Shown: positions 1-44,478 of the stretch, one piece after another
How positions within the stretch are numbered: position 1 is the stretch's first letter
Layout of the letters: each line of letters begins with the position of its first letter
NCBI GenBank assembly: GCA_005883765.1
Contig: VBAQ01000006.1
Coordinates: 1-44,478, forward strand
DNA: 44,478 nucleotides
From: Bacteroidota bacterium
Lineage (GTDB): Bacteria; Bacteroidota; Bacteroidia; Chitinophagales; Chitinophagaceae
Direction of reading: 5' to 3'
The notes under the pieces: generated by a model
Told to the model about the DNA's origin: nothing
Databases searched by the model: none
What the model saw: only the letters and a program-made list of their open reading frames with translations
Position numbers and translations under genes: made by a program

Positions 1-1
1 C

Positions 2-64
2 GCATCAATTGGTCAGACTAATATTGGCCGAACAAGTGTACAGGGCCTGCTCGATCATCCGTAA
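2..64 (+). CDS. 3' end of an unidentified protein (partial)
   Basis: The window opens in an uninterrupted frame of 20 codons that ends in TAA at 62-64. The residues end SVQGLLDHP. The start lies outside the window and the fragment is too short to name. It may be the tail of a plus-strand gene upstream of the rhomboid gene, but a chance open frame of this length cannot be excluded. Confidence 0.35.
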   Translation, partial: ASIGQTNIGRTSVQGLLDHP

Positions 65-78
65 TGAAAAATATCATC

Positions 79-276
79 ATAAGTAAATCCAAATCTCGAA
101 ATCCGAAACATACCGTTGTAAATCCGAAACCCGAATCTCGAAATTCGAAACGCGAAGCAGGAGATTCATATTTCGTTTTTCGGATTTCGGATTTCGGTCC
201 CGATAGCGATCGGGATCGGATTTCAGATTTTGTTTCTCGGATTTCAGATTTCGGATTTCAGTTCCGATATTTATTG
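79..276. repeat. Long quasi-palindrome of iterated CGAAATC / GATTTCG words
   Basis: The left part iterates words such as TCGAAATCCGAAAC and the right part iterates the complement CGGATTTCGGATTTC, so the single strand can fold back over about 200 bases. An 18-bp palindrome (198-215) sits near the middle. It fills the gap between the upstream partial gene and the rhomboid gene. A related, shorter copy lies at about 32982-33034. A small open frame through it consists of repeat words and is not considered coding. Confidence 0.7.
198..215. repeat. 18-bp dispersed palindrome TCCCGAT-AGCG-ATCGGGA
   Basis: Perfect 7-bp arms around a 4-base centre. Four copies occur in the window: here, 20664-20679 (AGCT centre), 23638-23655 (one arm change) and 25602-25619, the last inside aroA. 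Such recurrence is far above chance for an 18-mer in 44 kb. Confidence 0.8.
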
Positions 277-306
277 CAGTTTGTCTTGATTTAACAACTC
301 TTCCGC

Positions 307-954
307 ATGCAGCTTTCCGTTACATTAATCATCATTATCGTCACGACTCTTGTCTCGATCAGCGGGTTTAGCAGTCAAAAGATCATTGATGACCTTATCT
401 TTTATCCTCCTGCCGTTACTCAACAAAGGCAATGGTGGCGTTTTTTTACATGTGGCCTGATTCATGCCGACTTTGGGCATTTAATTCTGAATATGTATGC
501 CCTCTACATTTTTGGTGTAGAGGTGGAAAGAGCTTTCGTAAGCATTTTCGGAAAATATGGAAATCTTGTTTACTTATTGATGTATGTGTCGGCGCTTATC
601 GTTTGCCTGCTGCCTACTTATAGAAAACACAAGAACAATTATTACTACAGAAGTCTTGGCGCGTCAGGCGCTGTGTCTGCGGTGGTTTTTTGCTTCATTT
701 TATTATTTCCTCTACGAAAGCTCGGATTGGTTTTTTTCCCCGTGATGATACCTGGCTTTATTTTCGGTACACTCTACCTTATCGTTTCAACGATTCTTGA
801 AAGGAGGTCTTCTGATAGAATCAACCACTCGGCACATATTTGGGGTGCTATCTACGGGATCGTCTTTTTGATCGTTGCAGCAAATTTTTTTTCAACCTAC
901 CCGGTGCTGCAAAGTTTCGTCGAGGATGTGAAAGGTTGGCTAGCGAGTTTCTAG
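307..954 (+). CDS. Rhomboid family intramembrane serine protease
   Basis: The 215-residue polytopic membrane protein has the rhomboid signature. HADFGHLILNM at 53-63 supplies the loop/TM2 histidines and asparagine. GASG at 118-121 carries the nucleophile Ser120. HIWGAIYG at 177-184 gives the catalytic His177 in the HxxGxxxG motif. Rhomboids cleave transmembrane segments of substrates within the bilayer; the substrate here is unknown. The length is close to a minimal six-TM core with no extra domain. The last 15 bases overlap the 3' end of tilS on the other strand, so the two genes converge with no room for a terminator. The family call is secure; the physiological role is not. Confidence 0.9.
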   Translation: MQLSVTLIIIIVTTLVSISGFSSQKIIDDLIFYPPAVTQQRQWWRFFTCGLIHADFGHLILNMYALYIFGVEVERAFVSIFGKYGNLVYLLMYVSALIVCLLPTYRKHKNNYYYRSLGASGAVSAVVFCFILLFPLRKLGLVFFPVMIPGFIFGTLYLIVSTILERRSSDRINHSAHIWGAIYGIVFLIVAANFFSTYPVLQSFVEDVKGWLASF

Positions 955-2346
955 CGAGATCTGGAGAATGTTTTTTGTTTTGTCCGTCATCCTGAACCGA
1001 TCATCAATTCTTATTCCAACTACCCACACAATCTTTTTATTCATCTCCAGCACCCAGATCCTTTCTTTTTCTGTTTTTGAAAGTTTTTGATCAATAAAGA
1101 AGCGGGCAAGTTTTTTCTTTTTTCGCATACCCAACGGGTAAAAATAATCACCTTGCTTCCACCTGCGGAGAATTAGCGGAAAAGTAATTTCATCGGCATC
1201 AAGGCAGGCAGTAGAATTGGCAATACCTCCCGCAAAAAGGCGGGCGAAGTCAGCAACTGAAGCATACTTAATTTGCAAATTGCCTGTCGCAAATTGCAAA
1301 TTGGTTATTCCCTGTTCAATTATGATTGTCTCTGCCTTTGGAGACTTATCCGGCGAAATAATAAACCAGTTTCTGAATTTAATGATACGGTACGATGCAG
1401 TCGGTGATTGAATAAATCTTCCCGATTCACTTTGTGTAAGCTTGATTACTTCATCAACCTGTTTTTCGCCAAATCCATATTCTGAAATGATCTCAAATAC
1501 CAGTGCCCTGTTGCGATAGGACATCAACTGGTTGATGGGTATATGGACTTCCCCGTTCTTGATTTTGCAAAGTTTTTTCTTAAGATCGACAACGAGGACC
1601 TGGTAAAGTTTTGCTACCTCATGGAAGCGATCGATGTTATCCTGCAGGTTTGTTTTTACCTGGGGATAGGCTTTGGTGATCAGTGGAATGATCTCGTTGC
1701 GGAAAAGATTGCGGGTATATTTTGACGACTGGTTGGAAGAATCTTCAACAAACCCAAGATCATTTTCCTTAGCAAATTCAATGAGCTCTTGTTTCCAAAA
1801 ACCAAGCATGGGTCTTCGAATAAAACCCGATCTCACCGGGATTCCCGCTAATCCACTCAAACCCGTTCCCCGGCAAAAGTTCATCAGAACAGTTTCAATA
1901 TTGTCGTCTGCATGATGAGCAGTGAGAATCCAATTGGCAATTGGCAATTGGCAATTGGATTCCTTATCTGAATATTCTTTATTGCCTGTTGCATATTGCT
2001 TATTGCCTGTTAGCTCAGCAAACCACTCATATCTCAAATCTCTCGCCGCCTCCTGGATGCCGATCTTATTCTCGAGCGCATATTTTTCCGTTTCGAATTT
2101 TTTAACCAGCACTTCCACCTTATATTTTTGTCCAAGAACATTTACAAAATTCTCATCCCTGTCACTCTCCTCGCCTCTCAACTGAAAATTGCAATGTGCA
2201 ATGATAAACTTGTAGCCAGCCCGTTTGCATAGCTCACAAAGAACAACAGAATCCACGCCACCACTTACAGCGAGCAGCAAAGAATCTTTAAGTTCAAAAA
2301 GATTTTGCCGTTGAATAAATTCCTTGAATCGTTGAAGTAAATCCAT
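940..2346 (-). CDS. tilS: tRNA(Ile)-lysidine synthase TilS
   Basis: TilS uses ATP and lysine to convert C34 of the minor tRNA-Ile(CAU) to lysidine, so that AUA is read correctly; it is normally essential. The N-terminal PP-loop motif SGGVDS is at residues 28-33. The adjacent conserved stretch LTAHHADDNIET starts at 141. The C-terminal TilS domain is visible in FPLILRRWKQGDYFYPLGM. I start at the ATG giving MDLLQRF; a TTG six codons upstream is possible. At 468 residues it is longer than a typical Bacteroidota TilS. Residues 113-139 (T...W) are encoded by a repeat-like DNA element lying between two conserved motifs. A second repeat-like stretch lies in the C-terminal linker (about 1225-1310). 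The gene overlaps the rhomboid gene by 15 bp, tail to tail. Confidence 0.93.
   Translation of the reverse strand: MDLLQRFKEFIQRQNLFELKDSLLLAVSGGVDSVVLCELCKRAGYKFIIAHCNFQLRGEESDRDENFVNVLGQKYKVEVLVKKFETEKYALENKIGIQEAARDLRYEWFAELTGNKQYATGNKEYSDKESNCQLPIANWILTAHHADDNIETVLMNFCRGTGLSGLAGIPVRSGFIRRPMLGFWKQELIEFAKENDLGFVEDSSNQSSKYTRNLFRNEIIPLITKAYPQVKTNLQDNIDRFHEVAKLYQVLVVDLKKKLCKIKNGEVHIPINQLMSYRNRALVFEIISEYGFGEKQVDEVIKLTQSESGRFIQSPTASYRIIKFRNWFIISPDKSPKAETIIIEQGITNLQFATGNLQIKYASVADFARLFAGGIANSTACLDADEITFPLILRRWKQGDYFYPLGMRKKKKLARFFIDQKLSKTEKERIWVLEMNKKIVWVVGIRIDDRFRMTDKTKNILQISLETR
1225..1310. repeat. Repeat-like segment in the tilS C-terminal linker
   Basis: AATTTGCAAATTGCC and GCAAATTGCAAATTGG form an imperfect inverted pair at about 1268-1304, and CCCGCAAAAAGGCGGG at 1232-1247 is a small hairpin. 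Both are translated in frame (around LQFATGNLQIK and FARLFAGG). The protein length here may be near normal, so this could be repeat-like sequence in a variable region rather than an insertion. Confidence 0.4.
1930..2010. repeat. 81-bp in-frame repeat element inside tilS
   Basis: On the plus strand the element runs CAATTGGCAATTGGCAATTG, a short spacer, then ATTGCCTGTTGCATATTGC and TATTGCC, so the two halves are loosely inverted. It is exactly 27 codons and separates RYEWFAEL from ILTAHHADDN, which normally lie close together in TilS (family knowledge). The translated insert is polar and low in complexity. The architecture matches the intergenic iterated-word repeats elsewhere in the window. 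Confidence 0.7.
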
Positions 2347-2471
2347 TATCTGGTAAAAGAACAAAGAAACAAAATGTATTTTATGAGTAAGCCAGGAACT
2401 GTTGCTTGCAGCTGCTTACAAATTTTCACACTTTTGTGAAGCCTTGCGCCGACGTTATCACCGGGCAGGTA

Positions 2472-2783
2472 TTAAAAAGTCAACTCCTCATACGCACTTC
2501 GCAATTCATTATACGCGTGGCTCTCGCCGGCTTTTTTCGCTTGCTCCATCCCTTTCTCATACCATTTTATTGCAGATTCAGCATCGCCATTGCGTTCCAA
2601 TAACTTTGCCAGGTGATAGTAGCTACCGACATAGCCAGGCTCCCGCTCCAAAATATGTTCAAATAATTTCTGCGCTTCAGCATCATCACCCGCTTTTATA
2701 AATTCCAGTGCCAGCGCATGCTGAATAAAACTATCATCAGGATTGGCCTGCAAAAACTCTTTCAATTTTTCGACTCGATTCAA
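2472..2783 (-). CDS. Small tetratricopeptide-repeat protein
   Basis: The 103-residue soluble helical protein has two to three TPR units: residues about 16-47 (ALALEFIKAGDDAEAQKLFEHIL) and 50-84 (GSYYHLAKLLERNGDAESAIKWYEKGM), followed by a capping helix. TPRs scaffold protein-protein contacts; no catalytic domain is present. The only plausible start is the TTG at 2783, since no ATG lies in the N-terminal half of the frame. It is transcribed away from etfB and lies 125 bp upstream of tilS on the same strand. Function unknown. Confidence 0.75.
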   Translation of the reverse strand: MNRVEKLKEFLQANPDDSFIQHALALEFIKAGDDAEAQKLFEHILEREPGYVGSYYHLAKLLERNGDAESAIKWYEKGMEQAKKAGESHAYNELRSAYEELTF

Positions 2784-2807
2784 ATCTGAAAAATTATTAA
2801 GTATTAA

Positions 2808-2839
2808 TTGTAATTATTAATTCTCATCCCCTATCTTTG
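2808..2839 (+). promoter_or_regulatory. Probable Bacteroidota-type promoter for etfB-etfA
   Basis: TATCTTTG at 2832-2839 is an exact match to the Bacteroidota -7 consensus TAnnTTTG. A TTG at 2808-2810 lies 21 bases upstream (consensus spacing is about 19). It lies 80 bases before the etfB start. An ATTAATTATTAATT-type repeat (about 2793-2823) overlaps the spacer. Confidence 0.5.
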
Positions 2840-2888
2840 CTTAGTTGCATAAACAACTAATTGATACTTATTTTAAAAAAGATCAAAA

Positions 2889-2918
2889 GCCTCCCTTCGG
2901 GGAGGTTTGGAGGGGCTT
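2889..2918 (+). repeat. Hairpin repeat that carries the etfB ribosome-binding region
   Basis: GCCTCCCTTCGGGGAGG forms a tight stem-loop and is followed by TTTGGAGGGGCTT directly before the etfB ATG at 2919. The hairpin-plus-GGAGGGG tail resembles the GC-rich family at 11383, 11541, 25590 and 27331. The tail puts GGAGG about 7-11 bases before the start codon, an unusually strong Shine-Dalgarno-like sequence for this phylum, while the hairpin contains a second GGAGG. Confidence 0.6.
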
Positions 2919-3662
2919 ATGAAGATCTTAGTTTGCATCAGTAAAACGCCGGATACCACGGCAAAAATAGCCTTCACTTCCAACAACACGAAATTCGATG
3001 CCGCGGGTGTGCAATGGATCATTAATCCCTATGATGAATGGTACTCGCTTGTTCGTGCTATTGAGCTAAAAGAAGCGGACGCCTCTACGATCATACACCT
3101 GGTCAACGTCGGACTAGCCGATGTTGAACCGATCATCCGCAAGGCTCTTGCGTTGGGTGGAGACGAGGCGATCCGTGTAAATACAGACAGCCACGATAGT
3201 TTTTATGTTGCTTCGCAAATTGCAGCGATAGTTAAGCAAGGCGCATATGACCTTGTATTCACTGGCAAGGAGACGATTGATTACAATGGTTCAGCGATCG
3301 GTGGAATGTTGGCGGAACTGCTGGAACTGCCGTACATTTCTCTGGCAACTAAATTTGATTTGGCTGGGAGCAAAGCAACTGTATCGCGTGAGATCGAAGG
3401 AGGGGAAGAGATCTGTGAGGTTGAGCTGCCTGTTGTAGTCAGTTGTGCGAAAGGTGTAGCTGAACAAAGAATTCCCAATATGCGTGGAATTATGGCTGCA
3501 CGAACCAAGCCATTAAAAGTCGTTGAACCTGTCGCGGCCGACGTATTGACAAACGTTCAAAGTTTTGGCTTGCCCCCTGCAAAGGCGGGCGTTAAATTAG
3601 TTGCGCCGGATAACGTAGATGAATTGGCCCGGCTTCTTCGTGAGGAAGCGAAGATGATTTGA
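2919..3662 (+). CDS. etfB: Electron transfer flavoprotein beta subunit
   Basis: EtfB forms the FAD- and AMP-binding heterodimer with EtfA, passing electrons from acyl-CoA and related dehydrogenases to the quinone pool. The 247-residue protein begins MKILVCISKTPDTTAKI. It contains the family pattern DLVFTGKETIDYNGSAIGGMLAELL (about 113-137) and the signature CAKGVAEQRIPNMRGIMAAR (about 176-195). I start at ATG 2919; an in-frame TTG four codons upstream falls inside the repeat. EtfA follows on the same strand after 263 bp, an unusually wide gap for this pair, filled by a long inverted repeat. Confidence 0.93.
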   Translation: MKILVCISKTPDTTAKIAFTSNNTKFDAAGVQWIINPYDEWYSLVRAIELKEADASTIIHLVNVGLADVEPIIRKALALGGDEAIRVNTDSHDSFYVASQIAAIVKQGAYDLVFTGKETIDYNGSAIGGMLAELLELPYISLATKFDLAGSKATVSREIEGGEEICEVELPVVVSCAKGVAEQRIPNMRGIMAARTKPLKVVEPVAADVLTNVQSFGLPPAKAGVKLVAPDNVDELARLLREEAKMI

Positions 3663-3751
3663 ATCGCTACTCGATAAATGAAAAATCTGTGTCGCAGAGT
3701 TTGTGGGAAGTTCAGTAGTGAATCAGTTTGAATTTTTCGTTTCTCACTTAG

Positions 3752-3831
3752 AATGCCACACTTCTGCATTTCGGCGTCTCTGTGGCAAATATAAATGCCA
3801 CTGAAGCACAGAAACGCTGAAACTGAGACAC
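3752..3831. repeat. Long inverted repeat between etfB and etfA
   Basis: The segment TTTCGGCGTCTCTGTGGCA, the loop AATATAAA and TGCCACTGAAGCACAGAAAC can fold into a long imperfect hairpin. The wording (CTCTGTGG...CCAC..AAGCACAGAAAC) matches the repeat at 9817-9897, which has an A-rich centre of the same kind. It splits the etfB-etfA pair and would lie within their shared transcript. Confidence 0.6.
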
Positions 3832-3925
3832 TACCGGAAGTTCTTTAATCAATAATTTTTTAATTGAACCTCTCTTGCTGAAGAGGGTTCCAATCTAAGG
3901 TCCCATTTGAGGACAGGAGTGCAAT

Positions 3926-4888
3926 ATGGTTTTAGTTTTCATAGACGTTGCTGAGGGTCATGTAAAAAAAGCTTCGTTTGAAGTTTTAACATACGGAGCA
4001 AAGCTTGCCGAACAATTAAGCACAACTGCTGAAGGCATCGTGCTCGGTTCTGTTACAGAGGACCTTTCGGCATTAGGTAAATATGGAGTAAAAAAAATTT
4101 ACCAGGTCAATAATGAAACGCTGGATCACTTCGATAGCCAGGTATATACAAACGTGATTGCGCAGGTGGCGCAGGCAACGGGAGCCAGGGTGATCGTATT
4201 TTCAAATAATGTAGACGGCAAGGCTGTTGCTCCAAGAGTATCGGCGCGGTTAAAAGCGGGACTTGTGTCGGGCGCTGTTGGATTGCCAGACACAAGCAAT
4301 GGGTTCGTCGTCAAGAAAAATGTTTTTTCGGGTAAGGCATTTGCCAATATCTCATTGACTACAGAAATAAAAATTATTTCACTCAGCCCGAACGCTTATA
4401 AAATTGAAGAAACCGTTGGCAGTGCCGAAGTTGTTCCCTTCAACGCCAATGTACCCTCATCAAAAACAAAAGTTACTGCGGTCAATAAAGTAAGTGGAGA
4501 AGTTCCATTAACAGAGGCAGAAATTGTGGTCAGTGCCGGTCGCGGAATGAAAGGACCGGAGAACTGGGGAATTGTTGAAGACCTTGCACACGCATTACAT
4601 GCGGCGCTTGCCTGCAGCCGGCCCGTTGCGGATGCACATTGGCGGCCGCACAACGAACACGTAGGTCAAACAGGAATTGCCATCGCCCCCAATCTATACA
4701 TTGCCATTGGAATTTCAGGAGCTATTCAACACCTTGCTGGCGTAAACAGAAGTAAGGTGATCGTTGTTATCAACAAAGATCCGGAAGCGCCGTTCTTCAA
4801 GGCTGCGGATTATGGCATTGTTGGCGACGCGTTTGAAGTGGTACCCAAACTCACAGAAGCGATAAAAAAAATAAGAGGTGCGGCCTGA
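3926..4888 (+). CDS. etfA: Electron transfer flavoprotein alpha subunit
   Basis: This is the FAD-binding partner of EtfB. The 320-residue length is typical. The N-terminal half is the divergent ETF domain. The C-terminal FAD domain shows VVSAGRGMKGPENWGIVEDLA (about 201-221) and the diagnostic GQTGIAIAPNLYIAIGISGAIQHLAG (about 248-273). KVIVVINKDPEAPFFKAADYGIVGD near the end is the normal closing motif. It starts at ATG 3926. A strong intrinsic terminator follows at 4913-4942. The pair works in the cytoplasm, probably for fatty-acid and branched-chain acyl-CoA oxidation. Confidence 0.95.
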   Translation: MVLVFIDVAEGHVKKASFEVLTYGAKLAEQLSTTAEGIVLGSVTEDLSALGKYGVKKIYQVNNETLDHFDSQVYTNVIAQVAQATGARVIVFSNNVDGKAVAPRVSARLKAGLVSGAVGLPDTSNGFVVKKNVFSGKAFANISLTTEIKIISLSPNAYKIEETVGSAEVVPFNANVPSSKTKVTAVNKVSGEVPLTEAEIVVSAGRGMKGPENWGIVEDLAHALHAALACSRPVADAHWRPHNEHVGQTGIAIAPNLYIAIGISGAIQHLAGVNRSKVIVVINKDPEAPFFKAADYGIVGDAFEVVPKLTEAIKKIRGAA

Positions 4889-4912
4889 ATTTTTTCCATG
4901 ATAATATATGAG

Positions 4913-4942
4913 ATATGGCTGATTTTTCAGCCATATTTTTTT
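4913..4942 (+). terminator. Intrinsic terminator after etfA
   Basis: ATATGGCTGA, loop TTTT, TCAGCCATAT is a perfect 10-bp stem followed by six T residues. It lies 25 bases after the etfA stop and ends the etfBA unit before the next gene. Confidence 0.9.
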
Positions 4943-4973
4943 AGGCAAAATGCCTTAGTTTCGTGGATATTTT

Positions 4974-5573
4974 ATGAAGAAAATAGAATTGGAGATAGTT
5001 GCGCTCTCGCACAGTATCACGCAAACCCATTCTTACGCCGTAGTGCTTGGAGAAGTAAACGGACTTCGCCGTTTGCCCATTGTCATTGGTGGTTTTGAAG
5101 CCCAGGCTATCGCAGTTGCGCTTGAAAAAATGCAGCCAAGTCGCCCTCTTACTCACGACCTGATGAAGAATTTCATGAATGCTTTTGGAGTTGAACTAAA
5201 TGAAATCATTATTAATGATCTGCAGGAGGGAATTTTTTTTTCCAAGCTTGTCTGCTCCACGCAAAATGATACAGTAGAGATAGACTCACGCACTTCTGAC
5301 GCTTTGGCTTTGGCAGTTCGATTTGGTTGCCCTATCTATACCTATGAAAATATCCTGGAAAGTGCCGGCATCATGATGGAAGAAACCTCGGGAAAGAAGA
5401 AAAAATCACAGGCCGGCGAAGCCCTGGAAGAGGTAAGGACCGGAAGTGAGGATCTCAAGACAATGAGCCTTGAAGAACTAAACACCCTTCTCAATGAGGT
5501 TCTCGAGAGCGAAGATTACATCCGGGCCATCGCAATAAGGGACGAGATCAACAGTCGCAAAAAGAACCGTTGA
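4974..5573 (+). CDS. Bifunctional nuclease family protein (DUF151) with UVR motif
   Basis: Residues 1-130 form the DUF151/BFN domain, with LRRLPIVIGGFEAQAIAVALE (about 31-51) and SRTSDALALAVRFGCPIYTYE (about 105-125). Residues about 164-199 form a UvrB/UvrC-type UVR helical hairpin (LEELNTLLNEVLESEDYIRAIAIRDEIN). A charged linker, KKKKSQAGEALEE, joins them. BFN-domain proteins have reported nuclease activity, and this BFN-UVR layout is common in Bacteroidota, but the cellular role is uncertain. It starts at the ATG after the etfA terminator, so it should have its own promoter. Confidence 0.88.
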   Translation: MKKIELEIVALSHSITQTHSYAVVLGEVNGLRRLPIVIGGFEAQAIAVALEKMQPSRPLTHDLMKNFMNAFGVELNEIIINDLQEGIFFSKLVCSTQNDTVEIDSRTSDALALAVRFGCPIYTYENILESAGIMMEETSGKKKKSQAGEALEEVRTGSEDLKTMSLEELNTLLNEVLESEDYIRAIAIRDEINSRKKNR

Positions 5574-5638
5574 TTGACGCGATTAAATGATTGGAATGAT
5601 CATCATTAACCCAGCTCTATAATGTCTCATCAACGTTC

Positions 5639-5706
5639 GTTGCCCGCCCGGATGAATCCGTTCGACGGGCGTCGCTCCGAAGGAGCCCCCTCGGGCACAC
5701 TTGTAC
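5639..5706. repeat. Composite hairpin repeat upstream of ispE
   Basis: The element begins GTTGC and ends CACTTGTAC, resembling the two ends of the core repeat GTTGCGTCGCA-CTCTTGTGC (34502-34521). Between them lie two hairpin-forming segments, one around GGATGAATCC flanked by GCCCG/CGGGC, the other CTCCGAAGGAG. It looks like another core interrupted by a different twin-hairpin insert. The flanking 200-bp gap holds nothing else recognisable. Confidence 0.5.
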
Positions 5707-5773
5707 GTCCCGTGGGTCTATTCAACAATTTACTTTCGTATCAATCATTTTCATCAGCTTAATTAAGTAGTCA

Positions 5774-6601
5774 GTGGTTGTGTTCCCTAACGGCAAAATC
5801 AATCTTGGTCTCAACGTAATTCGCAAACGAGGTGACGGATACCGTGATCTTGAAACTGTTTTCTATCCGATCGATATAGCCGATGGTTTAGAGATCATTC
5901 CAACAGATAGCTCCGCAGATCCAATCCAATTTTCAGTCAGTGGTTTAAAAATAAACATCGAAGGAGCTCACAATCTTTGCGTGCGATCTTTTGAATTGTT
6001 GAAGAGATCCTTCCCTCAGATACCACCGGTTAAAATGCATTTGCATAAAACTATCCCCGTCGGCGCGGGACTCGGAGGTGGAAGCTCCGACGCATCTTTC
6101 GCACTGAAACTATTCAATCAGAAATTCAATCTCAACCTATCTACCGAGTCGTTGCTTGACCTTGCATTGCAATTAGGGAGCGACTGTCCCTTTTTTATCA
6201 TTGACAAACCAAGTTTCGCGATTGGTCGTGGAGAGTTCCTGGAGAGAGTGAATGTGAGCCTGTCCGGATACAAAATAATCCTCGTAAATCCCGGCATTCA
6301 TGTTAGCACGGCCGAGATTTTCTCGGTGGTAACACCCAGCCTTCCTTCAAAGTCTATAAAGGAAATCATTCAACAGCCAATTGATTCATGGAAGATAGAA
6401 TTGACGAACGATCTTGAAGAGCCCGTCTTCAAAAAATACGGGGAAGTAAAACAGATCAAGGATGAGCTTTATAAAGCCGGAGCTATCTATGCTTCAATGA
6501 GCGGCAGCGGTAGTACTGTGTATGGCATTTTCACGGAAGATAAACCACCACATTTTTTCTTCCCATCAAACTATTTTGTAAAAACGCTGAAAGTTAAGTA
6601 G
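5774..6601 (+). CDS. ispE: 4-diphosphocytidyl-2-C-methyl-D-erythritol kinase
   Basis: IspE phosphorylates CDP-methylerythritol with ATP in the non-mevalonate isoprenoid pathway. It is a GHMP-fold kinase: the N-terminal substrate strand NGKINLGLNVIRKRGDGYRDLETVFYPID is at 6-34, the glycine-rich ATP loop PVGAGLGGGSSDAS at about 94-107, and the C-terminal GHMP motif MSGSGSTVYGIF near 241-252. The length of 275 is normal. The start is a GTG giving MVVFPNGKIN, the usual N-terminus in this phylum. The gene converges on the VOC gene with a 2-bp gap. Confidence 0.95.
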   Translation: MVVFPNGKINLGLNVIRKRGDGYRDLETVFYPIDIADGLEIIPTDSSADPIQFSVSGLKINIEGAHNLCVRSFELLKRSFPQIPPVKMHLHKTIPVGAGLGGGSSDASFALKLFNQKFNLNLSTESLLDLALQLGSDCPFFIIDKPSFAIGRGEFLERVNVSLSGYKIILVNPGIHVSTAEIFSVVTPSLPSKSIKEIIQQPIDSWKIELTNDLEEPVFKKYGEVKQIKDELYKAGAIYASMSGSGSTVYGIFTEDKPPHFFFPSNYFVKTLKVK

Positions 6602-6603
6602 CG

Positions 6604-7119
6604 TTAGCTCTCGCCTTTTGCCATAGTTTGCTGCGGTTCCGCAAGCCTTAATAGGCCTCTTAAATCGAGAGGTTCAGTCACCATCTGTAAGCCTCCGTTT
6701 TCATCCATGGGCCATTCCTCTCTTGGCTTATCCCAATACAACTCCACGCCATTCCCATCGGGGTCGTTCAGGTAAATGGCCTGGGACACACCATGGTCTG
6801 ATGCGCCTGTTAATGGATAATTCGCATCAACCAGCCTTTTTAAGACGATCGCCAGGTCTTTTCTTGTCGGGTAAACTATGGCCGTATGATATAATCCTGT
6901 TGAATGTGGAGGAGGTGGCGAACCATTTTTGCTATGCCATGTATTAAGCCCAATGTGATGATGATAACCTCCGGCCGAAATAAATACTGCACTGTCTCCA
7001 TAATATTGCATCACCTCGAAACCCAGGATGTCACGATAGAACTTAAGCGATTTGTCCAGGTCCGCAACCTTTAAGTGAACATGACCTATTCTTGTGTGTT
7101 CAGGAATTTTGTAATCCAT
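6604..7119 (-). CDS. VOC-superfamily protein (catechol-2,3-dioxygenase / glyoxalase type)
   Basis: The 171-residue protein has one vicinal-oxygen-chelate domain of paired beta-alpha-beta-beta-beta modules. The first starts at IGHVHLKVADLDKSLKFYRDILGFEV (11-36); the second starts at YHTAIVYPTRKDLAIVLKRL (about 77-96). Candidate metal ligands are His13 or His15, the His in GLYHTAI, and the Glu in GNGVELYWDKP. This closing motif is typical of CatE-like extradiol dioxygenases. The family also contains non-dioxygenase members, so substrate and reaction are not assigned. The plus strand upstream leads to rocD. Confidence 0.8.
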   Translation of the reverse strand: MDYKIPEHTRIGHVHLKVADLDKSLKFYRDILGFEVMQYYGDSAVFISAGGYHHHIGLNTWHSKNGSPPPPHSTGLYHTAIVYPTRKDLAIVLKRLVDANYPLTGASDHGVSQAIYLNDPDGNGVELYWDKPREEWPMDENGGLQMVTEPLDLRGLLRLAEPQQTMAKGES

Positions 7120-7420
7120 GAAGCTAAGTTTGACAACAAAATTATGGATTCCTAAGCCCTGCCCGACGGTAATTTAGAATACGTACATCCAACCTTAGTA
7201 AAAAATATCATCGTTATTTGAAACAGCTTTTTTTACAAAAGCAAAAATCCAGAGCCTGGCTTCAATGAATAATTAATTGTATCTTGCACGCCTGATGAAC
7301 AGCATTCGCTTGATACAAAATTTCCTCTCGTTTAATTTAGATTTCCTCAACCATCGAGGATAGTCGCTATCTCTTACCTGCCCTCTTCATTTATCTCATT
7401 TTATTCATCATTTTATTTTT
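7120..7420. other. Divergent intergenic region between the VOC gene and rocD
   Basis: About 300 bp with no convincing reading frame, terminator or listed repeat. It must hold the promoters of both divergent genes. TATCTTGC at about 7280 is a partial match to the -7 motif for rocD, but spacing and -33 support are weak. Confidence 0.4.
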
Positions 7421-8656
7421 ATGGAGACAAGTTTAACTATGTCTGGAAAGACGCAATATTATTTAGAACTCGAGGACAAATATAGTGCTCATAACTACCA
7501 TCCGATTCCTGTTGTGATTGATCGTGGTGAGGGTGTTTATGCCTGGGATGTGGAAAGCAAGCGATACTATGATTTTCTAAGCGGTTATTCTGCTCTGAAC
7601 CACGGGCACTGTCATCCAAAGATCGTAGAGGTATTTACCGAGCAGGCCCGAAAACTAACACTTACCAGTCGCGCCTTCCACAACTATTGGTTTGCAGAAT
7701 ATGCCAGGTTCATCACTGAGTTTTTCAGTTACGATAAAGTTTTGCCAATGAATACCGGTGTTGAAGCCGTTGAGACTGCCATTAAATTGTGCCGCAAATG
7801 GGCCTATGAGGTGAAGGGAGTCGAAAAAGAAAAAGCAACGATCGTTGTGTGCGAAGGAAATTTTCATGGACGAACGTCAACCGTGATTTCTTTTAGCAGT
7901 GACGCGGATGCAAAAAATAATTTTGGTCCGTTCGCACCCGGCTTCGTTTCAATTCCCTACAACGATGTTGATGCCCTCGCTAAAGTTCTTGAAAATAAAA
8001 GTGTCGGTGGTTTTTTAGTTGAACCGATCCAGGGTGAGGCTGGCGTGATCGTCCCCGACGAAGGTTACCTGGCGAAAGCAAAGCAATTATGTGCGCAGAT
8101 GAACGTACTTTTTATGGCCGATGAAATTCAAACGGGCCTTGGACGCACAGGTAAAATGCTTGCCTGCGATCATGAAAATGTTCGTCCCGATATTTTAATT
8201 CTTGGTAAGGCTCTCGGCGGAGGTATGATGCCCGTTAGCGCAGTTTTGGCTGACGATGAAATCATGTTGACAATAAAACCGGGCGAACATGGCTCTACCT
8301 ATGGCGGAAATCCTATAGCTTCAAGAATTGCGATCACAGCCTTGCAGATATTAGAAGAAGAGAACATGACACAAAATGCCTTAGTGATGGGTGAACTATT
8401 GCGTCGGGAACTGAATGGCATTCATTCAAAACACATCAGTATTGTTCGCGGAAAAGGGCTCCTGAACGCAATTGTTATTGACCATCCAGAAAAAGATGCG
8501 GCATGGAAACTTTGTTTAGAACTAAAACAAAACGGTTTACTGGCAAAGCCAACACATGGAGACAAGATCCGCTTTGCTCCGCCGCTGATAATTACTGAAG
8601 GTCACTTGTTGGAATGTGTTGCCATCATAAAAAAATCTCTATCTTGTTTGGATTAG
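7421..8656 (+). CDS. rocD: Ornithine-oxo-acid aminotransferase
   Basis: This fold-type I, class III PLP aminotransferase moves the delta-amino group of ornithine to 2-oxoglutarate, giving glutamate semialdehyde for proline/glutamate and arginine catabolism. Key features are [18 protein letters not shown] (110-127), NFHGRT (147-152), [10 protein letters not shown] (200-209), the PLP aspartate in [13 protein letters not shown] (232-244), and the Schiff-base lysine K263 in [16 protein letters not shown] near 85 is the ornithine-type variant, which favours this over acetylornithine aminotransferase. Length 411. A start six codons downstream (MSGKTQYY) is equally plausible. Confidence 0.93.
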
Positions 8657-8699
8657 AGAGAAAGCACAAGGCACAAGTAACCAGAAACAAGCAACCACT

Positions 8700-9401
8700 A
8701 TGGACACACATCTTCATCATGAAGAACAGCATTTAAAGAGCAGCGATCTGCTGACTGATATCGTAATTGGTATGAGTGATGGTTTGACTGTTCCTTTTGC
8801 ATTGGCTGCGGGGTTGAGCGGGGCTGTTTCCTCGCCGGGGATCATTGTCATAGCTGGCATCGCGGAAATTTGTGCTGGTTCGATCGCAATGGGACTAGGC
8901 GGTTACCTTGCGGGCAAAACAGCACAGGACCATTATAAAACTGAATTACAGAGAGAATATTATGAAGTTGACAATTTACGTCACATGGAGGTAGCGGAAA
9001 CGAAAGAATTTTTTGCAAACATTGGTCTCAGTGAAGAGTTGCAGGAAAAAGCAACTGCGGAAATTGTAACAGAAAAAAAGCAATGGGTGGACTTTATGAT
9101 GAAATACGAGCTAGGTCTTGATAAACCCGATCCACGGCGTGCTACCAAGTCGGCGATGAATATCGGTATATCGTACATAGTTGGCGGACTCGTTCCTCTG
9201 AGTCCATACTTCTTTGTTGAACAACCGGTGATAGGATTAAAAATTTCAGTTATTCTTACTCTTTTTTGTCTTTTCGTCTTTGGCTGGTTTAAAAGTAAGG
9301 TTACGGGTGTGAATGTTTGGGCGGGTGCTTTACGTGTGATGCTGATTGGCGCAGTGGCAGCCGGTGCAGCCTTTGGTGTGGCGAAGTTGTTTGAACAATA
9401 A
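8700..9401 (+). CDS. VIT1/CCC1 family transporter (predicted Fe2+/Mn2+)
   Basis: The 233-residue membrane protein has the CCC1 layout. TM1-TM2 contain DIVIGMSDGLTVPFALAAGLSGA (20-42) and AEICAGSIAMGLGGYLAGKTA (about 55-75). A cytoplasmic helical region rich in Glu and charged residues (about 78-150) follows, the part that binds metal in plant VIT1. Then come three further TM segments from about 153. The family moves iron or manganese out of the cytosol. It lies 43 bp after rocD and could be co-transcribed with it, although no functional link is obvious. The stop is 4 bp from the end of the next, opposed gene. Confidence 0.88.
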   Translation: MDTHLHHEEQHLKSSDLLTDIVIGMSDGLTVPFALAAGLSGAVSSPGIIVIAGIAEICAGSIAMGLGGYLAGKTAQDHYKTELQREYYEVDNLRHMEVAETKEFFANIGLSEELQEKATAEIVTEKKQWVDFMMKYELGLDKPDPRRATKSAMNIGISYIVGGLVPLSPYFFVEQPVIGLKISVILTLFCLFVFGWFKSKVTGVNVWAGALRVMLIGAVAAGAAFGVAKLFEQ

Positions 9402-9405
9402 AAAA

Positions 9406-9768
9406 CTATTCTGTCTTTTGCAACTCTATCTTTGGAAATAAGGCAACCACCATCATGGCCACGGAAGAAATGACAACGATATACAATCCAACTTTTTTCT
9501 CCGGGCACTCTCCTCCTGCACAAGCAGAGATCAGAAAATAATTTCTCGCCGTCCAGCCAATGTTGAGCGCCACAATTAATAAGTTCACGCGCTTGGCCCA
9601 AATGCGGGTAGTGAAGTTGAATACAAAATGAAAGTATGCCGGCTTACCAAAGCTTGTTCCCGCTGACTGTATTCCTGTTACAGTAATATTTTTTGATTCA
9701 ATAAAGACCCAGGGAAAAAAGCACGCAGCAATCAGTGCGATCGTTGCCAAGAAGCCAACCCATTTCAT
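9406..9768 (-). CDS. Small conserved-type membrane protein, function unknown
   Basis: The 120-residue protein has an N-terminal hydrophobic helix (about 3-24). Two further predicted TM segments lie near 61-83 and 92-111, with a short cysteine-containing loop (SACAGGECPEKK) between them. No enzyme motif is visible. The ATG start is clear and base composition matches the neighbours. It converges with the VIT1 gene. I do not recognise a named family. Confidence 0.65.
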   Translation of the reverse strand: MKWVGFLATIALIAACFFPWVFIESKNITVTGIQSAGTSFGKPAYFHFVFNFTTRIWAKRVNLLIVALNIGWTARNYFLISACAGGECPEKKVGLYIVVISSVAMMVVALFPKIELQKTE

Positions 9769-9816
9769 TTTTCAAATATAGCCCTCCTTATTGATGAAGT
9801 ATGTTCAGAAAGAACA

Positions 9817-9897
9817 CCTCCGTGTATCTCCGTGCACTCTATGCCTCCGTGGTAAAATAAACCACCGAGAAACAGAGAGCACGGACATTCACAGAGG
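9817..9897. repeat. Long inverted repeat with A-rich centre
   Basis: CCTCCGTGTATCTCCGTGCA...CCTCCGTGGT, centre AAAATAA, ACCACCGAGAAACAGAGAGC and ACGGA form a roughly 35-bp imperfect stem. It is the same family as 3752-3831. It lies between the small membrane protein gene and the barrel gene, both on the minus strand. Confidence 0.65.
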
Positions 9898-9918
9898 TCA
9901 ACGATTGCGCATTGCAAA

Positions 9919-10611
9919 CTATAGCTTAAATCCCAGCGTAAAGCTGAGCACTCTATGTTTATTGTTATTGTCTTGAGAGCTGTTACTGCCGGATTGTAAT
10001 TTAGCGAGACCCAAACCATAATTGACAGAAAAAACTGCGGACTTCCCTTCAACACCAACCGTTCCATTCAATCCATAATCGAATCGCTTCATGATGCCGA
10101 AGCCAGCGCCCTCTTCACTATTCAATGTTGTGGGATCATCATTTGACCATTCAATATTTTTTTCAGAGCTAAAACTCGCTCCAAAAATTGCACCTTCGGC
10201 CTTATTTTTACCCGCGATACCAATACCCAGGTAGGGACCAGCACCACCGAAAAATTTAACTGGACCAGTCGGCGATTTTAAAATAAACGTGGCGGGTATT
10301 TCTAAGTAATATGGATTGGTCGTGGCTTTGTACCAATTGGCAGAACCTTCAGTTCCTGATTGGGATTTGGTTCCTTTACCGGTAAATAAAATGCCTGGCT
10401 GAAAATAAAGTATGCTTGCTAAATGAATATCCCCAATGATGCCTGCCTGGAAACTTGTCAGCATTTTTGCATCATCTACTCTTCCGTTATCGGTCACTGA
10501 AACGTTTGCAAGATTTAATCCTCCGCGAAGGATCGCTCCGGATTTCTGGGCATGAGAAGAAAAATAAAATGTCGCCATCAGAATGGCAATAGCACAGAAC
10601 CTGGTTTTCAT
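9919..10611 (-). CDS. Outer-membrane beta-barrel protein (PorT-like)
   Basis: The 230-residue protein has a Sec signal peptide (1-21, cleaving near SSHAQ). Alternating amphipathic strands follow, including GGLNLANVSV, SFQAGIIGDIHLASILYFQPGILF, YYLEIPATFILKS and FFGGAGPYLGIGIAG. The last strand ends in FTLGFKL, a typical barrel C-terminus. The order matches the porin-family barrels (PF13568) common in Bacteroidota. No transport substrate can be inferred. It stands alone, 48 bp after the SDR gene on the same strand. Confidence 0.85.
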   Translation of the reverse strand: MKTRFCAIAILMATFYFSSHAQKSGAILRGGLNLANVSVTDNGRVDDAKMLTSFQAGIIGDIHLASILYFQPGILFTGKGTKSQSGTEGSANWYKATTNPYYLEIPATFILKSPTGPVKFFGGAGPYLGIGIAGKNKAEGAIFGASFSSEKNIEWSNDDPTTLNSEEGAGFGIMKRFDYGLNGTVGVEGKSAVFSVNYGLGLAKLQSGSNSSQDNNNKHRVLSFTLGFKL

Positions 10612-10659
10612 ATAGTTTCTTTTAGGGTTTAGAAATTATTTAACTGCACAGCAAATATA

Positions 10660-11349
10660 CTAAGCATTATTGTAAACTTTTAGCACCGGCTCCCGGATGG
10701 CTAACGCTTGTTCTGTGCTGTAGAAATAAATCGTGCTTGCAATGTCCTCGGCCTTTACCCACTTCGAAGGATCCGCATCGGGCATTGATTTGCGATTTTG
10801 AGGAGTATCAATCGTACTGGGAGCAATGACCGAAGTCACCACATTATGTCCTTTGGCTTCTTCATTCATCAATTCTGCCAAACGAAAAATTAATGATTTG
10901 GAAAGGCCGTAGGCGATCATTCCCTTGCTGTACCTCATATCAATGCCTGTTCTGGCACCGGTCAAAAAAATGCGGCCATTTTCCTGTTTCACCATTTGCA
11001 AAAATATGGGCCTCGCCGCATGATATGTTGTTTGAAAATTGAGTTTATGCTGTTTTAAAATATCAGTCATTTTTGTTTCGGCAATTGTTCCCATAGCAAA
11101 ACCTCCGACAGTTAACACCGCGACGTCAATGATTTTATGTTTGTCAATTACTTGCTGAACAAATTTTTCAGCTTCGTCTTCATTCATTAAGTCCACAGTG
11201 ACCGTTTCAAAATTTGCATCGCTGATATTGAGTTTAGCTGGATCATTGGGAATAACGGTTCCAATAACTTTGAAATTCTCTCTCAGAAATTTTTTTGCTA
11301 CAGCTTGTCCAAGATTGCCTGAAACACCTGTGATAATGATCGTCTTCAT
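10660..11349 (-). CDS. Short-chain dehydrogenase/reductase
   Basis: This 229-residue classical SDR has a Rossmann fold. The dinucleotide motif TGVSGNLG is at 7-14 and the catalytic YGLSK at 147-151 (Tyr147, Lys151). The residue at the usual catalytic serine position appears to be Thr134 in LTGARTG, a mild departure. A hydrophobic TVGGFAMG (80-87) replaces the common NNAG. Substrate unknown. The region upstream (11350-11755) is packed with repeats and an ilvE terminator, so the gene must have its own promoter there. Confidence 0.85.
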   Translation of the reverse strand: MKTIIITGVSGNLGQAVAKKFLRENFKVIGTVIPNDPAKLNISDANFETVTVDLMNEDEAEKFVQQVIDKHKIIDVAVLTVGGFAMGTIAETKMTDILKQHKLNFQTTYHAARPIFLQMVKQENGRIFLTGARTGIDMRYSKGMIAYGLSKSLIFRLAELMNEEAKGHNVVTSVIAPSTIDTPQNRKSMPDADPSKWVKAEDIASTIYFYSTEQALAIREPVLKVYNNA

Positions 11350-11382
11350 GACTGTGATTTGAAAATTGAAGGTAAGATTTTA

Positions 11383-11423
11383 AGCCTAACCCCTCTTATC
11401 CCTTCCCTAAGGGAAGGATGCCA
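11383..11423. repeat. GC-rich hairpin repeat with AGAGGGG tail
   Basis: Read on the minus strand, CCTTCCCTTAGGGAAGG is a hairpin followed by GATAAGAGGGGTTAGG. The same hairpin-plus-tail plan occurs at 27331-27376, and interrupted or shortened at 11541-11618, 24522-24556 and 25590-25640. The stem sequences differ between copies, but the tail is conserved. Confidence 0.65.
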
Positions 11424-11540
11424 AACTATAGAATTCAATTCAACATTTGGAATTAAGCATTCTGCTTTATGTCTGTGCTCAGGAATATTCTTATGATGAT
11501 GTGGAAGATTCAAAAGTTTGGAAAAGTAATGCAGCACTGC

Positions 11541-11618
11541 TCTCTCTCCAACCGGAGAGGATTAGAGGTCAGACGATAAATGTCTGACTCCGACCAAAGC
11601 GTCGGAGGTGAGGCCAGG
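11541..11618. repeat. Hairpin-tail repeat interrupted by a twin-hairpin element
   Basis: CTCTCCAACCGGAGAG and GATTAGAG are followed by two adjacent hairpins at 11568-11606, then GTGAGGCC resumes the expected tail. Hairpin 1 has arms GTCAGAC/GTCTGAC. Hairpin 2 has arms TCCGAC/GTCGGA. The loops (GATAAAT; CAAAGC) match the twin hairpins at 23213-23254 and 27458-27499, while the stems differ by paired changes. Confidence 0.7.
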
Positions 11619-11642
11619 TTTCGAATAGCGATCAGAACGTCG

Positions 11643-11658
11643 AAGAGTGCGACGCAAC
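11643..11658 (-). repeat. Empty copy of the core repeat GTTGCGTCGCA-CTCTT
   Basis: The reverse complement reads GTTGCGTCGCACTCTT with nothing between the two halves. Copies at 23202-23263 and 27449-27510 carry a 42-nt insert at the same point. The conserved tail of the longer core (GTGC or GTAC) is not present here. Confidence 0.6.
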
Positions 11659-11698
11659 AGGCGATGAAAAGAGTTACAGAAGCTGGTTACATAAAAAT

Positions 11699-11730
11699 CA
11701 AAAAAAGGATCAGCTAAGAATAGCTGATCC
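11699..11730 (-). terminator. Intrinsic terminator of the ilvE gene cluster
   Basis: On the minus strand GGATCAGCTA, loop TTCT, TAGCTGATCC is a perfect 10-bp stem followed by seven T residues. It lies 26 bases after the ilvE stop and ends the minus-strand cluster that starts near 15183. Confidence 0.92.
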
Positions 11731-11755
11731 GATTAATAACCAACTTATGGTATTT

Positions 11756-12820
11756 CTAAACTACATGGCTCCAGTTGTACAGGTCCTCCTCTTTGCCTGT
11801 TCTTATCCGCTCTAGTTTTTGTTTCAGCTTATGTGATAGGTTTTCATGGCTATACTCTGGCAAATGAAAATCGGTATCATAAATATTGATCGTTTTTACA
11901 GGGGCAATGACGGCGGCAGTTCCCACACCAAATGCTTCCACAATTGTATTGTCACGAAATGCTTTTTCCAGTTCGACAACACTCACCGGTCTTTCTTCGG
12001 TTTTAACTCCCAAAGTTCTTGCAATGGTCAGCAGGCTGTCTCTCGTCACGCCATCTAAAATTGTATCTGACAATGGCGGAGTAATGATCGTATCGCCAAT
12101 CACGAACATGATGTTCATCATCCCCGATTCCTCAATGAACTTATTTTGAACTGCATCTGTCCAAATCACCTGGTCATATCCTTGTTGTCTTGCCAAAAGA
12201 GTTGGATAAAATGCTCCCCCATAATTGCCCCCGCATTTTGCAAACCCAGTTCCGCCTCTTGCTGCGCGAATGAATTCTGTCTCCACCTTCAATGTAATGG
12301 CTTTTGAATAGACCGACGGCACAGGCGAAGTGAAGATTATGAACCGGTATTCGCTTGAAACCTTTACACCAAATCCTTTTTCTGTGGCTATCACAAATGG
12401 ACGAATATATAAGGCACAATCGGGCTGGCGGGGGATCCAGCTTTTGTCGAGGGCAACCAGTGTTCGCAAACCTTCAACAAAAATTTCTTTTGGCACCACA
12501 GCCATACACATTCTTTCCAATGACCTCACAAACCGATCATAGTGTTTATCGATCCGGAAAATATTGACGCGGCCATCTTCCGTTAGAAAAGCTTTCATGC
12601 CTTCAAAAACTGTTTGGCCGTAGTGAAAGGCCATAGTCGCGGGGCTCAGGCTAAGATTTGCAAAAGGAACGATCAATGGTTCATGCCATTCGCCGTCGTA
12701 ATAATCACAGATCAACATGTGATCAGAGATGTGTTTTCCAAATTGCAGATTTGCAAAATCAACCTCACGAATCCTGGAATGTGAAGTTTTACGGATCTTA
12801 ATTTCTGTGGTTAGTTCCAT
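11756..12820 (-). CDS. ilvE: Branched-chain amino acid aminotransferase
   Basis: IlvE catalyses reversible transamination between Leu/Ile/Val and 2-oxoglutarate in the cytoplasm. It is a fold-type IV PLP enzyme of 354 residues, in the longer (eukaryote-like) BCAT subgroup. Recognisable parts are the substrate loop FHYGQTVFEGMKAF (65-78), the Schiff-base lysine K195 in GFAKCGGNYGG, the motif EESGMMNIMFV (about 220-230), and DGVTRDSLLTIA (about 248-259). It is the last gene of a closely spaced minus-strand group and is followed by a strong terminator. Its first seven residues, MELTTEI, are identical to those of the GNAT gene just upstream, suggesting duplication of the 5' end. Confidence 0.95.
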   Translation of the reverse strand: MELTTEIKIRKTSHSRIREVDFANLQFGKHISDHMLICDYYDGEWHEPLIVPFANLSLSPATMAFHYGQTVFEGMKAFLTEDGRVNIFRIDKHYDRFVRSLERMCMAVVPKEIFVEGLRTLVALDKSWIPRQPDCALYIRPFVIATEKGFGVKVSSEYRFIIFTSPVPSVYSKAITLKVETEFIRAARGGTGFAKCGGNYGGAFYPTLLARQQGYDQVIWTDAVQNKFIEESGMMNIMFVIGDTIITPPLSDTILDGVTRDSLLTIARTLGVKTEERPVSVVELEKAFRDNTIVEAFGVGTAAVIAPVKTINIYDTDFHLPEYSHENLSHKLKQKLERIRTGKEEDLYNWSHVV

Positions 12821-12832
12821 GACGCTGTAGTT

Positions 12833-13378
12833 TTAATTATTTGGCTCCATTTCAAAAAGACAACAGTTCGGCTCCCTGTGATAATGTTCGGGCAAATTCT
12901 GAGTGTTCGATAATTTAAAAATGCCCAGGAAATTAAATCCGGCCGATGTATAGTGCTCAATTAACCTGGTGTTATTACCCAGGGTATCAAGCCTGACAAA
13001 TTTTTTTCCCTTTGATAACGCATATGTTCTTGCCCACTGTACAATTATATCAATGAACCGGTTGCCTCGGAAACCAGGGTTTGTTGCGATCCGATGAATA
13101 TAAATGGCATCATCGTTATCCCTTTCTTCCCATATTTCCTTGTCCTCGAATGTAATGGCCCAGTTGCACGCAACGTCGTTGCCGATCATTAACTTCCATT
13201 GTCTTTCTTCATGGATCTCTTTCTCGATGAAAGATCTTTCAAACCTTGGCCACACCACCGTATTCTTTTCAGTCTGTAAACGCATAGCTGCGTCGTAGAG
13301 AGATAGAACCGTATCGACATCAGCCAATGAACAGTTTTTTATTTCTAATCTCTTGTGTATTTCTGTAGTTAGCTCCAT
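12833..13378 (-). CDS. GNAT-type N-acetyltransferase
   Basis: The 181-residue protein shows the GNAT layout. A central beta-strand IYIHRIATNPGFRGNRFIDIIVQWA (about 100-124) corresponds to the acetyl-CoA pyrophosphate loop, although the usual Q/RxxGxG/A is degenerate. FVRLDTLGNNTRLIEHYTSAGFNFLG (about 134-159) matches the C-terminal beta-alpha-beta. The substrate is unknown. I start at ATG 13378 (MELTTEIHK); a longer frame exists but would overlap the racemase gene. Twelve bases separate it from ilvE. The leader and first codons copy those of ilvE. Confidence 0.8.
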   Translation of the reverse strand: MELTTEIHKRLEIKNCSLADVDTVLSLYDAAMRLQTEKNTVVWPRFERSFIEKEIHEERQWKLMIGNDVACNWAITFEDKEIWEERDNDDAIYIHRIATNPGFRGNRFIDIIVQWARTYALSKGKKFVRLDTLGNNTRLIEHYTSAGFNFLGIFKLSNTQNLPEHYHREPNCCLFEMEPNN

Positions 13379-13388
13379 TACTCTTATT

Positions 13389-14096
13389 TTAATTATAAAT
13401 TGGATGGCCTTGCAATGCAAAATCAACTGCAGCAGTTGAATGAATCAAAGTTGTATCAAGAATTTCCAAAGGACATTCCTCCTGGCGGATCAACAGCGGT
13501 ATTTCAGTGCAGCCAAAAATAACTCCTTCAGCTCCCCTGCTTTTCAAGTCATAAATTATATCCAGGAATTTTCTTTTCGTTTCTTCTTTAAAAATTCCTT
13601 TGCCAAATTCCGTATAGATGGATGTGTGTATGAACTCCCTGTCAAATTCAGCAGGAATTAAAGAAGCGATATGGTAGTTTGCAAGTTTGTTTCGAAAGAA
13701 AGCTTGCTCCATTGTAAATTTCGTTCCCAGCAATCCGACTGTACTCAATTTTTTTTGTGCGATATATTTTGAGGTCTCTGTCGTAATATCCAGCAAAGGA
13801 ACTTTGATGTTTTGCTGGATAAGGTCTGCAACAATGTGCGGAGTATTAGAGCAAATAATGACACAGTCGGCTCCCGCCACTTGTAACTTATTTGAAATAA
13901 CGGTCAGCTTGTTTGCGATCTCTATCCAACCGCTCCAATCAGCAGGTGGTTTTAGTTCTTCAAAATTGACCGAGTAAAGAAGCATTTTTGCCGAGTTGGC
14001 CCCGCCAAGCCTTTCATTGACCTGTTGATTAATTATTCGGTAATATTCAACAGTTGAATGCCAACTTGTTCCTCCTATGAGACCTAATGTTTTCAT
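13389..14096 (-). CDS. Aspartate/glutamate racemase family protein
   Basis: This is a cofactor-independent racemase fold of 235 residues. The two catalytic cysteines are Cys82 in CSNTPH and Cys196 in GCTEIPLL, in the usual two-base arrangement. The N-terminus MKTLGLIGGTSWHSTVEYY matches the YgeA/RacD-type aspartate racemase group, so it likely interconverts L- and D-aspartate or a related amino acid. I use the ATG at 14096; the frame stays open upstream but overlaps the preceding gene. Spacing to both neighbours is about 10 bp, indicating one transcript with the flanking acetyltransferases and ilvE. Confidence 0.9.
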   Translation of the reverse strand: MKTLGLIGGTSWHSTVEYYRIINQQVNERLGGANSAKMLLYSVNFEELKPPADWSGWIEIANKLTVISNKLQVAGADCVIICSNTPHIVADLIQQNIKVPLLDITTETSKYIAQKKLSTVGLLGTKFTMEQAFFRNKLANYHIASLIPAEFDREFIHTSIYTEFGKGIFKEETKRKFLDIIYDLKSRGAEGVIFGCTEIPLLIRQEECPLEILDTTLIHSTAAVDFALQGHPIYN

Positions 14097-14104
14097 AATT
14101 CTAA

Positions 14105-14629
14105 CTATTGCAACACACTGTTGTCTTTGTTTAAAAGAACGGCGTCTGATCTCAAATTTTTCTTCATCTTGATCAATTCGGTGCCATAAAGATCTTCGAA
14201 TCCGCAAGGTTCAAATCCGAGGCTATCGTATAACTTAATTGCTTCAAAAAGAAAAGGTGTCGTGGTAAGTTCAAGAGTTCGAAGATTCATTTTTAACGCT
14301 TCGTGCTCCGCGTGCTTCATCAATGCCTTTCCCAAACCTTTTCCCCGGGCAGCGGGCGCGACAGCCACACTTTTTATGTATAATCCGCGATCAACCGGTA
14401 AAAGGGAGATCGTACCACTAATGACATTGTCGAGCAATGCGACCCAAATCGTTCTGTCGTCAATGCGCTGCTGTATCTTAGAAATTGCGAGGGTCGTCGC
14501 GACAAATGCCTTTTCTGTGTACAATGATTTGTACTCAAGAAAAGAATCATGAAGCAGCGAAGCAATAGTAGCTCCGTCTTCAGCTTTCGCAAGCCTGATC
14601 ATAATGTCTCCATTCTTTTTCTCGCTCAT
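14105..14629 (-). CDS. GNAT family N-acetyltransferase
   Basis: The 174-residue protein has a clear GNAT core. IRLAKAEDGATIASLLHDSF (about 11-30) is the first beta-alpha unit. LYIKSVAVAPAARGKGLGKALMKHAEHEA (about 83-111) contains the acetyl-CoA loop R-G-K-G-L-G. The end is LTTTPFLFEAIKLYDSLGFEPCG (about 120-142). Acceptor unknown; small amines or amino acids are common for this type. It sits between a second, disrupted GNAT and the racemase with gaps of 13 and 8 bp. Confidence 0.88.
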   Translation of the reverse strand: MSEKKNGDIMIRLAKAEDGATIASLLHDSFLEYKSLYTEKAFVATTLAISKIQQRIDDRTIWVALLDNVISGTISLLPVDRGLYIKSVAVAPAARGKGLGKALMKHAEHEALKMNLRTLELTTTPFLFEAIKLYDSLGFEPCGFEDLYGTELIKMKKNLRSDAVLLNKDNSVLQ

Positions 14630-14642
14630 GTCTCGAAATTTT

Positions 14643-15183
14643 TCAGCAACAGGGCTGCATGACTGTTATCGGCAACGACATCAGGTGATATTCGAATGTC
14701 TGCGTACCAATTGTAAAATGATACTTGCCTGATTTTCGGAAACCATTTTTTTCATAAAAGCGAATGGCTTTTGCATTACTGACATGTGTATCGAGCCAAA
14801 GAAAATCCGGTTGAATCTCATTGGCAAGGTCAACCACCGCCTGAAATAATGCCTGCCCCGCGCCACTTCCGTGATAATAGGACAGCACATAGATCTTTTG
14901 CAATTCCATTTGCGCTATCGATTCAATCTGTTCGTTCAATGAATGTTTTTTCACTTTTGCAAAACCAACCGGGACATTTTCCACAAAAGCCAGGAAGAAA
15001 ACATTGTTCTCTTTCTCCAGGCTTTTCGCCATTTTTGTCCGGGTGATAGGTAAATTCCAGGTATTCCAGCAATTCTTCTTTATTTTTAAAAAGGTGGGCA
15101 AATGCATCACGAAAGGATTGCTTACCGATCGATGAAATGGTAAAAGCATGTGATGGATCTGCCGTGATTACTTTTATATTCAT
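14643..15183 (-). pseudogene. GNAT N-acetyltransferase disrupted by a +1 frameshift
   Basis: The N-terminal part (MNIKVITADPSHAFTISSIG...FTYHPDK) starts at 15183. The C-terminal part, with VFFLAFVENVPVGFAKV, YHGSGAGQALFQAVVDLA and WLDTHVSNAKAIRFYEKNGFRKSG, lies in another frame ending at 14643. Deleting one T from the run at 15032-15036 (A5 on the coding strand) joins them smoothly as HPDK-MAKSLEKENN. The join yields a normal GNAT of about 180 residues. The cause could be a genuine inactivating mutation, phase variation, or a homopolymer error in the assembly. It would be the first gene of the minus-strand cluster after the EamA gene. Confidence 0.8.
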
Positions 15184-15208
15184 ATACTAAACAGTTTGTT
15201 CTTTAAGA

Positions 15209-16108
15209 TCATTCCGTTTTTATTTTTTTGAATTCTTTATTTACCAGCCACACTCCGGCTAGTGTGATAAAAGTTCCCAGTAACATATTTGCATTCATTT
15301 TTTCCTGTAACAATAGCCAGCCCAATCCAACCGCAACAATGGGATTGATGTAAGCATAGATTGAAACCTGCGCTGGCGGCAGTTTGCTAATGGCAAATAC
15401 ATAAGCCGAATAAGCGAGGAGCGAACCAAAAACTATCAGGTAGCCCAATGCAAACCACGAAGCATGACCGGTATCCGCAAGATTTACATACTTACCGGTA
15501 ACGCCGCAAATGATGAGCATCACAAAACCAGCGATCAGCATCTGTAATCCTACGGTAAACAAAATATCGGTGGATAATTTTTGTTTTGAAGTATATACGG
15601 TCCCAAAAGACCAGCTCAGTGTGGAAAGCAGTGCCAATATTACCCCAAACAAGAATGACTTATTGTGCATTTGACCCAGGTAATCGTAAAATATGGTGAG
15701 CACTCCGCCAAAACCAATGAGCATTCCGATGATCATCCATCTTGTAATTTTTGTGCAACGTGAAAGCCAGAGGGTAAAAATGGTAATGAACAATGGAACC
15801 AATGCGGCAATTATGGCGGCTAAACCACTGCTGATGTATTCCAGCGACCAGGTGAGCAGCCCGTTCGCTATACACAATAACAAAATTCCCTGCAATGAAA
15901 TTTTTTTCAATGCTTCCCAGTTGGGTAATGAGTACCCTCTTGCTAAAAAGAAACTCACCAATATTGAACCCGATAGAAATTGTCTTACCCCGGACACAAA
16001 AAGGCCAGGCATGTGCTGCGCTCCTATGCGCGAAGCAATATAAGTCGTGCCCCAAAAGAAGCTAACCAATCCCAATGCAATGTATGCTCTGCCTGATTCT
16101 GTTTTCAT
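15209..16108 (-). CDS. EamA / drug-metabolite family transporter
   Basis: The 299-residue inner-membrane protein has about ten TM helices in two EamA repeats. Repeat 1 is residues about 8-140, including VSFFWGTTYIASRIGAQHMPGLFVSGVRQF. Repeat 2 is about 150-290, including AQVSIYAYINPIVAVGLGWLLLQEKMN. This family contains many exporters of amino acids and metabolites. The gene diverges from a MocR-type regulator 124 bp away, an arrangement often seen for regulator-transporter pairs, and is followed after 25 bp by the acetyltransferase-racemase-ilvE group. Amino-acid export is a reasonable guess only. Confidence 0.88.
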   Translation of the reverse strand: MKTESGRAYIALGLVSFFWGTTYIASRIGAQHMPGLFVSGVRQFLSGSILVSFFLARGYSLPNWEALKKISLQGILLLCIANGLLTWSLEYISSGLAAIIAALVPLFITIFTLWLSRCTKITRWMIIGMLIGFGGVLTIFYDYLGQMHNKSFLFGVILALLSTLSWSFGTVYTSKQKLSTDILFTVGLQMLIAGFVMLIICGVTGKYVNLADTGHASWFALGYLIVFGSLLAYSAYVFAISKLPPAQVSIYAYINPIVAVGLGWLLLQEKMNANMLLGTFITLAGVWLVNKEFKKIKTE

Positions 16109-16205
16109 TTTCGTTGTTCTCGTTTAATAACCAATGCAACACAAAATTCCTCCAGTTTTTTTAAAAAAAACAGATTCAGTTTCTTTATTTTTGACTAGAT
16201 CAGAT

Positions 16206-16213
16206 TATCTTTG
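16206..16213 (+). promoter_or_regulatory. Candidate -7 promoter element of the MocR-type gene
   Basis: TATCTTTG matches the Bacteroidota TAnnTTTG element and ends 19 bases before the ATG at 16233. No TTTG lies at the ideal 19-base spacing; the nearest (16190-16193) is too close. The 124-bp divergent region would also contain the EamA promoter and any regulator-binding site. Confidence 0.4.
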
Positions 16214-16232
16214 AAGTCTTAAATCATGTGTC

Positions 16233-17672
16233 ATGCAAAAAGCGATCACGGCAACCACTGACCACATATACCTGCAGGTAGCAGGTGGTATTGAAAAAAT
16301 GATCGATGAGGAAGTTCTCAAGATCGGCGACAAACTTCCTTCTGTGCGAATGTTGAGTGAAGAATATGGTATCAGCATGGGAACTGCGTTCCAGGCATAT
16401 TATCACCTGGAAGGAAAAGGCCTGATTGAATCACGACCGAAGTCGGGATATTATGTGCGTTTTAATCACAAACGTTTTCCCGCTATGCCAAAACAATTGC
16501 AGCCTGAACCGGTATCACATGATGTGAGCGTTAAAGAAATGATCGCCTCCATTTACACTGACATCACCGCCCATGACGTAATAAATTTTGCACTGGCAGT
16601 TCCCGATATTTCGCTTCTACCTGCAGCAAAGCTGAACAAATCAGTAGTATATGCTTTGCGAAACAGTAACGATCATTGTATAAATTATGAACACACGCAA
16701 GGCAATATTGAATTGAGAAAACAGATCGCAAAACTTGCTTTCAACTGGGGAGGAAAAATAGAACCGGAGGAAGTGATCGTCACTTCCGGTTGTCTTGAAG
16801 CCATAACAATTTGCTTGAGAGCGGTAACAAAACCGGGCGACACTGTGGCCGTGGAATGCCCTACCTATTTTGGAATTTACCAGGCCGTTGAAAGTCTTGG
16901 TTTAAAAGTAGTGGAAATCACTTCGTGTGCGGTTAACGGTATTGAGCTTGATTGTTTACAAAAGGCCATCGACAAATGTTGTATCAAGGCTTGCATCGTA
17001 GTTCCCAATTTCAATAATCCATTAGGTAGTTGCATGCCTGATGAAAACAAGAAGAAGCTGGTCGAGATGATCACAAAACACAACATCCCCTTAATTGAAG
17101 ATGACATTTATGGTGAATTGTATTTTGGGAAAAGCAGGCCAAAGACTTGCAAGTATTTTGATAAAAAAGGAATGGTGATGCATTGTTCGTCGCTGTCCAA
17201 ATCGCTTACTCCCGGTTATCGTATTGGTTGGACAATTCCAGGAAAATTTTTCGAGCCGGTAAAACAAATAAAACGAATACACAACATCAGCAGCCCCACA
17301 CTGACGCAGGCAGCAATTGCTCATTTTCTAAAGATTGGCCGCTATGAATACCATCTTAAAAACCTTCGCAGGGCTCTCCACACGCAAAGCCTCAAATATG
17401 TGCAGGCAATCATTGAATACTTCCCTTCCGATACAAAAATTTCCCGCCCTCACGGGGGTTTTGTTTTGTGGCTTGAACTGAATAAAAAAATAAACTCCTT
17501 CAAGTTGCGCAATGAAGCCATGAAGCATAAAATTTCGGTGGTGCCGGGCAGAATTTTTTCTGCGAGCTGTAACTATTCGAATTTCATCCGCATCAGCTTC
17601 GGAAAGCCGTGGAGTGGTGACGTCGATTACGGGTTAATGATGCTTGGAAAATTGATAAAAAAAATGATGTAG
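16233..17672 (+). CDS. MocR-type transcription regulator (GntR HTH fused to aminotransferase-like domain)
   Basis: The 479-residue protein has two domains. Residues 9-78 form a GntR winged helix (LPSVRMLSEEYGISMGTAFQAYYHLEGKGLIESRPKSGYYV). Residues about 115-475 form a fold-type I PLP domain. In it, YEHTQGNIELR lies near 152, PNFNNPLG at 258-265, and the PLP lysine is K323 in SSLSKSLTPGYRIGW. These regulators bind PLP or PLP-amino acid adducts and usually control nearby vitamin B6 or amino-acid genes. The divergent EamA transporter is the likely target. The aminotransferase half may or may not be catalytic. Confidence 0.9.
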   Translation: MQKAITATTDHIYLQVAGGIEKMIDEEVLKIGDKLPSVRMLSEEYGISMGTAFQAYYHLEGKGLIESRPKSGYYVRFNHKRFPAMPKQLQPEPVSHDVSVKEMIASIYTDITAHDVINFALAVPDISLLPAAKLNKSVVYALRNSNDHCINYEHTQGNIELRKQIAKLAFNWGGKIEPEEVIVTSGCLEAITICLRAVTKPGDTVAVECPTYFGIYQAVESLGLKVVEITSCAVNGIELDCLQKAIDKCCIKACIVVPNFNNPLGSCMPDENKKKLVEMITKHNIPLIEDDIYGELYFGKSRPKTCKYFDKKGMVMHCSSLSKSLTPGYRIGWTIPGKFFEPVKQIKRIHNISSPTLTQAAIAHFLKIGRYEYHLKNLRRALHTQSLKYVQAIIEYFPSDTKISRPHGGFVLWLELNKKINSFKLRNEAMKHKISVVPGRIFSASCNYSNFIRISFGKPWSGDVDYGLMMLGKLIKKMM

Positions 17673-17739
17673 CCAGCTGAATATCGCTCTTCCAGTGACC
17701 ATGCCCGGATGCGCACCTTTTAAAATACCAGAGGCAAGA

Positions 17740-17771
17740 GATTAAAAAAAACTCCGTCTTTCGGCGGAGTT
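17740..17771 (-). terminator. Intrinsic terminator downstream of the APC permease
   Basis: On the minus strand AACTCCG, loop CCGAAAGA, CGGAGTT is followed by a T-rich tract (TTTTTT plus AAT). It lies about 230 bases after the permease stop at 18003, so a 3' UTR of that size is implied. The rest of the 17673-18002 gap shows only an imperfect hairpin near 17809 and no gene. Confidence 0.75.
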
Positions 17772-18002
17772 CAATGCTTTAATGTCTTGTTTTCGGCGGC
17801 TTCAACCCGAATGTCCCAACGGCTCGGGATATATGCTATAGTCTGGATACAAGTTTTTCCCATAGCAATTAACAGGTGAGGTAGGAAAATGGATTCCTAT
17901 TTAAAGAGCATCGTTGATTGGTGCGCTAAAGTAGAAAAAAGAACCATTACTGTCAAGAGGACCCAGAAAAATTGATAATTATCGGTTGAATATGAACTTT
18001 AA

Positions 18003-19430
18003 TTAATTTTTACTCCTTGCCCGGAAATAGAAGAATAAGGGTATACCGCTGGCAGTAAGCAGCATGCCAAACACAGAATTAATAAATGGGGCTTTTCCGC
18101 TAGCGTAATTATTAATGTCATTGTAAACAGTGGTAACTAAATAAAAGCTCGTAAATAAAATAAAAATTAGTGGAACTAAGGGATAGCCGGTTACTTTATA
18201 GGGTCTTGCCGCCGATGGCATTTTTTTACGCAGGATGAAAACCGCTAGCACCACCAAACCATAAAAAACCCACGACATAAAAATGAACATGTCGGCTAGT
18301 ATGTCAAAGGAACCGCTTATGACAAACAAACTGCTCCAAATCCCCAGGACTAAAACAGAATTGCCAGGCGTTCGGAAACGGGGATGAATTTTGCCTGCCC
18401 ACGAAAAAAAACTTTTGGATTCTGCCATGGCAAAAACAACCCTGGCATTGGCGAGAAGATTTACGCTGGTGGCTCCAAATGTCGAAACAACAATTAAAAC
18501 GGCGATCATGGTACCACCCGCGCTGCCAAACACTTTGGCGGTAGCATCACTTGCGACCAATGGGGATGCTGCCATGGCATCAATGGGCAGAACATACATA
18601 TATGCTAAGGTCACAACGACGTAGATGACAATGCAGGCAAACAAACCTATCAGCAAACTTTTTGTGATATTCTTGCTTGGATCTTTTATCTCGCCTGCAA
18701 CCATGTTCAGGTTGTTCCATCCATCATAGGCTGCGAATGCACCCGTTGTGGCCGCCATAAATGCCACAAAAATCTTCCAACCGTTGAAATTAAAGCTCGC
18801 CGAGTTTTTAATGAAATTTTCTGTTGAGCCTTTGCCGGAAAATAAAATTCCAAATACAAGAATTATTAAAGCCAGTGCTTTTAAAAGCGTCGAAATAAAT
18901 TGGATCGCATTGCCTGATCTCACACTGAGGTAGTTTGCAATAGTGAGCGTCATAATGATAGCTATAGCCAACATTTTGACTCCAAAATTTTGCAAAGGCA
19001 AAATGTCGCCGATCATTGGAACATGAAAAATAATTGAATGTTCAACTGCCAGTGCAAAATGGGGCAGCGGGATAAAATCGCCGGCGTACTCTGCACATAC
19101 AAAAGCAATGGCCGCAATAGCCGCAGTATTGATCACTGCAATGCTTCCCCATCCATACAAGTATGCGATAAATTCTCCGTAGGTTTTTTGAAGATAAACA
19201 TATTGCCCACCTGTTTCCGGAAACATAGTTCCCAATTCGGCAAATGCCATAGCTCCGAATATGGAAATGAGCCCTGCCACAGTCCAAACTATGATCAATA
19301 AATAAGGAGAGCCTAGTTGTCCGGCCATGGTAGCCGGCTTCATAAAGATGCTGGAGCCAATTACACTGCCTATCACGATGGTGGTGGCGGACCAAAGACC
19401 GATAGTTTTTTGAAGTTGTGGTTCGGGCAT
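18003..19430 (-). CDS. Amino acid permease, APC superfamily
   Basis: The 475-residue inner-membrane protein has about 12 TM helices. The N-terminal TM1 signature is TTIVIGSVIGSSIFMKPATMAGQLGSPY (about 15-42), with the broken-helix glycines expected of APC transporters. AFAELGTMFPETGGQYVYLQKTYG (about 61-84) corresponds to the TM2-TM3 region. DGWNNLNMVAGEIKDPSKNI (about 235-254) marks the LAT/cationic amino-acid subgroup. Substrate is not resolved. A Rieske oxygenase gene ends only 5 bp upstream on the same strand, so the two are probably co-transcribed and may act on the same compound. Confidence 0.92.
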   Translation of the reverse strand: MPEPQLQKTIGLWSATTIVIGSVIGSSIFMKPATMAGQLGSPYLLIIVWTVAGLISIFGAMAFAELGTMFPETGGQYVYLQKTYGEFIAYLYGWGSIAVINTAAIAAIAFVCAEYAGDFIPLPHFALAVEHSIIFHVPMIGDILPLQNFGVKMLAIAIIMTLTIANYLSVRSGNAIQFISTLLKALALIILVFGILFSGKGSTENFIKNSASFNFNGWKIFVAFMAATTGAFAAYDGWNNLNMVAGEIKDPSKNITKSLLIGLFACIVIYVVVTLAYMYVLPIDAMAASPLVASDATAKVFGSAGGTMIAVLIVVSTFGATSVNLLANARVVFAMAESKSFFSWAGKIHPRFRTPGNSVLVLGIWSSLFVISGSFDILADMFIFMSWVFYGLVVLAVFILRKKMPSAARPYKVTGYPLVPLIFILFTSFYLVTTVYNDINNYASGKAPFINSVFGMLLTASGIPLFFYFRARSKN

Positions 19431-19435
19431 TAAAT

Positions 19436-20524
19436 TTATTGGTTCAGAAATTCGGCTAGTAGTCTATGGAAATGATGTGTTCCTTTCTCCCTGGTTACTG
19501 AATATCGCCCGTGCCTGTAAAACCTGGAGCGGACTCCTTTTTGCACTTTTTGCACGATCTCCTCATCCTCCAATTCAACTTTGTCAAGATCTCCACCGGC
19601 GCCTGCGTTTCGTTTTTCTTCCTTCCACACATAGCTGAAGAAAGATATTTTAGTTTTTCCAACGGCATGCGGTTGCACTACATTTACCGATAAACCCCAG
19701 GGATAAAAGTTGAACATCATATTTGGGAATATCCAGAAATAATAAGCCGCGACGTTCTTTCCATGATCTGGTGATGAGGAAGGAAGGTCAAAACAATCTT
19801 CACCCGTTTTACTGATGCCGATCTGCAAACTGGAAAAAGGAAAGAAAAGTTCCGTCTCATAGTCTCCATAATCAATCATTGCATTTAACCCGGCGTGCAC
19901 GAAAGGAATATGAAACCCCTCGAGATAGTTCTCACAGTACAATGCCCAGTTTGCTTTCACAAAATACTCTTTTGACAGGTCCGGATGAAAATGAAAATCA
20001 TTGAAAGGCATCCACCCTACCCTCGCGATCATATCTTTAAAAAAATCTTCAGGAGGGAATTTTTTGCCAAGCGAAGTAAATAGAAAATTCGCCCACTGAT
20101 ACAATGGCAATGCGTGAAGATCATCGTCTGCGGAGGGAAAATTTTTCACTTCCTTAAATTCAGGCATGGATTTAAATTTACCGTCGAGTTGAAATAATCG
20201 TCCATGGTATTTACAGCGCAGATTTAATGCTTTGCAGGCCTCGTACATCAACAGGTTGCCGCGGTGTGTGCACACGTTTGAAAGACAATGGATTTTTCCA
20301 CTCTCCTCCCTGGTAAGCAATAATGGTTCATTCAAATAATTTTCAAGTAATGTAAATGGATAACAATTGTTTTTTTGACTTGTCAGCTCGCTGCTACCAA
20401 TAAACTGCCATGAGTTGGCAAAAATTTTTTCTTTGAATATTTCAAAAACCTCGTTTGAAGTATATACATCAGTAGAAATAGTTTTGGCCTTAGCAATATC
20501 CGGATCAACGAAAAATGTGGACAT
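19436..20524 (-). CDS. Rieske non-heme iron oxygenase, alpha-subunit type
   Basis: The 362-residue protein has an N-terminal Rieske [2Fe-2S] domain with CTH (Cys85, His87) and CKYH (Cys104, His107) at 16-residue spacing. A catalytic mononuclear-iron domain follows, with NWALYCENYLEGFHIPFVH giving His205 and His210. The aspartate ligand is probably in the DDEEIVQKVQ-like C-terminal stretch. The group includes aromatic-ring dioxygenases and choline, carnitine and betaine monooxygenases. No reductase gene is adjacent. I start at the ATG giving MSTFFVDPD; 46 further codons upstream are open but look non-coding. It pairs with the permease, so a quaternary amine or amino-acid derivative is a plausible substrate. 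Confidence 0.88.
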   Translation of the reverse strand: MSTFFVDPDIAKAKTISTDVYTSNEVFEIFKEKIFANSWQFIGSSELTSQKNNCYPFTLLENYLNEPLLLTREESGKIHCLSNVCTHRGNLLMYEACKALNLRCKYHGRLFQLDGKFKSMPEFKEVKNFPSADDDLHALPLYQWANFLFTSLGKKFPPEDFFKDMIARVGWMPFNDFHFHPDLSKEYFVKANWALYCENYLEGFHIPFVHAGLNAMIDYGDYETELFFPFSSLQIGISKTGEDCFDLPSSSPDHGKNVAAYYFWIFPNMMFNFYPWGLSVNVVQPHAVGKTKISFFSYVWKEEKRNAGAGGDLDKVELEDEEIVQKVQKGVRSRFYRHGRYSVTREKGTHHFHRLLAEFLNQ

Positions 20525-20604
20525 AAATGGAAATTGAACATTGATGGATTGAGATTGAACGGGACTATCAATCAATGTTCGATGAAAATATGAAAAGTTG
20601 ACTT

Positions 20605-20647
20605 TAAAAAAAATTGTCCCACACTTCAGCAAGTTAGAGTGGGACAA
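20605..20647 (-). terminator. Intrinsic terminator of the small membrane protein gene
   Basis: On the minus strand TTGTCCCAC...GTGGGACAA is a 9-bp perfect stem with a 16-base loop, followed by eight T residues. It lies about 35 bases after the stop at 20681 and separates this gene from the Rieske-permease pair. Confidence 0.88.
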
Positions 20648-20663
20648 CAATAATGTTTTCACC

Positions 20664-20679
20664 CCCGATAGCTATCGGG
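20664..20679. repeat. Dispersed palindrome CCCGATAGCTATCGGG
   Basis: A perfect 16-bp palindrome one base from the stop codon of the small membrane protein gene. It is the same family as 198-215, 23638-23655 and 25602-25619. Confidence 0.8.
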
Positions 20680-20680
20680 A

Positions 20681-21109
20681 TCAGGCAGCAGCAACCGTTT
20701 TTTTACTCATTCCCATTACCCATCCAATAACTGCACCGACAATTGCTGCAATGACTGCGGAAAGAGCGACATCAGCAGCCAGACCTTTTAATGAAGCAAT
20801 TGTTGTAGAAACACCATACATAGTGAGATCAAAACTGAGACATACCAATAGCCCCGCAATAAAACCTACACCAGCTCCTGCTCCTGCTGATGTGGCACCG
20901 GATTTACCAATAACATAAGCCAAAAAGAAGCCTCCGGCAAGCTGTCCTAATATTAATGCCCACCAAATAGTATCTGCATCGGCTCTCATTGCTGTTGAAA
21001 GATTGGTCGCCATAAAATCTTTTAGTAACATGCCGTAGATAAGCCAACCAAGAAGAAGATAAACAATACCGCCGACAATACCGCCGACGATGAATTTCTG
21101 TGAATTCAT
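20681..21109 (-). CDS. Small polytopic membrane protein, function unknown
   Basis: The 142-residue protein is very hydrophobic and Gly/Ala-rich, with about four TM helices near 7-28, 49-66, 75-95 and 109-132. TM1 has GGIVGGIVYLLLGWLIYGMLL. Glycine-zipper spacing (GAGAGVGFIAG, VIAAIVGAVIGWVMG) suggests close helix packing. No enzyme motif is seen. It has its own terminator at 20605-20647. I do not recognise a named family. Confidence 0.7.
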   Translation of the reverse strand: MNSQKFIVGGIVGGIVYLLLGWLIYGMLLKDFMATNLSTAMRADADTIWWALILGQLAGGFFLAYVIGKSGATSAGAGAGVGFIAGLLVCLSFDLTMYGVSTTIASLKGLAADVALSAVIAAIVGAVIGWVMGMSKKTVAAA

Positions 21110-21227
21110 AATAGTTGATTTTGGTTAAGAATTGTTTTGGTCATTCCGAATATAGTCACTTCTTATTTCTTGCTGAAATAAAATAATGAACGTATGTGCA
21201 CAGAACCACCGCTTTTTATGATTAAAA

Positions 21228-21251
21228 CAAAAAACCCGCTAAGGAAGCGGG
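21228..21251 (-). terminator. Intrinsic terminator downstream of groEL
   Basis: On the minus strand CCCGCT, loop TCCTT, AGCGGG is followed by TTTTTTG. It lies about 240 bases after the groEL stop. The stretch between contains a long palindrome (21429-21474) and nothing else recognisable, leaving a possible long 3' UTR. Confidence 0.75.
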
Positions 21252-21428
21252 ATTTCTAAAAGATTGCATACGGATGATCAAACCAATCGTCGTCATCTTT
21301 CTTCCGGTGCTGTTTGAATCATTGCCTCACTTTGCGTATTAACTCATTGAAACGAATAGAAAGACTTCTTTTCATAACTATTCATTTATGGGCTAACAAA
21401 TGAAAAAACAAATTCGTTCGGTAAATCA

Positions 21429-21474
21429 AATAGGTCATAGTTGATCAAATTCAATTTGACCAACATGACCTATT
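21429..21474. repeat. 46-bp inverted repeat just after groEL
   Basis: AATAGGTCAT, a bulged A, GTTGATCAAATT, a central C, AATTTGACCAAC and ATGACCTATT pair over 22 positions with one mismatch. It begins 19 bases after the groEL stop codon. It is built from GGTCA/TGACC words, like the iterated-word repeats elsewhere, and could protect the 3' end of the groESL message. Confidence 0.7.
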
Positions 21475-21492
21475 GACTTATTGATTCTTATT

Positions 21493-23127
21493 TTAATAAT
21501 CCATTCCACCCATGCCTGGCGCACCAGCTGGCATGTGAGGTTCTTCTTTCTTCGGCTTATCTGCAACCACACATTCAGTAGTTAACAGCATACCTGCGAT
21601 CGAAGCTGCATTTTCCAATGCAATACGGGTAACTTTTGTAGGATCAATTACACCGGCCTTGAAAAGATTTTCAAAAACTTCAGTGCGAGCATTAAACCCG
21701 AAATCACCTTTTCCTTCTTTTACTTTTTGTACAACGATGGAACCTTCAATACCGCTGTTGGCAACAATCTGGCGAATGGGTTCTTCCAATGCTCTTTTTA
21801 CAATAGCAATGCCTGTTGTTTCATCCTCATTAGCGCCTTTCAATTTGTCCAATGATTCCACCGCACGGATGAATGCCACACCACCACCCGGGACAATGCC
21901 TTCTTCCACAGCAGCTCTTGTAGCATGCAATGCGTCATCCACACGATCTTTCTTTTCTTTCATTTCCATTTCGGTAGCAGCTCCTATATTTAATACGGCA
22001 ACACCACCGCTCAATTTTGCCAAGCGCTCCTGCAATTTCTCCTTATCATAATCAGAAGTTGTTGTTTCGATCTGGGCTTTTATCTGGTTAACACGAGCAG
22101 TAATATCTTCTTTTTTTCCTTTGCCACCTACAATAGTGGTATTGTCTTTGTCGATCACTACCCTTTCAGCGCGGCCGAGGTATGAGAGATCAGCATTTTC
22201 GAGTTTGTAGCCTTGCTCTTCACTGACTACTATGCCTTTTGTCAGGATAGCTATGTCCTGGAGCATTTCTTTACGACGATCACCAAAGCCGGGAGCTTTT
22301 ACCGCAGCGACTTTAATCGTACCACGTAATTTATTTACCACCAGTGTGGCCAGCGCTTCACCCTCAAGGTCTTCAGAAATAATAAGTAACTGTGCTCCCT
22401 GCTGAGCAACTTTTTCAAGAATATGGAGAATATCCTTCATATTGCTGATCTTTTTATCATAGATCAGGATGTAGGGTTTATCAAGCTCGGCCTCCATTTT
22501 CTCGCTGTTAGTAACGAAGTAAGCGGAAATATAGCCACGGTCAAACTGCATGCCTTCTACTATTTCAATGCCTGTTTCAGTTCCTTTTGCCTCCTCTACA
22601 GTAATGACACCGTCCTTGCCAACTTTACCAAACGCTTCAGCAATCAGCTTACCAATATTTTCATCATTGTTCGCAGAAATTGCAGCTACTTGCTGAATTT
22701 TTTTGCTATCAGTGCCCACAGCCTGGGACTGTGCAGCAAGGTGCTCAACCACTTTTACCACAGCTTTTTCAATACCTCTTTTCAAATCCATCGGGTTAGC
22801 GCCAGCTGTCACGTTTTTCAATCCTTCGCTGATAATAGACTGAGCAAGTACAGTAGCTGTTGTCGTACCATCACCGGCAATATCTGCAGTTTTTGATGCA
22901 ACTTCTTTTAGCATTTGAGCTCCCATGTTTTCAATGGGGTCTTCCAGTTCAATTTCCTTCGCCACAGTTACTCCGTCTTTTGTAATACCCGGCGCGCCAA
23001 ACTTTTTTTCAAGAACTACATTGCGGCCTTTTGGCCCGAGGGTCACCCTTACAGCATTAGCAAGGATATCCACACCCCTTTTCATTTTATTTCTTGCTTC
23101 AATTTCGAAGAAGAGTTGTTTTGCCAT
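21493..23127 (-). CDS. groEL: Chaperonin GroEL (60 kDa)
   Basis: GroEL forms the double-ring ATP-dependent folding chamber with GroES. The 544-residue length is standard. Signatures are [37 protein letters not shown] (about 28-64), [11 protein letters not shown] (about 86-96), and [18 protein letters not shown] (about 403-420). The tail is the usual GMGGMDY. It lies downstream of groES on the same strand after an unusually long 165-bp gap that contains a twin-hairpin repeat. No CIRCE operator was found nearby. Confidence 0.98.
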
Positions 23128-23201
23128 AACTTAATAATTTTAGATTTTAGATTGCAGAATTTAGATTTTGTTTCCAACAGCAACGCTTCGATTTAACTTC
23201 C

Positions 23202-23263
23202 GTTGCGTCGCATGCCGACGCTCGCGGTCGGCATCCTGACATTCATCGTCAGGACTCTTGTAC
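23202..23263 (+). repeat. Core repeat carrying a 42-nt twin-hairpin insert, between groES and groEL
   Basis: The core halves GTTGCGTCGCA (23202-23212) and CTCTTGTAC (23255-23263) flank two perfect hairpins. One is TGCCGAC/GTCGGCA (23213-23233), the other TCCTGAC/GTCAGGA (23234-23254). The same assembly, inverted, is at 27449-27510. It would be transcribed within the groES-groEL message. Confidence 0.85.
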
Positions 23264-23292
23264 CTTATGTTCGCTATTGGACATAAGGAAAT

Positions 23293-23598
23293 TTAGTCTG
23301 GAACCTTCATTAGAATATCAGAGGCCCTCATTATTAAATAATCTTCCCCATCAACGGATATTTCAGTTCCTGAATATTTACCATACAGAATCTTATCTCC
23401 GATTTTTTGTTTAAGCGGAATAAGGTTACCTGTTTGTTCTGCATACTTGCCCGGACCGACGGCAACAACAGTTCCCTTTTGAGGTTTCTCCTTTGCAGTA
23501 TCAGGAATAATGATCCCGCCGGCTGTTTTTTCTTCAGCAGCGGCCGGTTTTACAAGAACCCTATCATCATAGAGCTCATAATTTACCTTCTTAGCCAT
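23293..23598 (-). CDS. groES: Co-chaperonin GroES (10 kDa)
   Basis: GroES is the heptameric lid of the GroEL chamber. The 101-residue protein has the mobile loop [29 protein letters not shown] (about 22-50) and the core [30 protein letters not shown] (about 67-96). I choose the ATG giving [12 protein letters not shown]; an upstream in-frame extension of 12 codons lies in leader sequence. An 18-bp palindrome at 23638-23655 would form a hairpin in the 5' UTR. Confidence 0.96.
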
Positions 23599-23637
23599 AA
23601 TTGTATTGATTTTTGAGATTTTAAGAATGAACAACCC

Positions 23638-23655
23638 TCCCGATAGCTACCGGGA
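23638..23655. repeat. Dispersed palindrome in the groES 5' leader
   Basis: TCCCGATAGCTACCGGGA, a copy of the 18-bp family with one changed arm base, 40 bases before the groES start and downstream of a candidate -7 element. Confidence 0.75.
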
Positions 23656-23669
23656 TTGGTTTGGGACGG

Positions 23670-23677
23670 CAAAGTTA
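23670..23677 (-). promoter_or_regulatory. Candidate -7 promoter element of groES-groEL
   Basis: The minus strand reads TAACTTTG, an exact TAnnTTTG match, 72 bases before the groES ATG. No TTTG at the expected upstream spacing was found, so support is partial. A heat-shock operator of the CIRCE type (TTAGCACTC-N9-GAGTGCTAA) is not present. Confidence 0.4.
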
Positions 23678-23805
23678 GGCTAATAATGTGCCACTCGGTG
23701 AGTTATCTGAAAAATTTTCAGGAAGATGACTGATTATTATTTCTCCTGAATAAAAGTCGGAAATTTTTTCAAGCCGTACATGTCAAATTTTCACTAATGC
23801 TTTAG

Positions 23806-23952
23806 TGGTATGAGATTTATAAATGGTTTTTTGCACCGATTTTCCTTTTTGTAAAACCGCAAACCACCGATGATGAAGAAAGAAAGTCTGAAAAAACTGA
23901 CCTGATCCAGGAAATGATCCGAAATTCAAGAAGGTTAAAAGAGACTGCATAG
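23806..23952 (+). other. Possible small ORF or gene remnant without a standard start
   Basis: A 48-codon open frame runs from after a TAG at 23803-23805 to TAG at 23950-23952. It starts hydrophobic (YKWFFAPIFLFVKP) and then becomes charged and helical (DDEERKSEKTDLIQEMIRNS). The residue pattern looks protein-like, but the frame has no ATG, GTG or TTG in its first part. An ATG at 23810 belongs to a different frame. It may be a decayed gene, a frameshifted small membrane protein, or chance. It ends 1 bp from the aroC stop on the other strand. Confidence 0.25.
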
Positions 23953-23953
23953 T

Positions 23954-24988
23954 CTAAGAAGGACTTATTCTAGGGATCCTTTGTTCAAGCATCATCAGAT
24001 CGGCTAACACAACAGCGGTTACGGCTTCTAAAATAACTGGTACTCTTAGGGCAATACAAAGATCATGACGACCCTTTACTGAAGCATTTTCCACCTGGCC
24101 CGTGTTCCAGTTAAGTGTGTTTTGTTCTTTGGGAGTCGAGGACGTGGGCTTGATGGCAATCCGGAAAACAAGTTCGTTTCCGTTTGTTAATCCGCCAACA
24201 ATTCCTCCCGCATGATTCGTTCGTGTTTTTCCCGCCATATTTTCAATGGCGTCATTATGTTCACTGCCAAACATCTTTGCCGCGGCAAAGCCGGTTCCGA
24301 ACTCAATTCCACGAACAGCAGGAATAGCAAATACGATATGACTTAAAAGAGACTCGGCAGAGTCAAAAAAGGGTTCTCCCAAACCGATGGGCAAACCTGC
24401 TGCCCGACATTCAATTACGCCTCCAATTGAATCTTTTTCATCAATTGCTTTTTGCAATCCTTTGTCAAGGTCTTTTTCTCCGCCAATTTCAAGAATGGTG
24501 GCAGTGATTGTTATTTTACTTGAGACCTCACCCTCCAACTCCCTCTGCGTGAGACCCAATATTTTTTTTGCGACCACTCCGGCTGCAACCAGGGCCACGG
24601 TCAGTCTTCCGCTAAAATGACCGCTGCCGCGGTAATCCTCAAAGCCGGCAAATTTTTTATGGGCTACAAAATCTGCATGACCGGGTCTGGGTACATTACG
24701 CTGTTTCTCATAGTCAGCGCTTCGCACATTTTTATTCTCAAATAAGATCGTGATGGGAGCGCCAGTTGTTTTGTTATTGAAGATCCCGCTTTTGAAAATT
24801 GGAAGGTCTTCTTCCTGTCTTGGAGTCGTTCCTTTTTGCGTGCCGCCTTTTCTTTTTTCAAGATCAGGCAAAAAATCATCGACACTTAATGGCATGCCTG
24901 CGGGACACCCATCTATGACAATACCAACGGACTCGCCATGCGACTCTCCAAAAATTGAAATTCGAAAAATGCGGCCGAAACTATTCAT
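23954..24988 (-). CDS. aroC: Chorismate synthase
   Basis: AroC removes phosphate from EPSP to make chorismate, requiring reduced FMN. The 344-residue protein begins MNSFGRIFRISIFGESHGESVGIVIDGCPAG. It carries RPGHADFVAHKKF (101-113) with YRGSGHFSGRLT (119-130), and ends with the family block KPTSSTPKEQNTLNW and KGRHDLCIALRVPVILEAVTA. Residues about 145-158 (GLTQRELEGEVSSK) appear to be extra relative to relatives I recall and are encoded by repeat-like DNA. The start overlaps the aroA end by 8 bp, indicating translational coupling in the aroG-aroB-aroA-aroC order. Confidence 0.96.
   Translation of the reverse strand: MNSFGRIFRISIFGESHGESVGIVIDGCPAGMPLSVDDFLPDLEKRKGGTQKGTTPRQEEDLPIFKSGIFNNKTTGAPITILFENKNVRSADYEKQRNVPRPGHADFVAHKKFAGFEDYRGSGHFSGRLTVALVAAGVVAKKILGLTQRELEGEVSSKITITATILEIGGEKDLDKGLQKAIDEKDSIGGVIECRAAGLPIGLGEPFFDSAESLLSHIVFAIPAVRGIEFGTGFAAAKMFGSEHNDAIENMAGKTRTNHAGGIVGGLTNGNELVFRIAIKPTSSTPKEQNTLNWNTGQVENASVKGRHDLCIALRVPVILEAVTAVVLADLMMLEQRIPRISPS
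24522..24556. repeat. Repeat-derived segment inside aroC
   Basis: Read on the minus strand the segment is GTCTCACGCAGAGGGAGTTG followed by GAGGGTGAGG. Its right half matches the tail of the hairpin repeat at 27331-27376 (AGAGGGATAAGAGGGTGAGG) with a few differences. It translates in frame to about 12 residues after VVAKKILG. Confidence 0.5.
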
Positions 24989-26306
24989 GAAATTTGATCT
25001 TAGCGCCTAAAGATACATCAGCACCGAGTTTTTTCAGATCATCATAAAAATCAGGGTATGATTTCTTGACGGCATCGGCCTCTTCGATAATTGTTTCGCC
25101 ATCTGCTTTTAATGCCGCAATCGCCGAGGCCATGGCGATGCGATGATCGTGATGCGAATGAACTCTTGCTCCCTTTACAGTTCTTCCACCATGAATTTTC
25201 ATAACGTCACCAAGCACTTCGATCTTCACTCCCATTTTTTCAAACTCTTGCTGCAATGATTCTGCCCTGTTGCTTTCTTTATGTATCAATCGATTTACCC
25301 CTTTGATTTTTGTTTCCCCTGCACAATTTGCGGCAAGAGCAACGAGAGGAGGGAAAAGGTCAGGCGAATTGGTGGCATCAAACTCAAACGCTTTCATTTT
25401 TCCAGGATGAATTTTAATTCCCTTTGCCTCGATGGCAAAACTTGCATTTGCGTTACTTAACGCCTTCATAATAGCCTTATCGGCTTGTGTCGAGGTCATA
25501 TCCAAACCGCGAACTGTAATGGGGCCGGCAATGGCTCCCGCGACGAGCAAAAATGCGCCGCCGCTCCAGTCGCCCTCAACGGTATATTTGGTCCCCTCTA
25601 ATCCCGATAGCGATCGGGATCCCCCGGTGGGGGAGACTTGTGAAGACTCATTATGAAAAATGAATTCTTCATAGTTTCTATTCTCCGGAACTTTCAATCC
25701 AAACTGCTTCATTACATCAAGCGTAAGATCAATGTAAGGTTTGCTGGTTAAATTATTTACTTTGATCGAAACATCTTTGGCGTCAGCCGCGGCATAGGCC
25801 ATCAACAATCCTGTGAGGAATTGTGAACTCAAAGAACCGTCGATCTCGATATTTTTAGGTTGCAAAGGGCCTTGAATTTTGATTGGAAGCTTCCCACTAT
25901 TGGATTCGATTTCAACGCCAAGCTGAGGCAATGTCTCGTCAAAAAAATCCATAGGCCGATTTAACAGACTTCCTTCTCCATTAATGGTGACCCGCCTATC
26001 GCTCAAGGCTATGATGGGTGTAAACATTCGTATACTCAATCCACTCTCGCCACAATTAATCTCATCGCTAACAGGATCGACACCGTTATTATTAATTATT
26101 AATCGTTCATTATTAATTATTACCTCTGCTCCAAGTCTCCGGATAATTTCAATCGCTGCTTTATCGTCATTTGAATGCCCTGGATTATGAATAACAGATT
26201 TCCCCTTTGCCAGCAAGGCCGCTGCGCAAGCTCTTTGCATGGAGCTTTTGGATGCAGGTGCCTGTATATTTCCTGAAATGTTTGATGGTTTTATTACTGC
26301 GATCAC
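24981..26306 (-). CDS. aroA: 3-phosphoshikimate 1-carboxyvinyltransferase (EPSP synthase)
   Basis: AroA joins phosphoenolpyruvate to shikimate 3-phosphate. The 441-residue protein has PASKSSMQRACAAALL (17-32), INCGESGLSIRMFTP (83-97), GSLSSQFLTGLLMAY (157-171), EGDWSGGAFLLVAGA (244-258), HKESNRAESL and HHDHRIAMA. The normal HSDR arginine-lysine pattern here reads PGHSNDDKAA. Residues about 220-239 (ESSQVSPTGGSRSLSGLEGT) replace a much shorter loop in relatives and come from a nested repeat. Asn-rich residues 64-74 are encoded by ATTAATTATTAAT-like DNA. The gene lies 1 bp after aroB and overlaps aroC. Confidence 0.95.
   Translation of the reverse strand: MIAVIKPSNISGNIQAPASKSSMQRACAAALLAKGKSVIHNPGHSNDDKAAIEIIRRLGAEVIINNERLIINNNGVDPVSDEINCGESGLSIRMFTPIIALSDRRVTINGEGSLLNRPMDFFDETLPQLGVEIESNSGKLPIKIQGPLQPKNIEIDGSLSSQFLTGLLMAYAAADAKDVSIKVNNLTSKPYIDLTLDVMKQFGLKVPENRNYEEFIFHNESSQVSPTGGSRSLSGLEGTKYTVEGDWSGGAFLLVAGAIAGPITVRGLDMTSTQADKAIMKALSNANASFAIEAKGIKIHPGKMKAFEFDATNSPDLFPPLVALAANCAGETKIKGVNRLIHKESNRAESLQQEFEKMGVKIEVLGDVMKIHGGRTVKGARVHSHHDHRIAMASAIAALKADGETIIEEADAVKKSYPDFYDDLKKLGADVSLGAKIKFHE
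25590..25640. repeat. Nested repeat inserted in frame in aroA
   Basis: On the minus strand CTCCCCCACCGGGGGAT is followed by the 18-bp palindrome family member (25602-25619) and then TAGAGGGGACC. Removing the palindrome with one AT restores CTCCCCCACCGGGGGATTAG, the hairpin-tail repeat seen at 11383 and 27331. One dispersed element therefore appears to sit inside another, and both are translated in the EPSP synthase frame. Confidence 0.75.
26088..26130. repeat. ATTAATTATTAAT repeat tract within aroA
   Basis: Two copies of ATTATTAATTATTA flank CGTTC. They encode the Ile/Asn-rich stretch IINNERLIINNN. Similar tracts occur between genes at about 2793-2823 and 35960-35998. The protein length here looks normal for AroA, so this is repeat-like coding sequence rather than a clear insertion. 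Confidence 0.5.
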
Positions 26307-26307
26307 C

Positions 26308-27327
26308 TTATAAATCTTGAAAAATTTTCTCTAACCGATCTAATGGAATTGCCTCGACTACTCCTCTACCAATCTTTTCCAGCAAAACGTAATTGATAAC
26401 TTTTCTTTCCCGTTTTTTATCCATCTTAAGAACATCAAAAACCTTTTGCTTATCAAATTGAGTAAATGTTGGCAGATTATATTTCAACAAGAGTCTTGCT
26501 ACCCTGTCGGCTTCCTTGAAACCAGTAATTTTTTCCGAGATCACGGAAGCATACGCCATTCCAATCGAAATCGCCTGTCCGTGCGATAATTCATATTGAT
26601 TTTCCAATGCGTGGCCCAAAGTATGTCCAAAGTTCAAGAGCCTTCTGCCGCCTTTTTCAAATTCGTCCTGTTGAACTACTTTCGTTTTTAAAATGGCGTT
26701 ACGTTGTATCAATTTACACACCGATATTTTTCGACCCTGGTATTTCTTAAGGGAACCCGCTTCCAGATCCCTGAACATCGCAGCATCTTTGATGCAGGCA
26801 TGCTTGATGATCTCCGCAAAACCATTCACCCACTCCGCTTGCGGAAGGGAATTTAAAAAAATAAGATCGTGCAGGATAAATGAGGGTTGACGAACAGTGC
26901 CGACCAGGTTTTTATAAACACCCACATCAATTCCATTCTTGCCGCCGATGGAAGCATCCACCATTGATAATAATGTAGTAGGAACAAAGCCAAAATTGAT
27001 CCCACGCATATAAATCGAAGCTGCATATCCTGTGATATCGGTTACCACCCCTCCTCCTACTCCTATTAGCGTGGTTTTCCTGTCGGCTTGTACGGCAACA
27101 AGTTCCTCAATCACGGCATCAACCGTACTCTGTATTTTATATTCTTCACCCGGCATGATAACAATTACATTCCAGTTTTTGAACCGCTTTTCATGATAAC
27201 CAAAAACATTTTCGTCGGTAATAATGACGGAATTTCTTTGGTCAACTAATTCTTTGAGATGGCTGATGCCATAAGCGAGGTAATAATCGGTTGACGAGTT
27301 GGAAAATTTATAAGTACGCTTCTTCAT
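26308..27327 (-). CDS. aroB: 3-dehydroquinate synthase
   Basis: AroB is the NAD- and metal-dependent enzyme converting DAHP to 3-dehydroquinate. The 339-residue protein has the NAD-binding core DRKTTLIGVGGGVVTDITGYAASIYMRGI (about 82-110), the conserved VPTTLLSMVDASIGGKNGIDVG (about 115-136), and the metal ligand region NFGHTLGHALEN (about 233-244). FAEIIKHACI (about 171-180) supplies another ligand. The next gene, aroA, starts after 1 bp. The 297 bp upstream towards aroG are filled with repeats and show no terminator. Confidence 0.96.
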   Translation of the reverse strand: MKKRTYKFSNSSTDYYLAYGISHLKELVDQRNSVIITDENVFGYHEKRFKNWNVIVIMPGEEYKIQSTVDAVIEELVAVQADRKTTLIGVGGGVVTDITGYAASIYMRGINFGFVPTTLLSMVDASIGGKNGIDVGVYKNLVGTVRQPSFILHDLIFLNSLPQAEWVNGFAEIIKHACIKDAAMFRDLEAGSLKKYQGRKISVCKLIQRNAILKTKVVQQDEFEKGGRRLLNFGHTLGHALENQYELSHGQAISIGMAYASVISEKITGFKEADRVARLLLKYNLPTFTQFDKQKVFDVLKMDKKRERKVINYVLLEKIGRGVVEAIPLDRLEKIFQDL

Positions 27328-27330
27328 TGC

Positions 27331-27376
27331 TAAGCCTCACCCTCTTATCCCTCTCCTCGTGGAGAGGGAGGCCGGG
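27331..27376. repeat. GC-rich hairpin repeat upstream of aroB
   Basis: On the minus strand CCTCCCTCTCCACGAGGAGAG and GGATAAGAGGGTGAGG: a hairpin (CTCTCC/GGAGAG) plus the conserved tail. It ends only a few bases before the aroB start and so forms part of its translation-initiation region. Confidence 0.65.
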
Positions 27377-27448
27377 CTTCAGTTTATAAACAATTTTTGT
27401 AATTAAGCACTTCAACTTTTTGTTTCCTGTTGAGCAGAGATACCAACC

Positions 27449-27510
27449 GCACAAGAGTCCTGACGATAAATGGCTGGATGCCGACCGCGAGCGTCGGCAT
27501 GCGACGCAAC
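27449..27510 (-). repeat. Core repeat with 42-nt twin-hairpin insert, upstream of aroB
   Basis: Inverted copy of the element at 23202-23263. GCACAAGAG (27449-27457), hairpin 1 (27458-27478, one arm degenerate: TCCTGAC/GGCTGGA), hairpin 2 (27479-27499, perfect TGCCGAC/GTCGGCA) and TGCGACGCAAC (27500-27510). The insert is again exactly 42 nt at the same core position. Confidence 0.85.
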
Positions 27511-27597
27511 AAAAGTCCAATCAGGGAACTGAAGCTGGTAACACAAAAAATTTAAAACTTAAATTAATATAAAAAAGAGTTTGACCAACCTAAGTCT

Positions 27598-27614
27598 CTC
27601 CGCCTTAGGCGGAG
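27598..27614. repeat. Perfect hairpin CTCCGCC-TTA-GGCGGAG after aroG
   Basis: A 7-bp perfect stem with a 3-base loop, 10 bases after the aroG stop. No T tract follows on the minus strand, so it is a repeat hairpin rather than an intrinsic terminator; it may still shape the 3' end or the read-through into aroB. Confidence 0.6.
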
Positions 27615-27623
27615 GACAGGGGG

Positions 27624-28709
27624 TTAACTATTCATGATCTTATTCTGATGATTGATACTCTCCATGTGCATGGCATCAAAATACTTTGTGATGAACTCTT
27701 TGCTCAATCCCAGCGCCTCTCCCTTTTGAAATGCCCTTTGTAAAATTTCATTCCAGCGATTGGTTTGCAGAATGGTGATGTTATTATTTTTTTTGTATTC
27801 GCCGATTTTTTCGGCGATCTTCATTCGTTGGCTAACTATCTGCATCAATTCATCATCGAGATGATTGATCTGTTGCCTCAATTTTTCCAGCGCCGCATGA
27901 TACTCTTCTGAATTGATGTCTTCCCTACGCCAGATAATTGAATCTAGCAGTTCGGCCAGTTTCTCTGGTGTTACCTGCTGTTTGGCATCGCTCCAGGCAT
28001 TGTCAGGATCAATGTGCGATTCGATCATTAATCCATCGTAATCGAGGTCGATGGCCTTTTGCGCCACCTCGTGCAAAATATCACGGCGGCCGCAAATGTG
28101 CGAAGGATCATTGATGAACAACATTTCGGGATAGCGTCTCTTCATCTCAATGGCAAGATGCCACATGGGCGCATTACGATACTCCGTATTGCCATAAGAG
28201 GAAAAGCCCCGGTGTATCAACCCAATTTGTGTAATGCCTGCCTTGGCAACTCTTTCTACAGCGCCTGTCCACAACTCAATGTCGGGATTGATTGGGTTTT
28301 TGATCAGGACCGGCACGTCCTTACCACGCAGAGCATCTGCCACCTCCTGCACGCTAAATGGATTCACCGTGGTTCTAGCGCCGATCCACAGTACATCTAC
28401 TTCAAAATTGATCGCATCGTCAACTTGTCTGCCTGTTGCTACCTCCACCATTGTGGGCAAACCGGTAAGTTTTTTTGCTCTCAGCAACCAGGGCAATCCT
28501 TTTACTCCAATGCCCTCAAAACTTCCGGGTCTTGTGCGTGGTTTCCAGATGCCCGCTCTCACCATATCCACTTTGCCGGTAGCTGCAATACGCTGGATGG
28601 TTTCCACTACCTGCTCCTCAGTTTCAGCGCTGCAGGGGCCACTAATGATCAATGGACGTTTGGTCCATTTCTGTTGCACAATCTCTTTCATCGTTTGTGT
28701 CACTTCCAT
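27624..28709 (-). CDS. DAHP synthase fused to chorismate mutase
   Basis: The 361-residue bifunctional enzyme combines two steps. Residues about 1-265 form a type I-beta 3-deoxy-7-phosphoheptulonate synthase (SGPCSAETEEQVVET 23-37, RAGIWKPRTRPGSFEGIG about 52-69, KNPINPDIELW, DPSHICGRRD, DGLMIESHIDPD). Residues about 270-355 form an AroQ-class helical chorismate mutase (LEKLRQQINHLDDELMQIVSQRMKIAEKIGEYKK). The synthase starts the shikimate pathway and the mutase commits chorismate to Phe/Tyr; the fusion is a known Bacteroidota type and allows feedback through prephenate. It heads the aroB-aroA-aroC order. Confidence 0.95.
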   Translation of the reverse strand: MEVTQTMKEIVQQKWTKRPLIISGPCSAETEEQVVETIQRIAATGKVDMVRAGIWKPRTRPGSFEGIGVKGLPWLLRAKKLTGLPTMVEVATGRQVDDAINFEVDVLWIGARTTVNPFSVQEVADALRGKDVPVLIKNPINPDIELWTGAVERVAKAGITQIGLIHRGFSSYGNTEYRNAPMWHLAIEMKRRYPEMLFINDPSHICGRRDILHEVAQKAIDLDYDGLMIESHIDPDNAWSDAKQQVTPEKLAELLDSIIWRREDINSEEYHAALEKLRQQINHLDDELMQIVSQRMKIAEKIGEYKKNNNITILQTNRWNEILQRAFQKGEALGLSKEFITKYFDAMHMESINHQNKIMNS

Positions 28710-29065
28710 TTCGCGAAGATAAGCGATTGCTCTAAAGAGGGTAAATGATGCGATGTTTTTTTAGAAGAATTGTTAGCCTGGTCTGGCAATTCTACCGGAT
28801 GCGCCTGCCACACTGCAACGTTTCTGAAATTCTATTGCACCTGTGATCCGTTCTTCTCTTTTTTCTCACTTTGTTGTTGCCGCCTCGCGACTTAAAACGT
28901 GAAGAATCATAAGCCACACCGCAGGTTATGAATCCTGGTTTTATTAACAATCAATTGCCTGCCACTTATCCCAAAAGCTTTTTTAGATCTGTTTTGTTTG
29001 CCGATCTTTCATTAACACTCCCAGCTTCGGGGAATAGACATTTTACACCAGCTAAAAGATAAGTC
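28710..29065. other. Divergent intergenic region between the DAHP synthase and FtsX-like genes
   Basis: About 355 bp without a convincing gene. AGAATT/AATTCT with inner GCC/GGC (28766-28793) forms a hairpin in the leader of the DAHP synthase transcript. It lacks a T tract. No aromatic-codon-rich leader peptide was found on the minus strand. Confidence 0.4.
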
Positions 29066-31543
29066 ATGCTAAGAAATTACCTGTTGATTGCACTCCGCAA
29101 TTTCAAGCGTCAAAAACTTTTTACCGGACTCAACACATTTGGTCTTGCCCTGGGTCTCGGGAGCGCGATTTTTATTTTTCTGTACGTAAGTGATGAGCTG
29201 CGTTATGATGTAATCCACCCCGATTATAAAAACACGTATCGCCTCGGCATAACATTCACTAACGGCGATGGCCAAAGCTTCGATAACACAGAGGCACCGG
29301 GGTTTTTTGTAAAATATTTAAAGGACAATCGCAGCGACATTGTGCATGCTTCGCGCATTGCCTATGTCGGCTATCCTACTTCGCTAAATTATAAAGCAAA
29401 GGATAAGATCATTCTTACGGAAGACATCAGGTGGGCCGAGCCGAATTTTCCGGATGTTCTCTATTTTAAACTGGTCGAGGGTAACAAGCAAAAAATGTTT
29501 GAGAATCCAAATTCCATGGTGATCAGCGAATCGGGCGCCAAAAGATTATTTGGCAAAGAAGATCCTATGGGTAAGATCATTTCCGTGAAGCATCGCTGGG
29601 CGACCAACGACCGGGAGATCGACGTGATGGTTACAGGAGTGTACCAGGACTATCCGTCCAATTCCCACTTCAAGCCAAAATTCATTTTAAATGTCAATGC
29701 GTTTCGAAGTATTTACGGGCAGGATTTTGATTTTTATATGGAAGGGACAAGATTTGACCAGCAGCGAAACCTTGGATTTTTTCAGAGTTATGTTACACTA
29801 AAGCCAGGCACGGATACAAGATCGATCAAGGCCTCCCTGGATAAATTAGCCTATCAACTTGTACACTCTGATTCGGGCTTTGCAGCAAGCGGGGGAAAGG
29901 CTTCTACCTTCCTGACCCCAATGACCAATCTCCATTTTGACAAGAAGAATTTGTGGGAAGATACTAATGTGCGGGGAGACAAGACCTATTTGACCATCTT
30001 CAGCATTATTGCCTTGCTCATCATGTTGATCGCATGCATTAACTACATGAACCTGGCAACGGCACGTTCGATCAAGCGAGCTAAAGAAGTGGGGCTAAGG
30101 AAATCCTTTGGAGGGCAGCGATCGGGAATTGCTAAGCAATTTTTCCTGGAGTCGTTCATGATGATCCTATCGTCGCTGGTGCTGGCTGTTCTGCTGGTGA
30201 TAATTTTCCTTCATCCATTCAATGCACTCGCACATAAAACATTTACACTGGCTTCCCTGGTAAATCCTGTCATGATCGCAATCATTTTGGGAATTGTCGT
30301 CTTCATGGGTTTCTTGTCTGGTATGTATCCGGCGATTTATTTGTCTGCGTTTCAGCCCATCGAAGTTTTGAAGGGACAAATTGTAAAAGGCAAAGGGGCC
30401 GAGTTCTTGCGGAAAGGCCTGGTCACTGTGCAGTACACCGTTGCGCTGGTATTAATCATTTGCACTTTTATTGTGATCAGGCAAATGGAGCAGTTAAAAA
30501 CAACCAAGCTTAATGAGCAAGGAAGCCAAATCCTGTCGATTCGTTTTGGCGGAATTGCCCAGCAGGAAAGATTTGCTGAGTTCAAACGTTCTGTGCTGGA
30601 GGATCCGCAAATTGAGTACGTAACCATGGCCAATCATTTACCCAGGCTCAATTATTTTGGATGGATAGGAACAGAAGTCAAGTTTCCTGACTTCGGAGAT
30701 AAAAAATTGCAATGGAATCAACTGAACGTAGAATTTGATTTTGCAAAAACCTTCAACCTGCAATTGGTTGCAGGTCGTGATTTCCAGGTTGGGAACCTGA
30801 ACGATAGCAACTCCATGATCATAAACGAAGCTGGTATAAAGGCGCTTGGTCAATCCATCAGCAAAGTGATGGGTACCACGGTGAGTGAAGTCAGGTACGA
30901 TACCACTATCCACTATAAGATCATAGGTGTTGTAAAAGATTTTCCTTACCGTTCCATGCATCAGCCCATTGAACCTTTATTATTGAATCCCCATCTTCAT
31001 TTTATTGATAAGATCGCCTATATAAAATTGCCTGCCGGAAAATTCGGAGAAAAAATTGCCTCGATCGAAAAAAAATGGAAGGCTGTTTTTCCCAACACAG
31101 GATTTGACCATTGGTTTTTGAATGATGAATTCAACCGGATGTACATTTCCGAAGGGCGGGTCTCATCTCTTGCGAAATCCTTTGCGATCCTTGCTATTTT
31201 AATTACGGTGCTAGGAGTATTTGGTTTGGCTTCTTACACGGCCGAGCAAAGGACCAAAGAAGTGGGCATACGAAAAGTGCTTGGAGCCAGTGAGGGCCAG
31301 GTGATCACGATGTTCTTGCGCTTATTCTTAAAGATCTTCGCCGTCGCATGTGTGGCGGCCGTGCCGGTGGCCTGGTGGGCTGCCAACAAATGGTTGCAGG
31401 GATTTGCTTATCGAACGTCGATAAGCCCCATAATTTTTTTAACCAGTTTGCTGGGACTTTTAATGATCACTTTGATGACGGTGGGCTATGAGATTTTTAA
31501 ATCGGCAAGGCTCAACCCCGTAAAATCTTTGCGCACCGAATAG
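29066..31543 (+). CDS. FtsX/MacB-type ABC transporter permease
   Basis: The 825-residue inner-membrane protein has duplicated halves. An N-terminal TM (about 18-42) precedes a MacB periplasmic domain (about 45-290) with ISESGAKRLFGKEDPMGKII. Three TM helices follow (about 310-430), including NYMNLATARSIKRAKEVGLRKSFGGQR. A second periplasmic domain (about 470-680) has NEAGIKALG. Three final TM helices start with ILITVLGVFGLASYTAEQRTKEVGIRKVLGAS. In Bacteroidota such permeases work with separate ATPases, often for mechanotransmission or efflux. No ATPase is adjacent, so partner and substrate are unknown. Confidence 0.92.
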   Translation: MLRNYLLIALRNFKRQKLFTGLNTFGLALGLGSAIFIFLYVSDELRYDVIHPDYKNTYRLGITFTNGDGQSFDNTEAPGFFVKYLKDNRSDIVHASRIAYVGYPTSLNYKAKDKIILTEDIRWAEPNFPDVLYFKLVEGNKQKMFENPNSMVISESGAKRLFGKEDPMGKIISVKHRWATNDREIDVMVTGVYQDYPSNSHFKPKFILNVNAFRSIYGQDFDFYMEGTRFDQQRNLGFFQSYVTLKPGTDTRSIKASLDKLAYQLVHSDSGFAASGGKASTFLTPMTNLHFDKKNLWEDTNVRGDKTYLTIFSIIALLIMLIACINYMNLATARSIKRAKEVGLRKSFGGQRSGIAKQFFLESFMMILSSLVLAVLLVIIFLHPFNALAHKTFTLASLVNPVMIAIILGIVVFMGFLSGMYPAIYLSAFQPIEVLKGQIVKGKGAEFLRKGLVTVQYTVALVLIICTFIVIRQMEQLKTTKLNEQGSQILSIRFGGIAQQERFAEFKRSVLEDPQIEYVTMANHLPRLNYFGWIGTEVKFPDFGDKKLQWNQLNVEFDFAKTFNLQLVAGRDFQVGNLNDSNSMIINEAGIKALGQSISKVMGTTVSEVRYDTTIHYKIIGVVKDFPYRSMHQPIEPLLLNPHLHFIDKIAYIKLPAGKFGEKIASIEKKWKAVFPNTGFDHWFLNDEFNRMYISEGRVSSLAKSFAILAILITVLGVFGLASYTAEQRTKEVGIRKVLGASEGQVITMFLRLFLKIFAVACVAAVPVAWWAANKWLQGFAYRTSISPIIFLTSLLGLLMITLMTVGYEIFKSARLNPVKSLRTE

Positions 31544-31632
31544 ATACGGGCTGAACAAGTATTGTCTTTAGTATTTGCGAGTAAAAGTCAAAGGCGGCCT
31601 TAACAGAGATGAATAGATCAAGCACTCCCGGT

Positions 31633-32946
31633 CTACACCTTTGGCTCCCACCCTTTCTCATAGCTTCGTCTCCACAAGGCCATAGCTTCGGTGTTATTTT
31701 TTATGCGGCCATTGACCGGATCGCAGTGCAACGTTGTTCCGGTGCGTTGTGAAATGTTTGCAAGATGACAAAGCAAAACACTTTTGTGACCTTCAATGAT
31801 CGGCGAATTGACTTTTGCCTCCCCTTTAACAGCCTTGATGAAATTGTCAAAATGAAAAAAGTCAAGATTGCCACTCGCGCTGACAGGATTGGTAGGATCC
31901 GGCTTCACATCTGACTTCATTTCCCGAACTAATTTGTTATCGGGGTCAAAAATTTTATAATCGTCGCCGCCGCCATTCACTAGCGTGCTTTTGTCTCCAT
32001 AAATAATGAACCCTCTTCCCGCACCTTCAACAGGATTGTTATTGCAACTCCTGCTTTCCCATGCAATCGTGGCCTTATTACCAAATTCAAAACTTGCTGT
32101 TTGTGTATCCGGAGTTTGCCAGTCATCATTGAAGGCGTAGCGGCCACCCGCTGATGTAACTTTAGTCGGGTAGTCAACTCCCAGGAACCATCGGCAGCAA
32201 TCAATTTCATGCGTTCCATTATTGCAGGCTTCACCCGTGCCCCAGTGCCAGAACCAATGCCAATTGTAGTGAACCAAATTGTCCTGGTAATCCCTTCGCG
32301 GCGCCGGACCTTGCCACAATTCAAAATCCAATGTAGGAGGCACGGGAATTTTTTTCCCAAAACCTATTGACTTCCGATTGTTGGTGTACCAGGATTTCGC
32401 AAAATAAGCGTTACCTAATAAGCCGCTGTGTACTTCTTTCACAACCGAGGTGAGGTTTGGAAACGAGCGACGTTGATTCCCCATCTGAATTTGCTTTCCA
32501 TATTTTTTCACCGCCTTGATCAACAGTTCTCCTTCGTATGGGTTCTGACCGCATGGCTTTTCGACGTACACATGCTTACCGTGCTCAGCACTTAATATAG
32601 CGGCCGGCGTGTGCCAGTGATCGGGCGTTGCAATAGCGATTGCATCAAAATCCTTTTGAGTTAAGAGTTTCCGAATATCTTTTACCACAGTCGGCTTTCG
32701 CGGGGCATCTTTTACAGCGTCCAGTCCATTTTGAATGGCCTTGTCTTCCACATCGCAGAGATAGGCCACTTCAACATCAGGCAATGCTGCAAATGATTTG
32801 GCAAGATAGGCCCCACGGCTATTCACTCCCATTACGGCAATGATCACTTTATTACTCGGTGCTTTTTTCCCAAATAGAGGAAAATTTAAAATAGTAATGC
32901 CGGCAGTTGCAAGGCCTGCGTCCTTAATAAATTTTCTTCGATGCAT
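31633..32946 (-). CDS. Gfo/Idh/MocA family oxidoreductase, exported
   Basis: The 437-residue protein begins with a twin-arginine-like signal (RRKFIKDAGLATAGITI), so it is probably exported through Tat. The Rossmann region IIAVMGVNSRGAYLAKSFAALP (34-55) precedes the family motif EKPCGQNPYEGELLIKAVKK (about 131-150). A C-terminal alpha/beta substrate domain contains HEIDCCRWFLG (about 242-252). Relatives are NAD(P)-dependent sugar or inositol dehydrogenases that often bind cofactor tightly. The upstream gene on the same strand encodes DUF1080 domains, a common pairing in 3-keto-glycoside breakdown. Confidence 0.9.
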   Translation of the reverse strand: MHRRKFIKDAGLATAGITILNFPLFGKKAPSNKVIIAVMGVNSRGAYLAKSFAALPDVEVAYLCDVEDKAIQNGLDAVKDAPRKPTVVKDIRKLLTQKDFDAIAIATPDHWHTPAAILSAEHGKHVYVEKPCGQNPYEGELLIKAVKKYGKQIQMGNQRRSFPNLTSVVKEVHSGLLGNAYFAKSWYTNNRKSIGFGKKIPVPPTLDFELWQGPAPRRDYQDNLVHYNWHWFWHWGTGEACNNGTHEIDCCRWFLGVDYPTKVTSAGGRYAFNDDWQTPDTQTASFEFGNKATIAWESRSCNNNPVEGAGRGFIIYGDKSTLVNGGGDDYKIFDPDNKLVREMKSDVKPDPTNPVSASGNLDFFHFDNFIKAVKGEAKVNSPIIEGHKSVLLCHLANISQRTGTTLHCDPVNGRIKNNTEAMALWRRSYEKGWEPKV

Positions 32947-32981
32947 GTTTTTTGATTTACCTTATCGGCGAATTTTCTCAA

Positions 32982-33034
32982 TTTCGAAATCAGAATTCGA
33001 ATTTCGATGTTCGATATTCGATATTCGAAATTCA
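32982..33034. repeat. Iterated ATTCGAA/TTCGAAA repeat
   Basis: TTTCGAAATCAGAATTCGAA and then TTCGATATTCGATATTCGAA: overlapping palindromic words that can fold on themselves, similar in wording to 79-276. It lies between the DUF1080 and Gfo/Idh genes. Confidence 0.6.
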
Positions 33035-33038
33035 GCAT

Positions 33039-34406
33039 TTACTTCAATACGCGAATCTTAATGCTCCTGAAACTAGCTTCATTTCCGTGATCCTGCAAAA
33101 GAATATACCCTTTTAGTGCCTCCCCAAAGTGTTCCCAAATCTTGTATTTACTGATCGCCACCAGGTCACGATACTCTTTTGAGCCACGCTCATATTCCAA
33201 TACTTTCACTCCATTTAAATAATGCTCCACATGATTGTTTGGATAAACGATAATTCGCCCCGTGTTCCATTCACCGATCGGGTGCACAAATCTTTCCTGT
33301 TTATTTGCAGGAATAAGATCATATAGTGAAGCAAGTGTTCTGTCACCATCTCGTCCCAATTTGGCATCAGGGTGAACCTTGTCATCGAGCAATTGGTACT
33401 CCAATCCGATGGCTGAACCTTCATTATGCTCCTTCAACGTTACAAAGTATTTCACACCACTGTTAGCACCCGTCGTCAATCTAAAATCAAAAGAAAGATC
33501 GAATGCGCTGAACTGATCAGTCGTAACAATATCTCCGCCGACACCCCCTTCTTTCCCTTCAGATGCTAACACAGTCAGCACGCCATCCTTTATCCTCCAG
33601 CCATTATCAGGGAAATGATCTTTGTACGCACCTTTCCAACCTTTTGAATCGACGCCGTTAAATAAAAGTTTCCACCCGTTCTTTTTTTCATAAGGGGTTA
33701 ACGTGTTAGGAACATTATTCATTACATAAACAGATTTTGGAAAATCCGGAGACGGTTTGGCGATCGGCATCAACCGAATGTTTTTAAAATAAATTTTTTT
33801 GCCTGCATCTTCCGCCTTGCTTACCGCATGCACCTGCAAACCAATAAATCCTTTTTTATCAAACGTATCAATAAGCATGGCAGCAGGTTGACCATTGATC
33901 CACGTACGAATGCTGCTACCGAAACATTCCACTCTTATTTTGTTATACTCATGCAGTTTAAAAGCGTTTTGTGCTGCATGGTTAAGACTTAAAGGATACA
34001 ACCAGTCTCTTCTACCCTCATCATAAATTCCTGCTGTCCACCGGCGGGATGACGGATCGAGTTCATACTGGTAACCAAACACTTTTCCCTGCCCTTTATT
34101 TCCGGCAGCATCAAAATGGCTACGAAACTGTACCCCCGAGTTGGAAGTAGTATCATCGATCTTTGCCTCGAGCTCCAAAACGAAATTGTCGAATTCCTTT
34201 TCCGTTATCAAAAAACTATTTGGTGATGACATCACCGACGTACCCACAATGGCTCCATTTTCAACTTTATAATCCGCATTGCCAGCACCTTTCTTCCAAT
34301 CTTTAAGGGTCTTGCCGTCAAAAAGATTTATCCAATTTCCGTTTGTTTGTGAAGGAGACGAGGAATAAAAAATGATAAGAATGAGAACGAGGGCCATTTG
34401 TTTCAT
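33039..34406 (-). CDS. Exported protein with two DUF1080 (3-keto-disaccharide hydrolase) domains
   Basis: The 455-residue protein has an N-terminal signal peptide (1-19). Domain 1 spans about 24-212 (WINLFDGKTLKDWKKG, SGVQFRSHFD, YEIDP-like YELDPSSRRW). Domain 2 spans about 238-454 (GWKLLFNGVDSKGWKG, SGVKYFVTLKEH, EYQLLDD, EWNTGRIIVYPNNHVEHYLNG). These are concanavalin-like jelly rolls assigned to 3-keto-glycoside hydrolysis. With the Gfo/Idh protein downstream it may form a periplasmic oxidise-then-cleave pathway for disaccharides or glycosides. The tandem double domain is longer than the usual single-domain form. Confidence 0.88.
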   Translation of the reverse strand: MKQMALVLILIIFYSSSPSQTNGNWINLFDGKTLKDWKKGAGNADYKVENGAIVGTSVMSSPNSFLITEKEFDNFVLELEAKIDDTTSNSGVQFRSHFDAAGNKGQGKVFGYQYELDPSSRRWTAGIYDEGRRDWLYPLSLNHAAQNAFKLHEYNKIRVECFGSSIRTWINGQPAAMLIDTFDKKGFIGLQVHAVSKAEDAGKKIYFKNIRLMPIAKPSPDFPKSVYVMNNVPNTLTPYEKKNGWKLLFNGVDSKGWKGAYKDHFPDNGWRIKDGVLTVLASEGKEGGVGGDIVTTDQFSAFDLSFDFRLTTGANSGVKYFVTLKEHNEGSAIGLEYQLLDDKVHPDAKLGRDGDRTLASLYDLIPANKQERFVHPIGEWNTGRIIVYPNNHVEHYLNGVKVLEYERGSKEYRDLVAISKYKIWEHFGEALKGYILLQDHGNEASFRSIKIRVLK

Positions 34407-34501
34407 GTGGCAAGAGTTTACGGCAAGTTAGGATTTTTTGGAAACTAGAAACTGTTCGCAGATAAGTATGGATCTAGCTTTTGTATTACTATTCAGCCTT
34501 G

Positions 34502-34522
34502 GTTGCGTCGCACTCTTGTGCG
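34502..34522 (+). repeat. Empty core repeat forming a hairpin
   Basis: GTTGCGTCGCA joins directly to CTCTTGTGC with no insert. CGCAC (34509-34513), loop TCTT, GTGCG (34518-34522) forms a 5-bp stem. In the filled copies the 42-nt twin hairpin enters after GCA, that is within this stem. Confidence 0.75.
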
Positions 34523-34549
34523 TTCGGTATTTCTACTCATCTTTCTATT

Positions 34550-35848
34550 TTACAACTTCAAAAGGAACTTCTTAAGCGAATTATAGTCCACATCCATTTT
34601 AGTCGCGACCTTATATTTATCCATGATCCCCTGGACGGCAGGAGGCAAGGGAATTTTTTCCTCGATCACAGGTTCAACGACATCATAAAATTTTACAGGG
34701 TGTGCGGTTTCAACGAAAATTCCTTTTAAACCAGGATTTTTTTTGAGAAATCGTTCCAGCGACAAATAACCTACTGCACCGTGAGGATCTAAAACGTAAT
34801 GGTACTGTCTGTAAACCTTTTTGATAGTTGCTCTCGTTTCGTCATCGGTAATACTGAAAGCTGATAAGATCCTTTTTAATTCGGAAATATCTTCTTCGAA
34901 AATTTCCAGTATCCGGATAAAATTATTTGGGTCGCCTACATCCATGGCATTCGAGATTGTGGCGATAGTCTTTTTTGGATGGTAATCTCCCGTTTTCAAA
35001 AATTCAGGAACCACATCGTTTACGTTACAGGCGGCAATAAAATGCTGCACCGGCAATCCTGACGCATGAGAGAGGACCGCGGCACAGAGATTTCCAAAAT
35101 TTCCGCTGGGAACAGAAATAACAGGGGGATGTTTTTTATCAGGCCATTGCCTGTATGCAAAAAAATAATAAAACTGTTGCGGCAGCCACCGGGCAATGTT
35201 GATCGAGTTCGCAGAAGTTAAAAATATTTTTTGCTTTACTTCTTTGTCGGCGAATGCCTGCTTTACCAATTGCTGGCAATCATCAAAATTTCCATTAACT
35301 TCTAAAGCATGAATATTTTTTCCCAGGGTGGTCAATTGTTTTTCCTGTACCATACTCACCTTTGCCGAAGGATAGAGAATGACAACGTCCACACCTTTCA
35401 CTTCATAAAAACCGTTGGCAACTGCGCCGCCGGTATCTCCTGAAGTAGCCACAAGCACAACCAGTTTTTCATTCCTTTCCTTTGCGAAATATCCAAGACA
35501 TCGGCTCATGAACCTGGCTCCGACATCTTTAAATGCGAGCGTGGGTCCGTAAAATAATTCAAGCGAATAAATTTTCTCATTCAGTTTTGCAAGAGGGATC
35601 GGGAAATTGATCGTTTCTGAAATAATTTTCCTCAAAATTTTCTCAGGAATAGAATTGCCCACGTAGGGTTGGATGACCTGGTACGCGATTTCTTCATTAC
35701 TCATCTTTTCAATGTTGTGAAAAAATGATGAGTCGAAAACGGGGATGTGTTCAGGAAAATACAAACCCTTGTCCGGCGCCTGTCCATGAATGGCTGCTTC
35801 TTTAAAATCAACTGGCGGCGACTGCCTGTTCAAACTGTAATACTGCAT
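34550..35848 (-). CDS. thrC: Threonine synthase
   Basis: ThrC is the PLP enzyme that converts O-phosphohomoserine to threonine. The 432-residue protein has the PLP lysine K107 in GPTLAFKDVGARFMSRCLGYF, the SGDTGGAVANGFYEVKGVDVVILYPS block (about 136-161), and SVPSGNFGNLCAAVLS (about 249-264) for phosphate binding. It is the final gene of the thrA-thrB-thrC operon. The gap to thrB is 145 bp and contains a TCCCCCTAAGGGGA hairpin (about 35861) and an ATTAATT repeat. Confidence 0.96.
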   Translation of the reverse strand: MQYYSLNRQSPPVDFKEAAIHGQAPDKGLYFPEHIPVFDSSFFHNIEKMSNEEIAYQVIQPYVGNSIPEKILRKIISETINFPIPLAKLNEKIYSLELFYGPTLAFKDVGARFMSRCLGYFAKERNEKLVVLVATSGDTGGAVANGFYEVKGVDVVILYPSAKVSMVQEKQLTTLGKNIHALEVNGNFDDCQQLVKQAFADKEVKQKIFLTSANSINIARWLPQQFYYFFAYRQWPDKKHPPVISVPSGNFGNLCAAVLSHASGLPVQHFIAACNVNDVVPEFLKTGDYHPKKTIATISNAMDVGDPNNFIRILEIFEEDISELKRILSAFSITDDETRATIKKVYRQYHYVLDPHGAVGYLSLERFLKKNPGLKGIFVETAHPVKFYDVVEPVIEEKIPLPPAVQGIMDKYKVATKMDVDYNSLKKFLLKL

Positions 35849-35959
35849 GAAGTCCTCTTTCCCCCTAAGGGGAACCTGGATTTAACTTAATAATTTTACT
35901 TGTCATTCTCTACTATTGTCTCAATACTACACATACTCTCCATTGACCACTCAACGATA

Positions 35960-35998
35960 CAATAATTATTCATTATTAATTGCTGATTCTTAATTACT
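35960..35998. repeat. ATTAATTATTAAT-type repeat at the 3' end of thrB
   Basis: AATAATTATTCATTATTAAT and TTCTTAATTACTC are of the same family as 2793-2823 and the tract in aroA (26088-26130). It overlaps the thrB stop codon. Confidence 0.5.
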
Positions 35999-36980
35999 CA
36001 CCCGGCATCAACTTTACGCCTGTTTGATTGATAAACGTAACATAAGTTCTAAACTCTACACCAATTTTTTGAAACACATTCTTCATGATGGTTTCAACTT
36101 TCCGTGCAGTTTCTTCTTCCTTGCTCAGCATGAAAATGGATGGTCCGCTTCCTGAAATACCACCGCCCAGTGCTCCTGCCTCTTTTGAATTAATTTTTAC
36201 TTCATCAAAGCCTGGGATCAAAATACTTCTTACCGGCTCAATGATCACATCCTCCAGTGAACGGCCGATAAGTTCGTAGTCGTTTTTCAAAAGACCCGTT
36301 ACGAGCCCGGCGATATTACCCCACTGCATAATGGCACTTTTCAACTGCACTTCCTTGCGAAGAATTTGCCTGGCATCTGAAGTTTTTACTTCTATCTGCG
36401 GATGTACAACGGTGACATGCAATGGCGGCGCTGATAAGGGAATAATGTCTAGGGGAAGAATTGACCTGATCAGCGTGATGCCGCCGTAAATACAGGGAGC
36501 AAGATTATCAGCATGCTTAACTCCACTTGCCACTTTCTCTCCATTCATGGCAAAACGGACAAGATCAGGTTTTGAAAAAATATTTCCGAGCAAATAATTG
36601 GCCGCAACCACGGCTCCTGCCGAACTAGCCGCACTGGAACCAAGACCACTACCCGGTTTTATACTTTTATTGACTAGAACTTCAAATCCGACTTTCTTTT
36701 CATAGGCCTCCTGCAAAGCAATTAAGGCGGCACCAGCCACATTTCTTTCTGGCTCAACAGGAAGATCATAATCATCGGCATGTTTTATTTTTATCACCGG
36801 CTCAGCAAGAAGCCTTACTTCCATCAGGTCCTGCGGATCATTCAAAGCCATGCCCAAAATGTCAAAACCACACACAAGGTTTGCGACCGTTGCGGGAGCT
36901 GAAACTCTTACAACACTCGTATTCCCTAAAGGGGCGTTATTATCTGCACTACTTTTAGAAATATTTTTATCGTCAGGCAT
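35994..36980 (-). CDS. thrB: Homoserine kinase
   Basis: ThrB phosphorylates homoserine with ATP. It is a GHMP kinase with the N-terminal APATVANLVCGFDILGMAL and the ATP loop KPGSGLGSSAASSAGAVVAANYLLG. The C-terminal block is GALGGGISGSGPSIFML. I start at the ATG giving MPDDKNISK (328 residues); a TTG 11 codons upstream is in frame. About 20 residues before VVRVSAPATV are extra compared with typical family members, and the coding strand there contains CCCCTTTAGGG, a small hairpin like other repeats here. It lies 51 bp after thrA. Confidence 0.93.
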   Translation of the reverse strand: MPDDKNISKSSADNNAPLGNTSVVRVSAPATVANLVCGFDILGMALNDPQDLMEVRLLAEPVIKIKHADDYDLPVEPERNVAGAALIALQEAYEKKVGFEVLVNKSIKPGSGLGSSAASSAGAVVAANYLLGNIFSKPDLVRFAMNGEKVASGVKHADNLAPCIYGGITLIRSILPLDIIPLSAPPLHVTVVHPQIEVKTSDARQILRKEVQLKSAIMQWGNIAGLVTGLLKNDYELIGRSLEDVIIEPVRSILIPGFDEVKINSKEAGALGGGISGSGPSIFMLSKEEETARKVETIMKNVFQKIGVEFRTYVTFINQTGVKLMPGE

Positions 36981-37031
36981 TTTCAATTTATCAAGGGTTG
37001 AAACAACTTTCAAACTCCTCCGAAGCTCCCT

Positions 37032-39500
37032 TTACTGAACTCTCGCTGCCCTCATTATGTCCGCAAAAACACCCGACGCAGTCACGTCCGCTCCCGCACC
37101 GGCGCCTTTCACAACAAGAGGTTGTTCCTTGTATCTGTCTGTGTAAAACAATACTACATTATCTTTTCCATACAAATGATAAAGGTCCTGCTCTGGCGAA
37201 ATATGTTGTAGTCCCACAGATGCTTTGACAACGCCATTGGTTGGGGCAGCGTTGCGATAGGAAGCAACGAACTTTAGCTTGCAATTATTTTTTTCCGCCT
37301 CTTGATAAAGTTTCCTGAAATGATCTTCATGCTTCTTCATTTCCGAATAAAAATTCTCGACGCTCCCCTCCATACATGACGCGGGCATGAATGAGTTGTT
37401 TGCAATATCATCCATCTCTATTTTTTCGCCGGCCTCACGCGCCAGGATCATGATCTTTCTCATCACATCTTTACCGCTCAGGTCAAGTCGTGGATCGGGT
37501 TCAGTGTAGCCTTCATCCTGTGCCTGTTTGACGACGTCTGCAAAAAGTCTTTTGCCGTCATAATTGTTAAAAACGAAATTCAATGTTCCGCTCAGCACCG
37601 CCTCAATGCTTTGAACCTTATCTCCACTCCGCAGGAGGTCAGTCAATGTGCCAATTACCGGCAGACCAGCGCCCACATTTGTCTCAAATAGAAAACTTGC
37701 ATTGAATTCGTTGGCGAGTTCTTTTAATATTTTATAATGACCATAAGAAGATGAACAGGCGATCTTGTTGCAAGCTACTACTGACACCACTTTCTGAAGC
37801 AAACCTTCATACACCTCAGCCACCTTGTCGCTGGCCGTTACATCAACAAAAACGGAATTGCGAAGGTTTTTCTCAACAATAGCATCAGCGAACTGACGAA
37901 TGTCGGAGTTATTCCCATTGCTTAATTCGTTCTCCCAGTCAGAAAGGTCAATGCCCTCATTTTTAACGATCGATTTTTTGCTGTTGATAATTCCTACCAC
38001 GCGAACCTGCAAGCGCAGATGATCACGTAAAAATTTTTGCTGCTGATGCAGCTGCCTTAACAATTTACTGCCAACATTGCCAGCCCCCGCAATAAAAATA
38101 TTGATCTGTTTGTAGCTGGTCTCAAAAAATTCCTCGTGCAAAACATTGATCGCTTTGCGAACATCAGCAGTACTGATGACCGCTGAAATATTTCGCTCCG
38201 AGGAACCCTGTGCAATGGCTCGAACATTCACACCATTCTTTCCCAAGGCACCAAACATTTTTCCACTGATGCCGGGATGGCTTTTCATATGATCGCCAAC
38301 CAAAGCCACTATCGAAAGATCTTTTTCGACGACCAGGGGTTCCACCCGCAGCATGGCTATCTCACCTGCAAAAGCAAGGTCGATCACTTTCTTCGCATTG
38401 TCTGCATTGATGGCATCAACGCCTACACAAATAGAATGTTCTGAGGACCCTTGTGTGATAAGAATTACATTGATCGATGCGCCCGATAAGGACTCGAACA
38501 ATCTCTTTGAGAATCCAGGAACGCCAACCATGCCGCTTCCCTCCAGGCTGAGCAAGGCAACATTGTTAATGCTTGAGATACCACGAATAATACTTCCATC
38601 ATTTTCTGCATCATTCTTAATTACAGTGCCATGCTCATCTTTTGCAAAGGTATTTTTGATCCAGATCGGAATATTTTTGCTTAAGACCGGCTGGATCGTA
38701 GGAGGATAAATGACCTTTGCACCAAAGTGCGAAAGTTCCATTGCTTCCTGGTAAGAAATAGAAGAAATGATCTTTGCATTGGCCACCCAGCGCGGATCTG
38801 CGGTCATCATGCCGCTCACATCGGTCCAAATTTCCAGGGAAGAGGCATTGATAGCCGCAGCAAAAATAGCCGCTGTGTAATCCGATCCCCCTCTGCCTAG
38901 CGTGGTCGTAATATTCTTCGAGTCAGAGGCGATGAAACCCGGTACCAGAAAAAGTTTTTCATCTGATTGACCGATCAAATGATGAATATTCTCATTAGTA
39001 GCCGGAAAATTGACATTAGCTGTACCGAAGTCAGAATTGGTCTTGATCGCCTCCTGGCTGTCAATCCATTTCGCCGCGATGCCTTTTGCAGTCAGCGCAG
39101 CAGTGATGATATGGGACGAAAACAATTCACCGTAGCTCAATAATTTGTCAATAGTTCTTGGTGAAAGTTCATTCAATAAAAAAATACCATTACATAGATC
39201 CTCAATTTCGTTACACATTTTCTTTACAAGGCTTAACAAAGCGCTTTGATGTTGTATGGGGATGAGTTCCTTTACCGTTGTAATGTGACGCTGTTCTATT
39301 TCCTGTAATTTGTCTTTGTAGCCTTCATTTCCCGCTGCCGCCAGCTTGCCGCATTCGAGTAACGCATCTGTTGTTCCTCCTAAGGCAGAAATAACCACGA
39401 CCAGCGATTCTTCGTTTAGTTTTTCCTTTATAATGTCGATCACTTTTTCTATTATCTCAGTACTGGCTACTGATGTGCCTCCGAATTTTAATACTTTCAT
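37032..39500 (-). CDS. thrA: Bifunctional aspartate kinase / homoserine dehydrogenase
   Basis: The 822-residue fusion covers the first and third steps from aspartate towards threonine. Residues about 1-295 form aspartate kinase (KFGGTSVAS at 4-12, ATTLGRGGSDYTAA about 204-217, WTDVSGMMTADPR about 231-243). Residues about 310-460 hold two ACT regulatory domains. Residues about 470-820 form homoserine dehydrogenase (FIAGAGNVGSKLL near 466-478, GTLNFVFNNYDG, DPRLDLSGKDVMRKIMILAR). Threonine feedback through the ACT domains is known for this type. It is the first operon gene, preceded by a leader with a Thr-rich peptide and attenuator hairpin. Confidence 0.96.
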   Translation of the reverse strand: MKVLKFGGTSVASTEIIEKVIDIIKEKLNEESLVVVISALGGTTDALLECGKLAAAGNEGYKDKLQEIEQRHITTVKELIPIQHQSALLSLVKKMCNEIEDLCNGIFLLNELSPRTIDKLLSYGELFSSHIITAALTAKGIAAKWIDSQEAIKTNSDFGTANVNFPATNENIHHLIGQSDEKLFLVPGFIASDSKNITTTLGRGGSDYTAAIFAAAINASSLEIWTDVSGMMTADPRWVANAKIISSISYQEAMELSHFGAKVIYPPTIQPVLSKNIPIWIKNTFAKDEHGTVIKNDAENDGSIIRGISSINNVALLSLEGSGMVGVPGFSKRLFESLSGASINVILITQGSSEHSICVGVDAINADNAKKVIDLAFAGEIAMLRVEPLVVEKDLSIVALVGDHMKSHPGISGKMFGALGKNGVNVRAIAQGSSERNISAVISTADVRKAINVLHEEFFETSYKQINIFIAGAGNVGSKLLRQLHQQQKFLRDHLRLQVRVVGIINSKKSIVKNEGIDLSDWENELSNGNNSDIRQFADAIVEKNLRNSVFVDVTASDKVAEVYEGLLQKVVSVVACNKIACSSSYGHYKILKELANEFNASFLFETNVGAGLPVIGTLTDLLRSGDKVQSIEAVLSGTLNFVFNNYDGKRLFADVVKQAQDEGYTEPDPRLDLSGKDVMRKIMILAREAGEKIEMDDIANNSFMPASCMEGSVENFYSEMKKHEDHFRKLYQEAEKNNCKLKFVASYRNAAPTNGVVKASVGLQHISPEQDLYHLYGKDNVVLFYTDRYKEQPLVVKGAGAGADVTASGVFADIMRAARVQ

Positions 39501-39582
39501 GTTTGCTCCTATCTCCGCATCGCGAAGAGTTGAATGTTAGAAAAATATGGTGCAATATATTTTACCTTTTAAAATTTCCGGG

Positions 39583-39630
39583 AATAAATAAAAACCTTTC
39601 TTTTTTATTCATTCCTTCCGAAGAAGAAAG
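39583..39630 (-). terminator. Putative attenuator terminator of the thr operon
   Basis: On the minus strand CTTTCTT (39630-39624) pairs with AAGAAAG (39602-39596) around a 21-base loop that holds a small CTT-CGG-AAG hairpin. It is followed by GTTTTTATTTATT. It lies between the Thr-rich leader peptide and thrA. The stem is AT-rich and only 7 bp, so strength is uncertain. A separate CCCGC/GCGGG stem (minus strand, about 39656-39669) overlaps the end of the leader reading frame and could be part of the alternative fold. Confidence 0.55.
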
Positions 39631-39648
39631 CCTGGCATAATATGGTTA

Positions 39649-39747
39649 TTACAATCCCGCGGGTTGCGGGGTTGTTGTAGTTGTAGTGAAGCTGACCGTT
39701 GGTGCCGCTACGAAATGAGAAGTGATATGTGTGGGATCGAATATCAT
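39649..39747 (-). CDS. thrL: Threonine operon leader peptide
   Basis: A 32-residue ORF starts ATG 39747 and ends TAA 39649. It reads MIFDPTHITSHFVAAPTVSF, then six consecutive threonine codons (residues 21-26; ACT ACA ACT ACA ACA ACC), then PQPAGL. Threonine accounts for 9 of 32 residues. It lies 148 bp before thrA on the same strand and is followed by a terminator-like hairpin, the layout of a transcription attenuator: scarcity of charged tRNA-Thr would stall ribosomes on the Thr run and favour read-through. The symbol is used by analogy with the enterobacterial leader; there is no expected sequence homology. Confidence 0.75.
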   Translation of the reverse strand: MIFDPTHITSHFVAAPTVSFTTTTTTPQPAGL

Positions 39748-39758
39748 TGATCGGTGAG

Positions 39759-39789
39759 CCAAGATAAAAACCAATCGGTTAAAAACAAA
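39759..39789 (-). promoter_or_regulatory. Probable promoter of the thr operon
   Basis: On the minus strand TTTG (39789-39786), exactly 19 bases, then TATCTTGG (39766-39759), matching the Bacteroidota consensus TTTG-N19-TAnnTTTG at all but one base. Transcription would begin near 39752, giving the leader peptide a very short 5' UTR of only several bases. Confidence 0.5.
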
Positions 39790-39865
39790 CAATTTCAAAA
39801 GAAAATATGAGTAATTTTCCATTTCGTGTTGCTTGCCTTTCTAAATCGTTTAAACTAACAACTGT

Positions 39866-42445
39866 ATGGATCACCAGTCGTCAGCGGCTTTGCAACAATT
39901 TAAAAACCTGGTAGGCCTTAAATTCCAGTTATACAATAGCCTTTTTACTTCTCTTCCTTTTCATCGCATTGAAAAAACAGGGATTCTTCTATCGCTGCTA
40001 TTAACTAACTGTGAAGATGGTTATAAGAAAAGGAAAAATCCGATTGAGATCATTGAGGAATTTTTCAGCAAGCACACATCATACACCGATGAGAAGGATA
40101 AATTGGATCTGCTGTTCAGGTTTGTTCAATATTCAGAAAGACAGGTCGTGTTATTTGATGCGCTTGAAGACGCAGCGTACAGGCATATTAACGATATGAA
40201 TGGCGCAGGCACTTTGAAGCAATTGGAAACAAGCGTTGCGCAATCACAAAAACAAAATGAGCTGGCCGACAAATTGAAGGACTTTTCCATCAGGCCCGTG
40301 CTCACAGCCCATCCCACTCAATTTTATCCTGGCGCAGTCCTCGGGATCATTCATGATCTTTCGAAAGCATTGCTGGAAAACAATACTGACCAGATAAATA
40401 TATACCTGCAGCAGTTGGGCAAAACTCCCTTTTTTAAAAAACAAAAACCTACACCTTATGACGAGGCCGTAAGTTTGATCTGGTACCTGGAGAATGTTTT
40501 TTATGCGGCGGGTGGCCGTATTATCAATTTTCTAAAGAATCAATTCGCTGATGAGATCAATCCATCCAATCCGGTCGTCCATATGGGCTTTTGGCCGGGT
40601 GGCGACAGGGATGGAAATCCGTTCGTGACTACCGAAACAACATTGCAGGTAGCAGATGCTTTGCGAAGCAGCATTATCAAATGTTACTACCTGGAGGTTA
40701 GGAAGCTGAAGAGACGTCTTACATTTGAAGGAGTTGATGTTGCTCTCTCAGATCTTGAAAAAAAATTGTATAACAACATTTTCATACCTGGTAACCGAAC
40801 TGCGCTTACAAAAAATGAAATCCTGCAAACGTTGAATGAGATTTGCAATACGCTCGTCCGACAACACAATGGTCTTTTCATTAACCTGGTCAGGAATCTA
40901 ATCAATAAGGTTGAAGTATTTGGTCTGTACTTCGCGTCTTTGGATATCCGCCAGGAAAGCTCTGTGCACACCCAGGTGCTGGAAACTCTGAATGCCGAAG
41001 CCTCTTTCCTCCCGGAAAATTATTCTTCATTAACAGACGAACAAAAAATACAGGCTCTGAGTAAACTCGACAGGCCTGCACCAGTTAATGTTTTTGAAAA
41101 TGATTTCGAAAAAGATACCATTGAAACGATGCGGGCGATTAAATCGATCCAGGGTTACAATGGAAAAGAAGGTTGCAACCGGTATATTATTAGCCAATGC
41201 AATTCTGCCTTAAATGTAATTGAGGTGTTGAGCCTTTTAAAACTTAGCGGGTGGCAAGCTGATGATATCAATATTGACATTGTTCCTTTGTTTGAAACGG
41301 TAGCCGATTTGGAGGGAGCAAGTCACATTATGAAGCAGCTCTATGAAAACGAGAATTATTCCTGTCACCTGAAGCGAAGAGAAAAAAGACAAACTATTAT
41401 GCTTGGCTTTTCCGATGGCACAAAGGATGGTGGTTACCTGATGGCTAACTGGAGTATTTACAAAGCAAAAGAAGAGCTCACCAGGATCTCAAAGGATTTT
41501 GGCATTGATGTCGTATTTTTTGACGGTCGCGGTGGTCCACCTGCACGTGGTGGCGGAAAAACACATAAATTCTATGCTTCTCTTGGACAAAATATTGCGA
41601 ACAATGAAATACAACTCACCATACAGGGACAAACTGTGAGCTCAAGCTTCGGCACGATTGACGCCGCCCAGTTTAATATGGAACAGCTGATCAACGCTGG
41701 CATAAGCAATGATCTTTTCGCTGACAAAAAAATTACCTTACAGGAACACGAGCATGAATTAATTCAACTGCTGGCGGATGAAAGCTATAAAGCTTATAAC
41801 GAATTAAAAAACCATCCGTATTTTTTGGACTATTTGAGCTACGTAAGCCCACTTCAATTTTATGCTGACACAAATATTGGTTCGAGGCCGGCGAAAAGAG
41901 GAAGCTTGTCAAGACTTACATTGAAGGACCTGCGGGCCATTCCCTTTGTTGGGTCATGGAGCCAGGTAAAGCAAAACGTGACAGGTTACTACGGCGTAGG
42001 AAAAGCTCTAAAAAAAGCACAGGAGCTTGGCCATTTTAATGAAATAAAAAATCTTTACCACCAGTCGCTCTATTTCAAAACGCTTATTGACAATTGCGAG
42101 ATGGCAATGAAAAAATGTTTTTTCCCTCTTACAGCTTTTCTTGCTTCTCATCCTGTCTATGGCGAGATCTGGGAAAAAATTTATGAAGAGTATGAACTCA
42201 CACAGCGTTATATTTTTCTTTTATCGGGTAAAAATGAATTGATGGCTGACTATCCCGTGGAATCGCTTTCAATTCAAATGCGCGAACGCATCGTACTACC
42301 GCTTACAACCATACAACAGTATGCCATCATGAAAGTGAGGGAAATTGAAAAAGGCAATCTTCAATTGCCTTTGAAAAATAGTTTTGGCAAGTTGGCTATG
42401 CGCTGTTCATTTGGAATTATCAATGCGGGTAGGAATTCGGCGTAA
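39866..42445 (+). CDS. ppc: Phosphoenolpyruvate carboxylase
   Basis: Ppc carboxylates PEP with bicarbonate to oxaloacetate, replenishing the TCA cycle and feeding aspartate. The 859-residue protein has the catalytic histidine block LTAHPTQFYPGAV (about 148-160), FWPGGDRDGNPFVT (about 243-256), the glycine-rich FFDGRGGPPARGGGKTHKF (about 551-569), and TIQGQTVSSSFG (about 588-599). The C-terminal end AGRNSA is a variant of the usual RNTG. It diverges from the thr operon by about 120 bp from the leader peptide, which makes metabolic sense since oxaloacetate gives aspartate for ThrA. Confidence 0.95.
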   Translation: MDHQSSAALQQFKNLVGLKFQLYNSLFTSLPFHRIEKTGILLSLLLTNCEDGYKKRKNPIEIIEEFFSKHTSYTDEKDKLDLLFRFVQYSERQVVLFDALEDAAYRHINDMNGAGTLKQLETSVAQSQKQNELADKLKDFSIRPVLTAHPTQFYPGAVLGIIHDLSKALLENNTDQINIYLQQLGKTPFFKKQKPTPYDEAVSLIWYLENVFYAAGGRIINFLKNQFADEINPSNPVVHMGFWPGGDRDGNPFVTTETTLQVADALRSSIIKCYYLEVRKLKRRLTFEGVDVALSDLEKKLYNNIFIPGNRTALTKNEILQTLNEICNTLVRQHNGLFINLVRNLINKVEVFGLYFASLDIRQESSVHTQVLETLNAEASFLPENYSSLTDEQKIQALSKLDRPAPVNVFENDFEKDTIETMRAIKSIQGYNGKEGCNRYIISQCNSALNVIEVLSLLKLSGWQADDINIDIVPLFETVADLEGASHIMKQLYENENYSCHLKRREKRQTIMLGFSDGTKDGGYLMANWSIYKAKEELTRISKDFGIDVVFFDGRGGPPARGGGKTHKFYASLGQNIANNEIQLTIQGQTVSSSFGTIDAAQFNMEQLINAGISNDLFADKKITLQEHEHELIQLLADESYKAYNELKNHPYFLDYLSYVSPLQFYADTNIGSRPAKRGSLSRLTLKDLRAIPFVGSWSQVKQNVTGYYGVGKALKKAQELGHFNEIKNLYHQSLYFKTLIDNCEMAMKKCFFPLTAFLASHPVYGEIWEKIYEEYELTQRYIFLLSGKNELMADYPVESLSIQMRERIVLPLTTIQQYAIMKVREIEKGNLQLPLKNSFGKLAMRCSFGIINAGRNSA

Positions 42446-42452
42446 TTGATCC

Positions 42453-42473
42453 AAGAATCTCTAACAGATTCTT
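42453..42473. terminator. Short symmetric hairpin between ppc and the lipoprotein gene
   Basis: AAGAATCT, loop CTAAC, AGATTCTT is a perfect 8-bp stem 7 bases after the ppc stop. It touches the stop of the opposed gene. T tracts are short (TTT), so it is at best a weak bidirectional terminator. Confidence 0.4.
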
Positions 42474-43339
42474 TACCGTTTGATCTTACCCTGGTAGACA
42501 TATCGTTTCAGGGTACCCATGTTAAAGCTGCTGCCCGACAGTTTGGTATAGGTAGAACCAAGTTTATGAATGGGGCCATAGAAATAGGCGGCGCCTACAT
42601 CTGAAACGGGGAAAGAATCATCAGTTGTCGCGTTTGAAATGCCGGGGCCATTTGAGTTAAGAGTGAAATTCACGTTTCTTGTGCCTGATGCATAATATGC
42701 GATTAGGTAATAGTCCCCGTCGGGCTTAGTATTCTTGATGAGCACCGACTCAAATCCCTTGTCGTGTTCACTGGAATCAACCAGGTTAAAGCTTGTGACA
42801 GTATGGGCAACGGTGTCTATCACAACATTGTTCGCTACGAATAAATCTAAATCTACGAGAGTCCCCGCATCCCAAGAAAGATCAGTTTGCAATCCAATGG
42901 CGGCTTGGCTGACATCATTGTCATGGATCGTTATGGTAGCGTCGGTCTTACTAAGATTGACACCTCCCGTACTCGAAAACTTAACGTGGATGGTTTTATC
43001 TGTTTCCACAATGGCATCATCAAAAATGGTAAACTTTAACGTGGCAGTTGTGCCACCTGACGGAATTGTAATGGAAGAAGCACTGTCCACTTCGTAGTCA
43101 CCATTGAGGACAGCTGTTCCCGTCAATGCGAAATTTAGTTTGAGTGCCTGGCTTGCTGCCTGGTCCAGATTAACGATTACATTGACAGTGCCGACGGCTT
43201 CATTCACAGTCTGGCTGGTGTCTTTAATAGAAGCCGAAGGAGTATGGCTGCTGTTCGAATCTTTTTTGCATGATGCAAAGATCATTGCCGATGTTGCTGC
43301 TATGAATAAGTATACAAGCAGTAGTGCGGTCTTGTTCAT
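42473..43339 (-). CDS. Lipoprotein with Calx-beta domain
   Basis: The 288-residue exported protein has a lipoprotein signal with lipobox ending at Cys24 (IFASCKKD), so it should be membrane-anchored, possibly surface-exposed. Residues about 40-142 form a Calx-beta-like domain (VNEAVGTVNVIVNLD, LNGDYEVDSASSITIPSGGTTATLKFTIFDDAIVETDKTIHV, ATITIHDND) with acidic calcium-type residues. Residues about 150-285 are a second beta-rich domain (WDAGTLVDLDLFVANN) of unknown family. No enzyme motif is seen. A role in adhesion or matrix binding is a guess. It starts at ATG 43339. Confidence 0.82.
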   Translation of the reverse strand: MNKTALLLVYLFIAATSAMIFASCKKDSNSSHTPSASIKDTSQTVNEAVGTVNVIVNLDQAASQALKLNFALTGTAVLNGDYEVDSASSITIPSGGTTATLKFTIFDDAIVETDKTIHVKFSSTGGVNLSKTDATITIHDNDVSQAAIGLQTDLSWDAGTLVDLDLFVANNVVIDTVAHTVTSFNLVDSSEHDKGFESVLIKNTKPDGDYYLIAYYASGTRNVNFTLNSNGPGISNATTDDSFPVSDVGAAYFYGPIHKLGSTYTKLSGSSFNMGTLKRYVYQGKIKR

Positions 43340-43550
43340 ATTAAATGAGTTTACTATCAGTAACGAGCAAATATGGACCTTATGACTAGTTTACAACGTA
43401 AAAGATTAATTTTTGTTTTGCCAAAGCTATTTCAATAAAGATTTCCTTGAGGATTAAAAATATCTGTGCCACGGATGGCCTAGAAAAAGACAGGCAATAT
43501 GCAAGAAAAACCCTTCCTGTGAAAATCCGCGTCTGACGGATATCAGTCTG

Positions 43551-43882
43551 CTTGTGTCTCCGCTGAAGCTTCGGCGACACGCGGACGGCGGGCGAACGAA
43601 CCTTCCTGAAAATAAAAAAAGTTGACCGCGTCCACCGTAGCCCGCCCGAAATAATGAATAACGCCGAGAAAAAGGGAAGCCCGCCTTCGTTAAAACTTGT
43701 GCCTCCGCTGAAGCTTCGGCGACCCGCGGACCGCGGGCGAACGAACCTTCCTGAAAATAAAAAAAGTGGACCGTGTCCACCGTAGCCCGCGCAATTATCA
43801 ACTGCAACAAAAAAGCGAAGCCCGCCGTCGCTAAAGCTTGTGCCTCCGCTGAAGCTTCAGCGACACGCGGATGGCGGGCGGA
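43551..43882. repeat. Tandem array of a 141-145 bp unit abutting the tmRNA 3' end
   Basis: Units begin CTTGTGYCTCCGCTGAAGCT at 43551, 43696 and 43837, giving periods of 145 and 141 bp. The third copy stops at 43882, the base next to the tmRNA end. Each full unit contains the stem CTCCGCTGAAGCTTCGGCG, GGGCGAACGAACCTTCCTG, an A-rich tract and a GTGGACCGTGTCCAC-like palindrome. Copies 1 and 2 differ at scattered positions. A reading frame through this array (43454-43915, minus) is repeat-derived and not counted as a gene. The 43340-43550 stretch holds no gene. Confidence 0.85.
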
Positions 43883-44253
43883 GGTGGAGGTGACCGGAAT
43901 CGAACCGGTGTCCAAACATATTCTCCAAAAGCTTTCTACATGCTTATTTTATTTTGTGTTGTCAAAAACTGACTGGGAATAAACAACCGATCAATTTCTT
44001 AGCTGCATGTGTCTTTTGTTATCAGCACAGCCTACGATAACAGCATCCTGTTTTATTTTTGATTGGGCGGAGGAGCTGGCAACAGGACTGCCTTCTCTCT
44101 CGGCCATAATGACTACCTAATTACTAATTAAGCAGCCATGGCAAATTGTGTATTGCCATTTGTGTTTTTCGTATTCAGATTATCGGGCTAATTACGCAAC
44201 GCCCGGCATGCTTACACTTTCAAAGATCTACGCTGTCAAAACCAAGCACCCCC
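43883..44253 (-). ncRNA. ssrA: Transfer-messenger RNA
   Basis: tmRNA rescues stalled ribosomes and tags incomplete proteins for degradation. The 5' end GGGGGTG (44253-44247) pairs with CACCTCC (43892-43886), including a G3-U70 wobble, the alanine identity signal. The T-arm ACCGG-TTCGATT-CCGGT lies next to it. The tag frame ends at TAA 44130-44128 and reads ...NGNTQFAMAA, with a hydrophobic AA end as expected. The resume codon is not fixed from sequence alone. The genome encodes CC but not the final A of CCA. It is a standard one-piece tmRNA of about 371 nt. Confidence 0.95.
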
Positions 44254-44258
44254 ATTGT

Positions 44259-44412
44259 TGAGTTATGAGTTCACAGTTCAGAGTTCCGAGTCCGAACCTG
44301 CGAAACTGATCTTGCAATGAATGAACAATAATCTCACCAATCACGATTCCTCTGACGGAATTTTACAACCCTTAAAATGCTATAGACTCCTGACTCCCGA
44401 CTCCGAACTCAC
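44259..44412. repeat. Inverted repeat of GAGTTC / GACTCC words upstream of ssrA
   Basis: GAGTTATGAGTTCACAGTTC and AGAGTTCCGAGTC (44259-44291) are loosely complementary to GACTCCTGACTCCCGACTCC (44385-44404) and GAACTC. About 90 bases lie between the arms. The near arm starts within 6 bases of the tmRNA 5' end, where its promoter should be. No TAnnTTTG element was found there. The remaining bases to 44478 show nothing recognisable. Confidence 0.6.
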
Positions 44413-44478
44413 TGCCAACTACTTTCCCCAACCGAACCAATCGTTACCATTTGCATATAACATTAATCCCAGTAGCAA

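Follow-up and report, generated by a model that had tools for sequence, protein, structure and literature searches.

A threonine-rich leader peptide and a conserved hairpin-box RNA element upstream of thrA in Chitinophagaceae and other Bacteroidota

The leader region of the thr operon

The stretch of DNA analysed here, hereafter the window, is 44,478 nt of contig VBAQ01000006.1 of a Chitinophagaceae bacterium (Bacteroidota), in which Pfam matches place a leader region between ppc on the plus strand and thrA on the minus strand, followed by thrA, the GHMP kinase gene thrB and the threonine synthase gene thrC (Table 1). A preliminary description had located a Thr operon attenuator in this interval on the thrA strand, and its account of the coding part was borne out: the 32-residue leader ORF, the six consecutive Thr codons and, on the minus strand upstream of the ORF, the promoter-like pair TTTG-N19-TATCTTGG at 39789-39759 are all present, and no other run of at least five Thr codons turns up when the window is read in all six frames. 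The two promoter elements are termed -33-like and -7-like after the Bacteroidota promoter consensus. Elsewhere in the window, a tmRNA gene (Rfam RF00023) lies at 43882-44253 on the minus strand and, beside it at 43454-43915 of the same strand, overlapping ORFs carry the protein-level repeat PRVAEASAEAQ, which may be a short DNA repeat.

Table 1. Features of the thr leader region and of the operon genes in the window
Feature	Position	Strand	Remarks
-33-like promoter element, TTTG	39786..39789	-	sequence
-7-like promoter element, TATCTTGG	39759..39766	-	11 nt 5′ of the leader start codon
Leader peptide ORF, MIFDPTHITSHFVAAPTVSFTTTTTTPQPAGL	39747-39649	-	32 codons, 32 aa; sequence
Box 1, CATATCA	39723..39729	-	18 nt 3′ of the leader start codon
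Six consecutive Thr codons, ACT ACA ACT ACA ACA ACC	39687-39670	-	sequence
Hairpin HP1, ACAA-C-CCCGC-AACCC-GCGGG-A-TTGT	39651..39675	-	fold and alignment
Leader stop codon, TAA	39649..39651	-	sequence
Box 2, CATATTA	39638..39644	-	6 nt 3′ of HP1
Hairpin HP2, TTTCTTC-TTCG-GAAGGAA	39612..39629	-	7 bp; hairpin of varying sequence roughly here in many relatives
A/T-rich hairpin containing the T-rich tract	39581..39615	-	14 bp; folds; overlaps HP2 by 4 nt
thrA, aspartokinase-homoserine dehydrogenase	37032..39500	-	Pfam
thrB, GHMP-family kinase	35994..37013	-	Pfam; homoserine kinase name from operon place
thrC, threonine synthase	34550..35848	-	Pfam Thr_synth_N and PALP

The window was compared with 80 thrA loci, the best 80 of a longer list and most of them labelled Chitinophagaceae or Bacteroidetes, and 77 of the 80 carry a shared RNA element at the end of a Thr/Ile-rich leader ORF before thrA. 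The three loci without it are L039, L041 and L059. In L039 (604-1917) thrA stands directly behind a threonine dehydratase gene (Pfam), and in L041, as in L138-L141 of family f32, it stands behind a threonine dehydratase-like gene as judged by eye; the Thr leader is absent from all of these. The counts below refer to a set of 78 sequences, comprising the window, its genus relative G001 and 76 of the 80 loci, the three loci without the element being left out together with L018, which has the element and was dropped by the distance filter of the script.

The Thr leader peptide is real and conserved in many relatives. Over the 78 sequences, Thr averages 5.9 (minimum 2) and Ile 2.3 among the last 12 leader codons, and all four Thr codons are used (ACA 179, ACC 151, ACT 108 and ACG 23). 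In 76 of the 78 a start codon (35 ATG, 34 GTG and 7 TTG) precedes the stop at a distance of 24-38 codons, compared with 39 of 156 at the corresponding places of the two remaining frames, and in G001 it falls at the place aligned with the leader start of the window. The -7 box (at least 6 of 8 matching positions within 45 nt upstream of the leader) is recognisable in 54 of 76 sequences versus 31% of shuffles, and box 1 (at least 6 of 7) in 58 of 76 versus 23% of shuffles, 36 of the 58 at exactly 18 nt. The comparison with relatives that the preliminary description had called for thus recovered the Thr/Ile run, the start codon position, the promoter box and the hairpin at the stop codon, and it also qualified two presumed oddities. 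The run is indeed free of Ile over the last 12 codons in the window, whereas relatives mix Thr and Ile there (at least one Ile in 73 of 78); and the 5′ UTR is indeed short, 11 nt from the -7 box to the leader start, which is however no peculiarity, as the median is 16 nt (interquartile range 11-17) in the 54 of 76 sequences with a recognisable box.

Additionally, the leaders of the 78-sequence set are C-rich and G-poor (C 30.3%, G 11.6%), and the RNA from box 2 to thrA holds 11.2% G versus 18.1% in front of 238 long ORFs picked mechanically. The distance from the leader stop to the thrA start has a median of 100 nt, with the middle 80% at 91-120 and a range of 79-151. A Shine-Dalgarno-like sequence precedes the leader ORF in one of 76 leaders and is rare before thrA as well (5 of 76). 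In the window, a small hairpin (39512-39528) lies directly 5′ of the AGGAG (39506-39510) preceding thrA, and its counterpart in G001 differs in sequence and still pairs.

A conserved RNA element at the leader end

The shared element consists, in this order, of the hairpin HP1, the box CATATYA (box 2) and the hairpin HP2. In most of the 77 loci HP1 reads ACAACCC-GTTAA-GGGTTGT or is closely similar to it, and the loop contains the stop codon. In the window, the final Thr codons extend into the 5′ arm of HP1, and the last base of the hairpin doubles as the first of the stop codon, which accordingly sits at the hairpin base and not in the loop; despite this shift, the spacing from HP1 to box 2 is nearly the same (6 nt in the window, 7 nt in L021). 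G001 shows by eye an arrangement like that of the window with a weaker HP1. Over the 78 sequences HP1 has a mean stability of -9.3 kcal/mol, and it is this hairpin at the stop codon, upstream of the 7-bp hairpin singled out in the preliminary description, that is best conserved among relatives.

In alignment A2, which holds the window and 70 of the 77 loci (L017, L023, L025, L031, L038, L052 and L082 were excluded for offset hairpins), 89.2% of the HP1 cells are paired, versus 32-48% when the hairpin is slid. A double change from C-G to U-A occurs in 10 of 68 distinct sequences; pairs showing a double change (2) and further pair types (5) are no more numerous in A2 than in shuffles, and RNAalifold recovered three of the seven HP1 pairs. 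Therefore, the conservation of HP1 is as much one of sequence as of covariation. Box 2 is matched at 6 of 7 positions or better in 76 of the 78 sequences versus 8.5% of shuffles. HP2 is weak in the family, with a mean of -2.2 kcal/mol versus -0.9 in mononucleotide shuffles, and in 61 of 78 sequences it beats the mean of the shuffles made from that sequence. The 7-bp hairpin of the preliminary description is the HP2 of the window; it is absent from the minimum-energy folds, in which the competing A/T-rich hairpin (39615-39581) is preferred. The latter is the sole perfect stem of at least 10 bp behind the leader stop among the 78 sequences, and by eye G001 has an imperfect counterpart.

The element is restricted to thrA. 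With a model of it, R1 (cut-off E 0.001 or better; for thrA, E 1e-150 or better), 84 of 147 family genomes gave a match and 98 had thrA, and 80 of the 85 matches lie upstream of thrA on the same strand, 78 of them within 260 nt, and the other two belong to partial thrA matches. The remaining matches fall in genomes without thrA at the cut-off (4 of 85) or elsewhere in a genome with thrA (1 of 85); in G013, which has no thrA at the cut-off, the match lies upstream of a thrA-like ORF. Among the 98 thrA genomes, 80 have a match upstream and 18 do not, yet in G001 and G007, where R1 gave none upstream of thrA, the element is present by eye. In 29 relatives R1 gave 24 matches, 11 upstream of thrA and 13 chance-like, and an exact pattern gave eight matches in 118 genomes, seven of them upstream of thrA, with two for a reversed control pattern; neither R1 in the 29 relatives nor the exact pattern in the 118 genomes found the element in other operons.

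In the wider phylum, 75 thrA upstream regions (74 distinct) were covered by a scripted scan and 31 were read as DNA. The Thr codons run into such a hairpin in 26 of 28 readable loci of family f16, some with only one or two Thr codons, and in 11 of 26 of family f32; these counts were made by reading, and of 30 loci in each family two (f16) and four (f32) had no script-found thrA start. Ten aligned f32 sequences show no variation in HP1 or in the first part of box 2, and HP2 varies in sequence at a nearly constant position. HP1 and box 2-like boxes are also present in other families.

Terminators and alternative pairings behind the leaders

The preliminary description had read the 7-bp hairpin and the T-rich tract behind it as a terminator. 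However, the tract (39596-39586) begins 15 nt after the hairpin, which therefore is not a canonical terminator, and two scans called none behind the leader in the window. Behind the stop codon, the terminator rule was passed by 2 of the 78 Thr leaders, compared with 2.3% of mononucleotide shuffles, in test regions that start at the stop codon and thus cut the HP1 5′ arm in most sequences and leave HP1 uncallable. By the same rule, an intrinsic terminator stands behind all 14 His leaders and all 11 Phe leaders of the 29 relatives, with scores of 18.1-27.8, these being 14 of 16 His loci and 11 of 15 Phe loci after exclusion of those without a script-found leader; 11 of the 14 His leaders and nine of the 11 Phe leaders are in genomes with the Thr element. 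The genome of the window itself has a His leader, MKQRIHIHHHHTCL, which is one of the 14 and is followed by an intrinsic terminator and hisG (L254, G000:C257), and a Phe-rich leader followed by an intrinsic terminator and a prephenate dehydratase gene (L273, G000:C303; read separately). The Thr leader of the window is of a type without a separate intrinsic terminator. Among seven other Bacteroidota Thr-leader loci, L144, L150, L152 and L159 have a strong terminator and L143, L148 and L149 fail the rule. Therefore, there are at least two types of Thr leader in the phylum.

Antiterminator (2:3) pairing showed no excess over swapped controls except for the arms of HP1 (p = 1.4e-5), in a test that is insensitive where both partners are invariant. 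The idea that the thrA start site is sequestered was rejected as well, as leader parts paired with the start region no more than swapped controls did; pairing of the stretch from box 2 to HP2 with the thrA start region was even weaker than in swapped controls, likewise in f16. In f32 (n = 11), the test for pairing of the HP1 3′ arm with RNA behind box 2 gave p = 0.03. A subgroup of f16 (L209, L210 and L213, for example) has by eye an HP2 arm, TTGTAAT, complementary to Thr/Ile codons of the leader, and in L209, L210, L213, L214, L219 and L220 the HP2 arms repeat or complement the leader codons ATTACAA, which could be an alternative pairing; an f16-wide test of pairing between HP2 arm and leader codons gave p = 0.43. 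Of the attenuator first proposed, the conserved Thr-rich leader peptide stands, and the terminator of the enterobacterial model is not supported.

Proposed regulation, rival explanations and known systems

Based on these findings, we propose, with a probability of slightly under one half (about 0.47), that the element is a regulatory leader of the thr operon which combines sensing by the ribosome, a pause at HP1 and box 2, and an output of the Rho type. The parts differ in strength: ribosome-mediated sensing of charged tRNA-Thr/Ile is very probable, and HP1 and the box as a pause module, with an output possibly by Rho, is a more tentative proposal. Sensing, pausing and factor-dependent termination are read from the anatomy of the element, from which we infer the stalling, the pausing, the role of Rho and the direction of regulation. 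The ribosome would translate the 32-codon leader and, where charged tRNA-Thr, and in relatives tRNA-Ile too, runs low, would stall on the Thr codons before or over the HP1 5′ arm, whereas with plentiful Thr it would enter and melt HP1, stop at the stop codon inside HP1 or at its base, and depart. HP1 and box 2 occupy the place that the 1:2 pause hairpin takes in a classical attenuator, and their most likely role is to make RNA polymerase pause until the ribosome has caught up. Once the ribosome had gone, the leader, rich in C and poor in G, would be exposed together with the G-poor stretch between it and thrA, and transcription would most likely end by Rho or another factor before thrA or early in it, while a stalled ribosome would cover the leader RNA and thrA would be expressed.

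In hairpin-stabilised pauses the RNA ends some 10-11 nt downstream of the hairpin; behind HP1 this point would presumably fall in box 2. The spacing of HP1 and box 2 is kept despite the moved stop codon, as a hairpin-dependent pause would need. The sequence conservation of HP1 and box 2 is greater than pausing alone needs. RNA rich in C and poor in G points to Rho only weakly, and in the leader this composition is partly expected because Thr codons are themselves C-rich and G-poor. In a more general form, it is a fair possibility, short of probable, that several Bacteroidota families use a thrA-specific attenuator without a separate terminator, in which the leader ORF terminates within a hairpin that, together with CATATYA at an almost constant distance downstream, pauses the polymerase or recruits a factor, and the position of the ribosome directly decides on termination, beside the terminator-type His and Phe attenuators of the same cell.

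The rival nearest to this proposal is that HP1 itself is a weak intrinsic terminator that a stalled ribosome would block sterically because the Thr codons form the HP1 5′ arm; no antiterminator would then be needed, which would account for the missing alternative pairing. HP1 is stable, and with HP1 included the terminator rule was passed by 17 of the 78 sequences, in 16 cases at HP1 (scores 10.7-15.2), as it was by three of 11 Thr leaders from relatives and the window, all at HP1 (L096, L098 and L102; scores up to 16.1), and by 8 of 43 f15, f16 and f32 loci with HP1 within the scanned region, seven of them at HP1. However, these passes rely on a shortened stem, the scores in the first two sets (10.7-16.1) lie below the lowest His or Phe score, the window itself fails the rule even with HP1 included, and T residues average 3.0 in the 8 nt that follow the full HP1 versus 2.6 further on, reaching five or more in 2 of 78; additionally, HP1 would stay unblocked if the ribosome stalled at the first Thr codons, and we consider this explanation unlikely. 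The attenuator of the classical kind put forward in the preliminary description, with its terminator placed at 39629-39583, has in its favour that HP2 of the window overlaps the A/T-rich hairpin with the T-rich tract and that G001 looks similar, but it is very improbable in view of the two negative scans, the rarity of passes behind the stop codon (7 of 78 even under a looser rule, with a mean score of 0.56 versus 0.31 in shuffles) and the lack of an Rfam leader match.

Two further explanations dispense with control of transcription by the leader ribosome. Translation of the leader could act on mRNA stability or on how accessible the thrA start site is, not on transcription, which would agree with the fairly even distance from the leader stop to thrA and with the absence of an ordinary terminator; we hold this to be unlikely, as leader parts and the thrA start pair no more than in the swapped control, although that control is blind to invariant parts. 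Alternatively, boxes and hairpins could be the binding site of an RNA- or DNA-binding regulator, with the peptide secondary, and here the twofold occurrence of CATATYA, 18 nt after the start codon and again after HP1, the finding that box 1 is not tied to one frame (11 of 58 outside frame 0) and the strong sequence conservation from HP1 through the linker to the box are all in keeping. A site for protein only, however, would not need a Thr/Ile run kept with mixed synonymous codons, and about 23% of shuffles match box 1 as well, so that this explanation is improbable.

If control by the leader peptide as proposed works, it would imply coupled transcription and translation in these bacteria, in which a Shine-Dalgarno sequence is mostly missing from the Thr leader ORFs and the promoter box lies near. 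A clean comparison would also be possible, as one genome apparently holds terminator-type His and Phe leaders and another, conserved module for Thr.

Ribosome-mediated control of amino-acid operons by attenuation is known chiefly from leaders with intrinsic terminators, and the enterobacterial threonine leader has a Thr/Ile codon run with a hairpin over the regulatory codons. The leader described here resembles that family (Thr_leader, RF00506) in its short ORF with a Thr/Ile run before an aspartokinase-homoserine dehydrogenase operon and in a hairpin, here HP1, overlapping the regulatory codons, and differs from it in that no ordinary terminator and no antiterminator were found. The window matched no Rfam leader family, nor a T-box, and among six loci searched L021, L125 and L134 gave no Thr_leader match, while L152 and L144, of another Bacteroidota family, gave matches (E 0.0018 and 0.024) below the gathering score. 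TnaC and MgtL are Rho-dependent leader peptides, and the likeness to them would be that the position of the ribosome on the leader ORF decides on Rho access; the difference would be that the signal here is a codon run for the product of the operon itself and that Rho dependence is putative. Another leader of the phylum, Bacteroid-trp, is a Trp attenuator. Its motif (RF01692) is a listed cis-regulatory RNA of Bacteroidetes (PMC2864571); the window, L021, L125 and L134 gave no match to this family.

In Flavobacterium psychrophilum, leader-peptide attenuation has been proposed upstream of amino-acid operons, and structured 5′ elements are named upstream of pheA and hisG; the section concerned names neither a Thr leader nor a type without terminator, and neither threonine nor thrA appears anywhere in the main text (PMC9723704). 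The authors of another study state that, before their own finding in Firmicutes, leader-peptide systems were known to them from Proteobacteria and Actinobacteria and otherwise from the ermC leader alone, and the main text of that study contains neither bacteroid nor thrA (PMC2965389); thrA is likewise absent from the text of two further papers (PMC7366714 and PMC4833913). In the open-licence literature searched, no description of an HP1-box 2-HP2 element was found. The closest companions of the Thr leader are the His and Phe leaders of its relatives and of its own genome, with which it shares a leader peptide bearing a run of the regulated amino acid and from which it differs in that they have strong intrinsic terminators behind them. 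The leader is best read as a variant of leader-peptide attenuation, in which the new feature is a conserved RNA module in place of the ordinary terminator.
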